This document shows, piece after piece, positions 1 through 64,000 of a stretch of DNA of 64,000 bases; the stretch's first letter is position 1; each line of letters begins with the position of its first letter. The notes beneath the pieces are model-generated. The model was not told the origin of the DNA and ran no database searches. It worked only from the letters and a program-made list of their open reading frames with translations. Source of the DNA: Pelodictyon luteolum DSM 273 (GTDB taxonomy: Bacteria; Bacteroidota; Chlorobiia; Chlorobiales; Chlorobiaceae); NCBI RefSeq assembly GCF_000012485.1, contig NC_007512.1, positions 1,241,001 to 1,305,000 on the forward strand. Direction: 5' to 3'. Position numbers and translations under genes: made by a program.

Positions 1-1116
1 AAAAAGCCCGATACTGCACCGGCCGCACTTCTGCCCGATGCGGGGCTCGACCTCCGTGCCCTTGCCCTCGAGCTTCTCAAGAGGCCAAACATCGCAAGCA
101 AGCGCTGGGTATACCGCCAGTACGACTCCATGGTACAGACCAACACGGTGACTCCGGTGGGCCATACCGATGCTGCCGTCATAAGAATCCGAGGCACAAA
201 GAAGGGCCTTGCCATGAAAACCGACTGCAACTCGCGTTATGTCTACCTGAACCCGCTGGCCGGGGGACGTATCGCCGTTGCTGAATGCGCGCGCAACATC
301 GCATGCTCCGGCGCCCGCCCGCTTGCCATCACCAACTGCCTGAACTTCGGCAATCCCTACAAGCCCGAGGTGTACTTCCAGTTCAAGACCTCCGTACAGG
401 GTATGGGAGACGCCTGCAGGGCGTTCAACACCCCGGTAACCGGAGGCAATGTCAGTTTCTACAACGAGTCCACCCATGGCGGCGGGCGGGCAGCCATCTA
501 CCCGACACCGACCATCGGCATGATCGGCCTGCTTGATGACATCGACAACCTCGTCGGCTCTGCCTTCACGACCGCCGGCGACGCCATCATCCTCTTCGGC
601 GATCCCCTCCTGAAGCTCGAGGGCTCGGAATTCCAGGTCATGCAGTACGGCACGCCCGGCACCGATGCTCCGGATATAGACCTCCAGCACGAAAAGAACC
701 TGCAGGACCTTCTCGTGACTCTGGCTGAACAGAAGCTCCTCCACTCCGCTCACGACGTATCGGACGGCGGACTGTTCGTCACCCTTGCCGAAAAAGCCAT
801 CATGGACGAATCCCGCCAGCTCGGTTTCCAGGTCGATCTTGAAGATTGCGGATCGGGACCCTACCGTGTACAGGAGCAGCTCTTTTCAGAGGCCCAGGGT
901 CGCGTTGTCGGAACTATCGCCCCCGATGCCGCCCGTGCAGTCATCGAGGAAGCAATCCGGCACAGCGTCCCGGTGCGCGTCATCGGCCAGGTGGTTCCTG
1001 CTGATGCATCCCTTGCCGTCGACGGCCATGAGACCCTCCGCTTTACTACTGAAGAACTGACGGCAGCCTATTACGATGCACTTGAAAACGCCCTGCACCT
1101 GAACGAACTCCTTTAA
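1..1116 (+). CDS. purL: Phosphoribosylformylglycinamidine synthase II, C-terminal part
   Basis: The reading frame is open from base 1, so the gene begins outside the window; 371 residues are visible. PurL converts FGAR to FGAM with ATP and glutamine in cytosolic purine synthesis. The visible part carries typical PurL stretches: the MVQTNT segment, the NCLNFGNP motif, GGNVSFYNE, PTPTIGMIGLL and the C-terminal AIRS-like HDVSDGGL motif. The next gene, nnr, starts 3 bp after the stop, so the two are probably co-transcribed. Family assignment is by recognition of these motifs and is secure. Confidence 0.95.
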   Translation, partial: KKPDTAPAALLPDAGLDLRALALELLKRPNIASKRWVYRQYDSMVQTNTVTPVGHTDAAVIRIRGTKKGLAMKTDCNSRYVYLNPLAGGRIAVAECARNIACSGARPLAITNCLNFGNPYKPEVYFQFKTSVQGMGDACRAFNTPVTGGNVSFYNESTHGGGRAAIYPTPTIGMIGLLDDIDNLVGSAFTTAGDAIILFGDPLLKLEGSEFQVMQYGTPGTDAPDIDLQHEKNLQDLLVTLAEQKLLHSAHDVSDGGLFVTLAEKAIMDESRQLGFQVDLEDCGSGPYRVQEQLFSEAQGRVVGTIAPDAARAVIEEAIRHSVPVRVIGQVVPADASLAVDGHETLRFTTEELTAAYYDALENALHLNELL

Positions 1117-1119
1117 GCG

Positions 1120-2700
1120 ATGCAGCCAGTCCTGACCGCCATTGAAATGCAGCAGGCCGACAGTGCTGCTATCGAGAAGCTCCATATCAGCCCCATATGC
1201 CTGATGGAGCTTGCCGGAAAGGAGTGTATAGGGTATATGCTCGAAAAACTCAGCCTCGAATCGCCCGAAGGACTGCAGTTTCTCATTGTTGCCGGAAAAG
1301 GCAACAACGGCGGCGACGGGTTCGTCATCGCCCGTCATCTCCTGAACCTTGGAGCTGCAGTCGATCTTGTCCTTCTTTATCCTGAGGGTGCAGCCGGGGG
1401 CGCCGCCGAAGCAAACATGTCGATCCTGCGTGCTTATGAAGAGGAGGGACTCCCGCTCCGCATCTTCAACAGCATAGAGGAAGCCATCCCCTTTGTCTCC
1501 GAACAGGAGTACAGCGTCACCATAGACGCCATGACAGGCACCGGACTGCGTCTTGAAGCTCCGGGTGCACCGCTCCTCTCTCCCCTTGCTGAAGGCGTTG
1601 AACTGCTCAACGCCCTGCATGAGCGCTCAGAAGCCCTCTGTATGGCTGTCGACATCCCGACAGGTCTGGATGCCACCAGCGGCCATGCCGCCATGCCGGC
1701 CGTTACGGCCGACTTCACCATCACCATGGGATTCATGAAAACAGGACTGCTTCTGCAGGACGGACCGGAGCTGTGTGGAGAAGTGCATGTGGCGGAAATC
1801 TCCATTCCGGGGTTCCTCGCAGAGGATGCCGGAGCGTTTCTTATAGACGAATCCTTTGCTGCAGAACATTTCGCACTCAGGTCGGAAGGCAGTGCGAAGC
1901 ACATGAACGGAAAAGTGCTCATCATCGCAGGCTCCAGCACCGGAGAAAGCTCGATGGGCGGTGCCGCGCTGCTTGCCGCCGGTGCTGCGGTAAAGACCGG
2001 GGCGGGGTATGTGGCAGTCTCCATTCCGCCTTCTCTGGCAGCCACACTGCATATCGCCGTGCCTGAAGCAATCGTCATCGGCCGGGACATGGACTCGCTG
2101 ATGGAAAAAGCACGATGGTCAGAGGCGATATTGATCGGTCCGGGACTCGGCCGGAGCCCCGAATCCATCGACCTCGTAAGAGCGCTCCTCAGCCACCCCG
2201 ACATTTTCGAAAAGAAGCTCATCCTCGATGCAGATGCGTTGTACGCGATTGCCGAAGCAGGGCTTCAGAACGTGCTCTCTGCAATGCCGGAAGTGCTCAT
2301 CACGCCCCATTATGGAGAGCTGGCACGCCTGACCGGCACCGATGCCGGATCGGTGACCAAAGACCCGCTGGCTGCCGCCACCCGATTTGCCGACACGTAT
2401 TCGACAACAGTCCTGCTCAAAGGCAGGCCGACCATCATAGCAAAAGAATCAGGTCCTGTTCTTCTGAACACCAGCGGCACGGAGGCCCTGGCCACAGCCG
2501 GAACGGGCGATGTCCTTTCAGGTATGGTTGCAGCTCTTGCCGCCAAGGGCGAATGCCTCCCCGAAGCCGCAGCTGCAGCAGCATGGTTCCACGGTCGTGC
2601 CGGTGATCTTGCATCCGACGTATCCAGCCTTGTTTCCGCCTCGATGGTCCGTGATGCGATTCCTTCAGCGATTGAAGAGATGTTCGACTTCGAGGACTGA
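1120..2700 (+). CDS. nnr: Bifunctional NAD(P)H-hydrate repair enzyme (epimerase/dehydratase)
   Basis: At 526 residues this has the usual length of the fused bacterial enzyme. It repairs damaged NAD(P)HX: the N-terminal YjeF_N domain (about 1-215) epimerises the R and S hydrates, and the C-terminal ribokinase-like domain (about 230-520) dehydrates the S form using ADP or ATP. Seen in the sequence: GKGNNGGDGFV near residue 70 (YjeF_N nucleotide site), ILIGPGLGRS, ITPHYGELARLTG and AGTGDVLSGMVAA (kinase-like site). The ATG at 1120 follows the purL stop by 3 bp. Nothing looks damaged. Confidence 0.95.
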   Translation: MQPVLTAIEMQQADSAAIEKLHISPICLMELAGKECIGYMLEKLSLESPEGLQFLIVAGKGNNGGDGFVIARHLLNLGAAVDLVLLYPEGAAGGAAEANMSILRAYEEEGLPLRIFNSIEEAIPFVSEQEYSVTIDAMTGTGLRLEAPGAPLLSPLAEGVELLNALHERSEALCMAVDIPTGLDATSGHAAMPAVTADFTITMGFMKTGLLLQDGPELCGEVHVAEISIPGFLAEDAGAFLIDESFAAEHFALRSEGSAKHMNGKVLIIAGSSTGESSMGGAALLAAGAAVKTGAGYVAVSIPPSLAATLHIAVPEAIVIGRDMDSLMEKARWSEAILIGPGLGRSPESIDLVRALLSHPDIFEKKLILDADALYAIAEAGLQNVLSAMPEVLITPHYGELARLTGTDAGSVTKDPLAAATRFADTYSTTVLLKGRPTIIAKESGPVLLNTSGTEALATAGTGDVLSGMVAALAAKGECLPEAAAAAAWFHGRAGDLASDVSSLVSASMVRDAIPSAIEEMFDFED

Positions 2701-3038
2701 CCAACAGCACCTCTTCATCCCTCCGCATATCCCCCCCGGCTTATCCAGCCAATCCTCCGCAGCCCATATGAGTCATTGTGGCATGCCTGAAGCAAACTGG
2801 CACAGCTGTGTCAGCACGCCGCAACTGCTTCAGCCTTACGCCCCCGACCAATGCGTTTAGGGTGATGTATAGGCCCACGGATTTCTGAATCAGTAAAGGC
2901 CCACCCACAGGAGGTTTCCGGTAATATCGAGGTCTTTTACGGCTCTGTAACATCGCGGTTTTAAATGTTTGGCACAGGAGTTGTTTAAGGGTAGTCATAA
3001 CTGACCCCTTACACACAACACAGAAAACCCCTACTGCC
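2701..3038. other. Intergenic region between nnr and the appendage locus
   Basis: These 338 bp separate housekeeping genes from the appendage locus. I see no convincing ORF, tRNA or strong terminator. The TCAC repeat array found before the two other appendage promoters (7082 and 12209) is absent here, so the first pilin-like gene may be controlled differently. Confidence 0.5.
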
Positions 3039-3644
3039 ATGTCAACCAGGAAAACTCTCTGCCGCGCCATCCTCGCCGCATCGCTCTTTACTGCCGGACT
3101 CATTCCCGCTTCGGCACATGCCGTAGTTGCAGGACCGAGCGCATCAGGCAAAACAGACATGACCGTCACGATGCCGGAATACATCGTCCTCAGATACTAT
3201 GACAAAATCAGCCTGACATTCACCAGCGCGTCGGCAGCAACAGCTAAGGGCGACAAGTCTTTCGAAGCCACCTGGACTGGCGGTGATGCCACCCTGAACG
3301 CCGACGTGACCCTGCCGGATGAACTCGGTGCGGCCACAAGAAAGATCAAACTCCAGAATGCTTGGGCAATAGCCGGACTTTCACCCTCGGGAACGGCATC
3401 AGTAACCATCGAAGGAACCGACCTGACGAAAAAGGATAATTCAGGCTCAGCAGTTTCCACGATCGGTGTTGAGAACTGGACGGTTAGTGATGGAACCTCT
3501 GAATCCAATGCAATCACAACGACGTTGAGGGGTGTATCGGGAGGTGCAAAAAAAGGTGATGTGAACATGTCGCTGAATTTCAAGAATACGACCATGTCGG
3601 GAGACCATACCGGTACATTCACCATCACGGTGCAGACCATCTGA
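3039..3644 (+). CDS. Secreted pilin-like protein (family A, divergent copy)
   Basis: This 201-residue protein starts with a clear signal peptide (about 28 residues, ending near ASAHA). It is a paralogue of the proteins at 12356 and 13588: all share a VxMPEYIVLxYY stretch after the signal, an AIAGLSPSG segment and a C-terminal beta-strand ending TFTIT-x-x-TI. Such a short, Ser/Thr-rich, all-beta protein with an alternating hydrophobic C-terminal strand is what a chaperone-usher pilin looks like, but I cannot match it to a named pilin family. Its neighbour at 3760 is the paralogue of the gene that follows the 13588 copy. Role as a structural subunit is inferred from context. Confidence 0.7.
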   Translation: MSTRKTLCRAILAASLFTAGLIPASAHAVVAGPSASGKTDMTVTMPEYIVLRYYDKISLTFTSASAATAKGDKSFEATWTGGDATLNADVTLPDELGAATRKIKLQNAWAIAGLSPSGTASVTIEGTDLTKKDNSGSAVSTIGVENWTVSDGTSESNAITTTLRGVSGGAKKGDVNMSLNFKNTTMSGDHTGTFTITVQTI

Positions 3645-3670
3645 ACGAAACCCAATTGAATGGGATGCAG

Positions 3671-3706
3671 AAAATGCAGAAACTCTCGATCAAGTTTCTG
3701 CATTTT
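3671..3706 (+). terminator. Perfect 14-bp hairpin downstream of the first pilin-like gene
   Basis: A 14-bp perfect inverted repeat (3671-3684 and 3693-3706) with an 8-base loop is followed by CATTTTT. It lies 26 bp after the pilin stop. It could be an intrinsic terminator or a partial one that lowers expression of the gene at 3760 relative to the pilin. A hairpin sits at the same place in the paralogous cassette (14213-14246). Confidence 0.6.
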
Positions 3707-3759
3707 CATTTTTGGCTCATTTTCAAAATTCAGCTCCGCAATGCCACTGGAGGATCATC

Positions 3760-4377
3760 ATGATCACTGCAACACCAAACCGGCGCCTTACGCCAACTCC
3801 GATACTCTTGATGCTGTTGACGCTCCTGCATCAACCGCAGACGGGCCATGCTGACACGACAGCCACACTCTCTGTCCAGAAGAGCGCACCGCTCACCATA
3901 ATGGTTGAAGAACTTTACCCCGACAGCACCGGTCCGGTTTCAGCCGGAAGCAGATCTGTCGAGATGTCCTGGCTTGATGCGGATGACTCTATCGGGTCAC
4001 TTGAGCTAACCATCGATGCCTATACGTCAAGCATAAACGAACGCAGCATCAAGGACCTCTGGTACACCGATTCCTTCAGCACCACGAACGGTAAAAAGCC
4101 GGTTTTTAGGGCAGAATACAGCATCAACAGCCTGCCGTTCTCTGAAAAGGAACAAACCGTAGAGATTGCCAACACTCTGGGAACATCAAAAATTTCTGTC
4201 ACATTCAAGCCCCCCGCAATCGATGTAATCAAGACAAGCTCCGGCTTTTCTAAAACGTACAGGTTGCAGGCAGGCACAGCAGCCCTATCTTTTTCGACCA
4301 ATGAGACAACCGCTTCTGGTTCCTACCCGGTAACGATAACGACAGAGGTCACGCCCGACAACTTCAGTATTCAGTAA
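3760..4377 (+). CDS. Secreted minor-subunit-like protein (family B)
   Basis: The ATG at 3760 is preferred over an in-frame ATG at 3712 because GGAGG precedes it at normal spacing and a signal peptide follows (ending near GHA, about residue 31). The 205-residue product is a paralogue of the protein at 14284: both have a TATL strand after the signal, AYTSSxxxRxIxDLWxTD(A/S)F, a YSIN segment and a C-terminus of the form ASGxY...NFxxQ. The all-beta pattern suggests a second pilin-type subunit. It is separated from the preceding pilin gene by a strong hairpin. No named family recognised. Confidence 0.65.
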   Translation: MITATPNRRLTPTPILLMLLTLLHQPQTGHADTTATLSVQKSAPLTIMVEELYPDSTGPVSAGSRSVEMSWLDADDSIGSLELTIDAYTSSINERSIKDLWYTDSFSTTNGKKPVFRAEYSINSLPFSEKEQTVEIANTLGTSKISVTFKPPAIDVIKTSSGFSKTYRLQAGTAALSFSTNETTASGSYPVTITTEVTPDNFSIQ

Positions 4378-4521
4378 GAAACCCCGTCCCAACAGAACCG
4401 CCCGATACTCCCTGCCCGGATACTATACTTTCCATTTCTTTTCCTATATTTAGGATAAATCAAATCTTATTTGTACTGAAAGGACGCTTAACGCGGTTCA
4501 GCCCATATTCTCCAGCTAACC

Positions 4522-6606
4522 ATGACGCAGCCCCTTTTTCCCCAGGTACTCATGACGGCCTGTAATACCTGCCATAGAAATATTTCGCCACACATGCGCT
4601 ATGGCTATATCTATGCGCGCGTCCTCTTTGATGAAACTGGCCGTGCCGTAGATTTCATCCATGAAGAGGTCAATGAGAGCTACAGCAGGCTGACGGGCCT
4701 CCGGGGCATCATCGGCAAAAAGGCCACGGAGGTCTTTCCCGACCTTAAGCGCAACAATCCCGATTTTCTCGCCCGACATCTGAGGGTTGCTGAAACAGGC
4801 ATTTCAGATAGTTTAGAACTCTATCTGGAGGCGCTGGACCGCTGGTATGACATCTCTATATTCAGTACAGACACGGACCATTTCACCGCCATCATTGATG
4901 ATATCACGGCAAGGAAAGTTTCAGAAGAGGGCCTCCGGCAGTCAGAACAACGGTTCAGGACCCTCTTTGAAAACCATTCGGCATGCATGATGCTGCTTGA
5001 CGCTCATAGTGGCGAGATCATCGACACCAACGAAGCTGCCGCTGATTTCTACGGCTGGTCCGTCGATGAACTACGAAAGATGAACATTCTGGATATTGCG
5101 ACAGTATCAGCGGACCAGATCAACAGCAACCTCCGAAAAATGAGGACAGACAGGCAGAAGCGCTTCTCATTCGTGCATCACCTGAAAAACGGGGGGCTAC
5201 GGGATGTAGAACTGTTTACAAGCCTGATCAACATGAACGGAAGAGATGTACTCTACCACATCATTCACGACAACACCGAACAAGTCAGGCTTCAGGCAGT
5301 ATCTGCAATGCGAATTGAACTGCTGGAGATGTCGAGTTTCTCTTCGGCCGGAGTGATGCTCAGGGCCGTACTCGACCGCGCATGCCGGCTGACAGCCAGC
5401 CCTTCAGGCTTTGTCTTTTTCGTCACCGGTGACCAGCGGACACTCTCTCTGGAGGCTTGTAAAAACGAAGGAACGAAAACTACCTGCAATGGCCAGAAAC
5501 ATCCCTCATTGTTTGAAAAGGGTTCGCCATGGGCAGATGTCATACGCACAGGAAAACCTGCCATCCACAATGGACAAGCTGCCTTCATGCACTGCTGCCG
5601 CAATAACGCGGAGAGCAGTCAAGATAACAGTGAACTGGTGGTGCCGGTCATACGGGACAACGCTACCGTTGCAATTCTCGGGATTGGGGGCAAAGCTGTT
5701 GATTATGTCGACAAAGACATCGAGTTGCTCGAAACCCTGACCAATCAAGCCTGGGACATCATTGCAAAAAAAATAGCTGAAGAGAGCCGGAACTTGCTTC
5801 ATCAAAAGCTTCAAGTATCCTCGAAAATGGAACTTGTCGGACAGCTCGCAGCAGGAATTGCCCATGAAATAAACAATCCCCTGAACTTCATTCTCGCCAA
5901 TGAACAGAATCTGGAAAACAATTTCAGCGAACTGCTCTCTGTCATTGACACTTATCGGGATGGCAGAGATCCTCTGGTGGGTGCAGACAGAGAAGCCGGG
6001 CTCCTGAGCGGTGAGGATCTCGACTCGCTCATTGGCACCATCCACGCTTCACTTGAAAAAACCAGGACCGGTGTCGCCCGCATCAAAGAGATCAGCCAAA
6101 GCATGCAGAAGCATGCCTACCGGAACGCCTCTGGCAACTTCAGCCCGTTTGATATCAACAAGGCCATTGAGGAGATTGTTGTCATAACAAAAAATGAATG
6201 CCGCTCGGTGGCAGAGATCTCCTTGGATCTGGCACCGCTTCCTCCCGTACCCTGTGATCCGTCGCAGATCAATCAGGTGCTCTTGAACCTTGTGATGAAC
6301 AGCATCCACGCGATCAGGACCATGGCGCGGAAAGAAGTGGGAACCATAACCATATCGACCGGGTGTAACAATAAGGCGGTATCCTGTTCAGTACAGGATG
6401 ACGGCCCGGGTATTCCTGAAAAACTCAGGGAGAGGGTATTTGAACCCTTTTTCACCACGAAGGAGATGGGTGCAGGAACCGGCCTCGGCCTGAGCATCTG
6501 TCATGACATCATCGTCAACAGACATAGGGGAAACATACGGGTTGTCTGTCCGCAGAAAGGAGGATCCGTTTTCACGTTCTCCCTGCCACTCAAGGGTGCT
6601 CATTAA
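4522..6606 (+). CDS. Soluble PAS-PAS-GAF sensor histidine kinase
   Basis: This 694-residue protein has no obvious membrane segment and is probably cytosolic. Domain order: PAS (about 25-130), PAS (about 140-255), GAF-like (about 270-415), HisKA with the phospho-acceptor His448 in the AAGIAHEINNPLN H-box, then HATPase (about 560-690) with the N-box NQVLLNLVMN, the G1 box DDGPGIP and the G2 box GTGLGLSI. All catalytic boxes are intact. It resembles NtrB-like PAS kinases of environmental bacteria. No response regulator is adjacent; the nearest is at 11442, but that one has its own partner kinase. The signal sensed is unknown. Confidence 0.85.
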   Translation: MTQPLFPQVLMTACNTCHRNISPHMRYGYIYARVLFDETGRAVDFIHEEVNESYSRLTGLRGIIGKKATEVFPDLKRNNPDFLARHLRVAETGISDSLELYLEALDRWYDISIFSTDTDHFTAIIDDITARKVSEEGLRQSEQRFRTLFENHSACMMLLDAHSGEIIDTNEAAADFYGWSVDELRKMNILDIATVSADQINSNLRKMRTDRQKRFSFVHHLKNGGLRDVELFTSLINMNGRDVLYHIIHDNTEQVRLQAVSAMRIELLEMSSFSSAGVMLRAVLDRACRLTASPSGFVFFVTGDQRTLSLEACKNEGTKTTCNGQKHPSLFEKGSPWADVIRTGKPAIHNGQAAFMHCCRNNAESSQDNSELVVPVIRDNATVAILGIGGKAVDYVDKDIELLETLTNQAWDIIAKKIAEESRNLLHQKLQVSSKMELVGQLAAGIAHEINNPLNFILANEQNLENNFSELLSVIDTYRDGRDPLVGADREAGLLSGEDLDSLIGTIHASLEKTRTGVARIKEISQSMQKHAYRNASGNFSPFDINKAIEEIVVITKNECRSVAEISLDLAPLPPVPCDPSQINQVLLNLVMNSIHAIRTMARKEVGTITISTGCNNKAVSCSVQDDGPGIPEKLRERVFEPFFTTKEMGAGTGLGLSICHDIIVNRHRGNIRVVCPQKGGSVFTFSLPLKGAH

Positions 6607-6763
6607 ATATTTGCACCATAAGCTGGCGGCCTCCCGCCCCCGGAGGTATCAGGTTCATCATCAGGAAAAAGAAACAGAATTACGCAACTTGTCGAAATTG
6701 GTCGTACATTAACCTTATATAAGGACTCATCTATCTCCTGCCCCCAGAGCGGTATGATCATGG

Positions 6764-7069
6764 ATGCGCCCGGATATCATCCCGATGAGGGATGACTTCA
6801 AGCAGGATACACAGTCATTGATCATGGCGCCTTACACCACATGGTTTCTTCGCATCGGCATTGTGCTGCTCATTGCCTCAGTCCTGTCCCCTGACATCGT
6901 TGGGGCGTCACAACAGGCGGTTGTCCAGACGAAGATTTCCATCAACGTCTCAGAATCGTTCGTCCAGTACCTGCAGCAGCGAAGGAATGCCTCATCTGAA
7001 CGTCCGCTGAATCCGTCCCTTTCCCCTTCAGCGCCAGACAGCTCCGCTGTGGTTCCAGAGCGAAGCTGA
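6764..7069 (+). CDS. Small secreted or membrane-anchored protein, unknown
   Basis: This frame gives up to 101 residues. ATGs at 6764, 6785 and 6824 are all possible; the one at 6824 starts right at a hydrophobic stretch (about 18 residues) that looks like a signal peptide ending near VGAS. The rest is a short polar protein with the stretch QTKISINVSESFVQYLQ and a Ser/Pro-rich tail. It is not recognised. Its place just upstream of the TCAC promoter and the first chaperone operon suggests membership of the appendage locus, but coding is only moderately supported. Confidence 0.45.
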   Translation: MRPDIIPMRDDFKQDTQSLIMAPYTTWFLRIGIVLLIASVLSPDIVGASQQAVVQTKISINVSESFVQYLQQRRNASSERPLNPSLSPSAPDSSAVVPERS

Positions 7070-7081
7070 GCCGCCCGTTCA

Positions 7082-7145
7082 TCACATTTCATCACAAGAA
7101 ATCACCTTTCATGCCTTGTCTGCATGCGCCTCTCCATGGTATAAT
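7082..7145 (+). promoter_or_regulatory. Sigma-70-type promoter with three phased TCAC repeats
   Basis: TCAC occurs at 7082, 7092 and 7102, exactly 10 bp apart. The -35 box TTGTCT (7116-7121) and -10 box TATAAT (7140-7145) follow with an 18-bp spacer. The last TCAC starts 14 bp before the -35 box, the same distance as in the pilin promoter at 12209. Helically phased direct repeats next to the -35 box are typical of OmpR/PhoB-family activator sites, and such a regulator is encoded at 11442. Binding is inferred. Confidence 0.7.
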
Positions 7146-7193
7146 TAAGGAGATCAATTGTCTTGTTTAGTCCGAATACACTGGAGAGCTGAG

Positions 7194-7697
7194 ATGCGTC
7201 ATACTATCATGATTGCAAAACTCATGACATGCATAGCTTTGGCTGCCATCCTCAACGCAGCCCCCGTATACGGTGGAGGAGCGGCTGCAAACAAGGAGAT
7301 GGAACTCATTGCACCGAAAACCGGTGAAGTGGACAGTGTGGGTGTCGGCAGCAATGGCTTATGCGTGTATTGCACCAATATCTCCTGTGAATGCATAACA
7401 CGGCGGGTGGAACCGCTATGGACATGGACGCTGCAGGATGAGCACTTTCCCATCCTGCAGACCCGATACTGCGTCAAGGGACCAGATGGGAGGAGAGATG
7501 TGTTCATTAACCCTGAGAACCCTTCATCGCCTATCATCGTGCATCTGAAGCCCATGGGGATAAAAGCTGTTGAGTACATCAATGACCAATGGCTCATGCA
7601 TGAGGGTGTAGAATTGGTGCTACAGCTGCCTGAAGACGTCATACCCGGAAGATATGACGGCGTCATCACCGCATTGATCACCATCACCAATATCTGA
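7194..7697 (+). CDS. Cys-containing secreted protein of the appendage locus
   Basis: The ATG at 7194 has GGAGAG upstream and starts a signal peptide (about 25 residues, ending near VYGGG); the in-frame start at 7158 is less likely. The mature part has a Cys cluster (CVYC, SCEC) and one further Cys (YCVKG), which could form periplasmic disulfides. The C-terminus reads PGRYDGVITALITITNI, an alternating hydrophobic strand like that of pilin subunits. It is the first gene after the TCAC promoter and lies 12 bp before the chaperone gene. A subunit role is inferred; no family is recognised. Confidence 0.65.
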   Translation: MRHTIMIAKLMTCIALAAILNAAPVYGGGAAANKEMELIAPKTGEVDSVGVGSNGLCVYCTNISCECITRRVEPLWTWTLQDEHFPILQTRYCVKGPDGRRDVFINPENPSSPIIVHLKPMGIKAVEYINDQWLMHEGVELVLQLPEDVIPGRYDGVITALITITNI

Positions 7698-7709
7698 AGG
7701 AGCCGTATC

Positions 7710-8561
7710 GTGAAAGCCAACTCCATTTCAACGGCATTCCGCTTGAACAGGATCATCATAGCAATAATGCTCTGGCTCTGCATGCCGATGACGGCCGCAG
7801 TGGCTTCAGGTTGTGCGGGACAGATACAGATAGAGCCGGTAATGTTTGATCTGCATTCCGGTAAGCATGGTGCTCAGCAGACCATTCGCCTTTTCAACAA
7901 CAAAGATGACGCAGTCGTCCTCGATGTTGAGATCTGCAACTGGACGTTCGATGGCAATGGAAGCCTTGTGGTTGAACCCTCAAGCACTGCCCCTCTTGCA
8001 GGCTGGATTGACTTTCCGGAAAAAATCATCACCATTCCATCCGGACAGCAGAGGTCCGTTCAATTTTCAGTTCATCCGCCCGAAAACGCAGCGCCCGGAG
8101 AGTATCGGGCCATAATATATTTTCAGGAACATAAGCCCGAAAAGATCAATGATCTTGTTGAAGTGAGTTTCAGGATTGGTGCGGGAGTCTATTTCCAGAT
8201 AGGAGAAATCAGACGCCACCCCGTCATTGAATCTGTTTCGTTTGATGATGGTACCGGAGGAATCGTCATGGTGATAAGAAACAAAGGAAATATCCATACG
8301 AACTTTCATGGTGATTATTCAGTGTGGGAGAAAGGTTCGTTCCCTGGATTCCAGCGTATGAAGGAAATAATTTCCCGGCCGCATGAAGAGGAACGCCCAA
8401 AAGGGTTCATCAAGAGCGGGAGCATGAATCTCACTCCGGTGCTCCCCGGAATAAGGAGCTCGATCCTCACAAGACTCGGCATACCTGACATGTCCAAAGA
8501 TTTCGACATTGCCGTAACAGGAAGTATCGACGGGAAAACGATACAGAAGCTTCTGAAATGA
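7710..8561 (+). CDS. PapD-like periplasmic chaperone (first copy)
   Basis: The GTG at 7710 has GAAGGAG at good spacing. The 283-residue product has a signal peptide followed by a two-domain immunoglobulin-like fold pattern: IEPVMFDL at the mature N-terminus, QQTIRLFNNKDDAVVLDVE (strand pairing typical of PapD/FimC), the SVQFSVHPPENAAPGEYRAIIYF segment in two parts, and a C-terminal domain with RNKGNIHTNFHGDYSVW. It is clearly paralogous to the chaperone at 14966 (shared NWTxDGN, PGEYRAIIYF and KGSFPGF stretches). Its role is to cap subunits in the periplasm. Its stop overlaps the next start by ATGA, so the genes are translationally coupled. Confidence 0.75.
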   Translation: MKANSISTAFRLNRIIIAIMLWLCMPMTAAVASGCAGQIQIEPVMFDLHSGKHGAQQTIRLFNNKDDAVVLDVEICNWTFDGNGSLVVEPSSTAPLAGWIDFPEKIITIPSGQQRSVQFSVHPPENAAPGEYRAIIYFQEHKPEKINDLVEVSFRIGAGVYFQIGEIRRHPVIESVSFDDGTGGIVMVIRNKGNIHTNFHGDYSVWEKGSFPGFQRMKEIISRPHEEERPKGFIKSGSMNLTPVLPGIRSSILTRLGIPDMSKDFDIAVTGSIDGKTIQKLLK

Positions 8562-9391
8562 AATACTGCCGAATGAAATACGTAGCCATAGCTCTTACCT
8601 GTGCAGTCTTTTCAACTCTGGCTTTTGCCCGGGCACAGGCAGCAGAGAAAGCTATAATCATCACCGGATCAACTTCAATTTCATCGGCCGCTGAAGCGCT
8701 TGGCTCAGAGTTTGCAAGAAATACAGGTATACCGGTGATGGTTACGACATCGAATTCCGGACAGGGTGCAAAGCTTTTGGCCGTCGGAACATCATCGATT
8801 GCGGCGATGTCGCGGACCATGAATCTTGATGAAATAGATGCGGCAAGGGCAAACGGAATTGAACCCAACGCGCACTTCATTGCGTTCGGAGCTCTTGTGA
8901 TCGTGGTCAACCAGGCCAATCCGGTTACAGCCCTGAAGGTGGAGGAGCTTCATAGACTCTATTCTGGAGCCTGCTTCAACTGGAAGGAGCTTGGAGGAGT
9001 CGATGAACCGGTGATCCTTGTTCGACGGGAATACGGGAGCGGAACGCAGGAGACATTTACTGACATGGTCATGGGACAGGCAAACCCGATGACAGCAAGT
9101 GCCCTCATTGAAATCAGCAACAAGGCTGTCCGCCGCCGCGTAGCAGAAACACCAGGGGCGATAGGGTTCATCAGTCACGGATTTCTTGACGCTACCGTCA
9201 AATCACTCAGCATCAACGGCGTAACCCACTCAACGGACGCTATTTTGAACGAGACCTACCCGCTGACCCGGAGCCTGTACTTCTATACCGATGGAAAACC
9301 GGAAGGCAACGTTTCAAGGTTTCTGAAGCTGACAGAATCAATGGAAGGAAAACAGATACTCAGCAATGCAGGATTTGTGACCAAACCTTAA
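8558..9391 (+). CDS. PstS-like periplasmic substrate-binding protein
   Basis: This 277-residue protein has a signal peptide and the phosphate-binding-protein pattern: GSTSISSAAEALGSEF, TTSNSGQGAKLLAVGTSSIAAMSR, ALVIVVNQANPV, RREYGSGTQETF and PGAIGFISHG. These are the places where PstS binds its anion. No pst permease or ATPase gene is nearby; instead it overlaps the chaperone gene by ATGA and is followed 12 bp later by a sensor kinase. It may therefore serve as a ligand-sensing partner of the kinase rather than a transporter subunit. That role is inference. Confidence 0.8.
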   Translation: MKYCRMKYVAIALTCAVFSTLAFARAQAAEKAIIITGSTSISSAAEALGSEFARNTGIPVMVTTSNSGQGAKLLAVGTSSIAAMSRTMNLDEIDAARANGIEPNAHFIAFGALVIVVNQANPVTALKVEELHRLYSGACFNWKELGGVDEPVILVRREYGSGTQETFTDMVMGQANPMTASALIEISNKAVRRRVAETPGAIGFISHGFLDATVKSLSINGVTHSTDAILNETYPLTRSLYFYTDGKPEGNVSRFLKLTESMEGKQILSNAGFVTKP

Positions 9392-9403
9392 ACTATCCTG
9401 CCG

Positions 9404-11407
9404 GTGCCACCCCCCTGCCGCCAAAAATCCATCCATGCCAAAGCGGCAGCAATCCTGAGAGGATGCATACTTCTTGCACTCTCAGTGGTTCTCCCTTTTT
9501 CTGCGATGCTTTCAGGAGATGAGGCATCGGCTCGTGAGCATGGCACAGACTCATCCTTCAGCCTCGCAGGCCATATGGAGCAGTATGTGGATGAAACCGG
9601 CCAGCTTACCCTCACTAAGGCTCTGCAGCCCGCCATCCAGTCAAAATTCACGCACATCGCAGGACACCTCAACACCGGGCATATCGATCATCCGGTATGG
9701 CTCAAGGCCACCGTACGGACAGAGGATGGATTTCCACGGCACACCATCCTTTCCATCGGCCCGCCCTCCCTTGAACGGCTGAGGGTCTATGTGCAGACAG
9801 GCAATGACCCGTCGAGTCCTGCCTCGTACCGTGAATACAGGCTCGGAGCCGACATCCCCGCCTCACAGCGGACATTGCTCACACCACAGTTTGCGGTCCC
9901 TCTCGTGCTCGACAACGTTCGACCAACCACAATCCTTATCCGGGTTGAACCCGGCATCGCAATCAGCCTTTTCGCCACGATTCTGACGCCCGAAGACCTC
10001 TACGGCCAGACCAACATGCTGCTCCTGCTCCAGGGAGCCTATCTCGGCATTATCCTCATTACCGCACTCTTCAGCATTTTCAACTTCTACCGCCTGAATG
10101 AATCGCCCTACCTCTACTTCGGGCTGTTCGTTCTCTGCATATTCTGCTTTATCCTCTCCGGGGAAGGGATCCTTGTGCTTGCACTTCCCCAACAGGCACA
10201 TCTGGTCACCGAGTTCATCCGCCGGACAGCCATGGCGTTGAGCTTCGTGTTTCTGGCACTGTTCGGCCGGAGCATCCAGAGGGCCCGTTCCCATCCCTTT
10301 GCCTCGCGCTACCTGCTGTTCATATCCATACTCAGCGGCATTACCGCCCTGTCTGCGCCGTTCTGGCTGTATAAGGATCTCGCTACGGCATCCATGATTG
10401 GCGCACTCGGAATGATGATGATCCTGATCCATATTTCATCAATCCTTGTCATGGAAAGGGAGCCGGGCTCAAAGATGTATCTCGCTGCTTTCGTCATCAT
10501 TCAGGCTGGTTATGTCCTCCAGCTGCTCCGGCATTTCGGTGTCGTCCCGCTTGAATGGTGGAGCAGCAATCCCATGCCGTTTTTCTTCCTGCTCGCCATA
10601 ATCCTTATCTCGTTCGCCTTGACTGAACGGCTGAGGGAATCGCGGCTTGCTGCAGAGGAGATGTCGATTGAACTCCGGAATAACCGTGATGTGCTTGAAA
10701 AGTCTCTGGCCGTACAGGAAAACATGGGCGCGCGAAAAAAGCGCCTGATTGATATGATTTCACATGAATACCGCACTCCCATTGCCATCATTAGAGCAAA
10801 TATTGACATCATGATGCTCAATGAAGCAAGTCAGTCAAAAGAGGCTGCCAGCCGTTTCTGCAAAATAAATCGAGCCATCCAGCGCCTTGTGGAGATTATG
10901 GACATATCTCTTGAGGAAAGCCAGCATGATGATCCGAGAGATACCCGAAACCCTCAGTCAATGAGGATTGACGAGTTCTTGTCTCAGGAGTATGTCGCCG
11001 AAATAACATCCCGTTTCAATCTCTCGGCCCGGATGTCTGAAAGCATTGGAAACCATTGCATCAAAGCCGATGCGGCACAACTGAAAACAGCCCTTTTCAA
11101 TCTGCTCGACAACGCCGGAAAATACTCTGTCCCCGGCAGCCGGATCCTCCTTGAATGCAGTGTCGAGCAGAGCTGGATGGTAATGAGGTTACGAAACCGG
11201 GTTGAAGAGTGCTTCATTCGAGAGGGGGATGAGCTGTTTGAGCAGTATCGGCGAGGACGCAACAGTACGAACACTGCCGGTGCAGGGCTAGGACTCTGGA
11301 GGGTACGCCGTATTGTCGAGCACCATCACGGCCGGGTTGCCATTGAGCGGAATACCGAAGAATTTATTGCTACTTTACGTATTCCAGTAATCCTCACCTC
11401 AGAATAA
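9404..11407 (+). CDS. 7TMR-DISM-type membrane sensor histidine kinase
   Basis: The GTG at 9404 gives 667 residues. Order: hydrophobic signal segment (about 15-35), extracellular DISM-type sensory domain (about 45-195), seven hydrophobic segments (about 200-400), a short coiled linker, HisKA with His454 in the MISHEYRTPIAIIRAN H-box, and HATPase with the N-box NLLDNAGKYS and the G2 box GAGLGLWRV. The usual DxGxG G1 box is replaced by an RNRVEE stretch, a variation known in some kinases of this type. It lies between the PstS-like gene and the response regulator (34 bp gap), so these probably form one signalling unit. Confidence 0.85.
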   Translation: MPPPCRQKSIHAKAAAILRGCILLALSVVLPFSAMLSGDEASAREHGTDSSFSLAGHMEQYVDETGQLTLTKALQPAIQSKFTHIAGHLNTGHIDHPVWLKATVRTEDGFPRHTILSIGPPSLERLRVYVQTGNDPSSPASYREYRLGADIPASQRTLLTPQFAVPLVLDNVRPTTILIRVEPGIAISLFATILTPEDLYGQTNMLLLLQGAYLGIILITALFSIFNFYRLNESPYLYFGLFVLCIFCFILSGEGILVLALPQQAHLVTEFIRRTAMALSFVFLALFGRSIQRARSHPFASRYLLFISILSGITALSAPFWLYKDLATASMIGALGMMMILIHISSILVMEREPGSKMYLAAFVIIQAGYVLQLLRHFGVVPLEWWSSNPMPFFFLLAIILISFALTERLRESRLAAEEMSIELRNNRDVLEKSLAVQENMGARKKRLIDMISHEYRTPIAIIRANIDIMMLNEASQSKEAASRFCKINRAIQRLVEIMDISLEESQHDDPRDTRNPQSMRIDEFLSQEYVAEITSRFNLSARMSESIGNHCIKADAAQLKTALFNLLDNAGKYSVPGSRILLECSVEQSWMVMRLRNRVEECFIREGDELFEQYRRGRNSTNTAGAGLGLWRVRRIVEHHHGRVAIERNTEEFIATLRIPVILTSE

Positions 11408-11441
11408 CGATACCATAAACCATCAGGACGACACAAGAACC

Positions 11442-12167
11442 ATGGACAGCAATGCTCATCCGGCTGACGGAAAGCCGATCCTTTACGTTGAAGATGACGC
11501 TGATCTCAGGGAAGCCATGATCGAGTACCTGGAGAAAATCGGACATCGTGTCACCGGCGTAGGTACGGCAAAAGCATTTTATGAAGCACTCTCCGGAGGG
11601 TCGTTTGCGCTTGCAATCATCGATATCGGCCTTCCAGACCAGAGCGGCCTTGTGCTTGCAGACCATGTCCGCCAACACACCCTCATGCGCATCATCATGC
11701 TGACGGCGCACTCGACACTTGACGACAAAATCGGAGGGTACCAGTCCGGAGCCGACATTTATATGACAAAGCCTGTAGACTGCCGTGAACTCTCGGCAGC
11801 AATTAACAGCATGTTTGAGCGCATGCCCTCTGCCCTGCGACAAACGAACGAAAATACCGTACAGTCTTCCTCATGGAGGCTTATGAAAAGCGACTGGGTT
11901 CTTCGCTCACCCTCAAATATTCCCATCCAGCTTACCTCGAAGGAATATGAGCTGATCATGTTCCTGATCCAGCAGGACACAGCAGTCATTTCCCGCGCGG
12001 AGATCCTCAAACACCTTGATTACCCCTATAACGAATACGGAAGCCTTGCCCTCAAGTCGCTCGTCTACCGTCTCAGAAAGAAAATGGATGATGCCGGATG
12101 CACTTTTCCGATAAAAACCATCCATGGAACCGGATACGCTCTCTCATCCCCCATTTCGATCGCCTGA
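11442..12167 (+). CDS. OmpR/PhoB-family response regulator
   Basis: This 241-residue protein has an N-terminal receiver domain (about 6-122) with the acidic pair in YVEDD, phospho-acceptor Asp61 in IIDIGLPD, LTAHS and Lys110 in TKPVD, and a C-terminal winged-helix domain (about 140-235) with KEYELIMFLIQ, SRAEILKHL and IKTIHGTGYAL. It is partnered with the kinase just upstream. It probably binds the TCAC repeats before 7194 and 12356. Its 3' half (from base 11804) is duplicated 1,232 bp downstream. Confidence 0.9.
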   Translation: MDSNAHPADGKPILYVEDDADLREAMIEYLEKIGHRVTGVGTAKAFYEALSGGSFALAIIDIGLPDQSGLVLADHVRQHTLMRIIMLTAHSTLDDKIGGYQSGADIYMTKPVDCRELSAAINSMFERMPSALRQTNENTVQSSSWRLMKSDWVLRSPSNIPIQLTSKEYELIMFLIQQDTAVISRAEILKHLDYPYNEYGSLALKSLVYRLRKKMDDAGCTFPIKTIHGTGYALSSPISIA

Positions 12168-12208
12168 GTCTCTCCGCTCCTGTCTGACTGCACGCCCCAC
12201 AGCTCAGA

Positions 12209-12280
12209 TCACCTCCATCACAATTCGTCACCCGATGTCACCTTTCGTGCCTTGTGAGGGGCACCTTCATGGGTTATAAT
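12209..12280 (+). promoter_or_regulatory. Promoter of the pilin operon with four phased TCAC repeats
   Basis: TCAC begins at 12209, 12218, 12228 and 12238 (spacings 9, 10, 10). A -35 box TTGTGA (12252-12257) and a perfect -10 box TATAAT (12275-12280) follow with a 17-bp spacer. The last repeat starts 14 bp before the -35 box, as at 7102/7116. Bases after the repeats are also shared with the 7082 promoter (CACCTTTC-x-TGCCTTGT). This is the best candidate binding site for the regulator encoded just upstream. Confidence 0.75.
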
Positions 12281-12283
12281 AAT

Positions 12284-12341
12284 AGGTGAAAATAGATCCT
12301 ATTTAAGGGATCGACAAAGTAACCGATTTATCTGTTCACCT
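12284..12341 (+). other. Structured 5' leader of the pilin mRNA
   Basis: An outer inverted repeat AGGTGAA (12284-12290) / TTCACCT (12335-12341) encloses an inner GATCC/GGATC pair. It lies between the -10 box and the start codon at 12356, so it would form a stem in the leader RNA. It may stabilise the mRNA or influence translation. The same leader is present in the duplicate copy, 1,232 bp further on. Confidence 0.45.
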
Positions 12342-12355
12342 TAAACACTACTATC

Positions 12356-12967
12356 ATGACTACGAAATCTACTCTCTCGCGCGTCATTCTCTGTGCCGCC
12401 CTCCTTGCAGCAGGAGCACTGCCCCAGACAGCATATGCTGACCGGGGTGAGTCTGGAGAATCAGTTTCGGGAACGACAAACCTGAAGGTGGTCATGCCGG
12501 AATATATCGTCCTGCATTACTACAGCGACATTCAGCTTTCGTTCACGGCAGCATCTTCAGCCGAATCAGATGGAACACTCAGCCCCTTGACGGCAAGCTG
12601 GACCACTGCGACTGAAGGTGGCGAGGTCTTCGACGCCAACATAACCAGTGCTGCAGAGGCTGGAGATGCAACAAGGGCGATAACGCTCAAAAATGTCTGG
12701 TCGATAGCAGGCCTATCGCCCTCCGGGGAAGCAAGGGTGTCGATCACAGGAACTGATCTCGAGAAGGACGACAGCAGCTCCAAAATAGATACAGAAGACT
12801 GGAAAGTGGCTGTGGGCAGCAATGCAGGAAAAAGCATCGAGACAGACCTGAGAGGAATCTCGGGCAAGCAGACCAAAGGCGATGTCAAGATGACGCTCAA
12901 TTTCGCAAACACCACCGAGTCGGGTGAGCATGATGGAAGCTTCACCATCACCGCCATCACCATCTAG
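12356..12967 (+). CDS. Secreted pilin-like protein (family A, duplicate copy 1)
   Basis: This is a 203-residue protein with a signal peptide (about 27 residues, ending near AYA), the VVMPEYIVLHYYSDIQLSF region near the mature N-terminus, and a C-terminal strand ending GSFTITAITI. No cysteine is seen in the mature part. It differs from the 13588 copy by one residue (Ser versus Ala in the signal peptide) and is a more distant paralogue of the 3039 protein. The strong promoter, structured leader and gene doubling suggest the major subunit of the appendage. That role is inferred, since no named pilin family is recognised. Confidence 0.75.
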   Translation: MTTKSTLSRVILCAALLAAGALPQTAYADRGESGESVSGTTNLKVVMPEYIVLHYYSDIQLSFTAASSAESDGTLSPLTASWTTATEGGEVFDANITSAAEAGDATRAITLKNVWSIAGLSPSGEARVSITGTDLEKDDSSSKIDTEDWKVAVGSNAGKSIETDLRGISGKQTKGDVKMTLNFANTTESGEHDGSFTITAITI

Positions 12968-12980
12968 CCCTCAGACCTTG

Positions 12981-13014
12981 TGCAGGTTGCCGTGCAACAG
13001 AACGGCAATCTGCA
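12981..13014 (+). other. Hairpin after pilin copy 1
   Basis: A 13-base inverted repeat (12981-12993 and 13002-13014, one G-U pair, 8-base loop) lies 13 bp after the pilin stop. No T run follows, so it is more likely an mRNA-protecting or partial-stop structure than a full terminator. It is identical to the hairpin at 14213-14246. Confidence 0.6.
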
Positions 13015-13035
13015 TAGGAATAGTGAAGTAAAGGC

Positions 13036-13399
13036 TAACAGCATGTTTGAGCGCATGCCATCTGCCCTGCGACAAACGAACGAAAATACCGTACAGTCTT
13101 CCTCATGGAGGCTTATGAAAAGCGACTGGGTTCTTCGCTCACCCTCAAATATTCCCATCCAGCTTACCTCGAAGGAATATGAGCTGATCATGTTCCTGAT
13201 CCAGCAGGACACAGCAGTCATTTCCCGCGCGGAGATCCTCAAACACCTTGATTACCCCTATAACGAATACGGAAGCCTTGCCCTCAAGTCGCTCGTCTAC
13301 CGTCTCAGAAAGAAAATGGATGATGCCGGATGCACCTTTCCGATAAAAACCATCCATGGAACCGGATACGCTCTCTCATCCCCCATTTCGATCGCCTGA
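13036..13399 (+). pseudogene. Truncated response regulator copy (DNA-binding half only)
   Basis: This is the second copy of the 3' half of the regulator gene, created by the tandem duplication. It keeps residues from about 122 to the end, that is the winged-helix domain, and lacks the receiver domain with Asp61. An in-frame ATG at 13043 would give 118 residues; the frame also opens back to a GTG at 12980 inside the hairpin, which is an unlikely start. If translated from the pilin transcript, the free DNA-binding domain could occupy the TCAC sites. It is probably a passenger of the duplication. Confidence 0.8.
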
Positions 13400-13440
13400 C
13401 TCTCTCCGCTCCTGTCTGACTGCACGCCCCACAGCTCAGA

Positions 13441-13512
13441 TCACCTCCATCACAATTCGTCACCCGATGTCACCTTTCGTGCCTTGTGAGGGGCACCTTC
13501 ATGGGTTATAAT
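13441..13512 (+). promoter_or_regulatory. Second copy of the TCAC promoter
   Basis: This is the duplicate of the 12209-12280 promoter with all four TCAC repeats, TTGTGA (13484-13489) and TATAAT (13507-13512) preserved. It should drive the second pilin copy and the genes downstream, including the chaperone and usher. Confidence 0.75.
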
Positions 13513-13587
13513 AATAGGTGAAAATAGATCCTATTTAAGGGATCGACAAAGTAACCGATTTATCTGTTCACCTTAAACACTACTATC

Positions 13588-14199
13588 ATGACTACGAAAT
13601 CTACTCTCGCGCGCGTCATTCTCTGTGCCGCCCTCCTTGCAGCAGGAGCACTGCCCCAGACAGCATATGCTGACCGGGGTGAGTCTGGAGAATCAGTTTC
13701 GGGAACGACAAACCTGAAGGTGGTCATGCCGGAATATATCGTCCTGCATTACTACAGCGACATTCAGCTTTCGTTCACGGCAGCATCTTCAGCCGAATCA
13801 GATGGAACACTCAGCCCCTTGACGGCAAGCTGGACCACTGCGACTGAAGGTGGCGAGGTCTTCGACGCCAACATAACCAGTGCTGCAGAGGCTGGAGATG
13901 CAACAAGGGCGATAACGCTCAAAAATGTCTGGTCGATAGCAGGCCTATCGCCCTCCGGGGAAGCAAGGGTGTCGATCACAGGAACTGATCTCGAGAAGGA
14001 CGACAGCAGCTCCAAAATAGATACAGAAGACTGGAAAGTGGCTGTGGGCAGCAATGCAGGAAAAAGCATCGAGACAGACCTGAGAGGAATCTCGGGCAAG
14101 CAGACCAAAGGCGATGTCAAGATGACGCTCAATTTCGCAAACACCACCGAGTCGGGTGAGCATGATGGAAGCTTCACCATCACCGCCATCACCATCTAG
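13588..14199 (+). CDS. Secreted pilin-like protein (family A, duplicate copy 2)
   Basis: This protein is the same as the 12356 product except for one residue in the signal peptide (STLARVI instead of STLSRVI). The mature proteins are identical, so the duplication raises dosage rather than diversity. It is followed by the minor-subunit-like gene, the second chaperone and the usher, so this copy holds the original position in the operon. Confidence 0.75.
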   Translation: MTTKSTLARVILCAALLAAGALPQTAYADRGESGESVSGTTNLKVVMPEYIVLHYYSDIQLSFTAASSAESDGTLSPLTASWTTATEGGEVFDANITSAAEAGDATRAITLKNVWSIAGLSPSGEARVSITGTDLEKDDSSSKIDTEDWKVAVGSNAGKSIETDLRGISGKQTKGDVKMTLNFANTTESGEHDGSFTITAITI

Positions 14200-14212
14200 C
14201 CCTCAGACCTTG

Positions 14213-14246
14213 TGCAGGTTGCCGTGCAACAGAACGGCAATCTGCA
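14213..14246 (+). other. Hairpin between pilin copy 2 and the downstream genes
   Basis: This is a 13-base stem (14213-14225 with 14234-14246, one G-U pair) without a T run. Its position after an abundant pilin gene and before accessory genes fits the known pattern in which a stem-loop favours the major subunit message. A different hairpin occupies the same place at 3671-3706. Confidence 0.6.
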
Positions 14247-14283
14247 TAGGAATAGTGAAGTAAAGGCTATTATATTTACCCTT

Positions 14284-14940
14284 ATGGTAACCAGGAGCAG
14301 CAGCATAGCGCATGACAGAAACACAGGGAGTGCGAGCTCTCATCCCAGCAGGGCAATGACGGCACTGGTGGCTTTTTTTATTTCGGCTCAATTCTTTCTT
14401 GCCCTATCTATATCGTATGCCGAAACTGATCGGACTGCAACCCTGTATTTCCGGAACGATGCGCCAATAAGCATCACGGTCGGGGAGATATATCCTGGAC
14501 AGACAGGAGCAGTGGCCATCGGGAGCTACTCTGCAGAAATCCTCTGGAATGAACAATACGAAAGCAGCGCTACGCTTGATATTGATACCCCGGCCTATAC
14601 ATCATCAGTAGAGCAGCGTACCATTGAGGATTTGTGGCATACCGATGCGTTCAGGACTGATAACGGCAGATCGCCCGATTACAGGGTCACCTACAGCATC
14701 AACAACTCGCCATATAGTGAAAATCAGCAGTCGGAGTATTTCTACAACAGCGACCGCTCCTCTAAAATCAGAATTACCTTCACTCCCCCCCGGATCACCG
14801 AGGATAAAAGCGATAAATCTTATATCCTTAAGGCGGAGCCGGCTGTAATTACGTTCAAAGTAACCGATGCAACGGCCTCAGGTACTTATTCGGGAAGCAT
14901 TGACACCCGGATTTCTGCCGCCAACTTCAAGGTCCAATAA
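14284..14940 (+). CDS. Secreted minor-subunit-like protein (family B)
   Basis: The frame is open from a GTG at 14212, but that codon lies at the hairpin and is also present in the other duplicate copy, so it is not a credible start. ATGs at 14284 (218 residues) and 14356 (194 residues, starting directly at the signal peptide MTALVAFFISAQFF) are possible; neither has a clear ribosome site. The mature protein matches the 3760 product over TATLYF, PAYTSSVEQRTIEDLWHTDAF and the C-terminal ASGTYSGSI. It is probably a minor or tip subunit. Its C-terminus ends 25 bp before the chaperone start. Confidence 0.65.
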   Translation: MVTRSSSIAHDRNTGSASSHPSRAMTALVAFFISAQFFLALSISYAETDRTATLYFRNDAPISITVGEIYPGQTGAVAIGSYSAEILWNEQYESSATLDIDTPAYTSSVEQRTIEDLWHTDAFRTDNGRSPDYRVTYSINNSPYSENQQSEYFYNSDRSSKIRITFTPPRITEDKSDKSYILKAEPAVITFKVTDATASGTYSGSIDTRISAANFKVQ

Positions 14941-14965
14941 TCAGAATTCGGTCTTTCTCCCCCAG

Positions 14966-15781
14966 ATGAAATACTTGTTACGCATTGCTGCCCTTCTTCT
15001 GCTGTGCACTGCACCCCTCTCCAGCCTGATGGCCGGTGATCCACCCGGGCAGATTGCCGTATCGCCGTCCATGTTCGAACTCAACATCGGCACAAAACCG
15101 CTCACCCAGTCAATCCGGCTGAAAAACCTCAAGAAGCATCCCATCATTCTTAAGGTGGATGTCTATAACTGGACGCTAGATGGCAACAACAGCCTGAAAG
15201 AGATCGCGCCCACCGCGCAATCCATCGACCAATGGATGATCATCAACCCGGTATCGTTCACCATTGACCCTGGCAAGGAGCAGGTTATCCGGTTTTCCAT
15301 CCGTCCGACTACGACTCCGGACCCCGGAGAACACCGCGCAATCATTTTTTTTACCGAACAGCCCCCGAAAGACAAGGCAGGAGGCGTTGAAGTACTCTTC
15401 AAGCTTGGCGTGGCAGTATACGCCTATGCCGACCCGATCCGTCACGCCGGCGTACTGACATCCATTTCGCTGGACAGGGCAGGAAGCATGATCAAGGTAG
15501 GACTGCAGAACAGCGGCAATGTCCATACCCGCCTGAAGGGCGAGTATTCGATATGGAAACCGGGAAGTTTTCCGGGATTCAAGAAAACAGGAATGGATTT
15601 GACCAAAGAACAGCCAGAAGGATTCATTGCCGGAGGAAACATGAACAACACTCCGGTTCTTGCCGGAAACCGTCGAGTGATTACGACATCGATTCCCCTT
15701 CCTGCAGAAAATAAGGGCTCCTATGTCGTTGCCGTGCAGGGAACTGTCGATGACCGGAAAATTGAGAAGGTGTTTCCATAG
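14966..15781 (+). CDS. PapD-like periplasmic chaperone (second copy)
   Basis: The ATG at 14966 starts a signal peptide (about 24 residues); an in-frame extension back to 14867 overlaps the previous gene and is less likely. The 271-residue product has the chaperone pattern IAVSPSMFELNIG, TQSIRLKNLKKHPIILKVDVYNWTLDGN, QVIRFSIRP, PGEHRAIIFF and QNSGNVHTRLKGEYSIW. It is a paralogue of the 7710 chaperone. Two chaperones with one usher suggests each escorts different subunits. It lies directly before the usher gene. Confidence 0.78.
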   Translation: MKYLLRIAALLLLCTAPLSSLMAGDPPGQIAVSPSMFELNIGTKPLTQSIRLKNLKKHPIILKVDVYNWTLDGNNSLKEIAPTAQSIDQWMIINPVSFTIDPGKEQVIRFSIRPTTTPDPGEHRAIIFFTEQPPKDKAGGVEVLFKLGVAVYAYADPIRHAGVLTSISLDRAGSMIKVGLQNSGNVHTRLKGEYSIWKPGSFPGFKKTGMDLTKEQPEGFIAGGNMNNTPVLAGNRRVITTSIPLPAENKGSYVVAVQGTVDDRKIEKVFP

Positions 15782-15822
15782 GAGACGCTTCGATTCACCA
15801 AGGCATAAAGCATTCCCCGTCA

Positions 15823-18468
15823 TTGCCCCCCAGCACCGCACATAGCATCCGGCGCTTCATGCTGCTGCCGTTCCTCTGCATCATGCTCATGCCGCTACCC
15901 GCGGCACATGCTGCTGAAGGTATCCTTCAAAACGACACGCCAAAGGCTCTTTCAAGCACGCCGCGCGCATCCATGTCGGATGCCGAGCCCCTGCTTGTCG
16001 GGATATACTTCAACCGCGTACTTCAGGCAGAGGAAACCATCTACCATGAATCAGAGGAATACTGGATGCCGTTTGAACTCTTTCTCAAACAAACCGGGCT
16101 GAAGGAGCAGGAACGTCAAGGCTCAGTTGCATCCTATGCCACCAACCTCGGAACACTCCGCTTTGACACTGCATCCCTGAAGGAGTTCGAGGGCACAGTC
16201 TGCATAGCATTCACGGACCTGAAAACCGTATTCATCTCCACACCGGTTTTTGACTATTCCCTCTTCGCCGTCATGCTTAATATTCCCTGGCAACCCGGTG
16301 CCCGGCCAAAGCGGGAGCGTGAAGTGCCAGACATCAAGGCACCGGCAGGAACGGTTTCCTATGTCGGCCTGGAGGCCCGGGGCAGCTATGATTTCGAGTC
16401 GGCAACCAATAAAAGCATGCTCGTTGAATCTGCAGGACGAGGGCTCGGCGGCGTTTGGAACATCACCGGATCCGGCGAGTCCAATGAAGCAGGAGATACC
16501 TTCACCCCTACCCGTTATACGTGGACGACCTTCAATAGAAACCTGGCATTCCGCATCGGTACCGGCTATTCCGGGAGCTATTCTCTGATCGGTCCATCCT
16601 ATATGACCGGCGTGCAGTTCGGATGGAACAACCACAGCATCATCCGCCAGCTTGATGCCGAGCAGGGATATGGCAGCGACAGCTTCCTCAGTTTCGACTC
16701 CAACCAGCTGCGTACCCTTGAAGGATCGGGTCCTCCTGGAGGCATCGCTGAACTGCGGTTTGATGGTGAGGTGGTTGCCCGCCAGCGACTGAAACTTGAT
16801 GGTCGCTTTGCATTCGAAAATGTAAGGATGGACAGCGATCTGCGAAAGACAGAGGTCTACATCTATTTTCGTTCCATCAATGAAAATCCACTCAAGGTTA
16901 TCGACTTCAGCCAGACCGTCGCCAGCCGTTCTCTTCCAGCCGGCGAAATCATGGTTCGGGGAGGGGCGGGACGTACTGGCAATGTTCTGGACGGCGAATC
17001 CGGATCAAGCCGCAACAATGAAGCGTTCGCAAACGTCCTCTATGGCATCAGCCAGCGGGTCACCCTTGAAACAGCGATACAGGAAAACCCTGCAACAGGG
17101 ACACCCGATATGCTTGCCGGTACCGTATTGTCCATAGCAAACAACTGGACAACGGCACTCTATGGAGCACAGTCCAACAGGCACAGTGCAGCCGACGTCC
17201 GCGTGGAGGGAGGCAACAGGAACTGGAATGCGTCGTATTGGGGATCACTGCAGGATGCCGGGTACGGGAGCGCCACTGCAGCGAAAGAACAGCGTCATGC
17301 CCTGAGGCTGAGTCTTCGGCCCATGCAGGAACTGACCCTTCAGGCCATCGGCAGTTATCAGGTCCAGGCTGACAGTCTCACGCTTCACTACCTCCTCCCT
17401 GCCGGCACCATCGCCCCCCTGACATGGCTCAGCCTTTCGGCTACCCCGCACGACGACAAGACATACCGGTACGAATCATGGGTACGGCTTGGCAATAACG
17501 ACCGGCTGCGCGGGATCTATGACAATGCAATCGTTTCACTCGATTACCAGCACAACCTTTCACGCCAGCTGAACATGCGGCTTGTCAACGACTATGCCTT
17601 TAAGTCAGGCGACATGGTCACCAACTTCGGCATAGACTGGTACCCCGGAAACAGCTCCAGCGACATCATTGCGACCGTCCTCTCATACTCCGGAGGGTCC
17701 TATGGCATATCGGGGTCATGGAGCCGCTACCTCAATACCGGACTGAGGTTCGCCATGCAGTACACCTTCAATATGAACAACGCAGCAAATCTGGCGACGA
17801 CAGACATCGAGTCTGCATACGGCAGCAGCACAACATCGGCAAAAAGCATCTCCCTCAGCATGTCCTGGGACCTCGGCTGGTCAAACAGGGGCTTCATACC
17901 CATCAACCGCAATGCAGTCACCCTGACCAGAGGTGCACTGGCCGGCTCGCTTGACATTGCCAACGAGTCCAGCCTCTCCGCATCAGACATCAATGACATC
18001 CAGATACTCCTGAACGGGAGGCGCATGCAGCAACGCCAGCTGAACGGAGATTTCTTTGTCGGCGGCCTCCCTCCAGGGATTTACCGGGTTTCTGTCGATC
18101 AGGAAAACCTGCCGATTGAGCTGGTGACCGAAAAAAATGAAGTGAGGGTTGAAATCAAGAACGGTGCGGTGACGGGCATGAAGATCCCCGTCTATGCCGA
18201 ATACGGTGCTGCTGGCATGGTACGGGGCGCCGGGGGCGAGAGTATTGGCGGCGCCGTCGTAAGGGTGTCGGATGCGGAGGGGACGACCATTAAAAAAGCC
18301 GTAACAAACCAGTTCGGCTATTACAGGGTAGACGGACTCCGGGCCGGCACGTATCAGGCTGTCGTGGAATCCAATGGAGGAATAAGGATAGAATCACCAT
18401 CTAAAATGCAGTTCAGCATCATCGATGACTACGTGTTCAACGTCAACCTGACGGCGGCTGACCACTGA
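15823..18468 (+). CDS. Outer-membrane usher-like protein
   Basis: This frame gives 881 residues from a TTG at 15823; an ATG at 15859 directly before the hydrophobic signal (MLLPFLCIMLMPLPAAHA) is an alternative start. After an N-terminal periplasmic part (about 35-180) comes a long beta-rich barrel-like region with a usher-type middle insertion (GPPGGIAELRFDGEVVARQ, then GRFAFENVRM), followed by NDIQILLNGRRMQQRQL and LPPGIYRVSV. The C-terminus (about 800-870) is a carboxypeptidase-regulatory-like beta domain (GGAVVRVSDAEG, NQFGYYRVDGL, GTYQAVVES). This layout matches divergent ushers that secrete and assemble pili. Assignment rests on overall pattern and on the chaperone and pilin-like neighbours. 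Confidence 0.7.
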   Translation: MPPSTAHSIRRFMLLPFLCIMLMPLPAAHAAEGILQNDTPKALSSTPRASMSDAEPLLVGIYFNRVLQAEETIYHESEEYWMPFELFLKQTGLKEQERQGSVASYATNLGTLRFDTASLKEFEGTVCIAFTDLKTVFISTPVFDYSLFAVMLNIPWQPGARPKREREVPDIKAPAGTVSYVGLEARGSYDFESATNKSMLVESAGRGLGGVWNITGSGESNEAGDTFTPTRYTWTTFNRNLAFRIGTGYSGSYSLIGPSYMTGVQFGWNNHSIIRQLDAEQGYGSDSFLSFDSNQLRTLEGSGPPGGIAELRFDGEVVARQRLKLDGRFAFENVRMDSDLRKTEVYIYFRSINENPLKVIDFSQTVASRSLPAGEIMVRGGAGRTGNVLDGESGSSRNNEAFANVLYGISQRVTLETAIQENPATGTPDMLAGTVLSIANNWTTALYGAQSNRHSAADVRVEGGNRNWNASYWGSLQDAGYGSATAAKEQRHALRLSLRPMQELTLQAIGSYQVQADSLTLHYLLPAGTIAPLTWLSLSATPHDDKTYRYESWVRLGNNDRLRGIYDNAIVSLDYQHNLSRQLNMRLVNDYAFKSGDMVTNFGIDWYPGNSSSDIIATVLSYSGGSYGISGSWSRYLNTGLRFAMQYTFNMNNAANLATTDIESAYGSSTTSAKSISLSMSWDLGWSNRGFIPINRNAVTLTRGALAGSLDIANESSLSASDINDIQILLNGRRMQQRQLNGDFFVGGLPPGIYRVSVDQENLPIELVTEKNEVRVEIKNGAVTGMKIPVYAEYGAAGMVRGAGGESIGGAVVRVSDAEGTTIKKAVTNQFGYYRVDGLRAGTYQAVVESNGGIRIESPSKMQFSIIDDYVFNVNLTAADH

Positions 18469-18474
18469 CCGGCC

Positions 18475-19710
18475 TTATTCCACAGGGCCATGAGGTGCTT
18501 CGACGCCGTGGCTGCGCAGGAACTTCCTGATGTTGCGGGCTGCCTGGCGGATACGCTCCTCGTTCTCGATCATTGCAATCCTCACATACTCGTCTCCGTA
18601 GGCGCCGAAGCCGATGCCGGGGCTTACGGCAACCTTGCCTTCCCTCAGAAGCCGCTTCGAGAACTCAAGGCTGCCCATCTCGCGGAAGGGTTCAGGGATA
18701 TGGGCCCATACGAACATGCTTGCCCTCGGAGTGGTAAGCGGCCAGCCTGCGTTCTCGAAGCTCTTGATCATGACGTCACGACGTTTCCGGTAGACTTCGG
18801 TAATCTCCTGCACGCAGCTCTGGTCGCCATTCAGGGCCACGGTGGAAGCGACCTGGATCGGGGTGAAGGTGCCGTAATCGAGCCAGCTTTTTATTTTCTC
18901 AAGCGCACCGATAAGCTTGGCGTTGCCGACCATGAACCCCATGCGCCAGCCGGCCATGTTGTAGGTTTTCGACAGGGTGTAGCTTTCAACGGCCACATCC
19001 TTGGCTCCGGGCACCTGGAGAATGGAAGGGGTGACATAGCCGTCAAAGGTTATTTCGGCATAGGCGATGTCGCTGATGATGTAGAACCGCTCCTGGCGTG
19101 CGATATCAACCAGCTTCTCATAGAATGAGAGGTTGACGGTCGCTGTCGTCGGGTTGTTGGGGAAGTTGACGACCAGATACTTCGGCTTGGGGGTCGACTC
19201 CCTGAGGGCTGTTTCCACGTTGCGGAAGAACGCATCCTCATCAAGGGTGAAATCCTCGTTCAGCTCCAGTTTCATGCGGTGCACGTTGCCGCCGGCAAGG
19301 ATGAACGCCTGGGAATGGATCGGGTAGCAGGGATCGGGCACCATGGCGAGGTCGCCGGGGTTGGTGATGGCCTGCACAAGATGGACATACCCCTCTTTCG
19401 AACCCATGGTCACAACGATTTCACGGTCGAGGTCGAGATCAACGTTGTATTTCCTCTGGTACCAGTTTGCCACTGCACCGCGAAGCTTATAGATCCCTTT
19501 CGAGACCGAGTAACCGTGGGTTCTCGGGCGGTTGATGCTTTCAACCAGCTTGTCGACGATATGCTGCGGGGTCGGGCCGTCAGGGTTGCCCATCGAAAAA
19601 TCGATGACATCCTCCCCCGCCCGCCGTTCAGCCATTTTCAGTTCATTGACGGCGGCAAAGACATATTTTGGAAGGCGCTTGATCCTGTCAAACTCGATTT
19701 CATCAAACAT
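18475..19710 (-). CDS. alaC: Alanine-synthesising PLP aminotransferase (AlaC type)
   Basis: The ATG at 19710 begins MFDEIEFDRIKRLPKYVF, which lines up with the start of E. coli AlaC; the frame extends to 19761 but without added homology. The 411-residue product shows DFSMGNPDGPTPQHIV, TMGSKEG, NFPNNPTTATV and the PLP lysine in LSKTYNMAGWRMGFMVGN, and it keeps AlaC-like motifs throughout. The family transfers amino groups between glutamate and pyruvate. It converges with the usher gene (6 bp between stops). Confident at family level; substrate by homology. Confidence 0.88.
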   Translation of the reverse strand: MFDEIEFDRIKRLPKYVFAAVNELKMAERRAGEDVIDFSMGNPDGPTPQHIVDKLVESINRPRTHGYSVSKGIYKLRGAVANWYQRKYNVDLDLDREIVVTMGSKEGYVHLVQAITNPGDLAMVPDPCYPIHSQAFILAGGNVHRMKLELNEDFTLDEDAFFRNVETALRESTPKPKYLVVNFPNNPTTATVNLSFYEKLVDIARQERFYIISDIAYAEITFDGYVTPSILQVPGAKDVAVESYTLSKTYNMAGWRMGFMVGNAKLIGALEKIKSWLDYGTFTPIQVASTVALNGDQSCVQEITEVYRKRRDVMIKSFENAGWPLTTPRASMFVWAHIPEPFREMGSLEFSKRLLREGKVAVSPGIGFGAYGDEYVRIAMIENEERIRQAARNIRKFLRSHGVEAPHGPVE

Positions 19711-19802
19711 GGGCGGTGTCCGGAAGAGTGAATGGGTCACTGGGAAGTGGATGTTCAGCAATCATAAGCAAAAAGCGGCTGAAATCAATACGTCGGCCGT
19801 AT

Positions 19803-20288
19803 TTATTTGGCGGCGACACGGGCGCCGGGGTCTGCCGCCCCTGGAAGCTCTGAAGTGCAGGCAGGACAGCGTGACGCCTGTTGGGGCACAAGCGTGAGGC
19901 AGTACGGACATGTCTTCTTGGATGGCGGTGCGGGTGCGGCATCCGCTTTCTGCCGGAGCCTGTTGATCGCCTTCACCAGAATGAAGACCGAGAAGGCCAT
20001 GATTGTGAAGCTGACGAGAGCGTTGAGGAAGAGGCCGTAATTGAGGGTGACGGCTCCGGCGGCTCTTGCATTGGCAAGTGCCGCATACGGACCCGGCTCA
20101 ACACCCTCCTTCATGACAACATAGAGGTTGCTGAAGTCCACTCCCCCTGTTAGGAGTCCGAGCGGCGGCATCATGACCTCGGATACAAGTGTATTGACAA
20201 TCGAGCCGAACGCCCCGCCGACGATGATACCCACCGCCATGTCGACAACATTGCCCTTTAGTGCAAACTCCTTGAACTCTTTAAGCAT
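19803..20288 (-). CDS. mscL: Large-conductance mechanosensitive channel with zinc-ribbon tail
   Basis: The ATG at 20288 has a purine-rich GAGAGGGGGG upstream; an upstream in-frame ATG would add seven residues. The 161-residue product has the MscL pattern: MLKEFKEFALKGNVVDMAVG at the N-terminus, the pore helix with IIVGGAFGSIV, and the second helix FTIMAFSVFILVKAINRL. It releases solutes under osmotic downshock. The tail after about residue 120 carries CPYC and CPAC pairs that would form a zinc ribbon, an extension absent from E. coli MscL but seen in some bacterial members. Confidence 0.93.
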   Translation of the reverse strand: MLKEFKEFALKGNVVDMAVGIIVGGAFGSIVNTLVSEVMMPPLGLLTGGVDFSNLYVVMKEGVEPGPYAALANARAAGAVTLNYGLFLNALVSFTIMAFSVFILVKAINRLRQKADAAPAPPSKKTCPYCLTLVPQQASRCPACTSELPGAADPGARVAAK

Positions 20289-20497
20289 CGAACGGCCCCC
20301 CTCTCTCATGTCTGGTTCATATGGTCACGCTGAGCCGGCCCGGCGCACCCGGCATCAGCGATTAACATCACCATAAAAGGTACTGCTCCAGAAGCTGAAA
20401 TCATCCTACATGATGGTCTTTTCTGATTATTTGATTATAATACTATGTTTTCGCCCTTTCCGCCCCCGCACCTTGAACCCAACGCCAAATCCACTTC

Positions 20498-22006
20498 GTG
20501 CAAGAAAAACAGAGACTTGAAGGCGAACGCCTGAAGCAGGAAATCACCGAGGTGACCGGCAATGCGTTCAACAGCTGCTATCAGTGCGGGAAATGCACAG
20601 CCGGCTGCCCTGCCGGGAACCTTATGGACAACCCTCCCACCCGGATCATGCGCCTCGTACAGGCCGGCATGGTCGAGGAGGCACTCAGAAGCGATGCCCT
20701 CTGGTACTGCGTCGGGTGCATGACATGCACCTCCCGCTGCCCTCAGAACATGGACATTGCTGGCACCATGGACGCCCTGCGCTCCATCGCCCTCAGAACC
20801 GGTACGGTATCGGATGACAAAGCCAAAAAGCTGGTCACAGCATTCCATGTCTCGTTCCTGAACAATATCAAAAAGCACGGACGGCTTCAGGAACTCTCCC
20901 TCGTCCAGAGCTATAAACTCCGCACCCGCAGCTTCCTGCAGGATGCCGGAGCCGGCATCACCATGCTCAGGGAAGGCAAGATCAATCCGCTCCATGCCCT
21001 TACAGGCAAAGAGGATGTCAAAGGCAAGGATCAGATCGCGGCGATATTTGCCGCCGCCCAAAAGCCCGGCAGCCACCATACTGCGACGAGGAAACCCAAA
21101 AAAAACACGTTCACTCCCGGAGCTCCCATTTCGATAGCCCCCGGCTCGACCATCGGATACTATCCCGGCTGCTCCCTCAGCGGAACTGCGAAGGAGTATG
21201 ACATCTCCGTACGGAAAATGTGTTCGCTTCTCGGCCTGACGCTGAAGGAAATCCCTGACTGGAACTGCTGCGGTGCCACTTCGGCGCATGCCACGAACCA
21301 CAAACTCTCCCTCCTGCTTCCAGCACGTAACCAGGCATTGGCGGACAGGGAGGGGATGGATCTTGTGCTGGCACCCTGTGCGGCATGCCAGAACCGTCAG
21401 GTCATGGCACGACGTGCACTCATGGAAGACCCGGAGCTCCGGCGCGAGCTGAAGGCGGCAACCGGTATGGAGGCAACAGGCAATGCCCAGTTCATCGGCG
21501 TAACCCAGCTGCTCGAAGCCCTTGGTTCGGAAGAGATCGCAAAACATGTGAAGAAACCGCTGGTTTCGCTTTCCCTTGCCTGTTACTACGGGTGCCTGCT
21601 TGTCAGGCCTTTTGATGCCATGCAGTTTGACGACCCTGAAAACCCGATGAAAATGGAGGCTGTCCTCCAGACTCTCGGAGCCTCCACCGTCGACTGGGCT
21701 TTCAAGATCGAGTGCTGCGGTGCGGGCCTCACCCTGGCCCAGCAGGGCATGGTGGAGGACCTCACCTACAACATTGCAAGGAATGCACAGGCGAACGGCG
21801 CTGAAGCCTTTGCTGTCGCCTGCCCGCTCTGCCACGCCAACCTCGATATGCGCCAGGAAGGCATGAGAAAACGCTACGGGGACATCAAACCAATGCCGGT
21901 GTACTATATTTCCGAACTGGTAGCCATCGCCTGCGGTGCCGATCCCGTGGAAGTAGCCGTCGGCAAGCATTTTGTCCCCGCACTGGACATGGTCTCACAC
22001 CGATAA
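20498..22006 (+). CDS. hdrCB: Fused heterodisulfide reductase subunits C and B
   Basis: The GTG at 20498 gives 502 residues. The N-terminal part (about 20-110) is HdrC-like with two cubane motifs (CYQCGKCTAGCP and CVGCMTCTSRCP). The C-terminal part (about 205-490) is HdrB-like with two CCG domains: YYPGCS / NCCGAT / APCAAC and CYYGC / ECCGAG / CPLCHANLD, which hold the noncubane clusters that split disulfides. The two subunits are separate in methanogens. It heads a six-gene hdr/flox run and likely forms the disulfide-reducing (or thiol-oxidising) end of an electron-bifurcating complex; DsrC is a possible partner by analogy. Confidence 0.88.
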   Translation: MQEKQRLEGERLKQEITEVTGNAFNSCYQCGKCTAGCPAGNLMDNPPTRIMRLVQAGMVEEALRSDALWYCVGCMTCTSRCPQNMDIAGTMDALRSIALRTGTVSDDKAKKLVTAFHVSFLNNIKKHGRLQELSLVQSYKLRTRSFLQDAGAGITMLREGKINPLHALTGKEDVKGKDQIAAIFAAAQKPGSHHTATRKPKKNTFTPGAPISIAPGSTIGYYPGCSLSGTAKEYDISVRKMCSLLGLTLKEIPDWNCCGATSAHATNHKLSLLLPARNQALADREGMDLVLAPCAACQNRQVMARRALMEDPELRRELKAATGMEATGNAQFIGVTQLLEALGSEEIAKHVKKPLVSLSLACYYGCLLVRPFDAMQFDDPENPMKMEAVLQTLGASTVDWAFKIECCGAGLTLAQQGMVEDLTYNIARNAQANGAEAFAVACPLCHANLDMRQEGMRKRYGDIKPMPVYYISELVAIACGADPVEVAVGKHFVPALDMVSHR

Positions 22007-22156
22007 CACCTCAAAGACGAAAAGCGCATCAAAAAACGCCTCTCAATGCGGAAGCTGCACCTCGCCGGTGTACAGAGGAACGCGCGCAACTGAATTTCAA
22101 GGGAGCCCGCTGCACGGGAGCAGCAGCAACTCCTGACCAAAACCGAGACGATACAC

Positions 22157-24127
22157 ATGGCAAAAATAGGAGTCTTCGTCTGCCACTGCGGCGAAAACAT
22201 CGCCGCCAAGGTAGACTGCACCAAGCTCACAGCCGCGATGGAGAGCCATCCCGGCGTTTCCATAGCGACCGAGTACAAGTACTTCTGCTCCGACCCCGGC
22301 CAGGAGAGCATCAAGAAAGCGATCGTCGAGCAAGGGCTCACCGGCGTCATCGTTGCCGCCTGTTCGCCCCGCATGCATGAAGCGACCTTCCGCAAGGCAT
22401 GTGCGGCAGCAGGCCTCAACCCCTACCTCTGCGAAATCGCAAACATCAGGGAGCAGTGTTCCTGGGTTCACAGCGATGGAGATGAGGCGACAGAGAAAGC
22501 AATCGAGATCACCCGTTCGCTTGTCGAAAAGGTAAAGCGGAACAATGAGCTGCAGCCCATCCTGGTGCCGGTCACCAAACGCGCACTCGTCATCGGAGGC
22601 GGCATTGCCGGCATCCAGGCTGCCCTTGACATCGCCAATGCGGGCGGAGAGGTTGTGCTGGTCGAGCGCGAAGCCTCGCTTGGCGGCCACATGGCCCAGC
22701 TCTCTGAAACCTTCCCTACCCTTGACTGCTCGCAGTGCATCATGACACCCCGCATGGTCGAGGCGGCACAGCACCCGAACATCCGCCTGCTCACGTATGC
22801 TGAAGTCGAAAAAGTCGAGGGTTTCATAGGAAACTTCCATGTCAGGGTCAAAATGAAGGCCCGGTATGTCGACATGTACGCCTGCACCGGATGCGGGGAC
22901 TGCATCCAGAAATGCCCCCAGAAGAAGATTTCCGCTGAGTTCGACTGCGGGCTGGCCAACCGGCCCGCCATCTACACGCCGTTCGCACAGGCCGTGCCGA
23001 ACAAGCCGGTCATCGATCGTCAGCACTGCACCTACTTCAAGAACGGAAAATGCAAGGTCTGCCAGAAGGTCTGCCAGACCAATGCCATCAATTTCGATAT
23101 GGAAGACGAGTACCTTGATCTGGAAATCGGCGCCATTGTCGTGGCGACAGGGTTCCAGATCCAGAACACCTCGCTTTACGGAGAATACGGCTATGGGCGC
23201 TATCCCGATGTGGTGACAGGTCTGCAGTTCGAGCGGCTCGCTTCGGCCAGCGGCCCCACCGGCGGCAGGATAGCCCGTCCCTCCGACGGAAAGGAACCCG
23301 AAACGGTGGTGTTCATCCAGTGCGCCGGATCGCGGGATCCCTCGAAAGGCGTAAGCTACTGTTCAAAGATCTGCTGCATGTACACGGCCAAACATGCCAT
23401 GCTGTATGCGCACAAGAACCACCACGGCACAAGCCGCGTCTTCTACATGGACATCAGGGCCGCCGGCAAGGGGTATGACGAATTCACCCGCCGCGCCATC
23501 GAGGAAGACGGTGCCGGCTATATCCGCGGCAGGGTCAGCAAGCTGTGGGAGGAAAACGGAAAGCTGATGGTGCGCGGCGTCGACACCCTGCTCGGCAGAC
23601 CCGTTGAGGTACCCGCCGACATGGTGGTGCTGGCCACCGCGATGGTGCCGCAGCCCGATGCCAAAGAGTTTGCCAAAACGCTCGGCATCGGCTGTGATGA
23701 ATACGGCTTCTTCAACGAGGCCCACATGAAACTCCGCCCTGTAGAAACCGCGACTGCCGGCATATTCCTTGCCGGAGCCTGCCAGTCACCAAAGGACATC
23801 CCGGACTCCGTCGCTCAGGCCTCGGCAGCGGCAAGCAAGGTGCTCGCCCTCTTCAGCCGTGAAAAGCTGGAGCGTGAACCCATCATCGCAATGAACAACG
23901 AGGCAACCTGTTCGGGCTGCTGGGGCTGCGTGCTCGCCTGCCCGTACAACGCCATCGAAAAAAAGGACATCACCGACCGTGCAGGCAACCTCATCCGGCG
24001 GGTAGCCTCCGTCAACCCCGGTCTCTGCCAGGGATGCGGCACCTGCGTCACCTTCTGCCGCTCGAACAGCATCGATCTGGCAGGGTTTACAGAAAAACAG
24101 ATATTTGCAGAGGTGATGGGGCTCTAA
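22157..24127 (+). CDS. hdrA: Heterodisulfide reductase subunit A
   Basis: At 656 residues this is full-length HdrA. Seen in order: an N-terminal Cys-containing domain (VCHCGENI, CSPRMHE), the FAD-binding Rossmann motif VIGGGIAGIQAALD at about 143, the TLDCSQCIMTP cluster site, ferredoxin motifs CTGCGDCIQKCP and CKVCQKVCQ, and a C-terminal ferredoxin pair CSGCWGCVLACP and CQGCGTCVTFC. HdrA holds the bifurcating flavin in Hdr complexes. It lies between hdrCB and the mvhD-like gene, matching Hdr-Flox gene sets. Confidence 0.92.
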   Translation: MAKIGVFVCHCGENIAAKVDCTKLTAAMESHPGVSIATEYKYFCSDPGQESIKKAIVEQGLTGVIVAACSPRMHEATFRKACAAAGLNPYLCEIANIREQCSWVHSDGDEATEKAIEITRSLVEKVKRNNELQPILVPVTKRALVIGGGIAGIQAALDIANAGGEVVLVEREASLGGHMAQLSETFPTLDCSQCIMTPRMVEAAQHPNIRLLTYAEVEKVEGFIGNFHVRVKMKARYVDMYACTGCGDCIQKCPQKKISAEFDCGLANRPAIYTPFAQAVPNKPVIDRQHCTYFKNGKCKVCQKVCQTNAINFDMEDEYLDLEIGAIVVATGFQIQNTSLYGEYGYGRYPDVVTGLQFERLASASGPTGGRIARPSDGKEPETVVFIQCAGSRDPSKGVSYCSKICCMYTAKHAMLYAHKNHHGTSRVFYMDIRAAGKGYDEFTRRAIEEDGAGYIRGRVSKLWEENGKLMVRGVDTLLGRPVEVPADMVVLATAMVPQPDAKEFAKTLGIGCDEYGFFNEAHMKLRPVETATAGIFLAGACQSPKDIPDSVAQASAAASKVLALFSREKLEREPIIAMNNEATCSGCWGCVLACPYNAIEKKDITDRAGNLIRRVASVNPGLCQGCGTCVTFCRSNSIDLAGFTEKQIFAEVMGL

Positions 24128-24164
24128 AGCCCCCGCCCTGAAACCAGAGCAGGAGATACCACCG

Positions 24165-24614
24165 ATGAGTGAAGTGTTCGAGCCTAAAATCGTCGCATTC
24201 GTCTGCACCTACTGCACCTATGCAGGGGCAGACCTTGCCGGCACCAGCAGGCTGAAATACCCGTCCAACGTCCGCATCGTGCGCCTGCCGTGCACCGGAC
24301 GCATCAGTCCGATGTTCATCCTGAAGGCCCTTCAGAAGGGTGCCGACGGGGTGCTGGTGAGCGGCTGTCACCCCGGTGACTGCCATTTCGACCACGGCAA
24401 CTACCACGCCCGCCGCCGCTGGACCGTGTTCAACTCCCTCCTGCAGTTCGCCGGAGTGCCCGAAGAGCGGGTGAAGTTCTCTTGGATCAGCGCAGCCGAA
24501 GGCATCAAGTTCGCAGAACTGATCAGGGATATCACAGAGGACATCAGAAAAATCGGGCCGTTTGAAGAGTACCATACACTGATTGCCGAAACCGGCAGCG
24601 CAGCTCCATTATAA
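24165..24614 (+). CDS. floxD: MvhD/FloxD electron-transfer subunit
   Basis: This 149-residue protein is an MvhD-family iron-sulfur protein with CTYCTYAG, LPCTGR and GCHPGDCHF, which ligate a [2Fe-2S] cluster. In methanogens MvhD links hydrogenase to HdrA; in Flox-Hdr complexes the FloxD subunit links the NADH-oxidising module to HdrA. No hydrogenase gene is nearby and flavin oxidoreductase genes follow, so the Flox role is favoured. Confidence 0.88.
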   Translation: MSEVFEPKIVAFVCTYCTYAGADLAGTSRLKYPSNVRIVRLPCTGRISPMFILKALQKGADGVLVSGCHPGDCHFDHGNYHARRRWTVFNSLLQFAGVPEERVKFSWISAAEGIKFAELIRDITEDIRKIGPFEEYHTLIAETGSAAPL

Positions 24615-24628
24615 TCCACACCCTCTTC

Positions 24629-25459
24629 ATGAGCATACAGGAACACTACCGGTCCCGTGCAAAAGAACTGCTGAGTGCGGGGACCGTCAAAATGGTCATC
24701 GGCTACGGCGCCGGATCCACCCCGGACCGCCGCCGCCCCGTTTTCATCACAAGCCCCGATGAGGCCGACCGGCTCGTGCTGGACACGACCTGCCGAACCA
24801 ACCTCTCGGGCTATCTGCTTCGCGAGGGACTCCTCAGCGACCAGAAGCAGGTGGCCGTCTTTCTCACGGTGGACGGCATCCGTTCGCTCAACGTCCTTGC
24901 TGCCGAGTCGCAGCTTGATACATCGCAGGTGCTGGTGTTTGGTTTCGGCATTGAGGGCGACCAGGCAAGGGCGATTGAGGGCGAGCGGGCGGCTGATTTC
25001 AAATCAGTCATTGCCGCAGCGAAGGAACAGCGCAAGAGTCAGCCGGCAGATGAGCTGCAGGAGAAGCTCGAAGCGATGACGCCCAAAGAGCGCTTCAGTT
25101 TCTGGGAAGGGGAATTCTCCCGCTGCATCAAATGCTACGCATGCCGACAGGCCTGCCCGATGTGCTGGTGCCGCCGGTGCGTTGTCGACAACAACCAGCC
25201 GCAGTGGGTAAACACCTCATCCCACACCCTCGGCAACCTTGAATGGAACCTCCTCCGGGCATTCCATCTGGCGGGACGGTGCGTCGAATGTGGCAACTGC
25301 AGCCGGGCATGCCCGGCCGACATCCCGCTGCATCTCCTCAACCGCAGGATGGCCGATGAGGTCCAGGCATCGTTCGACCACTATCCCGGCATGGACGAAG
25401 CGCAGGAGCCGGTGCTCGCAAGCTTCAGAAAAGACGATCCTGAGACATTCATTCTTTAA
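24629..25459 (+). CDS. floxC: Iron-sulfur subunit of the Flox module (FloxC-like)
   Basis: This 276-residue protein has an alpha/beta N-terminal domain of unknown detail (about 1-140) and a C-terminal double [4Fe-4S] domain: CIKCYACRQACPMCWCRRC and CVECGNCSRACP. The extra Cys in the first motif (PMCWCRRC) could bind a further metal. It lies 14 bp after floxD and 13 bp before the HydB-like gene. The A to D letters follow the published Flox naming as I recall it, so the symbol is less certain than the complex membership. Confidence 0.72.
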   Translation: MSIQEHYRSRAKELLSAGTVKMVIGYGAGSTPDRRRPVFITSPDEADRLVLDTTCRTNLSGYLLREGLLSDQKQVAVFLTVDGIRSLNVLAAESQLDTSQVLVFGFGIEGDQARAIEGERAADFKSVIAAAKEQRKSQPADELQEKLEAMTPKERFSFWEGEFSRCIKCYACRQACPMCWCRRCVVDNNQPQWVNTSSHTLGNLEWNLLRAFHLAGRCVECGNCSRACPADIPLHLLNRRMADEVQASFDHYPGMDEAQEPVLASFRKDDPETFIL

Positions 25460-25472
25460 CTGAACACAAGAG

Positions 25473-26486
25473 ATGGCCACACTACTATATTCCGCGAACC
25501 TCAACGACTGCATCGCCAGGTGGCGGGAAGAAGGCCTTATGGTCTTCGGCCCGGCAACAACCGGCGGGGTATCGGGGTTTCAGGAAGTCAAAGACGCCGG
25601 GTCACTCGATCTCGACCTGATCCTTACCCGAAGCACCCTGAAAGAGCTCTTCTTCCCGCGCACTGAACCGATGCTTGGTTACCGGATAGGAAAACAGCAG
25701 ATCGAAACAGAGGAGTTCCGTCCTCCGGAGGGCCGAAGGATCATTTTTGGCGTCCGTCCATGCGATGCTGCCGGAATGCAGGTCGACGACGCCCTCTTCG
25801 ACTGGGACTACCACGATGAGTACTGGTTCCGACGCCGCGACAGCTCCGTCATCGTCAGCATTGCATGCACACATGCAGACGACTTCTGCATGTGCACCTC
25901 GCTCAACCTTTCGCCCGACAGCACAAAGGGATCCGACGTGCTGCTCCGCCCGCTTCTGGCCGGAAACGGCTGGCAGGTCGAAGCACTCACGGAACGGGGA
26001 GAAAACGCCCTTGCCTCCATTTCCTCACTCTTGAAAGAAGGCGGCGACCCAACGGCCCCGGTAGCTGATGTTCCGGTGAAGTTCGACCTCGAGGCCTGCA
26101 GGAGCTGGCTTGCCGACCCGGAAAACTTCGAGAGCCGGTTCTGGAAAGAGATCTCTGAGCGATGCATCGGCTGCGGATCCTGCACCTACCTCTGTCCCAC
26201 CTGCCACTGCTTCGACATTCAGGATGAGGGAGACACTTACAAAGGCATACGACGCAAGAACTGGGACAGCTGCTCGTTTTCTCTTTTCACCATGCATACC
26301 TCCGGCCACAACCCGCGGGCGACCCAGTCTGCCCGGTGGAGGCAGCGCATCATGCACAAGTTCAATTACTTCTCCCTTAAATTCAACGTCAACAGCTGTA
26401 CCGGCTGCGGACGGTGCACCCGTGAGTGCCCGGTCGACATGGGCGTAACGGAAACTTTACAAGCGATATCAACACTACAGCGGTGA
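25473..26486 (+). CDS. floxB: HydB/AsrA-like iron-sulfur subunit (FloxB-like)
   Basis: This 337-residue protein resembles the beta subunit of sulfhydrogenases and anaerobic sulfite reductase subunit A. Visible features are VRPCDAAGMQVDD (about 92), ACTHADDFCMCTS (about 130), and two [4Fe-4S] motifs CIGCGSCTYLCPTCHC (about 230) and CTGCGRCTRECP (about 310). It passes electrons between the flavin subunit and the rest of the complex. Its stop overlaps the floxA start (GTGA), so the pair is translationally coupled. Confidence 0.82.
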   Translation: MATLLYSANLNDCIARWREEGLMVFGPATTGGVSGFQEVKDAGSLDLDLILTRSTLKELFFPRTEPMLGYRIGKQQIETEEFRPPEGRRIIFGVRPCDAAGMQVDDALFDWDYHDEYWFRRRDSSVIVSIACTHADDFCMCTSLNLSPDSTKGSDVLLRPLLAGNGWQVEALTERGENALASISSLLKEGGDPTAPVADVPVKFDLEACRSWLADPENFESRFWKEISERCIGCGSCTYLCPTCHCFDIQDEGDTYKGIRRKNWDSCSFSLFTMHTSGHNPRATQSARWRQRIMHKFNYFSLKFNVNSCTGCGRCTRECPVDMGVTETLQAISTLQR

Positions 26487-27349
26487 CTGCACACAACACG
26501 ACATCAGGGGAAAACATCTACCGTCCGGCCGTCATGAAAATCGTCGCCACCCGCGACGAAGCACCCGGCGTTCGGACCATGCGGCTTGAGTTCCAGGACC
26601 CGCTTGAACTCGAAAAGTTCAAGCAGGCATACCGCACCGGCATGTTCGGCCTTTACGGCATCTACGGCGAGGGGGAAAGCACCTTCTGCGTCGCAAGCCC
26701 CGAGACCCGGAACGACTATATTGAATGCACGTTCCGCAAATCAGGCCGGGTAACCGCAGCACTCGCATCCGCTGAGATCGGAGACCTCATGACATTCCGC
26801 GGGCCGTATGGCAACCGCTTTCCGATTGAAGAGTTCCACGGTAAAAACCTCCTCTTCATTGCCGGAGGCATAGCCCTCCCCCCTACCCGCAGTGTCATAT
26901 GGTCGTGCCTCGACCAACGTGACAAGTTCGGTAAAATCACCATCGTCTACGGTGCAAGAACAGTTGCCGACCTTGTCTACAAGCAGGAACTCGAAGAGTG
27001 GGAAAAGCGGGATGACGTTGAACTGGTCCTTACGGTCGATCCGGGCGGGGAGACACCCGACTGGAAACACCGTGTAGGGTTCGTGCCGACGATCCTCGAA
27101 GAGGCGGCACCCGCGGCCGGCAACTGCGTTGCCGTGCTCTGCGGACCGCCCATCATGATCAAGTTCACGCTGGCGTCCCTGAAGAAACTCGGTTTTGAGG
27201 AGGAGAACGTCTATACGACGCTGGAAAACCGTATGAAATGCGGCATCGGCAAGTGCGGTCGCTGCAATGTGGGTTCGGTCTATGTCTGCAAGGAGGGGCC
27301 TGTCTTTACGGCAGCCGAAGTGTCCTCCATGCCGCAGGCCGACCTGTAA
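26483..27349 (+). CDS. floxA: FAD/NAD(P)-binding oxidoreductase subunit (FloxA-like)
   Basis: I chose the GTG at 26483, which overlaps the floxB stop; the frame is open back to 26426 inside floxB. The 288-residue product has a ferredoxin-reductase fold: FAD-binding barrel (GPYGNRFP at about 95), NAD(P)-binding motif LLFIAGGIALPPTRSVIW, a GPPIMIK stretch and a C-terminal [2Fe-2S] motif CGIGKCGRCNVGSVYVC. It is related to HydG, AsrB and PyrK. It should oxidise NADH and feed the Hdr module. It ends 17 bp before the convergent murB-like gene. Confidence 0.82.
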   Translation: MTAHNTTSGENIYRPAVMKIVATRDEAPGVRTMRLEFQDPLELEKFKQAYRTGMFGLYGIYGEGESTFCVASPETRNDYIECTFRKSGRVTAALASAEIGDLMTFRGPYGNRFPIEEFHGKNLLFIAGGIALPPTRSVIWSCLDQRDKFGKITIVYGARTVADLVYKQELEEWEKRDDVELVLTVDPGGETPDWKHRVGFVPTILEEAAPAAGNCVAVLCGPPIMIKFTLASLKKLGFEEENVYTTLENRMKCGIGKCGRCNVGSVYVCKEGPVFTAAEVSSMPQADL

Positions 27350-27366
27350 AACCGCACCCTTTCTGT

Positions 27367-28995
27367 TCAATCGAGCATGACCCGGAAGAACCGCTCCGGA
27401 CGATGGAAGTCCGGAGGATCGGGAGCTTCGTTCCACCAGGGCAGGAGCCCGGGAGACCCCTCGCAGGAAGAAGCACAGCACTGGAACGGCAGCACCCCTC
27501 CGCCACCCTTCTCCGGCTCTATGAACGGGCCGAGCAACCCGTAGGTGAAGGTCATCCCGAAGTGTCCGTCCCCGAACTCCACCACAACCCTATCTCTCCA
27601 ATGCTCTCCTGACGGCCGCTCCTGTCCCGGAGTCCGACGGCGTGGACCCTCAAACCGGATGGCGAGCCACTGCCCGGAAGGCGAGGCCTCGAATTCCAGA
27701 TAGGGGCCATTGCCGCCGCCGATGAACAGCTCTGAAGCCCCATATTCCCAGAGCCTGTCCATGAAGCCATCCGCATCCGGACCATTCTCCGGCGTTGCCA
27801 TGAACCCTTCCGGCAACGGAGAGGACGTGCTCCAGCGGATGAACGGCCGGTCGCATGCAATGGCGGCATGGGCGAGCGGCATCAGCTGCTCCAGGCGCAC
27901 CTCAATCCCGGAAGGAAACGCCATCTCACGGCCGGGGTAACCAGTCAGGGGCCCCCGGAGAAGAACCCTCGGAAAGCTGCCTGAACGGGCGCCTTCGGCT
28001 TCAGCCATACCGGGGCCGTCAAGAATGCCGGACCATCCGTAGCCGGAGTCATCCCGGTCGACATCAAAGGCCACCCCGCAACGCTGGAGCAGCTCTACGG
28101 GGAACCGGCCGATGCATTCAAGCTCAAGCTGAAGCTGTATCCCCTCATGCTCTAAAGCAGCAGCCCGCATCCGTCCTGCAAGGCGAAGCACGTCGGCAGC
28201 AGTGGCGTCTTTTTCATTGAAAATGAAGTTGGCATGGTGAGGGCTGACGGCCGCACCGCCCTCACTGGCACCCTTGAAGCCGAGCTCTTCGAATATCCTG
28301 CCGCAGGGGCGGCCGGCATCGTAATTGTTCCTGAACACCGAGCCACAGCTCGGGAAATCGAAGTGATGTTTCTGGAGGCGCTCACCGAGATGGCCTTGCA
28401 TCCGCGCCTCGATCTCCTCCGGCGTGCCGAATCCCCCGAACCGGAGCAGGACGCCGAGCACGATTCCCGGTATATGCATGAGGGAGGTCTCTTTGTAGCC
28501 ATGAAACACCTCTTCGGGCTGAAGAAAGGTGAGGGTCCCGGATGGTGAGAGGACGAAAACACCGGCCGTCACGGCCGATATTTCACCACCGAAACAGCGG
28601 GCGTTCATCCTCACCGTTCCGCCGATGCGGCCGGGAAGACGGTAGAGCCACTCTCCGCCGCTGATGCCCAGCCGGAGCAGTTCCTGAGCAACAGCAGTGT
28701 TCTCGGCACCCGCCTCCACGAAGAGTTCGAGGGGGCCGGTACGCCAGATGCGCTGCATCCCCTCAAGGGAAAGGACGGTACCCTGAAAATCATCATCGGC
28801 GAACAGCGTATTGCTGCCGCTGCCCTGCACAGCAAGCCGAAGACCCTCACCCCGGTTCCAGCGGACGAGGTCGGCACATTCGGCCGGCGAGGAGGGAAAC
28901 ACCATGAACCGTGCCCTGCCCCCGATACCGTAGTACGCTCTGGAGTGCAGCGGCACATCGGCTTCATACCGGCATGGAGGAGTGGGGTGGCTCAT
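27367..28995 (-). CDS. murB: MurB-like reductase fused to a DOMON/CBM9-like domain
   Basis: This 542-residue ORF has two parts. Residues about 1-300 are MurB-like, with RFMVFPSSPAE, the flavin site VQGSGSNTL, LPGRIGGTVRMNA, YKETSLMHIPG, the catalytic-serine motif CGSVFRNN and a terminal LELE glutamate; MurB reduces UDP-GlcNAc-enolpyruvate with NADPH. Residues about 300-542 resemble DOMON/CBM9-like carbohydrate-binding proteins (GPYLEFEASPSGQWLAIRF, PDFHRPERFF). The usual MurB is about 300 residues with no such tail. Whether this is the cell's main MurB or a second copy cannot be told from the window. Confidence 0.75.
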   Translation of the reverse strand: MSHPTPPCRYEADVPLHSRAYYGIGGRARFMVFPSSPAECADLVRWNRGEGLRLAVQGSGSNTLFADDDFQGTVLSLEGMQRIWRTGPLELFVEAGAENTAVAQELLRLGISGGEWLYRLPGRIGGTVRMNARCFGGEISAVTAGVFVLSPSGTLTFLQPEEVFHGYKETSLMHIPGIVLGVLLRFGGFGTPEEIEARMQGHLGERLQKHHFDFPSCGSVFRNNYDAGRPCGRIFEELGFKGASEGGAAVSPHHANFIFNEKDATAADVLRLAGRMRAAALEHEGIQLQLELECIGRFPVELLQRCGVAFDVDRDDSGYGWSGILDGPGMAEAEGARSGSFPRVLLRGPLTGYPGREMAFPSGIEVRLEQLMPLAHAAIACDRPFIRWSTSSPLPEGFMATPENGPDADGFMDRLWEYGASELFIGGGNGPYLEFEASPSGQWLAIRFEGPRRRTPGQERPSGEHWRDRVVVEFGDGHFGMTFTYGLLGPFIEPEKGGGGVLPFQCCASSCEGSPGLLPWWNEAPDPPDFHRPERFFRVMLD

Positions 28996-29064
28996 CTCTG
29001 GAGGATAGGTTCACATGGTTGGTGCGCCCTCTGGCGCAGGCACTACCTGAACAGTAACATACAA

Positions 29065-29098
29065 AGAGGGAACGGGTTTCTCAAGGGTCCCGCCCTCT
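29065..29098 (-). terminator. Probable intrinsic terminator after the 29132 gene
   Basis: AGAGGG (29065-29070) pairs with CCCTCT (29093-29098), extended by CGGG/CCCG with a small bulge. Read on the minus strand the stem is followed by TTTGTATG, a weak T run. It lies between the stop of the gene at 29132 and the start of the murB-like gene. Confidence 0.45.
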
Positions 29099-29131
29099 GA
29101 TTTCATGGAGCACCGATAGCAGTAGTTCCGC

Positions 29132-29662
29132 CTATGACCCCGGCACAGTGGAGTGATAGACGACGGCATCGTTTTCGCTTGTTGCGTTCAGGATACGCCG
29201 GGCCTCTTCTGCTTCATCCGCCGTCCCTTCTGCCATGACAAGGAAATGCCCCTCACGGAGTGCAGCTTCATACCGGCTTGTGCACTCCTTGGGAATGCCG
29301 ATGCTGAAGAGCGCCGCACCGACAGCGCTGAGGCCGCCGACCACAAGCTCCCGCTCAAGCGCGGAGAGGATCAGCTCCACGATAGGGCCGAACAGCATCA
29401 CATGGCCGATGCCGGGCACAAAGAATGAGGCCGAAGCGGAAAACTGGCGGGAAAGTCCCTGCCAGAAGGCTTCGAGCTTCCCGCACGCCCTCAGCTGTTC
29501 ACCGATGCGGTAGAGACCTGACACATGCGCCCCATGAGGGGAATCCAGGCCGATAAGGGAAAGCTTGCCAAGATCGAAACCGGATGCGCTGAGCTCTTCG
29601 ATGGCCTTTTCAGCCGTGAGATGCTCAAGAAACACCCCTGTCGTCACATTTCTCCGCTCCAT
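29132..29662 (-). CDS. General-stress-17M-like protein
   Basis: The second of two close ATGs, at 29662, has GGGAGG upstream at good spacing and gives 176 residues. The N-terminus (VTTGVFLEHLTAEKAIEELSASGF, then LSLIGLD) resembles the general stress protein 17M domain. A glycine- and hydrophobic-rich central stretch (about 80-125, VPGIGHVMLFGPIVELIL, VVGGLSAVGAALFSIGIP) resembles related membrane-associated stress proteins, and the C-terminal half ends with a VMAEGTADEAEEARRIL segment. Function is unknown. Confidence 0.6.
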   Translation of the reverse strand: MERRNVTTGVFLEHLTAEKAIEELSASGFDLGKLSLIGLDSPHGAHVSGLYRIGEQLRACGKLEAFWQGLSRQFSASASFFVPGIGHVMLFGPIVELILSALERELVVGGLSAVGAALFSIGIPKECTSRYEAALREGHFLVMAEGTADEAEEARRILNATSENDAVVYHSTVPGS

Positions 29663-29787
29663 TCCATTCCTCCCTCTGTCTCTCTGAACGTTAGACAAGC
29701 TACAGCTTCAGTATATAGGGGGAGTAGACTACGCCAGCATATCACAGTGAACGGAGCGCATGCCGCTCAAGGCTCCGCTCCAGCATT

Positions 29788-30393
29788 TCAGCCCTTCACA
29801 AGGACACGCTCTTCAATCGGCGAAAACGACTTTTCACCGGGCCAATGCTTGACGCTACCGTAAACCAGCTGTGAGAGGAGACGCCATGAAGGAGCGATGC
29901 CCCATTCACGATGCACCGCCTCATCGATAAGCGGATTGTAATGCTGGAGCGAAGCGCCGCATCCCTCATCCTCAAGCGCGGTCCATACGATGTACTGCGC
30001 CATGCCCGAAGTCTGGAGAGAAAACAGGGGGAACTGAGCGGCATAAAGCGGATAGCTGGTACTGAGGCCATCGATCACCGCCTGGTCCTCAAAAAACATC
30101 ACGGTTCCGGCACCGGCACGAAACCCTGCAATTTTTTCCTCAGTTGCCGGAAAAGACTCTTCGGGAACAACTCCGCGCAGGATATCCAGGACAATATCCC
30201 AGAGCCTCCGGTGTGCATCAGGCTTCAGCACCACAGCACGGGAGCTCTGCGAATTGAAGGTAGAAGGGGTATGGAGTATGGCGTGATGGACAATAGCTAC
30301 CACACGGTCGTGCTCAACCGCCACTGCGGCGCCGATGTCATAAACCGAGCGGCGGTGCCGGACGGCCTCGAGAAAATCCCGTTTCATGCTCAT
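29788..30393 (-). CDS. Nitroreductase-family flavoprotein
   Basis: This 201-residue protein matches the small fungal Frm2/Hbn1-like branch of FMN nitroreductases: FLEAVRHRRSVYDIG at the N-terminus (FMN-phosphate contact RRSV), HTPSTFNSQSSRAVVL, VMFFEDQAVIDGL, FSLQTSGMAQYIVWTALEDEGCGASLQHYN and a C-terminal Lys-Gly. Family members reduce nitro-aromatics or quinones with NAD(P)H. The physiological substrate is not indicated by neighbours. Start could be at 30393 or two codons later. Confidence 0.85.
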   Translation of the reverse strand: MSMKRDFLEAVRHRRSVYDIGAAVAVEHDRVVAIVHHAILHTPSTFNSQSSRAVVLKPDAHRRLWDIVLDILRGVVPEESFPATEEKIAGFRAGAGTVMFFEDQAVIDGLSTSYPLYAAQFPLFSLQTSGMAQYIVWTALEDEGCGASLQHYNPLIDEAVHREWGIAPSWRLLSQLVYGSVKHWPGEKSFSPIEERVLVKG

Positions 30394-30559
30394 TGCTCTC
30401 CCGCTGGCTTCTGGTTAATAAAACGTAACCGATAAAAATCATGAACGCATGAAACGCCCCTCCCGTTCCGGGCGCGCGGGCAGGAACCGTTCATTGTGTA
30501 TATTCCAAAAAAAAGAGAACGATGCGCCTCAACCACCCTGCAACCATTTCCAGAACCAC

Positions 30560-31099
30560 ATGCCTAGCTTGAAAGCACTCCTCCTCGCGCTGCTTGCAGC
30601 CCCACTGCTGTCGGCATCGGTGCCGCACCGTGAGCCGGACGCCATAAACAACAACGAAAAAGGATCCCTTCGGGTACAGATCATGGGACTCGCCAGCACA
30701 GAGGGCATCATCGGAGCCGCCATCTACACCTCGAAGCAAGGATTCCCCGACAAACCCGAGCGGGCCTATCTCTCCAAAGCAATGAAGCTGCAGGGTTCAT
30801 CCCCGGTCTTTGAATTCAGGAACATCCCATATGGCACTTACGCCGTAAGCATCCTGCATGATGAAAACGGCAACGGGAAAATGGACAAGACCTTCATCGG
30901 CATCCCCAAGGAAGGTTTCGGGGTCTCCAACAACCCTGCCATCGGATACGGCCCTCCGAGTTTCAAAGAGGCACGATTCGAAATAACCGCCAAAGAAGTT
31001 GAAGTGCGGGTCGCGATGAACTATCTTGAAAGAATGAAAGGTTCAATGAACAACAGCAACGCCAATAACGGCAGCATACAGCAAAAGGACCACAGATGA
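30560..31099 (+). CDS. DUF2141 secreted protein
   Basis: The frame is open from 30449, but the ATG at 30560 starts a clear signal peptide (MPSLKALLLALLAAPLLSAS) and is preferred; 179 residues. The body fits DUF2141: LRVQIMGLASTEGIIGAAIY, FRNIPYGTYAVSILHDENGNGKMD and IGIPKEGFGVSNNP. Family function is unknown; members are exported small beta proteins. Its stop overlaps the ynbE-like start by ATGA, placing it in the ynbE-ydbL-ydbH operon. Confidence 0.82.
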   Translation: MPSLKALLLALLAAPLLSASVPHREPDAINNNEKGSLRVQIMGLASTEGIIGAAIYTSKQGFPDKPERAYLSKAMKLQGSSPVFEFRNIPYGTYAVSILHDENGNGKMDKTFIGIPKEGFGVSNNPAIGYGPPSFKEARFEITAKEVEVRVAMNYLERMKGSMNNSNANNGSIQQKDHR

Positions 31100-31293
31100 A
31101 ACGGAACCACACGTCCCCCTTCATGCTTCTCGTCTCGGGATCCTTCCTCCTCGGATGCAATCCTACGGTAAGGGTCGAAGCACCCGACAAACCGATCGTG
31201 ATCAACATGAACATCAAAATCGATCATGAGATCCGCGTCAAGGTCGACAGGGAGCTCGACTCGCTGCTTGACAACAAACAGGGACTATTCTAA
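31096..31293 (+). CDS. ynbE: YnbE-like outer-membrane lipoprotein
   Basis: This 65-residue protein has a lipobox (FLLGC, Cys21) and the YnbE pattern after it (PTVRVEAPDKPIVINMNIKID and a short tail). In E. coli YnbE forms the outer-membrane end of a bridge built by YdbH, which moves phospholipids between membranes. The neighbours YdbL and YdbH support the assignment. Confidence 0.85.
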   Translation: MKRNHTSPFMLLVSGSFLLGCNPTVRVEAPDKPIVINMNIKIDHEIRVKVDRELDSLLDNKQGLF

Positions 31294-31310
31294 ACCGGAG
31301 AACCAGCACG

Positions 31311-31658
31311 ATGAAAACGAAATCGATCTTCTCTCTCGCCATCCTCTCTTTTATGATGCTGCTGATGGCACTGGCCGCACCAGCTTCAGCACTTGACCTC
31401 GATACGGCTCGCTCCAGCGGACTTGCCGGCGAAGTCGACACCGGCCTGCTTGCCATACCTCCAGGCGCAGCTCAGGATGCTGCCACCCTCATCAGAGACA
31501 TCAACAACCAGCGCCGGGCTGAATACGCCCGTGTGGCGGCCCAGAACAACCTCGCGCTCGATGTCGTTGGCTCAATGATGTTCCAGAAGATCTACAGCCG
31601 GCTTCCGGCAGGCACATGGATCCAGATCAAGGGTGAATGGAAGAAAAAAACACCCTGA
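31311..31658 (+). CDS. ydbL: YdbL-like periplasmic protein (DUF1318)
   Basis: This 115-residue protein has a signal peptide (about 25 residues) and the YdbL pattern DLDTARSSGLAGEVDTGLLAI, INNQRRAEYARVAAQNN and a C-terminal GTWIQIKGEWKKK. In E. coli YdbL tunes the YdbH-YnbE bridge. It lies 17 bp after ynbE and 9 bp before ydbH. Confidence 0.85.
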   Translation: MKTKSIFSLAILSFMMLLMALAAPASALDLDTARSSGLAGEVDTGLLAIPPGAAQDAATLIRDINNQRRAEYARVAAQNNLALDVVGSMMFQKIYSRLPAGTWIQIKGEWKKKTP

Positions 31659-31667
31659 CCGCTTCCC

Positions 31668-33734
31668 GTGAAATGGCTGCTGCGCATCATACCCCTGCTC
31701 CTGCTGCTGCCGCTGCTCTTTTTGGCGGCAGCATGGGTCTTCTTTCCGCAGATTGCCCCCGCCCTTCTCCGTTCCGCTCTTGAAGCACCGGGACGCCGTA
31801 TAGAGATAGCCGGCCTCTCCCGGCCCGGCTTCAACTCTGTAGGCTGCCATGCCCTCACGGCCGATGTTGAGGTACCGCCGGGTCCCTGCACCCCTGACAC
31901 CGCCGCCACCCTCTACCATGCAACCATCATCAGGCCGCAGTTGCGATGGGATACCGATCTTTCGAAGCTCCTCGCCACGGGAAAAGCCACCATCACCCTT
32001 CGCCTCACTGCTGACAGCCTGCAGTTCGGGCCAAGCTCCGGAGCATTCAGTTATTCCGATACCGACCCTCTTGCCGGCGTGGAGATGAGCATCTCGCTGA
32101 ATGGTTTCAATGCACCGGCATTCACCCCGCTTGCCGCCTCGTATGTGATCGATGATGCCGCCCTCGAGGCCGGCGGATTCAAGGCCAGGGGCATCAGCGT
32201 CCCGCTCAGGGCCTCGGCCGACCGGGAATGGGTGCCGGAAAAGGCCGACATCAGCATCCGGAGCCTCGAAAACAAAACCGGTCCGTTGCCCGTTACCGCC
32301 ATCCGGGCATCCCTCATCGCTCTGCCCGACAGCAGCAACCATTGCACCCTCACCCTCAACCGCTCTTCCCTGGAACTCTTCGGCATGAAGGCCTCGACCG
32401 ACACGCTTGCCTACGATATGCTCCGGAAGCGGGCCGCATTCCAGCTCGATATCGAAAACGCCGATCTTATCCGCCTGCAGGGCACCAAAGCGGGCAACCG
32501 GGAAAAGCCTTTTGCCACCGGAGTGCTCCACGGAAGCATTCCGGTCGTCTACGCCGACTCTGTCCTGAGGGTAGAGGGAGCCTTCATCTCGGCCTCCAAA
32601 CCCCTTGCACTCCATTGGTACGACCGCACCGTGCAGGAGTGGCTGTCGATAGAATTGGGGACGGGTCCCGTCCTCAGGAAGCTCAAGGCCCAAATAGCCG
32701 TCGGCGGCCCGGAGGGAACCGAACTTACATCCCTCTCGGCAGGAATGCTTCAGGGAACCCTCAAGGCAAAAACCGCCAGAACTCCCGCCCCGTCCGGCAG
32801 GAAACCCATCATCGTGGGGATTGAGGGCGTCGATGCCCTGCAGACGGTCAAATTCCACGGAGCCTATAAAGGAGCACTCAAAGGCCGTATCTACGGTACG
32901 GTACCTGTCACTCTTGAAAAAACGGGGTTTGCCATCCGGAACGGAACCCTCCGCTCAGAGGGAGGAGGAACCATCTCAATCAGAGACCCGAAAACCGGGA
33001 TAGAAGCCTCCTATGCGTTCACTGAACCAACGGCGCGCTTCACCCGTTACCCGACCGGTGCCCTTACCCTCGATTTCAGCATGAGAGAGCTCACTCGCAA
33101 GGCAGAAGGCGGCGAACTGCTCCTCACTCACCCGGCAGGCAGAGCCTTGCTGTGGAGCGATCCGGCGTCCCCCGACATGGTACGCCTTACGAACTTCAGT
33201 GCAGGATTTTTCAACTCCACCCTCAGCATAACCGATGCACGCTACGATATGCTGACCGGCAGCGGGAACACCGTGCTGCATTTCAGCAGCCTCCCGCTGC
33301 AGAAACTGCTGGACCTGCAGGGCACGAAAAAGCTCTATGCAACCGGCACCCTTCAAGGCGACATACCCGTCAGGATGGATAAAGAGACCATCGCCATCAA
33401 GGACGGTGGGCTGCGCGCCGAAGAATCCGGGCAGATCATCTATGCCACCACCCCCGAGGAACGGGCAGCCGCCAACCCAGGACTCAGGACAACCTATGAG
33501 GCACTCACCAACTTCCTCTACATCCAGCTCGCCTCATCGCTTGACATGGCTCCTGACGGCGAGTCACTCTTAACAGTCCAGCTGAAAGGCAATAACCCAG
33601 AATACCAGGGCGGGCGCCCGGTTGAAATCAACCTCACCATCCGCCAGAACCTCCTCTCCCTCCTGAAAAGCCTGAGCATTGCCTCCGACATCGAGCGCTC
33701 TATTTCTGAAAAAGCGCTCCGACCTGAGAAATAA
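31668..33734 (+). CDS. ydbH: YdbH-like AsmA-family intermembrane lipid transporter
   Basis: The GTG at 31668 gives 688 residues. One N-terminal transmembrane helix (about 4-24) is followed by a long beta-rich periplasmic region with no further membrane segment, as expected for the AsmA-like lipid-bridge family. Two related segments (about 400-440, AYKGALKGRIYGTVPV; and about 545-590, LYATGTLQGDIPVRMDKE) look like internal repeats. E. coli YdbH is slightly longer. Role: anterograde phospholipid transport to the outer membrane, inferred from the family and the ynbE/ydbL neighbours. Confidence 0.83.
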   Translation: MKWLLRIIPLLLLLPLLFLAAAWVFFPQIAPALLRSALEAPGRRIEIAGLSRPGFNSVGCHALTADVEVPPGPCTPDTAATLYHATIIRPQLRWDTDLSKLLATGKATITLRLTADSLQFGPSSGAFSYSDTDPLAGVEMSISLNGFNAPAFTPLAASYVIDDAALEAGGFKARGISVPLRASADREWVPEKADISIRSLENKTGPLPVTAIRASLIALPDSSNHCTLTLNRSSLELFGMKASTDTLAYDMLRKRAAFQLDIENADLIRLQGTKAGNREKPFATGVLHGSIPVVYADSVLRVEGAFISASKPLALHWYDRTVQEWLSIELGTGPVLRKLKAQIAVGGPEGTELTSLSAGMLQGTLKAKTARTPAPSGRKPIIVGIEGVDALQTVKFHGAYKGALKGRIYGTVPVTLEKTGFAIRNGTLRSEGGGTISIRDPKTGIEASYAFTEPTARFTRYPTGALTLDFSMRELTRKAEGGELLLTHPAGRALLWSDPASPDMVRLTNFSAGFFNSTLSITDARYDMLTGSGNTVLHFSSLPLQKLLDLQGTKKLYATGTLQGDIPVRMDKETIAIKDGGLRAEESGQIIYATTPEERAAANPGLRTTYEALTNFLYIQLASSLDMAPDGESLLTVQLKGNNPEYQGGRPVEINLTIRQNLLSLLKSLSIASDIERSISEKALRPEK

Positions 33735-33960
33735 GCAGCCGCCACGCCTGCTTTCCTACCTCCCTGTACAAGCGCACCACATTCCTACATTTCCGTAGCT
33801 TTAAACACTACAGGCACACGTCCAACAAAGCCGTAGGACATTGCCATACAGTGACTTAACAAACATATTGATTCCGGCACGGTTATTGCAATTGATTACT
33901 GCAGATACTTCTGCCATTGCTGCATTTTTCAGTTCACCAATCAGGAATACCCATAGCATC

Positions 33961-34908
33961 ATGACGACCAGAACCATGCAACCATGCAGCACCCCGTACG
34001 GAGGACTTGAAGGGATCGAGTTCCGTGAGCTTGCCTCAAACAGCAGAATGGACGGCGGCTTCATTACCGGCCCTCAGACGCTCAAGACACCATTCGGCGA
34101 CATGGTCCCCCAGTTTGAAACGGAAGACATGGGGCGCCGTACCCTTAAACCGCTCTGCTTCTACAAGGACGGAACACCGAAAGCCATCCCCCTGCAGACC
34201 CGGACCATGCTCAAGACCCCTATCGGGCATCTCCCGGCCGAACTCTTGACTTTTTATCCCTCCGGTGCGCTCAAAAGGGTGTTTCCGCTCGACGGGAAGC
34301 TCAGCGGGTTCTGGTCGTGGCAGAACGAGCTGAAGCTTGCCGAAAAGCTCAGCTTCGACTCACCGCAGGGAGCGCTGAACGCCAAGGTGATTGCATTCCG
34401 CTTCTATGAAAGCGGTGCCCTGAAAAGCCTCACCCTCTGGCCCGGAGAATCCATCACCATCATGACGCCTCTTGGTATGATCACAGCAAGAAAAGGGGTG
34501 TCATTTTATGAAAACGGGTCGGTCAGGTCCCTTGAGCCCCTGAAAAAGACCGTGCTCGAAACACCGATCGGCGACATGAGGGCCTACGACAGCGAACCCA
34601 ACGGCATCCACGGCGACACCAACTCCCTGCAGTTTGCGCCGGACGGCAGCATCAAGGGCATCAGCACGGTGGACGAAGCCATTGAGGTGAGCATTGAGGG
34701 TGTGCTCGAAGTGTTCCGTCCCGGGCTGAAGAACAATGTCTGCGGTGACGAGCGGAAGGTGAAGGTTCCGATGCATGTCCTGTTCAGGGGGGAGCGCGTT
34801 TTCATCAACAGCGAGGAGGGGGAAGGCTTCAGTGTCGAAACATGCCGGGCGATTGGGCTTGAGGCCCTCAGCGGCGCCGACGAGCCGTCCTACTCCTGCG
34901 GAGGCTGA
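33961..34908 (+). CDS. MORN-like repeat protein, unknown function
   Basis: The frame is open from 33841; the ATG at 33961 is preferred because the upstream part looks non-coding. The 315-residue product has no signal peptide. It contains spaced motifs of the type FYxxGxLKxL followed by TPxG (FYKDGTPKAI, FYPSGALKRV, FYESGALKSL, FYENGSVRSL), separated by about 40-60 residues, reminiscent of MORN or YwqK-like repeats. The C-terminus has a Cys-containing tail. Its 3' end overlaps the convergent flavoprotein gene by 19 bp. Function not recognised. Confidence 0.65.
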   Translation: MTTRTMQPCSTPYGGLEGIEFRELASNSRMDGGFITGPQTLKTPFGDMVPQFETEDMGRRTLKPLCFYKDGTPKAIPLQTRTMLKTPIGHLPAELLTFYPSGALKRVFPLDGKLSGFWSWQNELKLAEKLSFDSPQGALNAKVIAFRFYESGALKSLTLWPGESITIMTPLGMITARKGVSFYENGSVRSLEPLKKTVLETPIGDMRAYDSEPNGIHGDTNSLQFAPDGSIKGISTVDEAIEVSIEGVLEVFRPGLKNNVCGDERKVKVPMHVLFRGERVFINSEEGEGFSVETCRAIGLEALSGADEPSYSCGG

Positions 34909-36221
34909 GCGGCTGAGGTTCCGGCAAGCCACCCTGTGGAAAAAGCCGCCTGCAGGTTATAGCCGCCGATTTCACCGGTGTAGTCGAGCACTTCACCGGC
35001 GAAGTACAGCCCCGGGACCAGTCGCGACTCCATCGTTTTCGGGTTCACCTCACCAAGCACAACCCCGCCGGCTGACACCTCTCCCTGCTCCATCGGCACC
35101 TTCGCCACCGGCCCCAGCGGGAACCGCTTCAGCACCGAGAGCAGGGATTGCCGGGTTTTCTTCTGCAACCCGCCCCAGACCACCTCGTCTCCAATGCCTG
35201 CGTGAGGGAGGATACAGCCTACAAACGCGGTCGGGATGGTGCCGTGCGGGTGGTTCCCGCCAGCAATCCTTCCGCCGGGTGCAATCGGACAGGACTGCAG
35301 GAACTTGCGCACCATCTGGCTGCCGTTACGCGCTGCATGAAGGAGCAGCTCCTCCTCCAGTGCGCTCACCTCATGGGAGGGGAACAGATCTGCCGTCATC
35401 ATGCATGACCCGGTGGTCTGCATGATGCGTGCAACATCGCGTGAAATCGAGAGCGCCGCCGGTCCGCTGAGGCCGCGATGGGTAAAGAGCACGTCCCCGT
35501 TCCGGGAACTCTTCTCTTTACCCGAAGAGGCATGAATGGTAACGGAGCGGAGAGCAATACCGGAGAGCTCACTGCCGGGAGGATTGATGAGGTAGAGGGG
35601 TGCGAGTGCCGGGGAGACAGGGGTCTTTGTATGACCGAGCGACACGGCAAGCCGGATGCCGTCCCCTGTCGTACCGAGCTGCGGCCATGAAGCGCCGCCG
35701 GTGGCGATGATGAGCCGTTCCGCACTGAAGATGCCGCCCTCCGTCTCCAGCTCAAACATCCCGCTCTTCCTGCTGACTCTGGTTACTCTTGAGCCATAGA
35801 TCATGAGGGTGCCGGCACGCTTCAGCATCCGGCTGAGGGCCTCGGCAACCGCATCGGCATCGCCTCGCTCTGTAAACACCTTCCCGTCCGGTCGTGCCTC
35901 AAGCCCGACCCCTTCGGCCTCCATCAGGGCAATGATGTCCTCGTTGGTGAAGCTGTGGAGGGCATGGCGGAGAAAGCGGCGTTCATTCATCCTGAGAAAA
36001 CCCTCCTCAAGAATGGCCTCTACCGGTCCGGCGTGGGTAAGGTTGCATTTCCCGCCGCCGGATATCCTGATTTTCTCACCGGTACGACGGTTGCGCTCAA
36101 ACACCATGACGGAACGTTCGGCCTTCGAAATGCCCCCCTGAGCCGGTGCCCTCAATGCAGCAACAGCTGCCGCCATGCCTGAGGCTCCGCCGCCGATGAT
36201 GGCTACTCTGCAGTGCTTCAC
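34890..36221 (-). CDS. YhiN/HI0933-type FAD flavoprotein
   Basis: This 443-residue protein has the N-terminal dinucleotide motif AIIGGGASGMAAAVAAL, the diagnostic RRTGEKIRISGGGKCNLTH stretch, IATGGASWPQLGTTGDG and the C-terminal GLYFAGEVLDYTGEIGGYNLQAAFSTGW. The family is a conserved but poorly understood flavoprotein group. The start overlaps the HlyD-like gene stop by ATGA, so it is the last gene of the efflux operon. Confidence 0.88.
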   Translation of the reverse strand: MKHCRVAIIGGGASGMAAAVAALRAPAQGGISKAERSVMVFERNRRTGEKIRISGGGKCNLTHAGPVEAILEEGFLRMNERRFLRHALHSFTNEDIIALMEAEGVGLEARPDGKVFTERGDADAVAEALSRMLKRAGTLMIYGSRVTRVSRKSGMFELETEGGIFSAERLIIATGGASWPQLGTTGDGIRLAVSLGHTKTPVSPALAPLYLINPPGSELSGIALRSVTIHASSGKEKSSRNGDVLFTHRGLSGPAALSISRDVARIMQTTGSCMMTADLFPSHEVSALEEELLLHAARNGSQMVRKFLQSCPIAPGGRIAGGNHPHGTIPTAFVGCILPHAGIGDEVVWGGLQKKTRQSLLSVLKRFPLGPVAKVPMEQGEVSAGGVVLGEVNPKTMESRLVPGLYFAGEVLDYTGEIGGYNLQAAFSTGWLAGTSAAQPPQE

Positions 36222-37423
36222 GTCCGCTCCCTGACGCGGACACCATCGCGAAGAACTGGTGACGGGTGCAGAATGACCCTGGCACCAACGTCAATACCCT
36301 CCAGCAGTTCCGCCTCATGGGTTCCCATAAGCCCGATCCTGACCGGTTTTTCAGCGGCCCGGCCGCCTTCCGCCACGAACACATGCCACCGGTTTCCGGC
36401 GCGAAAGAGCGCACTCCGGGGGATTTTCAGGCAGTGCTCCCGCCGCTCCACCTCAATCCGCGCCTGCACCCGGTAGTTGTCGCCAAGAGCCGGTTCGGCA
36501 GAGAGAAGAACGGCAATGACGTTCACCCGTTTCTCCTCCACGCCGAGAGCGGAGAGTGTCGTTCTTGCAGCTGGCTCCACCCTCATGACTCTGGCGGCAA
36601 GGATGGAGGGCCCTCCCCAGCCGGTGATTTCGACAGGGTTTCCGGGACGGACAAGAACCGCATCGCTGGAGAGAAGATCGATGATGATTTCAAGCGACAT
36701 GGGATCGCCGATATCAAGCAGCGGGGTGCCGGCCTGCAGGGTGCGCTCGCTTTTTTCATGGATGACGAGAACCCGGCCATCGACAGGCGAGAGCACATGA
36801 AGAGGCCTTGATGCGACTGAGGGATCAATGACCGCTCGTGCTCTGCCTAAACGGAAGCGGGCGGCTTCAGCCGCGGCAGCAGCCGACTGCAGTTCTCTCT
36901 GCAGCATGGCCGAGTCGTTCTGCGCCCCCTCGAATGCTTCCTTCGATACAGCACCCTCGCCGTACAGGTTCCGATAGCGCAGGGCGCGAAGAGCCGCTTC
37001 GCCGGCATTGACCGCAGCCTTTTTTTTACGGGCGAGCGATTCATCGAGCGCTGAGGCTGCAGCCCGGGCGCTGAAAGCCGCCTCCCGCTCCTGCAGGGCG
37101 TCAAGCGCCGGTGGAAGGACAGTGGCGGCAATGTCTCCTCTACGGAGGGAATCCCCCTCCTCAAGCGTGATACGCAGAAGCCGTCCGGTTATCGGGGCTG
37201 CAACCCGGTAGCGCTCACCTACACGGGCGGTTCCCTCATCTTCAATCGTGGCCTGCAGAAGACCCGGGGAGACTGGAGCGGTATCAACAGAAACCGGAGC
37301 AGGCCGGAAGAGGGCGTACAGCAGAAACGCCACACCAATGAGCCCTAGAATCGTGAAGAGCCGATTCTTTGAAGGCAGCTGAAAATGTTTCCGGCCGGAA
37401 GCGTGCATGCTGTTGAGAATCAT
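36218..37423 (-). CDS. HlyD/MacA-like periplasmic adaptor
   Basis: This 401-residue protein has one N-terminal membrane helix (about 23-42, LFTILGLIGVAFLLYALF), a lipoyl-like half (VAAPITGRLLRITLEEGDSLRRGD), a coiled-coil region rich in Ala, Glu and Arg (about 105-200) and the returning half (VLSPVDGRVLVIHEKSERTLQAG). It links an inner-membrane ABC transporter to the outer membrane. Start and stop overlap both neighbours by 4 bp, showing a tight operon with the permease and ATPase genes. Confidence 0.88.
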   Translation of the reverse strand: MILNSMHASGRKHFQLPSKNRLFTILGLIGVAFLLYALFRPAPVSVDTAPVSPGLLQATIEDEGTARVGERYRVAAPITGRLLRITLEEGDSLRRGDIAATVLPPALDALQEREAAFSARAAASALDESLARKKKAAVNAGEAALRALRYRNLYGEGAVSKEAFEGAQNDSAMLQRELQSAAAAAEAARFRLGRARAVIDPSVASRPLHVLSPVDGRVLVIHEKSERTLQAGTPLLDIGDPMSLEIIIDLLSSDAVLVRPGNPVEITGWGGPSILAARVMRVEPAARTTLSALGVEEKRVNVIAVLLSAEPALGDNYRVQARIEVERREHCLKIPRSALFRAGNRWHVFVAEGGRAAEKPVRIGLMGTHEAELLEGIDVGARVILHPSPVLRDGVRVRERT

Positions 37424-39801
37424 TCCCTTGTTTTGAGGACCGCCACAAGATCAAGCCGCTGCAGTCTGCGCCATATTGCAAAACCCGACAGCATTGACAC
37501 CGATATGACGACAAGATAGGCAAAAAGAACGTTCCACACCGTAAACACCAGGGGCATCCGGTAAAGATCCGAGTTCAGTGAACGGGCAAGAAGGATAGAG
37601 AGCAGGATTCCGAGGAGATAGCCGGGGATAAGGGCCCCGAGGGTTATGACGGCCTGCTCGCCAAGCAGGATAAAGGAGATCTCCCCCTTCGTCATTCCGA
37701 GTATCCGCAGCCCTGCCAGTTCGCGGGAGCGTTCTGAAAGGGAAATCCTGGCCCCGTTGTATACGACGGCAAACGCAAGCACACAGGCAAATACCGTCAG
37801 GATAATGGTTGAGGTCATCATGCTCCGCTCGATCAGTTCGTCGAAACTCTTCCGGAGGGCTTTGAGGAGCATGATGCCGCCGACGCCGGGCATCTGCTTG
37901 AAATCGGCGTAGCGGGCTTCCATTTCTGCTGGATCTATCTTCAGGAGCGCACCGTTCACCACGCCGTCGTCTCCGGCAAGGCGGTTGAGCCCTTCAAGCT
38001 GCATGTAGGCGCTGAGCCCGAGGATTTCATCAATCGTCCCTGCCACCAGGACATTTCCGGAACGCTGTCTGCCATGGAGAAGATCGACCCGGAGGGTGTC
38101 GCCCGCCTCGACGCCGAGAGCCGAGGCAAGCTCTGTGGTCAACAGCATGCCGTCCGGAGGCACCGTCCTTGAAAGCCCCCTGCTGTCGACAAGACGCTGG
38201 AGGCCGCCCCTGAAGGGAAGCCCGCGGATCGACTGCCGTTTCGAGCGGTGCCGGAAGCTCAGCCGCGCAGGCTCCTCCCGGTAGTACTCATCCTGAAGCA
38301 CCCCCTCACCACTCTTGAGGGAGGATGCGATGGAGGGCGGCATAGGATTATTGAAGAGGAGCGTGACATCTTCACGGTGTTTTTCACCGAACTCGACATG
38401 CACCATCCATTTCGTTGCATCGTAGGCGTAGCGACCGGCAAACAGTATGGCGACTGCGAGGGCCACCATAGCCAGAGAAAGCGTGCTCTTCCATGGATGA
38501 CGCTCGAGGTTCCTGACAATGATCTTCACCGGAACCGGCATCCGTCCGAAAAACCGGAGCCGGTCCAGCAACCCCTCACGGTACAGCGCCGGCGACTCCG
38601 GACGCATTGCCTCGGCTGGAGGAAGTGCGGTGACACGCCGTACCGATGAGGCGGCGCCAAGAAGCGCTGCGGCAAAGCTCAAGACGACAGCCAGCAGCAG
38701 GTCAGCCGGACGGAACAGATAGAGCGGATCGGGGAAATTATAATACTCAGAATAGATCCTCATCAAGCCTCTGCCGAGAAAGACACCCCCAACAGCACCG
38801 CCAAGCACGCCAGCCGCAGCGGGAAGAAGGGCAAAGCCGAGATAATGCAGACCGATCTCCCGCCCCCGGTACCCCATTGCCTTCAGGACGCCGATCTCCT
38901 CGCGCTGGAGGTTGACCATGCGGGAAAGAATGATGTTGAGAAGAAACACGGCAGCCAGAAGGAACACAGCAGGAAGAAAAGTCACCTGGACGGCAACCTG
39001 GCGGATCTCGTCGGAGATGAAGCGGTCGGAGATCTGTTCATCCCGGCCATATGCACCAAGCGAACCGTAGCGGCCGAGCAGCCTGTCGAGCTCCATCTTC
39101 ACATCCTCCTTTGAAGCATCCCGCTCCAAAGCAACCGACAGGTCGTTGAACGCCCCGCTCATGTCGAGGGCCGACTCCATTGCAGTACGACCCATCCAGA
39201 GCACACCGAAATGCCGGCTGTCGGGAAAGAACGCCCCCGGCTGTACCTCGTAGACATACTCCGGCGAAAGACCAGTCCCGACAATCCTGAGTTCTTTCAA
39301 CCGACCGTTGATCACCACCCGGATCCTATCTCCCGGCTTGAGTCCGTTGGCCTCCATGAATGGCCTGCTGGCCACAACCTCGTTAAGAGATCGGGGTTCG
39401 ATGTACCGGCCTGCAACAACGGCAATCGCATTGAGCGATGCCTCCCCGCTGCGCTCCGGGATGGAGATCAGCCGGGCTGTTGCGGGTTCAGGAAGGCCCG
39501 GAACATCAAGCGTCACGTCGGCTACCACCCTCGATGTCACAAAGCGCACTCCGGGCACAGCGGACACTGCACCCTCCATATACCCCGGGGCCCGCTTCAG
39601 CTGCATGAACACATCGGCGAACCGGTACCTGGCGTAGTAAGCCTCCAGCGTGGCTTCAAGCGAATACTTCACGCTCCGCATCGACACAAAAACCGCTATG
39701 CCGCAGGCCACCACAGCGGCGACTGCCGCCATCTGCGTAAGGCCACGGCGAAGCCCGAAGAGGAGTTTGTGGTTCAGGGTATGCATCTCTCGAGCTACCA
39801 T
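37420..39801 (-). CDS. FtsX/MacB-type ABC permease
   Basis: This 793-residue permease has an N-terminal membrane helix near residue 25, a large periplasmic domain, a first FtsX block (about 275-400, [28 protein letters not shown]), another periplasmic region, and a second FtsX block (about 660-790, [24 protein letters not shown]). The two-block layout is that of long DUF214-type permeases. It overlaps the ATPase gene by 7 bp; an ATG five codons later is an alternative start. The substrate is unknown; lipids or peptides are typical. Confidence 0.88.
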
Positions 39802-40532
39802 GAGAGTTCGGAAGGATCGAGACGCGTTTCGTTCCGGTAGTCCTCCGAGACCTCCCCGCTTCGCATCCGGATAACCCTGTGGGCCATACCGGCAATCGAA
39901 GCATTATGGGTGATGAGGAGCACCGTTGTCCGCAGTTCAGCGTTCACCATCCGGAGTACCTCCAGAACAATCTTTCCGGTCTGGAAATCGAGTGCTCCGG
40001 TGGGTTCGTCGCAGAGCAGCAGCCGGGGCCGTTTGGCTACAGCCCTCGCAATAGCCACCCTCTGCTGCTCCCCTCCTGAAAGCTGAGCTGGAAAATGCTG
40101 CATCCGTTCACCAAGACCAACAAGCCGAAGCGCATCCACTGCATCCATCGGATCAAGGGCGATGTCGGTGACGAGCTGCACGTTCTCAAGTGCAGAAAGG
40201 CTCGGGATCAGGTTGTAGAACTGGAAAACGAACCCGATGGAATGGCGGCGGTATTCAGTCAGTTCAGCTTCGGAAGCCGTAGAGAGGTTCCGATCGCCGA
40301 ACAGCAGGGTTCCGGATGAGGGCGTATCAAGGCCGCCGATGATGTTCAGGAGGGTGGATTTCCCGCTTCCCGAAGCGCCGAGCAGCACGACAAGCTCCCC
40401 TTCAGCAATGCTGAGGGAAACATTACGGAGAGCCTCAACACTTACCTCGCCCATCGGATATGATTTGCCAATCGAGTCAAGGGTGAGGATGATCCCCCGA
40501 TCCCTGTCCGGGAGGTTCTCTGCTATGTCCAT
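39795..40532 (-). CDS. ABC transporter ATPase (LolD/MacB type)
   Basis: This 245-residue ATPase has Walker [15 protein letters not shown], the Q-loop [17 protein letters not shown], signature [14 protein letters not shown], Walker [13 protein letters not shown] and the H-loop LITHN. This is the LolD/FtsE/MacB group that works with FtsX-like permeases. It is the first gene of the operon ATPase-permease-adaptor-flavoprotein. Confidence 0.93.
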
Positions 40533-40684
40533 CTCTGTGCGGATTATGATGTTCTGTCATAATTCTTCAACAGACTCCGCATGCATTTCATTTCCCGGGG
40601 GGAGAGGGATGAGGAAAACAAACGTTATTTTAGGATGACAGCCAGAAAAACCGATCCGTCAGTTCAAGAAGAGACCCCTCCGCC

Positions 40685-41149
40685 ATGCATGTCAATATAT
40701 ACCTGCTCTCTATCATCATATTCATTCTCGGCCTCCTTACCGGAGCACTCGCGCTCTTCTTCACCGGGAGGAAGCACCGGGCTCCCTCAAGAGGCAAAGT
40801 CGGCATAGGGCCATCAAGCGTAGCAGGGCGCGGGGCGTTCGCCCTGGAAAAAATCAATGAAGGAGAGGTGCTCGAACGGTGCCCGGCTCTCGAGGTGACG
40901 GAGAGCGATGTGGGAGGGGAACTCGTGAACTATGTCTTTTACGGAAACACCGAGCGCTCGCGGCTCGTCGTGATGGGCTATGGGATGCTCTTCAACCACT
41001 CCTTCGAACCCAATGTCGCCTACTGGCTCGACGATACGGCAACAGGCCCTGAACTGGTGCTCTATGCACTCCGGACGATCAGCAAGGGAGAGGAACTCTT
41101 CTACAACTACGGAAAAGAGTGGTGGAGCACCAGGCAGGAAGCTGTGTAG
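40685..41149 (+). CDS. Membrane-anchored SET-domain protein
   Basis: This 154-residue protein has an N-terminal hydrophobic helix (about 5-27) and a compact SET domain (about 35-148): VGIGPSSVAGRGAFALEKINEGE, then LFNHSFEPNVAYW (the NHS-type AdoMet site) and EELFYNYG (the catalytic-Tyr region). SET proteins are lysine methyltransferases in eukaryotes; bacterial members are fewer and their targets mostly unknown. The membrane anchor is unusual. It is transcribed divergently from the ABC operon. Start at 40685 has no clear ribosome site. Confidence 0.8.
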   Translation: MHVNIYLLSIIIFILGLLTGALALFFTGRKHRAPSRGKVGIGPSSVAGRGAFALEKINEGEVLERCPALEVTESDVGGELVNYVFYGNTERSRLVVMGYGMLFNHSFEPNVAYWLDDTATGPELVLYALRTISKGEELFYNYGKEWWSTRQEAV

Positions 41150-41184
41150 GCTCCCCTGCCCGGCCATCTCCATAGGAAGAGGGT

Positions 41185-42411
41185 CTATACGCCCGAAGTC
41201 CTCAGCAGCCTTCCGAGCTTGCTGAACCGGTAGTAATGCGCCCAGCCGTGCTTCAGCCAGTGCCCGAAAAGGGGCATGGGAAAAAAGATCTCCTTGATGC
41301 CGTCCGCATAGACGAAGCCGGCTCCGTTGCCGATGTCCATGACACAGAGGATGTTCAGGTGCTCCCTGTAGCCTTTCAGCGCCCCCTCGCGGCCCTGAAT
41401 GACAATTGACGCGTTGTGTGCGGCGTTGACAGCCATGGTTTCAGCAAGATGCCCCTGCTTGGCCTTCCAGTCAGGGCCCTCGAGCGCGGCCGAGTCACCG
41501 ATTGCGTACCACCCTTCGATGCCGTCAATACGGCAGTAATCGTCAATCATAATGAAGCCTGACGGGTTCAGCGGAAGATTCGACTCCTTGATGACCCGGT
41601 GGCCGTCAAGCGCGGAGATGAACATGGTGAAATCGCTCTCCAGACGGCTGCCGTCCTCGAACATGACCCCGCCCTCGTCAAAGCCAGTGATTTTCTTCCC
41701 GTACCGTGTCTTGAACCCGTTATCCCTGAACATGCCGTCCATCGCCTCAAGCGCCTTCCTGCCCATTCTGGCTCCCGGCTGCGGCATCGGGGCGAAAAAG
41801 GTCATCTCATAGCGGTCACGGATGCCGAGCTTCTTCAGCTTGTGGTGCAGGTTGAAGAAAAGCTCGAAGGCCGGTCCGCCGCGCACCGCGCTCTTATCCT
41901 TTGGATTGCCCCCGAACCCGAAAGCGATCTTTCCGCTCCCCTTTGCGATAATGGCATCGACCCGCTCTTTCAGGTAGAGTGAGTTCTGCGGGCTTGCGCA
42001 GATGGAGCGGGCATGCTCCATGCCGGGGTACTGGATCTTTGCGGCGCCGAGCGCCACGACCACAGCGTCCGTTCCACTCCGCTCCCCGCCTTTTTCAAGC
42101 CACACCCTGCGGCTCTCCGCGTCAATGGCCGTGACTCGGTCGATGGTCAGGGTGAAGCCGTGACGCCGGGCCAGTTTTTTGAGCGGGATGGACGCGTCGC
42201 TGTATTTCAAGGTTCCGACCGGTATCCATATCGATATGGGAAAAATGAACAGGTGGTCTCGGTCTGATACCAGTTCAACGGAGAATCCCTTCTTGCGGAA
42301 CGCAATTGCCGCTTCAGCGCCGGCAATGCCTCCGCCGAGTATGAGCACACTCTTTATGTTCTTCACTGCATTATGCTGTTTGTCGTGATAATATGCATGC
42401 CTGAGGGGCAC
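41185..42411 (-). CDS. SQR/NDH-2-like FAD oxidoreductase
   Basis: The GTG at 42411 gives 408 residues; a GTG 14 codons later is also possible. It has SVLILGGGIAGAEAAIAFRKKG (FAD), VVVALGAAKIQYPG, a DGHRVIKESNLPLN segment and GWYAIGDSAALEGPDWKAKQGHLAE (second FAD motif). This pattern matches sulfide:quinone oxidoreductase-like proteins. A Cys in SICASPQN fits one SQR position, but the second redox Cys expected near residue 170 is absent (KDKSAVRGGPAFEL), so it may act on another donor. It is a membrane-associated type without clear helices. Confidence 0.78.
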   Translation of the reverse strand: MPLRHAYYHDKQHNAVKNIKSVLILGGGIAGAEAAIAFRKKGFSVELVSDRDHLFIFPISIWIPVGTLKYSDASIPLKKLARRHGFTLTIDRVTAIDAESRRVWLEKGGERSGTDAVVVALGAAKIQYPGMEHARSICASPQNSLYLKERVDAIIAKGSGKIAFGFGGNPKDKSAVRGGPAFELFFNLHHKLKKLGIRDRYEMTFFAPMPQPGARMGRKALEAMDGMFRDNGFKTRYGKKITGFDEGGVMFEDGSRLESDFTMFISALDGHRVIKESNLPLNPSGFIMIDDYCRIDGIEGWYAIGDSAALEGPDWKAKQGHLAETMAVNAAHNASIVIQGREGALKGYREHLNILCVMDIGNGAGFVYADGIKEIFFPMPLFGHWLKHGWAHYYRFSKLGRLLRTSGV

Positions 42412-42485
42412 GGAGTGACGACATTATAAGCATATGCCAATAATTATGAAACAATAATTCGGAAACTGTTTTCTAACGCTTCATG

Positions 42486-42977
42486 TCAGTCTATGGAGGA
42501 GCAGCGCCCACGGCGTACCATGGGGCGGCCGCAGTCGGGGCAGTCAAGGGTCCGGCAGGGTGTGCCGTTATGGTGCGGTATTTCGGTCCCGCAGTGGAGG
42601 CAGACACAGATTCCCGGCTCGTCAGGCTCGCCGTTTGGATCCTGCGGCTGGATGTGGCCGCCCTCGATGCAGATTGAATGACCCTCGACGAGCGCCAGAG
42701 CAACCTTACGATGTGCAGAGTCCAGGATACGGCCGAAGGTCTGGCGGGATACCTTCATGAGGCCGGCAGCTTCGGCATGGTAGAGGCCGAGTTTGTCAGC
42801 AAGACGGATGGCCTCGAGTTCGTCAAGCGTGATCACCACGTCTTTCAGCCGTGAGGGAGACACGCCCTCCGGCTTGAAGCAGGTTGCCCTCGGCTTGCCG
42901 ACGACACAGCGGCACAGGACCGGCCTGCCGGGGCGGACGGGTTTTCTCCGGCTGCGGCTTTCGCTCCCTTCTCCCAT
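42486..42977 (-). CDS. DUF134 helix-turn-helix protein with Cys-rich tail
   Basis: I chose the ATG at 42977, which has GAGGAG five bases upstream and overlaps the previous stop; a start at 42992 is possible. The 163-residue product has a conserved Cys-containing N-terminal part (VLCRCVVGKPRATCFKPEG), a sigma70-region-4-like helix-turn-helix (LDELEAIRLADKLGLYHAEAAGLMKVSRQTFGRIL) and a C-terminal zinc ribbon (CLHCGTEI and CPDCGRPM). DUF134 proteins are presumed DNA-binding regulators. It is coupled to the SLAC1-like channel gene and may regulate it. Confidence 0.85.
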   Translation of the reverse strand: MGEGSESRSRRKPVRPGRPVLCRCVVGKPRATCFKPEGVSPSRLKDVVITLDELEAIRLADKLGLYHAEAAGLMKVSRQTFGRILDSAHRKVALALVEGHSICIEGGHIQPQDPNGEPDEPGICVCLHCGTEIPHHNGTPCRTLDCPDCGRPMVRRGRCSSID

Positions 42978-43936
42978 CACTCCTCGGTGCATATACTGCC
43001 GGAAACCATTGCGGTTGCCGTACGGATGATGAGAAAAAGCACGACAATGGCCAGAAAGGCGAGCTCAAAAAACGCAATGCTCCGGAAAAAAGGGTTTTCA
43101 GTGAGGGAGAACATTTTCACGGAAGCCAGCACCCTCGCTGCGATCGGAAAAGAGTACGCCCACCAGGAGAGGTGGAACTCCAGCCGTGAAAGCGAAGGGA
43201 GACGGAAGAGCAGAAGGACGAAGAGGTAGAGGGAAAAGTAATAGAGAATGCGGGCGAATGCATCAAGCTGGCCGCCGTTCAGGCTGAGATAGGCGAGAAA
43301 GCCGAGTGCCGGAGGGGCAAAGAGGATGAAGAGGGTCGGCATGAACCGCTCGGGAATGGAGGCATGGAAGATCATCCGGTTCATGACGATGACAAAGAGG
43401 GCGATCCAGAACACCAGGCCGAGAGAAAAGAAAAACCAGGAGAGCTCGAGGTTCCCGAGCCTTACGCCCGAAAGCGGAACAATGATGGAGCCCATGATCG
43501 GAATGAACCAGGCCGGAGTCATGTGGCTGATCCGGTAATGAGGTTCAGACATCCAGCTGGAAATGATGGCGACAGACGAGGCGAACTGCAGAAAGACTCC
43601 GACCATGAAGAAATAGCGGGCCGTCTCGATGTCGCGGACAAGAAACACCGCCGAAAAGATGAGAAGAACGATTGCCGGCAGAGGAAAGAAATTGATCAGG
43701 ACAGGATGGCCCCACTCAAGAGCAACTTCTCCCGGATGCAGGAGGGATTTCAGGAGGTAGGCCACTACGGAGAGCCCGCCGATGGCAAGCGTGAGGTAGA
43801 GCAGCCAGTCGGAAGGAAGAGATCCCATACCGGCCAGCGGCATGCTCCGCTGCACGGCCAGCGTGAAGCCGGCCATGCCGAGGACCAGCGAAAAGAATGT
43901 TACAGGGAAATGCCGGAGTCGCTGGATCTTTTCCAT
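42977..43936 (-). CDS. SLAC1/TehA-family anion channel or exporter
   Basis: This 319-residue protein is very hydrophobic, with about ten predicted membrane segments. It begins with LRHFPVTFFSLVLGMAGFTLA, a typical SLAC1/TehA start, and has SEPHYRISHMTPAWFIPIMGSIIVPL and FHLSWWAYSFPIAA, matching the repeated helical hairpins of the family. Family members conduct small anions or export tellurite and sulfite. Sulfite or another sulfur anion would suit this organism, but that is inference. Confidence 0.85.
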   Translation of the reverse strand: MEKIQRLRHFPVTFFSLVLGMAGFTLAVQRSMPLAGMGSLPSDWLLYLTLAIGGLSVVAYLLKSLLHPGEVALEWGHPVLINFFPLPAIVLLIFSAVFLVRDIETARYFFMVGVFLQFASSVAIISSWMSEPHYRISHMTPAWFIPIMGSIIVPLSGVRLGNLELSWFFFSLGLVFWIALFVIVMNRMIFHASIPERFMPTLFILFAPPALGFLAYLSLNGGQLDAFARILYYFSLYLFVLLLFRLPSLSRLEFHLSWWAYSFPIAARVLASVKMFSLTENPFFRSIAFFELAFLAIVVLFLIIRTATAMVSGSICTEE

Positions 43937-43981
43937 AGCAGAGAGTGTCCTGCGTTCAGGTTAAAAAAGGCAGCCCGACCC

Positions 43982-44389
43982 TCAGGAGCCGGCGACCGAA
44001 GTCGAAAGCTCGAACACCGGAGGATCCTGGATATGCTTCTTCACCGCGCAGAGGTTCGCCGCATTGATGACCGCATCGCGGTACTTCTCCGGGAAATCGG
44101 CCGGAAGCTGGATATCAATGGCAATTTTCCCGATGCCGCGACCACTCTCTTTGGGGAAATGGGACTGCACGATACGGATGTTATCGGTCGGAATGTCGCG
44201 CTGCTGACAGAAGGAGTAGACGTATATGCCGGCACAGGTGCCGATGGAAGCAAGGAAGAGCGCGAACGGCTCTGGAGCCGATCCCTCGCCGCCGCCATTC
44301 GGGGACTGGTCGGTATGAATGGTGAAGCCTTTGAACTCGGCATTGACCTTCTTGCCGCCGCCGAACGAAATGATCATATCGTTGCCCAT
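43982..44389 (-). CDS. OsmC-family peroxide-reducing protein
   Basis: This 135-residue protein has the OsmC core: GEGSAPEPFALFLASIGTCAGIYVYSF with the first redox Cys, and NAANLCAVKKHIQ with the second. The family reduces organic hydroperoxides through the Cys pair. It lies 45 bp downstream of the SLAC1-like gene's start, on the same strand but upstream in transcription. Several OsmC groups exist and this one is closer to the short OsmC/YhfA type. Confidence 0.85.
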   Translation of the reverse strand: MGNDMIISFGGGKKVNAEFKGFTIHTDQSPNGGGEGSAPEPFALFLASIGTCAGIYVYSFCQQRDIPTDNIRIVQSHFPKESGRGIGKIAIDIQLPADFPEKYRDAVINAANLCAVKKHIQDPPVFELSTSVAGS

Positions 44390-44514
44390 GATGTAAGATA
44401 GAAATAAGGGTGTAAGGAGATGCTCTGAAACAGATCCCGGCCAAAAGGGGGGATGCCTATTATAAGCATATGCTCATGTAGAACCAAATGCAGAAATCCG
44501 CCCGGCCCGAAACC

Positions 44515-45276
44515 TCAACGCAGCATGAAATAAAGTCCGCCAGCCGTCCATACGGCTATTTCCGTCACCTCGCTGACCGCCCCGAGAACGTCTCCGGTGA
44601 CTCCACCAATTTTCTTACTGGAGAGCCAGCCGATGAAGAGGGTTGAGGCAAGAGACGCTCCTGTAACAATGACAACAGCCCCCGGGGTGCTTTTCAGGAC
44701 GAAGACGATGATCAAAAGGGCTGAGAGGGAGGAAACAACGGCATGCTTGCGGCCCGCCCCCACAACAAACCCCTCCGCCGTGCCCCCGCCGCTGCGGGCG
44801 TAAGGAAGCGCAACGGCAAGCGCCACCTGAGCCGTGCGCGCAAGCACCACGCCAGCAATAACCCAGTCGAAGGCACCGAACGAAAGAAGCTGTTCAAGGG
44901 CAACCCACTTGAAGAGCAGGAGAGAGCCAAGACCCAGAGCACCGAACGAGCCGACATTGGGATCTTTCATGATCCTGAGGGCCGAATCGCGGTCGCGCCC
45001 GCCCCAGAATCCGTCAAACATGTCTGCAAGGCCGTCGGCATGCATGCCACGGGTAACCACAAGGCCGGAGACAACCATCAGCGCAGCACCGAATCGGTCC
45101 CATCCCGCCAGGTATCCGATCCAGCCGGACCCGGCCACGAAGAGGCCGAGCAGCAGGCCGACAGCAGGAAACCAGTAGAGGGCAGAGCTGAACGACCGGG
45201 CCTCTCTGCCCGGAACCGGAAACACGGAGAGCGTCCTTAGTGCAGTAACAAGACCCGTCACAAGACCATTAAGCAT
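44515..45276 (-). CDS. cobS: Adenosylcobinamide-GDP ribazoletransferase (cobalamin synthase)
   Basis: This 253-residue membrane protein has the CobS pattern: LRTLSVFPVPG at the N-terminus, TRGMHADGLADMFDGFWGG (metal-binding acidic cluster), IMKDPNVGSFGALGLG and about six membrane segments. It joins adenosylcobinamide-GDP to alpha-ribazole (phosphate) in the last B12 step, at the inner membrane. It is the last gene of the cobalamin operon, 4 bp after cobT. Confidence 0.95.
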   Translation of the reverse strand: MLNGLVTGLVTALRTLSVFPVPGREARSFSSALYWFPAVGLLLGLFVAGSGWIGYLAGWDRFGAALMVVSGLVVTRGMHADGLADMFDGFWGGRDRDSALRIMKDPNVGSFGALGLGSLLLFKWVALEQLLSFGAFDWVIAGVVLARTAQVALAVALPYARSGGGTAEGFVVGAGRKHAVVSSLSALLIIVFVLKSTPGAVVIVTGASLASTLFIGWLSSKKIGGVTGDVLGAVSEVTEIAVWTAGGLYFMLR

Positions 45277-45280
45277 CCTC

Positions 45281-46393
45281 TTACTCCCCCTCTTTTCCGG
45301 CTACGCAGGCAGAGCTGAACGTTGCCATTTCGTTGTATATCCGTATTGCCCCCTCGATCACATGCATGGCAAGCGCACCGCCCGTTCCCTCGCCGAGTCG
45401 AAGGTCGAGATCGAGAATCGGTCGAACTCCCTGCGACTCCATCACCGTTCTATGGCCCTGCTCGTTGGAGAGATGGCTGAAGAACAGGTACCCGGACGAG
45501 GCCGGACAGAGCTTCATTGCAGCAACGGCTCCTGCCGTTGAGATGAAGCCGTCGACCACGACCGGAAGCCGGACTGAAGCGGCACCGAGGATGAAGCCTG
45601 CGATGCCGGCGATTTCAAACCCGCCGAGCGCAGCTAGCGTCCCTAGCGGTGTTCCACAATGTAGCTGATTGATCTCAATGGCGCGCCTGATCACCGTTTT
45701 TTTATGCTCCAGGCGCTGGTCGTCTATTCCGGTTCCCCTTCCGGCGATCGTCTCCGGCGCTATACCGAGAAGCACAGCATAGAGCGCGGTTGCCGGCGTC
45801 GTATTGGCAATGCCCATCTCCCCTGTTCCAAGCAGGTGGTAACCGGCCTCATGGGCGGAGAGGGCTATGCCGGCTCCCGCCATAAGGGCAATAAGGGTCT
45901 CGGCTTCCGTCATTGCAGGCCCTTCGGCAATGTTCCGGGTGCCGCGCCCGACCTTCCGCTGAACGAGGCCCTCAGTCTCAGGGAAATCATGGTTCACGCC
46001 CATGTCGACCACGTCGAGATCTGCTCCAGAATGGCTGGCGAGGACATTGATGGCCGCTCCGCCGGAGAGCATGTTGTAGACCATCTGGGGTGTCACCTCG
46101 GCCGGAAACGCCGAGACACCCTCTATAGCGACGCCGTGGTCGCCGGCGAAACAGCAGATCTTTTTCTTTGTGAGCACCGGCTTCAGGCATCCGGTAGCCC
46201 GGACGAACTGCAGGGCAATCTCCTCCAGACGGCCGAGGCTCCCACGGGGTTTGGTAAGGTCGTCGAGATGCGCCTGTGCGGCCTCCGTAAGAGTGCCGTC
46301 AACCGGCTGGACCGCATCGATGAGGGTCTGGAACTGTTTCTGCATGGAGGGTGTGTCAGAAAAAAGGTTGCGCAATGATGAGGGTTTGGTCAT
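45281..46393 (-). CDS. cobT: Nicotinate-nucleotide:DMB phosphoribosyltransferase
   Basis: This 370-residue protein has the CobT signatures [50 protein letters not shown] and the catalytic glutamate in [12 protein letters not shown]. It activates the lower ligand as alpha-ribazole phosphate. The ATG at 46393 overlaps the cobU stop by ATGA, favouring this start over the Met at residue 17. Confidence 0.95.
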
Positions 46394-46920
46394 TTCAGTT
46401 TAAGCGGCAGCCCGCTGGCCAGGAGCCATGCTTCATCGCTCCGGGAGGCAACACGCTGATTGATGATGCCTGCCATGTCGCGGAACCTGCGGGCCATGGC
46501 GTTTTCGGGCACAATGCCCATGCCCGTTTCATTGGTGACGATGACCAGGGAACAGGGCGGCTGCAGGAGGACTTCAAGGAGGGCATCAATTTCCGCCGAG
46601 ATGGCCGGTTCATCGTCACCGAAACGGTGCATGAGATTCCCGGTCCATACCGTGAGGCAGTCAAGCAGCACCACATCGGTCTCCTCTGGGACATTTTTCA
46701 GTGCACGGGCTATCTGAACCGGCTCCTCAATGGTCTTGAACGCCGAACCGCGTTCCTCCCGGTGGCGGCCGATGCGCCTCTGCATCTCAATATCGAACGG
46801 TTCGGCCGTAGCAAGAAACACCCTCCGCCGATGCTGCATGGCAAGCCTCAAGGCAAAGGTGCTCTTGCCGCTCCGGGCTCCGCCCGTCACAAAGACAATC
46901 TTTGTCGGTTTATCCGTCAT
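46390..46920 (-). CDS. cobU: Adenosylcobinamide kinase/guanylyltransferase
   Basis: This 176-residue protein has the P-loop [17 protein letters not shown], the histidine of RIGRHREER that forms the GMP intermediate, LLDCLTVW and [21 protein letters not shown], the CobU/CobP pattern. It phosphorylates adenosylcobinamide and adds GMP. It overlaps both neighbours by 4 bp. Confidence 0.95.
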
Positions 46921-47723
46921 GCCCGCCTCCTCCTTGTGTCAAACAGGCTGCATGAATCAAGGAAGTCAGCCTCAGAAAAGATTTCCATGGTAAAGACCCG
47001 CTCAAGGTCGGGATGTGTTTTGAGTCTCTCCATCACCATGTCGAGAATCGTGGCATCAAGGTGGCGGAGCGAGACATGGTCGCGCCCTTCCAGCACCCCA
47101 TGCACATGCAGCACCCTCGCCCGGTGCAGGTAACGGTCGAAATACTCAGCGGCCGGGAACCCGCAGAGCATCATATGGCCGACGTCAAGCGTCACCGAGA
47201 GACCGAGGTCATCGACCACCGGCCAGATGTGTTCGTAGGGATAGTTGAGGGTTTCGACCGAAAACTCGCTGGCAGAAGCATCCGTGGAGGAGAGCAGGCG
47301 TGAGGCAGAAGCGCGGAACGCATCGGCGAAGCGCATGAGGGCTGACTGGTCAAAGGTGTTGACGTCAACACCCTTTCCCGCTTCAGCATGCACCACATAG
47401 GCCGAACGCGGCAGATCGGCCGTGAGTTCGACGATGCGCATGCACTTCGCTACCGAGCGCTCCCTCTCATCCCTGTCCCTGTGGCCAAGATAGGCGTCGA
47501 GCGGCAGATGGACCGAGTATGTGAGGTCATCTTCTGCGGCAAACTCAATAAGACGCCGCATATCGTCGGCCGTTGGCAGGTTCGAGAACTCGTCGGACTC
47601 GAAGAGGACGAGTTCTATGTCGTCCACCCGCTTTCTGAGATACTCCACATTAGGGATGATCGCATCCGGAATGATGTAGGAAGTGGTCCCGAAGCGGCAG
47701 GGGAATGCATGCTGTGATGCCAT
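46917..47723 (-). CDS. cbiR: CbiR-like cobamide-remodelling TIM-barrel protein
   Basis: The frame begins at 47783, but the ATG at 47723, 5 bp after the btuD stop, is the likely start (268 residues). The product has the AP-endonuclease/xylose-isomerase TIM barrel pattern: CRFGTTSYIIPD, LVLFESDE, YSVHLPLDAYLG, YVVHAEAGKG, SVETLNYPYEHIWPV, VTLDVGHMM and VLHVHGV, with His, Glu and Asp metal ligands. CbiR of Akkermansia, in this superfamily, hydrolyses the nucleotide loop of cobamides so that the lower ligand can be replaced. Location between btuD and cobU supports that role here. Confidence 0.75.
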   Translation of the reverse strand: MASQHAFPCRFGTTSYIIPDAIIPNVEYLRKRVDDIELVLFESDEFSNLPTADDMRRLIEFAAEDDLTYSVHLPLDAYLGHRDRDERERSVAKCMRIVELTADLPRSAYVVHAEAGKGVDVNTFDQSALMRFADAFRASASRLLSSTDASASEFSVETLNYPYEHIWPVVDDLGLSVTLDVGHMMLCGFPAAEYFDRYLHRARVLHVHGVLEGRDHVSLRHLDATILDMVMERLKTHPDLERVFTMEIFSEADFLDSCSLFDTRRRRA

Positions 47724-47728
47724 CGGTA

Positions 47729-48994
47729 TCAGGTTGGTTGCTGTTGCTGCAGTTTCATGATGAGCTCGTGCATCGTCTGCCACGACAGGGCGCCTCTTGC
47801 CGTCATATCGGCAGCGAGGCGGCTGGCGGCTTTATACTCCGTATAGTCCCGATCTTCAAGGCCCCGGGCGATGAACACCCGCAGGCCCTGGCGCAGTGCT
47901 TCGTCTGCGATCTGAAGGTTGACCAGGTTGCCTGAACCGAAAGGCACATGGGTGATGATCAGGGCATCGGCTTCGGCCACCATCCCGCGGGCTTTATCTG
48001 CCGCCTCCTGCCCGACCGCTGAAAAAGGCTGTTCAAGCACTGCGGGGATGGAAAGCGCCCGGGCCGCTTCGGCATCGGAATCAAGCTGGTTGAGCACACC
48101 CGTCGTAACGCCGAACCCCTCGAGAACCAGGCGACGGTAGAGCTCGATGCCGCTGCCCCCGCCGGCGACCACATGGGTACGGATTGCAGGGCTGCCGCTC
48201 ATCTTTCGCCCTTCAAGGTTCCCCGTCACCTGGAGTGAACCCGTAAAGGGGTCCGGACGGACCTGGAGTTCGCAGTCATACACCCGGCCGAGCAGGTCTG
48301 GGCGAAGGACTTCGTGCGGCGCCCCGTCGGCGGCAAGCCGGCCCTCATACATGAGGAGCAGGCGGTCGGAGACGGAGGCTGAAAGCGTGAGGTCATGGCT
48401 GACGAGCACGATCGTCAGCTGCTGTTCGCGATTCAGGTTGAGCAGGATCTGCAGCACCTCGTTGCGGTGATTGATGTCGAGATGGGAGATCGACTCGTCG
48501 AGCATGATGATGCGCGGCTCCTGCGCCAGCACCATGGCAAGCGCAACGCGCTGCTGCTCGCCGCCGCTGAGTTCCCCGAAATACCGGTTGCGGAGATCGA
48601 GAACGTCCGTGTAGATCATGGCGCGCTCGACAAGGTCGTGGTCATGGGGGGAGAGGCGGCCGAGCAGCCCCATAGACCCGACACGGCCGTTCATCACGAT
48701 TTCAGCGACGCTGAACGCCATCGGAGCATCAAGCTTCTGCGGCACCACCCCGAGCAGCGATGCGCGCAAAGAGGGCCGGAGAGTACAGACATCCTGTCCG
48801 AATAACTCGACCGACCCGGCAACAGGCTTTACAAGGGCCGCAGCAGTCTTCAGAAGGGTGCTTTTGCCGCTACCGTTGGGGCCGATGAGGGAGACGAACT
48901 CCCCTTCCCTGACAGCAAAACTCACCCCGTCGAGCACACGGCGGTGGCTGTAGCCGGCAGTTACGTCCCTGAATGTCAGTGCTTCGCCTGCCAT
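47729..48994 (-). CDS. btuD: Cobalamin ABC transporter ATPase with extra C-terminal domain
   Basis: This 421-residue protein has an ABC ATPase in residues about 1-255: Walker [15 protein letters not shown], signature [14 protein letters not shown], Walker B RIIMLDESISHLD and the H-loop LVSHD. A second domain follows (about 270-415), with VVAGGGSGIELYRRLVLEGFGVTTGVLNQLDSDAEAAR and VAEADALIITHVPFGSGNL, a Rossmann-like fold of unknown function. Normal BtuD is about 250 residues. It pairs with btuC, which starts just upstream in transcription. Confidence 0.85.
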   Translation of the reverse strand: MAGEALTFRDVTAGYSHRRVLDGVSFAVREGEFVSLIGPNGSGKSTLLKTAAALVKPVAGSVELFGQDVCTLRPSLRASLLGVVPQKLDAPMAFSVAEIVMNGRVGSMGLLGRLSPHDHDLVERAMIYTDVLDLRNRYFGELSGGEQQRVALAMVLAQEPRIIMLDESISHLDINHRNEVLQILLNLNREQQLTIVLVSHDLTLSASVSDRLLLMYEGRLAADGAPHEVLRPDLLGRVYDCELQVRPDPFTGSLQVTGNLEGRKMSGSPAIRTHVVAGGGSGIELYRRLVLEGFGVTTGVLNQLDSDAEAARALSIPAVLEQPFSAVGQEAADKARGMVAEADALIITHVPFGSGNLVNLQIADEALRQGLRVFIARGLEDRDYTEYKAASRLAADMTARGALSWQTMHELIMKLQQQQPT

Positions 48995-48995
48995 C

Positions 48996-49964
48996 TCAGC
49001 TGATCCAGGCCTGTTTCATCCGCTTCTGGAGGATAATGAGGAAAAATGGGCCTCCGGCAAGCGCAGTGACGACCCCGACAGGTATTTCGACAGGAGCGAT
49101 GAGGGTACGGGCGAGAGCATCGCACATGACGAGAAATACCCCGCCACCCAATGCTGAGAGCGGAATCAGCTTCCGGTGGTCGGGTCCGAACGAGGCCCGG
49201 ACCACATGCGGCACGATGAGCCCGACAAACCCTATCATGCCTGACAGAGAAACTGCGGTGGCTGCAAGCAGGGTTGCAAGCAGCAGGCCGAGAACGATGA
49301 TGAGCCGTGCATTGATACCCTGGTAGTGCGCCATGTCGCGACCGAGCACGAGGGCATTCAGCGGCCGCGACAGCACCCAGGAGCCGATGAGGCCGATCGA
49401 GACCAGAAGGGACGCAGCGAGCTGCTGTGAAGATGAAGCGGGTTGAAGACTTCCGAGCATCCACCAGATGACATTGTGCAGTCCTTCCACGCTTGCACTC
49501 GAAACCAGAAACATGATGATGCTCGAGCATATGGCGCTGACGATTACTCCCGCAAGAATCAGGCTGTAGACCGATGGCTGGCCGCCTGTGCCCTGGCTGG
49601 CGATTGCGTAGACGAGGATGAGGGTCAAGACGGCGGACACAAAAGCGATGACCGGAAGGCTGAAGGGAAGAGCAAGAGAGGCCCCGGCCAGGATGCTGAT
49701 TGTGGCGCCGAGCCCCGCCCCGCCGCTCACGCCGAGTACGTAAGGCTCTGCCAGAGGGTTGCGGAGCAGTGCCTGAAAGACCACGCCGGAAGCCGAGAGA
49801 GCGGCACCGGTCATGAGCCCCATCAGGAGTCGGCTGAAGCGAAGCGACAGGATGGCATTGCCTGAAGGGGTCTGGAGGTCGGGAATGCCGATGCCGGAAG
49901 GCCCCAGGAGGAGCGAGAGCACGAGAAGGAGAGGAACGGCAGCAAGAAAGGCCACCACCCGCAA
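48996..49964 (-). CDS. btuC: FecCD/BtuC-family permease
   Basis: This 322-residue frame starts at a TTG (49964); a GTG two codons later is equally possible, and neither has a clear ribosome site. It has about nine to ten membrane helices and family motifs RLLMGLMTGAALSASGVVFQALLRNPLAEPYVLGVSGGAGLG, in three parts, and FVGLIVPHVVRASFGPDHRKLIPLSALGG. The position between cobO and btuD indicates vitamin B12 (or cobinamide) import. The binding protein is not next to it; a BtuF-type gene lies at 63066. Confidence 0.9.
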   Translation of the reverse strand: MRVVAFLAAVPLLLVLSLLLGPSGIGIPDLQTPSGNAILSLRFSRLLMGLMTGAALSASGVVFQALLRNPLAEPYVLGVSGGAGLGATISILAGASLALPFSLPVIAFVSAVLTLILVYAIASQGTGGQPSVYSLILAGVIVSAICSSIIMFLVSSASVEGLHNVIWWMLGSLQPASSSQQLAASLLVSIGLIGSWVLSRPLNALVLGRDMAHYQGINARLIIVLGLLLATLLAATAVSLSGMIGFVGLIVPHVVRASFGPDHRKLIPLSALGGGVFLVMCDALARTLIAPVEIPVGVVTALAGGPFFLIILQKRMKQAWIS

Positions 49965-50040
49965 CCGCCGGGGCTTCCGGGCCGTGAACCGGTTATCGGC
50001 ACAGACCGCCTTTTCAGGGTTTCTATAGATGGAAGGATAC

Positions 50041-50583
50041 TTAATCTTCCACTCCTTTCTGGGCAGGGATGCCCGCTTCGTAGCCGTGCTTCAACATGGT
50101 CATTTCGGTAGCGGTATCGGCCAGGTCCAGCAGCTCCTGAGGCGCATTGCGGCCGGTCAGGACGACGATCTTCCCGTCAGCGGCACCTTTGATGCCGGAT
50201 ATGAGGGGTGCAGACTCGATAAGCCCTCTGGAGAGCGCGAAACAGACCTCGTCGAGCAGGACGAAATCGCAGTCGGGGTCGAGAAGGGCGGCAAGTGCGG
50301 CCGACAGCCCTTCGGCCGCGGCCTCCCTGTGGTCTGCCATCTGGGGGCTGTCAGGGTCACGCGGAAGGAATCCCCTGCCATGCTGCGACCACTCCACCAG
50401 CGGTAAAGCGCTGAAAAACTTCTGTTCGCCGACCTCGCCGTCGGATTTCACGAACTGAATCACCCGTGCACGCATGCCGTGGCCGAGCGCACGGGCCAGC
50501 ATGCCGAATGCCGCAGTGCTTTTGCCTTTGCCGTTGCCGGTAAAGAGAAGGATACGCCTTGCATTTCTCTCAGCCTCACCCAT
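50041..50583 (-). CDS. cobO: Cob(I)yrinic acid a,c-diamide adenosyltransferase
   Basis: This 180-residue CobA/CobO/BtuR protein has the P-loop LLFTGNGKGKSTAAFGMLARALGHG, IQFVKSD, FVLLDEVCFAL and VVLTGRNAP. It adds the upper adenosyl ligand to reduced corrinoids. It lies 76 bp before btuC in transcription and 32 bp after cbiB. Confidence 0.95.
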   Translation of the reverse strand: MGEAERNARRILLFTGNGKGKSTAAFGMLARALGHGMRARVIQFVKSDGEVGEQKFFSALPLVEWSQHGRGFLPRDPDSPQMADHREAAAEGLSAALAALLDPDCDFVLLDEVCFALSRGLIESAPLISGIKGAADGKIVVLTGRNAPQELLDLADTATEMTMLKHGYEAGIPAQKGVED

Positions 50584-50615
50584 CGCAGTGTTCCGTTGTT
50601 ATGAGTTAATGTTGG

Positions 50616-51578
50616 TCATTGTAAAAGAAAGTGGCCGATGGCTGCCGACAGCAGAACCCCGCCCCCGAGAAAAAAGAATGCCGTCAGCCGCATGAGCCCT
50701 ATGGCACCCCGAAGCGTCCGGGCATTGCAGCGCTCAGCGCGTACGCCAAGGACCGGCGCCATATCCGGCACCCCGCCATAGCTGCGTTCTCCACCGAACA
50801 TCACCCCCAGCGCACCGGCAAAGGCGGATTCCGGATATCCTGCGTTGGGGCTCTCATGAAGAGCTGCACCCTCCCGGACAGCCCTGAATATATCAAAAAC
50901 CCGCAGTTTCGCGACTGCAGCCGCAAGCGCTATGGCAAAGACGGTCAGCCGTGCAGGGATAAAGTTGACGAGATCATCGAACCGGGCCGATGCCCATCCG
51001 AACTCCATATAGCGCTCATTGCGGTACCCGAAGGTTGAATCAAGCGTACTTGCCGCCTTGTATGCAACTACGCCGAGAGGCCCAAGAAGGAGCGCGTAAA
51101 AGATCGGGGCAGTCACTCCGTCAACAGTATTCTCTGCCACGCTTTCGGTGGCGGCAAGGGCAATGGCGTCTTCATCCATCACCTCCGTATCGCGACCGAC
51201 CATCCATGAGACCCGCTGCCGGGCTTCTTTGAGTCTTCCTGCCGCAAGCGGACTGAGCACGGCAAGGGCGTGGTCGGCAAGGTCACGCGTGGCGAAACAG
51301 CTGTACATAATAAGCACCGAGACGACATCGGCAAAAAGCGGGTGCAGTGCCGCCGCGCCCCTGATGACGGCCCAGGCCGCACCGGAGGAGATTGCAATGA
51401 CTGATGCCGCGGCAAGGATGCCCTGAAAGCGAAGCGGAAGCGCGGTGCGGCGGAGCCGTGCTTCAAGAGCGGCAGCAAGGCTCCCCATCGCACGGACCGG
51501 ATGCGGCAGCCACCTGGGGTCGCCGAATGCAAGGTCAAGCAGGAACGCCGCCAGAACAAGCCACACCGACTCCATCAT
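50616..51578 (-). CDS. cbiB: Adenosylcobinamide-phosphate synthase
   Basis: This 320-residue membrane protein has the CbiB/CobD pattern: LLDLAFGDPRWLPHPVRAMG, SWMVGRDTEVMDEDAIALAATESVAENTVDGVTAPIFYALLLG in parts, and YRNERYMEFGWASARFDDLVNFIPAR. It attaches the aminopropanol arm to adenosylcobyric acid. It overlaps the cobD gene by ATGA. Confidence 0.95.
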   Translation of the reverse strand: MMESVWLVLAAFLLDLAFGDPRWLPHPVRAMGSLAAALEARLRRTALPLRFQGILAAASVIAISSGAAWAVIRGAAALHPLFADVVSVLIMYSCFATRDLADHALAVLSPLAAGRLKEARQRVSWMVGRDTEVMDEDAIALAATESVAENTVDGVTAPIFYALLLGPLGVVAYKAASTLDSTFGYRNERYMEFGWASARFDDLVNFIPARLTVFAIALAAAVAKLRVFDIFRAVREGAALHESPNAGYPESAFAGALGVMFGGERSYGGVPDMAPVLGVRAERCNARTLRGAIGLMRLTAFFFLGGGVLLSAAIGHFLLQ

Positions 51579-52621
51579 GGCATCACCTCACGAAAGAGAG
51601 CGATGAGGCGGGTGTTTTCATCGGGTGTCCTTACGGCAAACCGGAACCACTCCCCTTCCAGTCCGCGGAAGTTTCTTGCATCGCGCAGATGGATCCCCTT
51701 CCTGGTAAACTGAGGGAGCAGAACATCAAGAGAGCGGGTCGAGCGGGCGAGGAAGAAATTCGCACTGCCGCCATAGAGCGTGAGACCCTCGATTGAGGAG
51801 CACTCCCGCTGTATCCTTTCACGTTCTGCAGCGAGCATCTTGCGGAGCGACTCCTCCCACGTGCCGCATCCGGCCAGCCTCCCGGCCACCTGCTCGGCCA
51901 CAGCGTTCACCGTCCACGGCTCCTTGTGGAAGAGCAATCGTTCAATGACATCGGGATGGGCGACAACCGCACCGAGGCGAAGCCCCGGAAGGGCATAGAA
52001 CTTCGTCAGGGAGTGCACCACGACCACGTTCTTCATGGCCATGACCTCCCGCATCAGCGAATTCCGGGGAAATGCCGCGGTATACTGGATGAACGCCTCA
52101 TCGACAATAAACCACTTTTCAGGGAACCGGCTTGCGAGTCCCGGCAGCATCCCGGGCGGAAGTTCAGTTCCTGTCGGGTTGTTGGGGTTGGCGAGGAACA
52201 GGGCGTCAACACCGTCCATTGCAGAAACCAGCCGCTCGAACGATGGCATCGCAAAACCGTCCGCCTCGCTGAGTTCCATCCATACGACTTCCGCACCCGC
52301 AATGCGGCATGCCCGCTCATACTCGTAGAATGAGGGTGCAGGGATAAGCACCCGCCGGAGACCGTGGGCCCGCGGCAGGAGGTAGATGCCCTCAGCGGCC
52401 CCGTTCAGAGGAAGCACCGAATTGGGATCAAGTTTGAACCGGTCCACATAGAACGAACGGATCCCTGCCCCGTCGATGGAGGGGTATCTCATCAACTCAG
52501 AAGGCTCGACGACGACCGGGCCGATCGGCGGAAGAACCGGACTGATGTTGATGCTGAAGTCCAGCATGGCGCCCGATGAAGCCGGAGAACCCCCGTGCGT
52601 ATGGTCATAGAGACTGCTCAC
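51575..52621 (-). CDS. cobD: L-threonine-O-3-phosphate decarboxylase-like PLP enzyme
   Basis: This 348-residue fold-type-I PLP enzyme has HGG near the N-terminus (HTHGGSPAS), [42 protein letters not shown] and the PLP lysine in [15 protein letters not shown]. This is the CobD/CobC pattern, related to histidinol-phosphate aminotransferase. It makes aminopropanol phosphate from threonine phosphate. Gene naming varies; the Salmonella name is used. Confidence 0.9.
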
Positions 52622-54153
52622 ACGCGCTCCTTTGGCGACAGCCTGCCGGCAAGGGCAAAAAGCCTGTCAAGATCAAGATTGTCTGAAAAGTGCCGGGCAA
52701 GCATGTCATAGCTGCGGTCCGACTCAAGCCGGCGGCTGATCTCCTCCCGAGGAGGCGTGTAGCTGGAATCAGCCTCCTCCAGGAAATGGTGGCGAAGGGA
52801 GGGTTCATCGAAAATACCGTGGAAATAGGTGCCCATAACCCGTCCGTCTTCGCTCACCACCCCGTCGGTATCCTCGCTCGGCAAACCGTTTCGCTCGGTA
52901 ACCTGCAGGAACGGGCGGCATGAACCCTCGACAGCCGTACGGCCCATATGGATTTCATACCCTGAAGCTGCCACATCGGCACCATGCAGTCTGCCTCGGG
53001 AATTTGAAAGATATTTCTCCTTATCCAGCACGGTGCTGACTTCCAGAACGCCAAGCGCCTCGCTCGTGCCGGGCTCTCCTTCAAGCCCGTGCGGATCGGC
53101 AATGCTCCGACCGAGCATCTGGAACCCGCCGCAGATACCGAGAATCATGCCTCCCGAACGGCGGAATGCACTGATCTCTTCCTCCCATCCCATGCTCCGG
53201 AGCCACTCAAGATCCCCTCGTACGTTTTTTGATCCCGGTAGGACCAGCATCCTGTACCCCTCAAGCGAACGGGGGCGGTGCAGATAGTGAAGATCGACCG
53301 ACGGATCCTCTTCGAGCGGAGAGAGGTCTGTAAAGTTGGAGATATGGGGGAAATAGATTGCCGCCACGCCTACCCTGCCCTCAGCAGGTCCTCCTCCTGG
53401 ATCCACCTTCGCCTGAAGCGGAACGGCATCTTCGGCATCGATCGTAAACCCCCTGAAATACGGAATGACGCCGAGCACCGGCACACCACTCATCGCTTCG
53501 AGCATCTCCACGCCCTCCCGGAACAGGTCGATGTCGCCCCGGAAACGGTTGATGATGACCCCTTTGACGAGCGCGCGGTCTTCGGGAGGGATGATGGAAA
53601 GGGTGCCCACAACCTGGGCAAATACGCCCCCGCGGTCGATGTCGGCAACAAGAATCACCGAAGCTCCCGCTTCACGGGCCGTACGGAAGTTCACGAAGTC
53701 GCGCTTATAGAGGTTCATCTCTGCGCAGGACCCCGCGCCTTCAATAACCAGCAGTTCATGCTTTGCCATCAGCCGGTGCAGGCTCTCGAATGCCGCAGCC
53801 GCCCACTTCGAGGTATCTTTGAAATACCCCTTCGCACTCTCGGTCGAGGATACCTTTCCCTGCAGCACGACCTGCGCGCCGGTATCGGTGTTGGGTTTCA
53901 GGAGGACGGGGTTCATGTCGGCAGTCGGCGCAACCCGGGCCGCCTCGGCCTGCACGACCTGAGCACGGCCGATCTCCATACCATCCGGCGTAACTCCGGA
54001 GTTGTTCGACATGTTCTGCGCCTTGTAGGGCGCGACATCAATGCCCGCATCACGGAATATCCTGCAGAGCGCCGTGGCTACGATGCTCTTGCCGACGTCG
54101 GAAGCGGTGCCGAGAACGGCGATGGAATGTGCTGTTTCATTCTGTACTACCAT
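52618..54153 (-). CDS. cobQ: Cobyric acid synthase
   Basis: This 511-residue protein has the ATP-binding half ([38 protein letters not shown]) and the glutamine amidotransferase half with the catalytic Cys in [21 protein letters not shown] and the His in GTYFHGIFD. It amidates cobyrinic acid a,c-diamide at four positions. It overlaps bluB by 7 bp. Confidence 0.95.
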
Positions 54154-54815
54154 ACCTCGTGATGCACCAGTGTTTTAAGCTCCATCCTCGGCAGCCAACC
54201 GGCCTGCTCAAGTTCTGGAGTTTCGTGAAAAAAGCTCACATAGCCCACGCAGAGCCACGCGACAGGAACGATGTGCTCCGGAATCCCGAGCACCTTACGC
54301 ACATGATCATGATGCACAATGCTTACCCATCCAACCCCGAGGTTCTCTGCCCGGGCGGCAAGCCAGAGATTCTGCACGGCACAGACCGAACTGTAGAGAT
54401 CCATCTCGGGGTTTGGCGTCCGCCCGATCACCACATCGCCACTTCGGGACCGGTCACAGGTGACGCAGATGCCCATCGGCGCATCCATTATACCCTCCAG
54501 CTTCAGCGAGCAGTACTTTTCCCTCTGTTCACCGCCGAACAGTGCCGCAGCCTCCCGATGTGCCGTTTCGAATCCGTCCTTGATACCCTGTCGCACGCCC
54601 ATGTCCTTGACGACTATGAAATCCCACGGCTGCATGAAGCCCACACTCGGGGCATGATGTGCCGCATGAAGGATACGCTGCACCACATCATCAGGGACAG
54701 CATCCGGAAGATACTGTCCCCGTACATCACGGCGACTGAATATCACTTTGTAGAGGGCATCGCGCTCTGATGGCGATATAGTGCTGTTCACTCTTGCGTT
54801 TTGCAATATCTCCAT
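54147..54815 (-). CDS. bluB: 5,6-dimethylbenzimidazole synthase
   Basis: This 222-residue protein is a BluB-type member of the nitroreductase fold: [13 protein letters not shown] (FMN contact), [49 protein letters not shown] in parts, and the C-terminal [11 protein letters not shown]. BluB cleaves reduced FMN with molecular oxygen to give DMB, the lower ligand of B12. The enzyme is oxygen-dependent, which is notable if the host is a strict anaerobe. It lies 3 bp after btuB. Confidence 0.92.
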
Positions 54816-54818
54816 GGT

Positions 54819-56771
54819 TTAGAAATCGGCTCGAATGCCCACAACAAAATTGATTCCCGGCATTGGATAACCTGTAACATACTGGTAATCCCTGTCGAAA
54901 AGATTGTTTATCTCGCCCTTTAGGGTTATGCCTCGTCCATTCACTTTGGTGTGATCGAATGGAAATTTCTTTGAAGCGGCAAGATTCACCACCGCAAAGC
55001 TTCCCTTGGTGACGAATGCGCCATTATTGTTTTCCCAGTCCTGGACAATCGTACTTCCCGTCATGGCGACATTCACCGAACCGGCAAACCCTCCTTTATC
55101 ACGCAACCTGATCCCTGTTGATGCATTCCATTCGGGTGTATACGGAAGATTCGCACCGGTCTTGTCATCCTTGAACTCGAAAAGATGAGTGTACCCTGCA
55201 AAAGGTTCGACGGTCCAGTTTTCGCCCAATGGAGCAAAGGGCCAGGACAGTTCGGCCTCCAGTCCTGAAACCGTAGCACTTCCGACATTGACATACGTGT
55301 AACTTGAGGCCCCTGTGGCACTGGTCTCAATCAAATCAGTATAGTCAGTGGTAAATACCGTACATGAAGCCACAAGTCGCTTCCATGCCACGTCAATCCC
55401 CCCTTCCCATGTCAGACTTGATTCTGGTTTCAGCTCAGCGTTTCCGATATAGGTTTTTCCGTATGAAACGATTTCTCCGGCAAGCTCTCTGGCAGAGGGC
55501 ATTCTGAACCCTTCGGCATAGGATCCTCTCAAACGCAGGCCATCGGCAATCCGGAATGCAAGGCCGGCCTGCCCGGATGTATTGTCGGTGTTCCGGGATG
55601 TACCCTCATTTGCATGAAGGTCAACAGAGTAATCATCATACCGCAAACCTGCGGTAAGGGTGAGTGCATCATCGAAAAAAAGGTATCTGCCAAGGACGAA
55701 TGCCGCAGGATTTTCGTACTGGCTCCATTTCGGAGCCAGAGTAGATTCAAGTTCATACTGCAGCCAATCAACTCCCGCCGTCACCCTCATTGAGGCTTCT
55801 GCATAGCTGATTTGCGCCTGAGCACCCTGCTGATCGGTATCGCTCTGGCTCATATAGGATGAACTGGGACTGACATATCCGTATTTATCCATCCCCATGT
55901 AATAGCGAGCCATCCAAGACCATCGCCCTTCGCCATCGGAGCCTTCATACATCAAATCGGTCGAATGATTGTTCTGAACCGTGTAGGCATCGAAATCAGG
56001 AGTAGCGAAATATGAGGGTGAACCAGCTCGTTCAAGATCGAAAACATGATAGATTACCTGCATACGCTGATGCGGAAGGAATTCATATCCCAGACTGAGG
56101 CTTCCCATCACCTGGTCATCAAATCCAGTATTCTGATACGTATCACCTGAGCCTGTCTGGTAATCACCCATATCTGCAGTTGAAACACTGCCGGAAAAAT
56201 CAAACCTCCCTATACTCCCTTCTGCACCAGCGCCGGTCTTCACATATTCGTTGTTTCCAACCTGCTGTGCTGCAAAAAATGAGGGTGCACCACTGCCTGT
56301 TTTGGTAATGACATTCACCACTCCGCCAATCGCTGCAGAGCCGTATTGCACAGATGCGGGTCCGCGTATAATTTCAATACGCTCCACATTCTCGGTCATG
56401 ATCTTTGCAAGATTTCCGGTGCCAGCACGCCGTCCATCCAAAAGGATGAGTACCTTTCCCATCAAATCATTTCCATGTGTTTCACTCCGAAACCCCCTGA
56501 GGCCGATTGAAGTCAATGTCCCGGGATATTTCTGAAAATGGCCAAGGCTTTTCTCCGCAAGAAGCTCGCTGAGATCCTTGGCTGACGAAAGCTCGATCTC
56601 TGCCCTTCCGATAATCGTGACATTGGATGTCACGGTGCTTTTCATCTCCTCGAAACGGCTTGAGGTCACAACAACCTCGTCCATCATGTAGGTTAAAGAG
56701 GCCTCTTCTGCAAACACTCCCCGGCTCGAGAGCAGTCCGAGCATGACGGCGAGAAATACTTTTTTGTTCAT
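54819..56771 (-). CDS. btuB: TonB-dependent cobalamin receptor
   Basis: This 650-residue protein has a signal peptide (about 21 residues), the TonB box DEVVVTSSR, a plug domain (IRGPASVQYGSAAIGGVVNVITK) and a C-terminal barrel ending in the aromatic residue F of VVGIRADF. It is similar in length to E. coli BtuB (614). Riboswitch I (57035-57240) lies upstream and the other B12 genes follow, which identifies the substrate as cobamides. Confidence 0.92.
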   Translation of the reverse strand: MNKKVFLAVMLGLLSSRGVFAEEASLTYMMDEVVVTSSRFEEMKSTVTSNVTIIGRAEIELSSAKDLSELLAEKSLGHFQKYPGTLTSIGLRGFRSETHGNDLMGKVLILLDGRRAGTGNLAKIMTENVERIEIIRGPASVQYGSAAIGGVVNVITKTGSGAPSFFAAQQVGNNEYVKTGAGAEGSIGRFDFSGSVSTADMGDYQTGSGDTYQNTGFDDQVMGSLSLGYEFLPHQRMQVIYHVFDLERAGSPSYFATPDFDAYTVQNNHSTDLMYEGSDGEGRWSWMARYYMGMDKYGYVSPSSSYMSQSDTDQQGAQAQISYAEASMRVTAGVDWLQYELESTLAPKWSQYENPAAFVLGRYLFFDDALTLTAGLRYDDYSVDLHANEGTSRNTDNTSGQAGLAFRIADGLRLRGSYAEGFRMPSARELAGEIVSYGKTYIGNAELKPESSLTWEGGIDVAWKRLVASCTVFTTDYTDLIETSATGASSYTYVNVGSATVSGLEAELSWPFAPLGENWTVEPFAGYTHLFEFKDDKTGANLPYTPEWNASTGIRLRDKGGFAGSVNVAMTGSTIVQDWENNNGAFVTKGSFAVVNLAASKKFPFDHTKVNGRGITLKGEINNLFDRDYQYVTGYPMPGINFVVGIRADF

Positions 56772-57034
56772 GATTGTTCCTGTGTTCAGTTATGGATTAT
56801 TGAACAGACAGGGGTTAGCTGAAGGGTGCGTATGACACTGAAGCGGCATTTCCTTTTTGGATTCCAGAACAAAGCATCATTGACTGTGAGACCATACAGC
56901 TGCAGCCGGAGACTGGAGAGACGGACCTTGGGCCTGTGCTTTGCAAAAAGGATCAGATGGAAAAGCGATGCAGAAGTAATACAGCTTTGCCCAGACTATT
57001 AACCCGTAGTCGATCGTTTATGCAAATGGTAGAT

Positions 57035-57240
57035 GGCAGGTCTCCTGACTTTGACGGCTTACTTCCATTCCGGCCTTCCCGCTGTTTTCCGAGGTGGAAA
57101 ACGATGCAGTGACCTGGAACGAACCCTGAAACCGATGCATGTGGCCATGCAGGGATTTCGTGGCTTACCGTTATACAGTTGCGGGTACAGTCTGCGATTT
57201 TCACGCAGTTCCCTATTCTCCGGTTTTTAAACCGGCACCA
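57035..57240 (-). ncRNA. Cobalamin riboswitch I (upstream of btuB)
   Basis: Read on the minus strand it contains the conserved order of a B12 riboswitch: GGTGCC, AATAGGGAA, GTGAAAATCGCAGACTGT then ACCCGCAACTGTA, AAGCCAC, the B12 box region GGTCACTG, GGGAAGGC, GTAAGCCG and AGTCAGGAGACCTGCC. It sits about 265 bases before the btuB start. I saw no clear terminator in 56772-57034, so control may act on translation or by another structure. Confidence 0.95.
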
Positions 57241-57401
57241 GCTACGCTGAAAGAACAATTATGAAGCGTTATATAGCGAATTCTCCTGAAACTGACAAGC
57301 GCAATCAGCCGGGCCCGCTCCCCATGCAGGCACAGCAAGCCTTTCAGGCGAGTGGCCGCAGAGACACGGCAATCAACCTCCGAGCCCTCACAGCCACAGC
57401 C

Positions 57402-58493
57402 TTATCTGCTTTCATTACTCATAAACACATCACGCCCCTGATACTGACGCAGGGCTTCGAATTTCTCATAGGCGGCACCGCTCTCAAGTGCATGGCGCGC
57501 CTTGTCACCACCCTCGCGATACGACGATGCAATGCCGGACACATAGAGTGCTGCCGCTGCGTTCATGCAGAAGAAATCGGCTGCCGCTCCGCCCTCGAGG
57601 CCCTCCAGGACAGCGAGAACTGTTGCTGCATTCTCCCTTGCAGTGCTTCTGCTTGCGATGCATTCGAACGGCACCGTTTTCATCCCGAAATCCTCCGGAG
57701 TGACTTCATAGTGCGTAATGCTTCCGTCCCGGAGTTCAACCACGCGGGTCGGCCCGGAGAGGGAGAATTCATCAATACCGAACGCCGGGTCGAACCCCGC
57801 TGCCGTACCGTAGGGAGAGAGTGCCGCTGCCATCCCTATGTCTCTCAGGATTTCCACCATCTGTACCGACACGGCAGGGGCATAGGCTCCGATAACTGCA
57901 CAGTTGTTCTGCCGGCAGGGACGGGTGAGCGGACCGAGGATGTTGAATGCCGAAGTGAAACGCATGCTTCTGATGAGCCGTGCCCAACCTGACTGCAGGA
58001 ACGCCTCTCCCGGCAGATAGCATATCCCTGCATGCCGGAGACTCTGTGCGGCCCGCTCAAGCGGGTGGTCCAGATCAACCCCCAAAGCCTCGAAGATATC
58101 GGACGCTCCAGAAACGCCGGTAACGAGCCGCGCACCTTTTTTTGCTATGGGCAGACCGCATGCTGCGGCAATGAGTGCGGCGGGGCTCGAGCAGTTCAAG
58201 GTTTTCAGCCGGTCGGATCCCGTGCCGACGATATCACATACAGGCCCCACGAGATCCACATCGATTTTCAGGGTATCGTGGCAGTCAAGCGCGTCCCACG
58301 CTCCGGACAGTTCCCCGGTGGTCGGTCCCCGCATCAGATGTGCTGCAAGAAATGCCCCCTGCTGAAGCTCCGGCTGAAGGTTGAGGATAACCTGCCGATA
58401 GGCCTCCCGGGACTCCTCGCGATCCATGATGTGGCCACCGGCAACAGCGGTAATCAACTTTCCGAATTCCCGAAGCCGTTGTTCATTCTCCAT
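57402..58493 (-). CDS. TrpD-family phosphoribosyltransferase with altered acceptor site
   Basis: This 363-residue protein has the TrpD fold: the GTGSDRLKTLNCSSPAAL loop, FEALGVDLD, SAFNILGPLTRP and GIDEFSLSG. The acidic pair that binds Mg-PRPP (IDE) is kept. TrpD hallmarks for anthranilate differ: KHGNR reads KKGAR, and the Arg in GxRTxFN is missing (RFTSAFN). So it probably transfers phosphoribose to a different acceptor. It follows the dehydrogenase gene under riboswitch II. A role in lower-ligand activation is my hypothesis; TrpD2-like proteins are another possibility. Confidence 0.8.
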   Translation of the reverse strand: MENEQRLREFGKLITAVAGGHIMDREESREAYRQVILNLQPELQQGAFLAAHLMRGPTTGELSGAWDALDCHDTLKIDVDLVGPVCDIVGTGSDRLKTLNCSSPAALIAAACGLPIAKKGARLVTGVSGASDIFEALGVDLDHPLERAAQSLRHAGICYLPGEAFLQSGWARLIRSMRFTSAFNILGPLTRPCRQNNCAVIGAYAPAVSVQMVEILRDIGMAAALSPYGTAAGFDPAFGIDEFSLSGPTRVVELRDGSITHYEVTPEDFGMKTVPFECIASRSTARENAATVLAVLEGLEGGAAADFFCMNAAAALYVSGIASSYREGGDKARHALESGAAYEKFEALRQYQGRDVFMSNESR

Positions 58494-58573
58494 TGATTTT
58501 TTCCTTCATAATCGGCCCCCGTCCGATCCCGGCGGAGGCACTGTTGTTGTAATAACACGCTCATCAGGGCACC

Positions 58574-59545
58574 TCAGACAATGACATGGCGGAAACCTTT
58601 CCCGCTGAGGACTGCTTCCATTGCGGGTTGCACCCCGTCCAGCCGGATCCTGCGCTCAATAAGGAACCCGAGCTCAGCGCTGTACCATGAAAGCAGGCGG
58701 ACTGCTTCACCCATATCATGAAGCCGGCAGCCATAAGCGCCTATGAATGCAAGCTCACGGTAATGCAGCTCATCAACTACGCGGGCAGGGATTGCCGGCT
58801 CCTTCCCTATCCCGCTGAACAGGCAGAACCTGCCGCCGGCCGCCAGCCGGTCGACTCCGGCCTCAATGGCTTCCGGAGCCGGCGTGGCGTTGAAGACAAC
58901 ATCAAACAGACCACAGGGCGCGCCCGGATGTACGTCGGTGCCGATTCCGAAACGATTTCTGAACACCTCGCTCTTTGAAAGCTTCTCTATATCAGGATCG
59001 GACATAACGACAGAAGCGCCACATTCCCTCGCCACAAGGGCAACGAGAAGCCCCAGCGTACCTGCCCCGTAAATGAGGACCCGCTCCCGGGAACTCACAC
59101 CTCCCTGCCGCACGCCGTGTACGGCACAGGCGAGAGGTTCGGCAAGCGTTGCCATCACCGGGCCGACTCCCTCAGGCACTTCGAGAAGGCTGGAGCGCGG
59201 AGCCGTGAGGAATTCAGCAAAACCGCCATCACGATGAAAGCCGGTGATGCGCATGTCCGGGCAAAGGTTCTGGCGCCCGCTCCGGCACGCCATACAGCTG
59301 CCACAGGCTTGACCGGGCCACAGGGCATAAAGCTGCCCCGGATTGCCCTCGATAGTGCCGCTGACTTCATGGCCGAGAACCCGTGGCAGCCGGAGGTCAC
59401 GATGTCCCGAACTCCACATCTTGGCATCGGTGCGGCAGATCGCGGCCGCCCGGACCCGCAGAAGAACCTCGCCTTCGCCCGGTATCGGAATCGGCCGATC
59501 GAGAATCGAGAGTGATTTGGGGCCGCAGAGAAGGAGTGCTTTCAT
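58574..59545 (-). CDS. Zinc-dependent medium-chain alcohol dehydrogenase-like protein
   Basis: This 323-residue MDR protein has a catalytic zinc site (Cys37 in AAICRTD, GHEVSG), structural-zinc cysteines (CGSCMACRSGRQNLC) and the NAD(P) motif VLIYGAGTLGLLVALVA. It resembles sorbitol/threonine-type dehydrogenases; the substrate is unknown. The ATG at 59545 lies only 13 bases after the T run of an intrinsic terminator, itself downstream of riboswitch II. It precedes the TrpD-like gene by 80 bp on the same transcript. Confidence 0.82.
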   Translation of the reverse strand: MKALLLCGPKSLSILDRPIPIPGEGEVLLRVRAAAICRTDAKMWSSGHRDLRLPRVLGHEVSGTIEGNPGQLYALWPGQACGSCMACRSGRQNLCPDMRITGFHRDGGFAEFLTAPRSSLLEVPEGVGPVMATLAEPLACAVHGVRQGGVSSRERVLIYGAGTLGLLVALVARECGASVVMSDPDIEKLSKSEVFRNRFGIGTDVHPGAPCGLFDVVFNATPAPEAIEAGVDRLAAGGRFCLFSGIGKEPAIPARVVDELHYRELAFIGAYGCRLHDMGEAVRLLSWYSAELGFLIERRIRLDGVQPAMEAVLSGKGFRHVIV

Positions 59546-59558
59546 GTTTTCGCATAAA

Positions 59559-59607
59559 TAAAAAAGGGCTTCGTCCCATCTTCATTGAAGATGGAGCGAA
59601 GCCCTTT
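59559..59607 (-). terminator. Intrinsic terminator linked to riboswitch II
   Basis: On the minus strand, AAAGGGCTTCG pairs with CGAAGCCCTTT (59563-59573 with 59597-59607), with an inner stem CCATCTTC/GAAGATGG (59576-59583 with 59587-59594), and a TTTTTT run follows. It lies between riboswitch II and the dehydrogenase start, so cobalamin binding would be expected to stop transcription here. Confidence 0.9.
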
Positions 59608-59671
59608 GCCATTGGGATTCTCTCAAGGCACTCCCCACGGGGGTAAATGCCGATTATTGGTAAGGGTTCGT

Positions 59672-59866
59672 CACAGCAGGTCTTCTGGCTCCCGGATCAT
59701 TCCTCCCCCGCAGACCTTCCCATTCCGGTATGCCGGAACAGTGACCATCCCCTTCCGGGGATCTTGTGCAGGTTCAGTTCCCGGTTACAGCGGCGGGACC
59801 GCCACGGATTCACACCGTGTTCCTGGATGCTATGCAACCACTCATTGCAAAGGTAATGCATCCGCG
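59672..59866 (-). ncRNA. Cobalamin riboswitch II (upstream of dehydrogenase and TrpD-like genes)
   Basis: On the minus strand: GGATGC...GCATCCAGGAA, GTGTGAATCCGTGGCGGTCCCGCC then GCTGTAACCGGG, a GGTCACTG B12 box region, GGGAAGGTC, and CCAGAAGACCTGC. This matches the cobalamin riboswitch consensus. The terminator at 59559-59607 follows, giving a transcription-attenuation design. The rest of 59546-60021 outside these elements holds nothing I recognise. Confidence 0.95.
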
Positions 59867-60021
59867 ATGAAATACAAATCATGCAAAGCCACAGGAACAA
59901 CATGGAGCTTCCGCCGGGCTGCTGAACCAGTGTATCAATCTGAACGGGCTTGAAATACTGCCTCAGTCACCGCGCCATGTGCCGCAGTTCCATACCATGA
60001 GGTAAGGAGCGGGGAGAGAGG

Positions 60022-60369
60022 CTAAAGGGCAAACAGCGTCACCGACACGATAAGCAGCGAGTTCAGGGAATACGGATACCCGTATCCGAACGGATCCCAG
60101 AGCGGGTCAGCAGGCTTTTCCTGCATGCCGACGGGAAAACACGCCTCCGGCCTCCGGTGCTGCAGGATGGCTCTGGCCATCCGCGGACTGGTGAACAGCA
60201 TCCTCGGGCTTGTGGAAAACACCTCAAGCGGAGGCGGTGAGATGAAATCCGGAGCCCGCAGCGCCGGAAAGAGGCGGCGGAGGATCGAAAGAAAAATGCG
60301 TGTGCCGATGCGACCGACAGAGAGGCGGAGTTTACCCGCTCCCCGTGCTTGTGCGGAGTTGTTCTTCAT
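60022..60369 (-). CDS. Small protein directly after riboswitch III, unknown
   Basis: This 115-residue frame starts 43 bases after riboswitch III on the same strand. The N-terminal half is basic (RLSVGRIGTRIFLSILRR), the middle has a PPLEVFSTSPRMLFTSPRMAR repeat-like stretch, and the C-terminus ends in a short hydrophobic tail (LNSLLIVSVTLFAL). No family is recognised. Position under a B12 riboswitch argues for a real gene, perhaps a small membrane-associated B12 or cobalt factor; a decayed gene is equally possible. Confidence 0.4.
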   Translation of the reverse strand: MKNNSAQARGAGKLRLSVGRIGTRIFLSILRRLFPALRAPDFISPPPLEVFSTSPRMLFTSPRMARAILQHRRPEACFPVGMQEKPADPLWDPFGYGYPYSLNSLLIVSVTLFAL

Positions 60370-60411
60370 CTTGGTATCTCAGCTTTTATCCCGAAGCGTT
60401 CACGAAATAGT

Positions 60412-60602
60412 TGCGGCAGGTCTTCTGACTTTCCCGAATTCCTGCAGCCTTCCCGTTCCATTTTTGTTTGGAACAGTGGCATTGTTGCAGAAACCTTTCC
60501 ATCTCCCTTGGGGGATGCAGGATTACAGCAGCGGGTACTGTCCCGGATTTACACCGGGTTCCCTATTACGCCTTCGATGTTTCCATATTCAGGCACCACA
60601 AG
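60412..60602 (-). ncRNA. Cobalamin riboswitch III
   Basis: On the minus strand: GGTGCC, AATAGGGAA, GTGTAAATCCGGGACAGT then ACCCGCTGCTGTAAT, GCCACTGTTCC (B12 box), GGGAAGGC and AGTCAGAAGACCTGCC. All consensus blocks are present. No intrinsic terminator is visible in the 43 bases before the small gene at 60369, so any control may act on translation initiation. Confidence 0.95.
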
Positions 60603-60677
60603 TCTAGATTTGCAGGATAAGAAAAAGTTTCCTCCCGCCAAACAGAAGAAAGCAAGAGATGCCATAGTGGTCCTCCA

Positions 60678-62345
60678 TCAGCTCTTCTCTCCTGCTCCGG
60701 CAATGACTGTCGTAATCGCCTTCGAGTAATGGTGAACCTGTTCGAGGACATTGACCAGCTCCATATGCAGGTCGTGCGTCAGTTCCGATTCAGGATTGCG
60801 CCGTACACGCTCCAGATGCGAGGCCCCGGTCTCTGAGGAAAGAGTGCGGAACTCCCGGTCTTTGGCGAGGATCGCCGCCGCTTCTGCGGCGTCCATGCTC
60901 TGAAGCAAGTCGGCAAGCCTGCCCGATTCGCTGCAGACAAACGCATGCAGGCGGAGCAGCTCCTCTTTCCCATCCATGCTCAGCGGAGTCCTGAGGCTCT
61001 CTTTCATCCTGACAAGACGACGGGAGAGCACCTCGATGACGTCTCCCATGGATTCCAGATACTTGACCGTTTCCATGAGAGCGAATACCTCCCTTGACTG
61101 CGCCTCGGTAAGACCGCTCCGGCTGATCTTTATCAGGTAGTCCGACACCCTCCGTTCGAGGTAATCCATCTTTTCCTCCCGCATGTCCATTCCTCCGATA
61201 ATGGAAAGGCTGGGGAACACCTCATCCCGGCCCCTGTCCTCACGAACAAAGGGGTGCAGCGCAGCGCAGACCATCCGGGCCGCTATGCGCGCCATGCGTA
61301 CGATCTCCCTGCGCGCGTAACTGAGGGCAAGTTCCGGTGTGGCAAGCGCGGACTCCTTCAGGTACCAGACGGCTGGCTGCTGGCGGATCTCCATCGGGTC
61401 ATCCGGGTAAAGGAAATACAGCAGGCGGTCGAACAGCGGCAGAAGCGGAAGAAAGACAAGAGCCATGAAAACGTTGTATATGGAATGGGCGTTGGCCACC
61501 TGCCGCGGCAGGTCCTCCGACACGCTGAGGGTCCGGACGAGCGAAGCAAACTGGGGGATGAAGAAGATGAAGAGGAGAATGCCCGCCACGTTGAACATGA
61601 CTTGTGCAAGCGCCACCCTTTTGGCTGGCCGAAGCATCCCTGAGCCGGCAATCACTGCCGTGATGCAGGTGCCGATGTTGGCGCCGAGAAGCAGAGGAAT
61701 CGCCGCCTCAAGACCGATGCTGCCCTGAGAAGCAAGCGTTATGACGATACCGATAAACGCGCCGCTGCTCTGCATGAGGGCGGTGAGAAAGAGGCCCGAA
61801 AGAAGTCCCGCGAGCGGGTTGTCAAGAAAGGAGAGCATCTGGAGAAAGGGCGGATAGGCCTGCAGCGGCGCTACCGCCCCGGACATCAGCTGCAGACCGA
61901 AAAACAGCAGGCCGAACCCCGATACCGCCTCGCCAAGAAAACGGAGGTTCTCAGTCTTGGCGAGAGTGTAGAGAAGAAAACCCAACGTGAAGATGACGAG
62001 GGCGTAATCGTGGAGCCGGAATGCAATCAGCTGTGCCATGGCCGTCGTGCCGATTTCCGCGCCTAAAATCACGGCCAGCGACTGGCTGAAGGTCATGAGG
62101 CGGGACTGTACGAGCCCGACGAGGGTGGCGATGATGGTACTGCTGCTCTGCACCACCATAGTTGCCATCGCTCCGGCAAACAGCCCGAATACAGGCCTGC
62201 CGGCAATGCGTGAAACAAACACCCTCATCCGTTCACCGGAGGCCTTTTTCAGGCCGCTGCTCATCATCCTGATCCCGAACAGGAACAGAGCCAGACCGCC
62301 GGAAAAATACACGGCGATGGATGTGAAGGAGATCACCTGGTTCAT
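60678..62345 (-). CDS. Na/Pi cotransporter-family protein with PhoU-like domain
   Basis: This 555-residue protein has about eight to ten membrane helices in residues 1-330, including the paired QSSS/QSSG motifs (VVQSSSTIIATLVGLVQ and ALMQSSGAFIGIVITL) and GANIGTCITAVIAG, typical of the NptA/SLC34 group. The cytosolic C-terminal part (about 350-550) is helical and PhoU-like. The family takes up phosphate with sodium. It is transcribed toward riboswitch III but ends before it, so it is probably an independent unit. Confidence 0.88.
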   Translation of the reverse strand: MNQVISFTSIAVYFSGGLALFLFGIRMMSSGLKKASGERMRVFVSRIAGRPVFGLFAGAMATMVVQSSSTIIATLVGLVQSRLMTFSQSLAVILGAEIGTTAMAQLIAFRLHDYALVIFTLGFLLYTLAKTENLRFLGEAVSGFGLLFFGLQLMSGAVAPLQAYPPFLQMLSFLDNPLAGLLSGLFLTALMQSSGAFIGIVITLASQGSIGLEAAIPLLLGANIGTCITAVIAGSGMLRPAKRVALAQVMFNVAGILLFIFFIPQFASLVRTLSVSEDLPRQVANAHSIYNVFMALVFLPLLPLFDRLLYFLYPDDPMEIRQQPAVWYLKESALATPELALSYARREIVRMARIAARMVCAALHPFVREDRGRDEVFPSLSIIGGMDMREEKMDYLERRVSDYLIKISRSGLTEAQSREVFALMETVKYLESMGDVIEVLSRRLVRMKESLRTPLSMDGKEELLRLHAFVCSESGRLADLLQSMDAAEAAAILAKDREFRTLSSETGASHLERVRRNPESELTHDLHMELVNVLEQVHHYSKAITTVIAGAGEKS

Positions 62346-62432
62346 GGCATGTTCATGGCATGTTCATTAGCGAGTTAATAGTGCGTTCATGATTCGTGTA
62401 CAGCTCGTTTTGGCTCGTTGTCGGCACCCGGT

Positions 62433-62942
62433 TCATGATGGAGATGGAGACGGGCCGCCTGCAGGCAAATTACATATTTTTTCTCTGCCGAGCAGAGCAA
62501 AGCCCCTCTGACGCCTGTATTCAAAAACCTCCCGGAGCCTATGGCTGAGGATGAATGAATCGACCAGTTCACCAAGAACGCCACCGGGCATACGGTAGAA
62601 GATGGTATCGGTCATTTCCGTGCCCCCCTTGACCGCCTTGAACTCATGGCGATGCATCCAGTGCAGATAGGGACCGGAGAGCTGCACGTCCTCAAAAACA
62701 AATGGCTTTTCTACCCGGCTGATTTCGGTTTCCCAGAAAACAGGGACAAGCATGAAGGGATAGAGTGTATAGGTGATGCGCATACCCTCATGAATGTGCC
62801 CCGCGCCCGACCCTCCCGTTACCCTGAAGCGCATCTCAGGCGGAGTCAGGCGGGCAAGGTTCAGGGGACGCGAAAAAAAGTCCCAGACGCATTCAATCCC
62901 GACCGGGAAGTGCTGTACGAACTGCAGTGTATGTGTTTCCAT
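62433..62942 (-). CDS. START-like (SRPBCC) ligand-binding protein
   Basis: The frame opens at 63032 but the ATG at 62942 (METHTLQFVQHFPV) matches the usual start of this group; 169 residues. It has the SRPBCC pattern: VWDFFSRPLNLARLTPPEMRF, IHEGMRITYTLYPF, WETEISRVEKPFVFEDVQLSGPYLHWMHRHEF and a C-terminal FEYRRQRGFALLG. Such proteins bind hydrophobic ligands or act as cyclases; the substrate is unknown. It is divergent from the btuF-like gene. Confidence 0.82.
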   Translation of the reverse strand: METHTLQFVQHFPVGIECVWDFFSRPLNLARLTPPEMRFRVTGGSGAGHIHEGMRITYTLYPFMLVPVFWETEISRVEKPFVFEDVQLSGPYLHWMHRHEFKAVKGGTEMTDTIFYRMPGGVLGELVDSFILSHRLREVFEYRRQRGFALLGREKICNLPAGGPSPSPS

Positions 62943-63065
62943 AGTTCCTATAACGCTCCCGGGGCAAAAAAGTATCCCCGCCCTGTTGGCATTTACAACA
63001 CGCGCTATGTACCTTGCTACTGCATTTTCCACCCGATACCTTCAGTAACCGCAACAACCACCCGT

Positions 63066-63980
63066 ATGCGTCGACAGGGCAACCTTTTCCGGCAGATGGC
63101 CTTTCTGCCCCTCTTATGCATGTTCATCTTCACGGCCGCATGCACGGAAAAGCATGCAGAAACCCCGGCACAGGACGCCAGACGCCCGAAAATCGTCAGC
63201 CTCGCACCGAGCCTCACCGAAATGCTCTTCGCCATAGGGGCCGGGGACCAGGTCGTCGGGCGCACCAGCGCCTGTGACTGGCCGGTTGAAGCTAAAGCGA
63301 TCCCGGTAACCGGCGCCTTCGGCCGCCCCTCACTTGAAGTACTCGCATCCATCCACCCCGATCTTGCCATCGATGTCGACCTTGCCGATGAGAAGATGGG
63401 AGAAAAAATCAAAGGGCTCGGCATACGGCTTGAGACCATAAGCTGCAAAACCCCTGAAGAGATCCCGGACGCGCTGAGAAGACTCGGCCGGCTGACCGGC
63501 CACGAAAAGCAGGCCGACAGCCTTGCAGCCGTCATCACGGAAGGGCTCGGCCGATACCGCATGAAGGCCGAAGAACGCATGAAGGCCAGAGAAAAGAAAA
63601 CGCGCCCGAGCGTCTATCTGGAAATCTGGGACGACCCGTTCTGGACCGGCGGCAGCGGCAGCTACACCTCGGCACTGATCGAATGCGCCGGAGGACGCAA
63701 CATCGGGGACGTGGTGGAGAAGGAATATTTTGAAATATCCCAGGAGTGGGTGATTGCCCGGAACCCGGACATCATCGCCTGTATGTACATGGCCAGGGAG
63801 ACCTCCGCTGCCGGAGATGTGATGAAGCGCCCCGGCTGGGGGCACCTCCGTGCGGTGAAGGGGGGACATGTGTACGACGGGTTCGACAACAGCCTGTTCC
63901 TGCGTCCGGGGCCGAGGGTCCTTGAAGGAGTGGAAAGGCTGCACAGACTCTTTTACCCCGGGGACAAAGAGAAGGGCTGA
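63066..63980 (+). CDS. btuF: BtuF-type ABC substrate-binding lipoprotein
   Basis: The ATG at 63066 gives 304 residues; an ATG at 63096, just before the lipobox (FTAAC), is also possible, and the longer frame from 62646 overlaps the divergent gene and is not used. The mature protein has the TroA/BtuF fold: RPKIVSLAPSLTEMLFAIGAGDQVVGRT, PSLEVLASIHPDLAI, the long backbone helix (about 165-195) and WVIARNPDIIA. It likely delivers cobamides to the BtuCD-type transporter encoded at 47729-49964, which lacks an adjacent binding protein. Confidence 0.83.
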   Translation: MRRQGNLFRQMAFLPLLCMFIFTAACTEKHAETPAQDARRPKIVSLAPSLTEMLFAIGAGDQVVGRTSACDWPVEAKAIPVTGAFGRPSLEVLASIHPDLAIDVDLADEKMGEKIKGLGIRLETISCKTPEEIPDALRRLGRLTGHEKQADSLAAVITEGLGRYRMKAEERMKAREKKTRPSVYLEIWDDPFWTGGSGSYTSALIECAGGRNIGDVVEKEYFEISQEWVIARNPDIIACMYMARETSAAGDVMKRPGWGHLRAVKGGHVYDGFDNSLFLRPGPRVLEGVERLHRLFYPGDKEKG

Positions 63981-64000
63981 ATTTCAGGCCGGCAGTACCG

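Follow-up and report, generated by a model that had tools for sequence, protein, structure and literature searches.

The locus occupies positions 3039-18468 of the window, the 64,000-nucleotide stretch analyzed here, which is part of a single 2,364,842-bp contig of a Chlorobiaceae genome (Pelodictyon luteolum DSM 273). Two PapD-like chaperones, one usher-like protein with a PF13620 domain, three A-type pilins, a PstS-like protein, a 7TMR-DISM histidine kinase, and an OmpR-type regulator (the last three by Pfam) are present, as listed in a first-pass annotation of this DNA (Table 1). The three A genes are all found, but pilA2 and pilA3 are two copies from a tandem duplication. The two B-type secreted proteins are also found, but the B-type total is three: the protein at 7158-7697, previously set apart as a Cys-containing secreted protein, is homologous to family B and is a third B-type subunit. 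The cysteines do not define this protein, since they are missing in its four closest relatives.

Table 1 Features of the locus (positions in the window).
Feature	Position	Strand	Basis or remark
PilA1, A-type pilin, 201 aa, probable major subunit	3039..3644	+	Homologues precede chaperone-usher pair in relatives
PilB1, B-type pilin	3760..4377	+	Family A3; homologous to PilA family
PAS-GAF-HisKA histidine kinase	4522..6606	+	Pfam
s101, 101-aa protein, short secreted mature part; cassette gene 1	6764..7069	+	Conserved in 9 loci
B-type pilin with lineage-specific cysteines; cassette gene 2	7158..7697	+	Family B homology; likely start 7194
chap1, second PapD-like chaperone; cassette gene 3	7710..8561	+	39% to chap2
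PstS-like periplasmic binding protein (PBP_like_2)	8558..9391	+	PF12849 6e-36
7TMR-DISM membrane histidine kinase	9404..11407	+	PF07695, PF07696, HisKA, HATPase_c
OmpR-type response regulator	11442..12167	+	PF00072 and PF00486
Tandem duplication, copy 1 (regulator 3' half and pilA2)	11804..13037	+	Direct repeat
PilA2, A-type pilin	12356..12967	+	AF2 model; nearest solved structures mostly CU pilins
Truncated regulator copy, DNA-binding domain only	12980..13399	+	PF00486 1.5e-13; without receiver domain
Tandem duplication, copy 2	13036..14269	+	Direct repeat
PilA3, near-identical copy of PilA2	13588..14199	+	Repeat comparison
PilB2, B-type pilin	14284..14940	+	Open frame from 14212; family B; own-genome profile E 1.2e-73
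chap2, main PapD-like chaperone	14966..15781	+	PF00345 3.8e-7
Usher, 881 aa	15823..18468	+	AF2 model; Foldseek and VIA-align to FimD/PapC; PF13620 C-terminal

An AlphaFold2 model of the usher, built with 16 homologues, has modest confidence: pLDDT averages 67.8 and falls below 50 in parts of the plug region. Rather than a barrel lacking N-terminal or plug domains, the model shows an N-terminal domain (about residues 50-155), a barrel (about 178-687) with a plug (about 307-361), and C-terminal domains (about 705-880). Six strands precede the plug, as in FimD and PapC, and further barrel strands follow it. In a Foldseek search of the PDB, ranks 1-18 are all FimD or PapC, with a best E of 2.6e-26 over about 900 columns. 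VIA-align also places PapC and FimD first, with a Z of 16.4 to the PapC pore. Among the matches listed, alignments longer than about 350 residues occur with ushers only, full-length ushers reaching about 440-560 and generic porins about 230-280. The full-length match to the FimD/PapC fold identifies the usher-like protein, by predicted structure, as an usher. The model aligns through the end of FimD (residues 878-880 to FimD 833-834 by VIA-align); therefore, the CarboxypepD_reg domain is not an extra module, and it occupies the position of the last usher domain.

Sequence searches recover little of this similarity. The Pfam usher profile PF00577 has no match in the genome itself, and the search of this genome and 296 genomes of the phylum gives zero ushers above the cut-off. 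This absence is not decisive, because EcpC of Escherichia coli, an accepted alternative usher, has no PF00577 match either. Searches of PDB sequences by phmmer and hmmsearch match essentially the CarboxypepD-like domain alone. Since hhalign gives low probabilities against both FimD-like and EcpC-like ushers, shuffled controls were used as the judge. None of 100 shuffles scores as well as the N-terminal part against the FimD N-terminal domain or as the C-terminal part against EcpC, and none of 60 as well as the full usher against two Deinococcus ushers. The plug does not exceed shuffles in comparison with the FimD sequence, and the C-terminal part is at chance level against FimD (47 of 100 shuffles).

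The PilA and PilB families are homologous and form one superfamily (hhalign E 6.9e-8); in its own genome, the PilA1 profile match has an E of 4.7e-69. In the AlphaFold2 model of PilA2, the C-terminal strands are confident. The nearest solved structures are mostly chaperone-usher (CU) pilins of all three types (FimG, CfaB, CfaE, CsuA/B, and CooA); CfaB, CooA, and CsuA/B are the closest. Taken singly, the matches are weak (Z about 6, under the tool's caution line of 8; Foldseek E 0.003-0.02), and the pilin reading gains its weight from the way a single functional class dominates the top ranks. The model aligns with solved pilins from residue 48 to the end, with modest Z, leaving residues about 28-47 outside. 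Its last strand coincides with the pilin C-terminal strand F, and no further strand was seen beyond it. The alternating hydrophobic C-terminal strand emphasized in the first-pass annotation proves not to be diagnostic and was dropped as evidence: the pilin-like C-termini fall at the 48th-77th percentile of the proteins' own other windows, and the 101-aa protein has no such end. The A family has no match to PF05229 (SCPU), and no two-domain tip adhesin was found.

The PF00345 (PapD_N) match of chap2 scores 30.6 bits against a cut-off of 23, and 15 of 18 relatives match at E up to 1. In CsuC, Arg89 and the invariant proline Pro59 mark non-classical (archaic/alternative) chaperones (PMC4654587). 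Residues were mapped by aligning CsuC to a Deinococcus chaperone and then, in alignment A11, to chap2. Pro59 corresponds to P95 of chap2 (conserved in 17/18) and Arg89 to R124 (16/18). The chap2 donor strand reads V-x-V-x-F-x-L, with four hydrophobic positions in every row, including position 0; the residue placed there by alignment to CsuC through Deinococcus (147) is L, I, or Y in 18/18. R189 (17/18) fits the second-domain Arg174 of CsuC; the CsuC anchor Tyr196 had no alignable equivalent. The first strand of the chap2 family has no conserved basic residue. As judged from these aligned residues, chap2 carries the non-classical (archaic/alternative) chaperone signature. Chap1 keeps the arginine and has lost the equivalents of P95 and R189.

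We considered whether the locus belongs to a clade already recognized. It might belong to the archaic (sigma) clade as a sister of the Deinococcus systems, rather than forming a lineage of its own. Deinococcus provides the nearest chaperones in a plasmid collection, its ushers match the usher profile better than shuffles do, and archaic systems outside Proteobacteria are reported from Cyanobacteria and Deinococcus-Thermus (PMC4654587). However, identity to Deinococcus is only about 24%, and its chaperones are separated by a branch of 3.65 changes per column. Moreover, the A subunits lack the SCPU match, which Deinococcus subunits show weakly, and the C-terminal part of the usher resembles EcpC. 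We regard archaic membership as possible but less likely than not. Alternatively, the locus could represent the alternative (alpha, CFA/ECP-like) clade that has reached green sulfur bacteria, with no lineage of its own. The usher C-terminal part beats all shuffles against EcpC and not against FimD, and EcpC has the same CarboxypepD_reg affinity; CfaB and CooA head the ranking for the pilin model, and the chaperone profile extends to CfaA (E 0.035, a match that spans the conserved chaperone residues given above). Nevertheless, R189 lies two residues past the CfaA arginine, and the closest sequence relatives of the chaperone in the plasmid collection are the Deinococcus CU chaperones. In addition, none of the 16 ushers matches TcfC (PF16967) and one matches CooC_C (PF15976) at a marginal E of 0.078, whereas EcpC matches the two profiles at 7e-21 and 6e-19. 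Membership of the alternative clade is unlikely. We are confident that the locus encodes a non-classical CU pilus of a Chlorobiaceae-specific lineage, known here from sequences and predicted structures.

Of 86 Chlorobiaceae genomes, about 28 give a full-length or long match to the usher profile. Outside the family, among 394 genomes of the phylum, the profile matches the C-terminal CarboxypepD_reg region only. The order of genes is conserved: pilA, usually a B-type gene, chaperone, usher. Together with structure comparison and the non-classical chaperone residues, this synteny in many relatives supports the CU assembly proposed from the sequence at first pass. As far as it could be tested, the accompanying suggestion of an undescribed clade also finds support, the lineage being found in Chlorobiaceae only among the sampled phylum genomes and not described in the literature searched. 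The locus is very probably a genuine CU locus of non-classical grade, from a lineage missed by profile searches. A second, DUF4402-based CU lineage exists in the same family. DUF4402 genes exceed the Pfam cut-off in 17 of 86 genomes, and most examined DUF4402 loci encode PapD-like chaperones, several of which pass the PapD_N cut-off, together with ushers of about 915-1188 aa that have a C-terminal domain of the same CarboxypepD-like kind.

The direct repeat is about 1,234 bp long with a spacing of 1,232, corresponding to a 1,232-bp tandem duplication. The copies differ at four positions (11828, 12104, 12168, and 12377), and the regions upstream of both copies are identical over 187 nt. The repeat unit comprises the 3' half of the response regulator gene, the intergenic region, and pilA2, which makes both pilA3 and the 139-aa regulator fragment copies of recent origin. 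The fragment is 98% identical to the full regulator over residues 119-241 and is probably a by-product of the duplication. Four other loci (L019, L020, L032, and L033), in whole or in the part held by the contig, keep one or both of the genes that flank the locus in the window, a 526-aa protein before and an aminotransferase after. Where the stretch is available, they lack the pilB1-to-pilA2 interval, except for s101 in L019 and L020, indicating that the window holds an expanded form. An ancestral operon pilA-pilB-s101-chaperone-usher would thus have expanded in the DSM 273 strain, gaining a third pilA by tandem duplication, and an usher-less cassette now lies within the operon. The truncated regulator and the recent duplication could instead mark a degenerate or silent locus with redundant genes, which has lost fibre building. 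This is highly improbable: every core gene is an intact open frame, and usher identity is 33-68% across many genomes, where in-frame stops are occasional and mostly reflect a profile match overrunning the frame end, or lie at the frame start.

The cassette consists of s101, the 7158-7697 subunit, and chap1. In three genomes (G015, G027, and G007), s101, a subunit of the 7158-7697 type, and a chaperone occur in the same order, apart from the usher locus, and chap1 groups with these usher-less chaperones (91/91 support, long branch). The shared order and grouping suggest that the cassette is an accessory module, conserved and equipped with a chaperone of its own. The s101 protein has a conserved strand, TKxxIxxSES, in the 9 loci, and in its comparison with PilA mature parts just 3 of 200 shuffles score as well or better, which is only suggestive of s101 as an isolated PilA start. 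It is quite unlikely that the cassette is an add-on module working in trans with the single usher, in which s101, whose mature start resembles the PilA N-terminal region, would serve as a donor strand on its own to initiate, cap, or tune the fibre.

Both kinases, the regulator, the PstS-like protein, and chap1 lie outside the conserved core, the assignment being probable for the PAS-GAF-HisKA kinase, which is absent at the other CU loci save for one weak kinase match. The PstS-like gene overlaps the chap1 stop by 4 nt, and its product matches TIGR02136 at 1.5e-58, slightly under the cut-off. A PstS-like gene also lies 3' of the usher in one other locus (L023); as it is CU-adjacent in only two genomes, it is ruled out as a conserved component.

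The 7TMR-DISM kinase-regulator pair lies directly upstream of pilA2. This type of pair is common in Chlorobiaceae and adjoins surface-protein genes in most loci examined, which makes local control of the pilus plausible. The neighbours are DUF4402 chaperone-usher pili (L110 and L115, and nearby in L111), a lone DUF4402 gene (L112), apparent two-partner secretion pairs as judged by eye (L123, L124, and L127), and giant repeat-like proteins (L120 and L122). No surface-protein gene is evident beside the pair in L121 and L126. The arrangement was not seen at the other PilA-type loci, and no promoter motif shared upstream of pilA1 and pilA2 rises above shuffles. For the first-pass description of the locus as self-regulated, the evidence is gene neighbourhood, which is suggestive of it.

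Computation shows the folds of usher and pilin, the family of the chaperone with its signature residues, the synteny, and the duplication. Regulation, the roles of the subunits, the exchange of donor strands, the formation of a fibre, and the second chaperone's service to the single usher are inferred. PilA and PilB would enter the periplasm via signal peptides, where the G1 strand of the main chaperone would complete their unfinished Ig fold and the conserved chaperone arginine would anchor the C-terminal carboxylate of the subunit. The N-terminal domain of the usher would receive the chaperone-subunit complexes, and the growing fibre would be threaded through the plugged pore while donor strands pass between subunits. 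The probable rod subunit is PilA, with PilB probably a minor or tip subunit. The membrane kinase-regulator pair upstream of pilA2 probably controls expression.

Archaic CU systems are listed for Proteobacteria, Cyanobacteria, and Deinococcus-Thermus (PMC4654587); our analysis would add green sulfur bacteria to this list through two lineages, the PilA type and the DUF4402 type. Surveys of the pathway probably undercount both, because the standard Usher profile misses both. With the cassette comes the question whether loci can swap chaperone-subunit sets, with a single usher serving them. Green sulfur bacteria must hold extracellular sulfur globules and partner cells. For pili, the accounts consulted name type IV and Tad only (PMC11269200, PMC7762298). 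Given this need for attachment and the short list of pili, the CU locus is a testable candidate adhesin system.

Compared with classical type 1 and P pili (FimD/PapC), the locus shares the usher N-terminal domain, plugged barrel, and C-terminal domains, but the first chaperone strand lacks a conserved basic residue and the usher C-terminal part has no detectable sequence similarity. With alternative CU systems (ECP, EcpA/B/C/D/E; CFA/I, CfaA/B/C/E), it shares the CarboxypepD_reg affinity of the usher C-terminal domain, the lack of a PF00577 match (EcpC), two chaperones (EcpB and EcpE in ECP), and the chaperone arginine; it differs in having no Pfam TcfC domain, no MatB/CS1 pilin match, and no large tip adhesin, and in its phylum. 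Unlike archaic CU systems (Csu of Acinetobacter and Deinococcus plasmid loci), it has no SCPU pilins and no CsuE-like two-domain adhesin, and the last usher domain is CarboxypepD-like. Shared with them are the Pro59/Arg89 chaperone signature, the register-shifted donor strand, a pilin model close to CsuA/B, and usher similarity to Deinococcus above shuffles. The DUF4402-pilin loci differ in their pilins and in a chaperone and usher just remotely similar to those of the window; they likewise place a PapD_N chaperone beside the usher, and some lie beside the same type of kinase-regulator pair.

A second chaperone-usher lineage of Chlorobiaceae combines DUF4402 pilins with PapD-like chaperones, and its ushers, of about 915-1188 aa, end in a CarboxypepD-like domain (loci L110, L111, L113, L114, L116, L117, L118, and L119). 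In L110, residues 341-429 of the usher-like protein match the Pfam family PF07833 (copper amine oxidase N-terminal domain; 7.6e-6). This match is perhaps a sign that usher N-terminal domains are related to that fold.

In two genomes, the gene for a PstS-like binding protein directly adjoins, or even overlaps, one that encodes a chaperone or an usher. The two PstS-like proteins, of the window and of the relative's locus L023, are 37% identical, and this sequence identity suggests that their genes were recruited separately.

Features of the chaperone-usher (CU) loci
Feature	Location	Observation
PstS-like binding protein	window 8558-9391	adjoins/overlaps CU gene
PstS-like binding protein	L023 17208-18035	adjoins/overlaps CU gene
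Usher-like protein, DUF4402 lineage	L110 10106-13669	PF07833 match

Four genomes share an usher-less cassette with a conserved gene order (window 6764-8561; L098, L099, and L100): the gene for a short secreted peptide comes first, followed by those for a B-type subunit and a chaperone. CU chaperones are encoded on Deinococcus plasmids (L077 and L079), where the adjoining ushers are annotated as hypothetical proteins.

Surface-adhesin genes of differing kinds (pili, apparent two-partner secretion, and giant repeat-like proteins) lie directly downstream of 7TMR-DISM kinase and OmpR regulator pairs (L110, L112, L115, L120, L122, L123, L124, and L127), as if each adhesin locus had such a pair as its dedicated switch.
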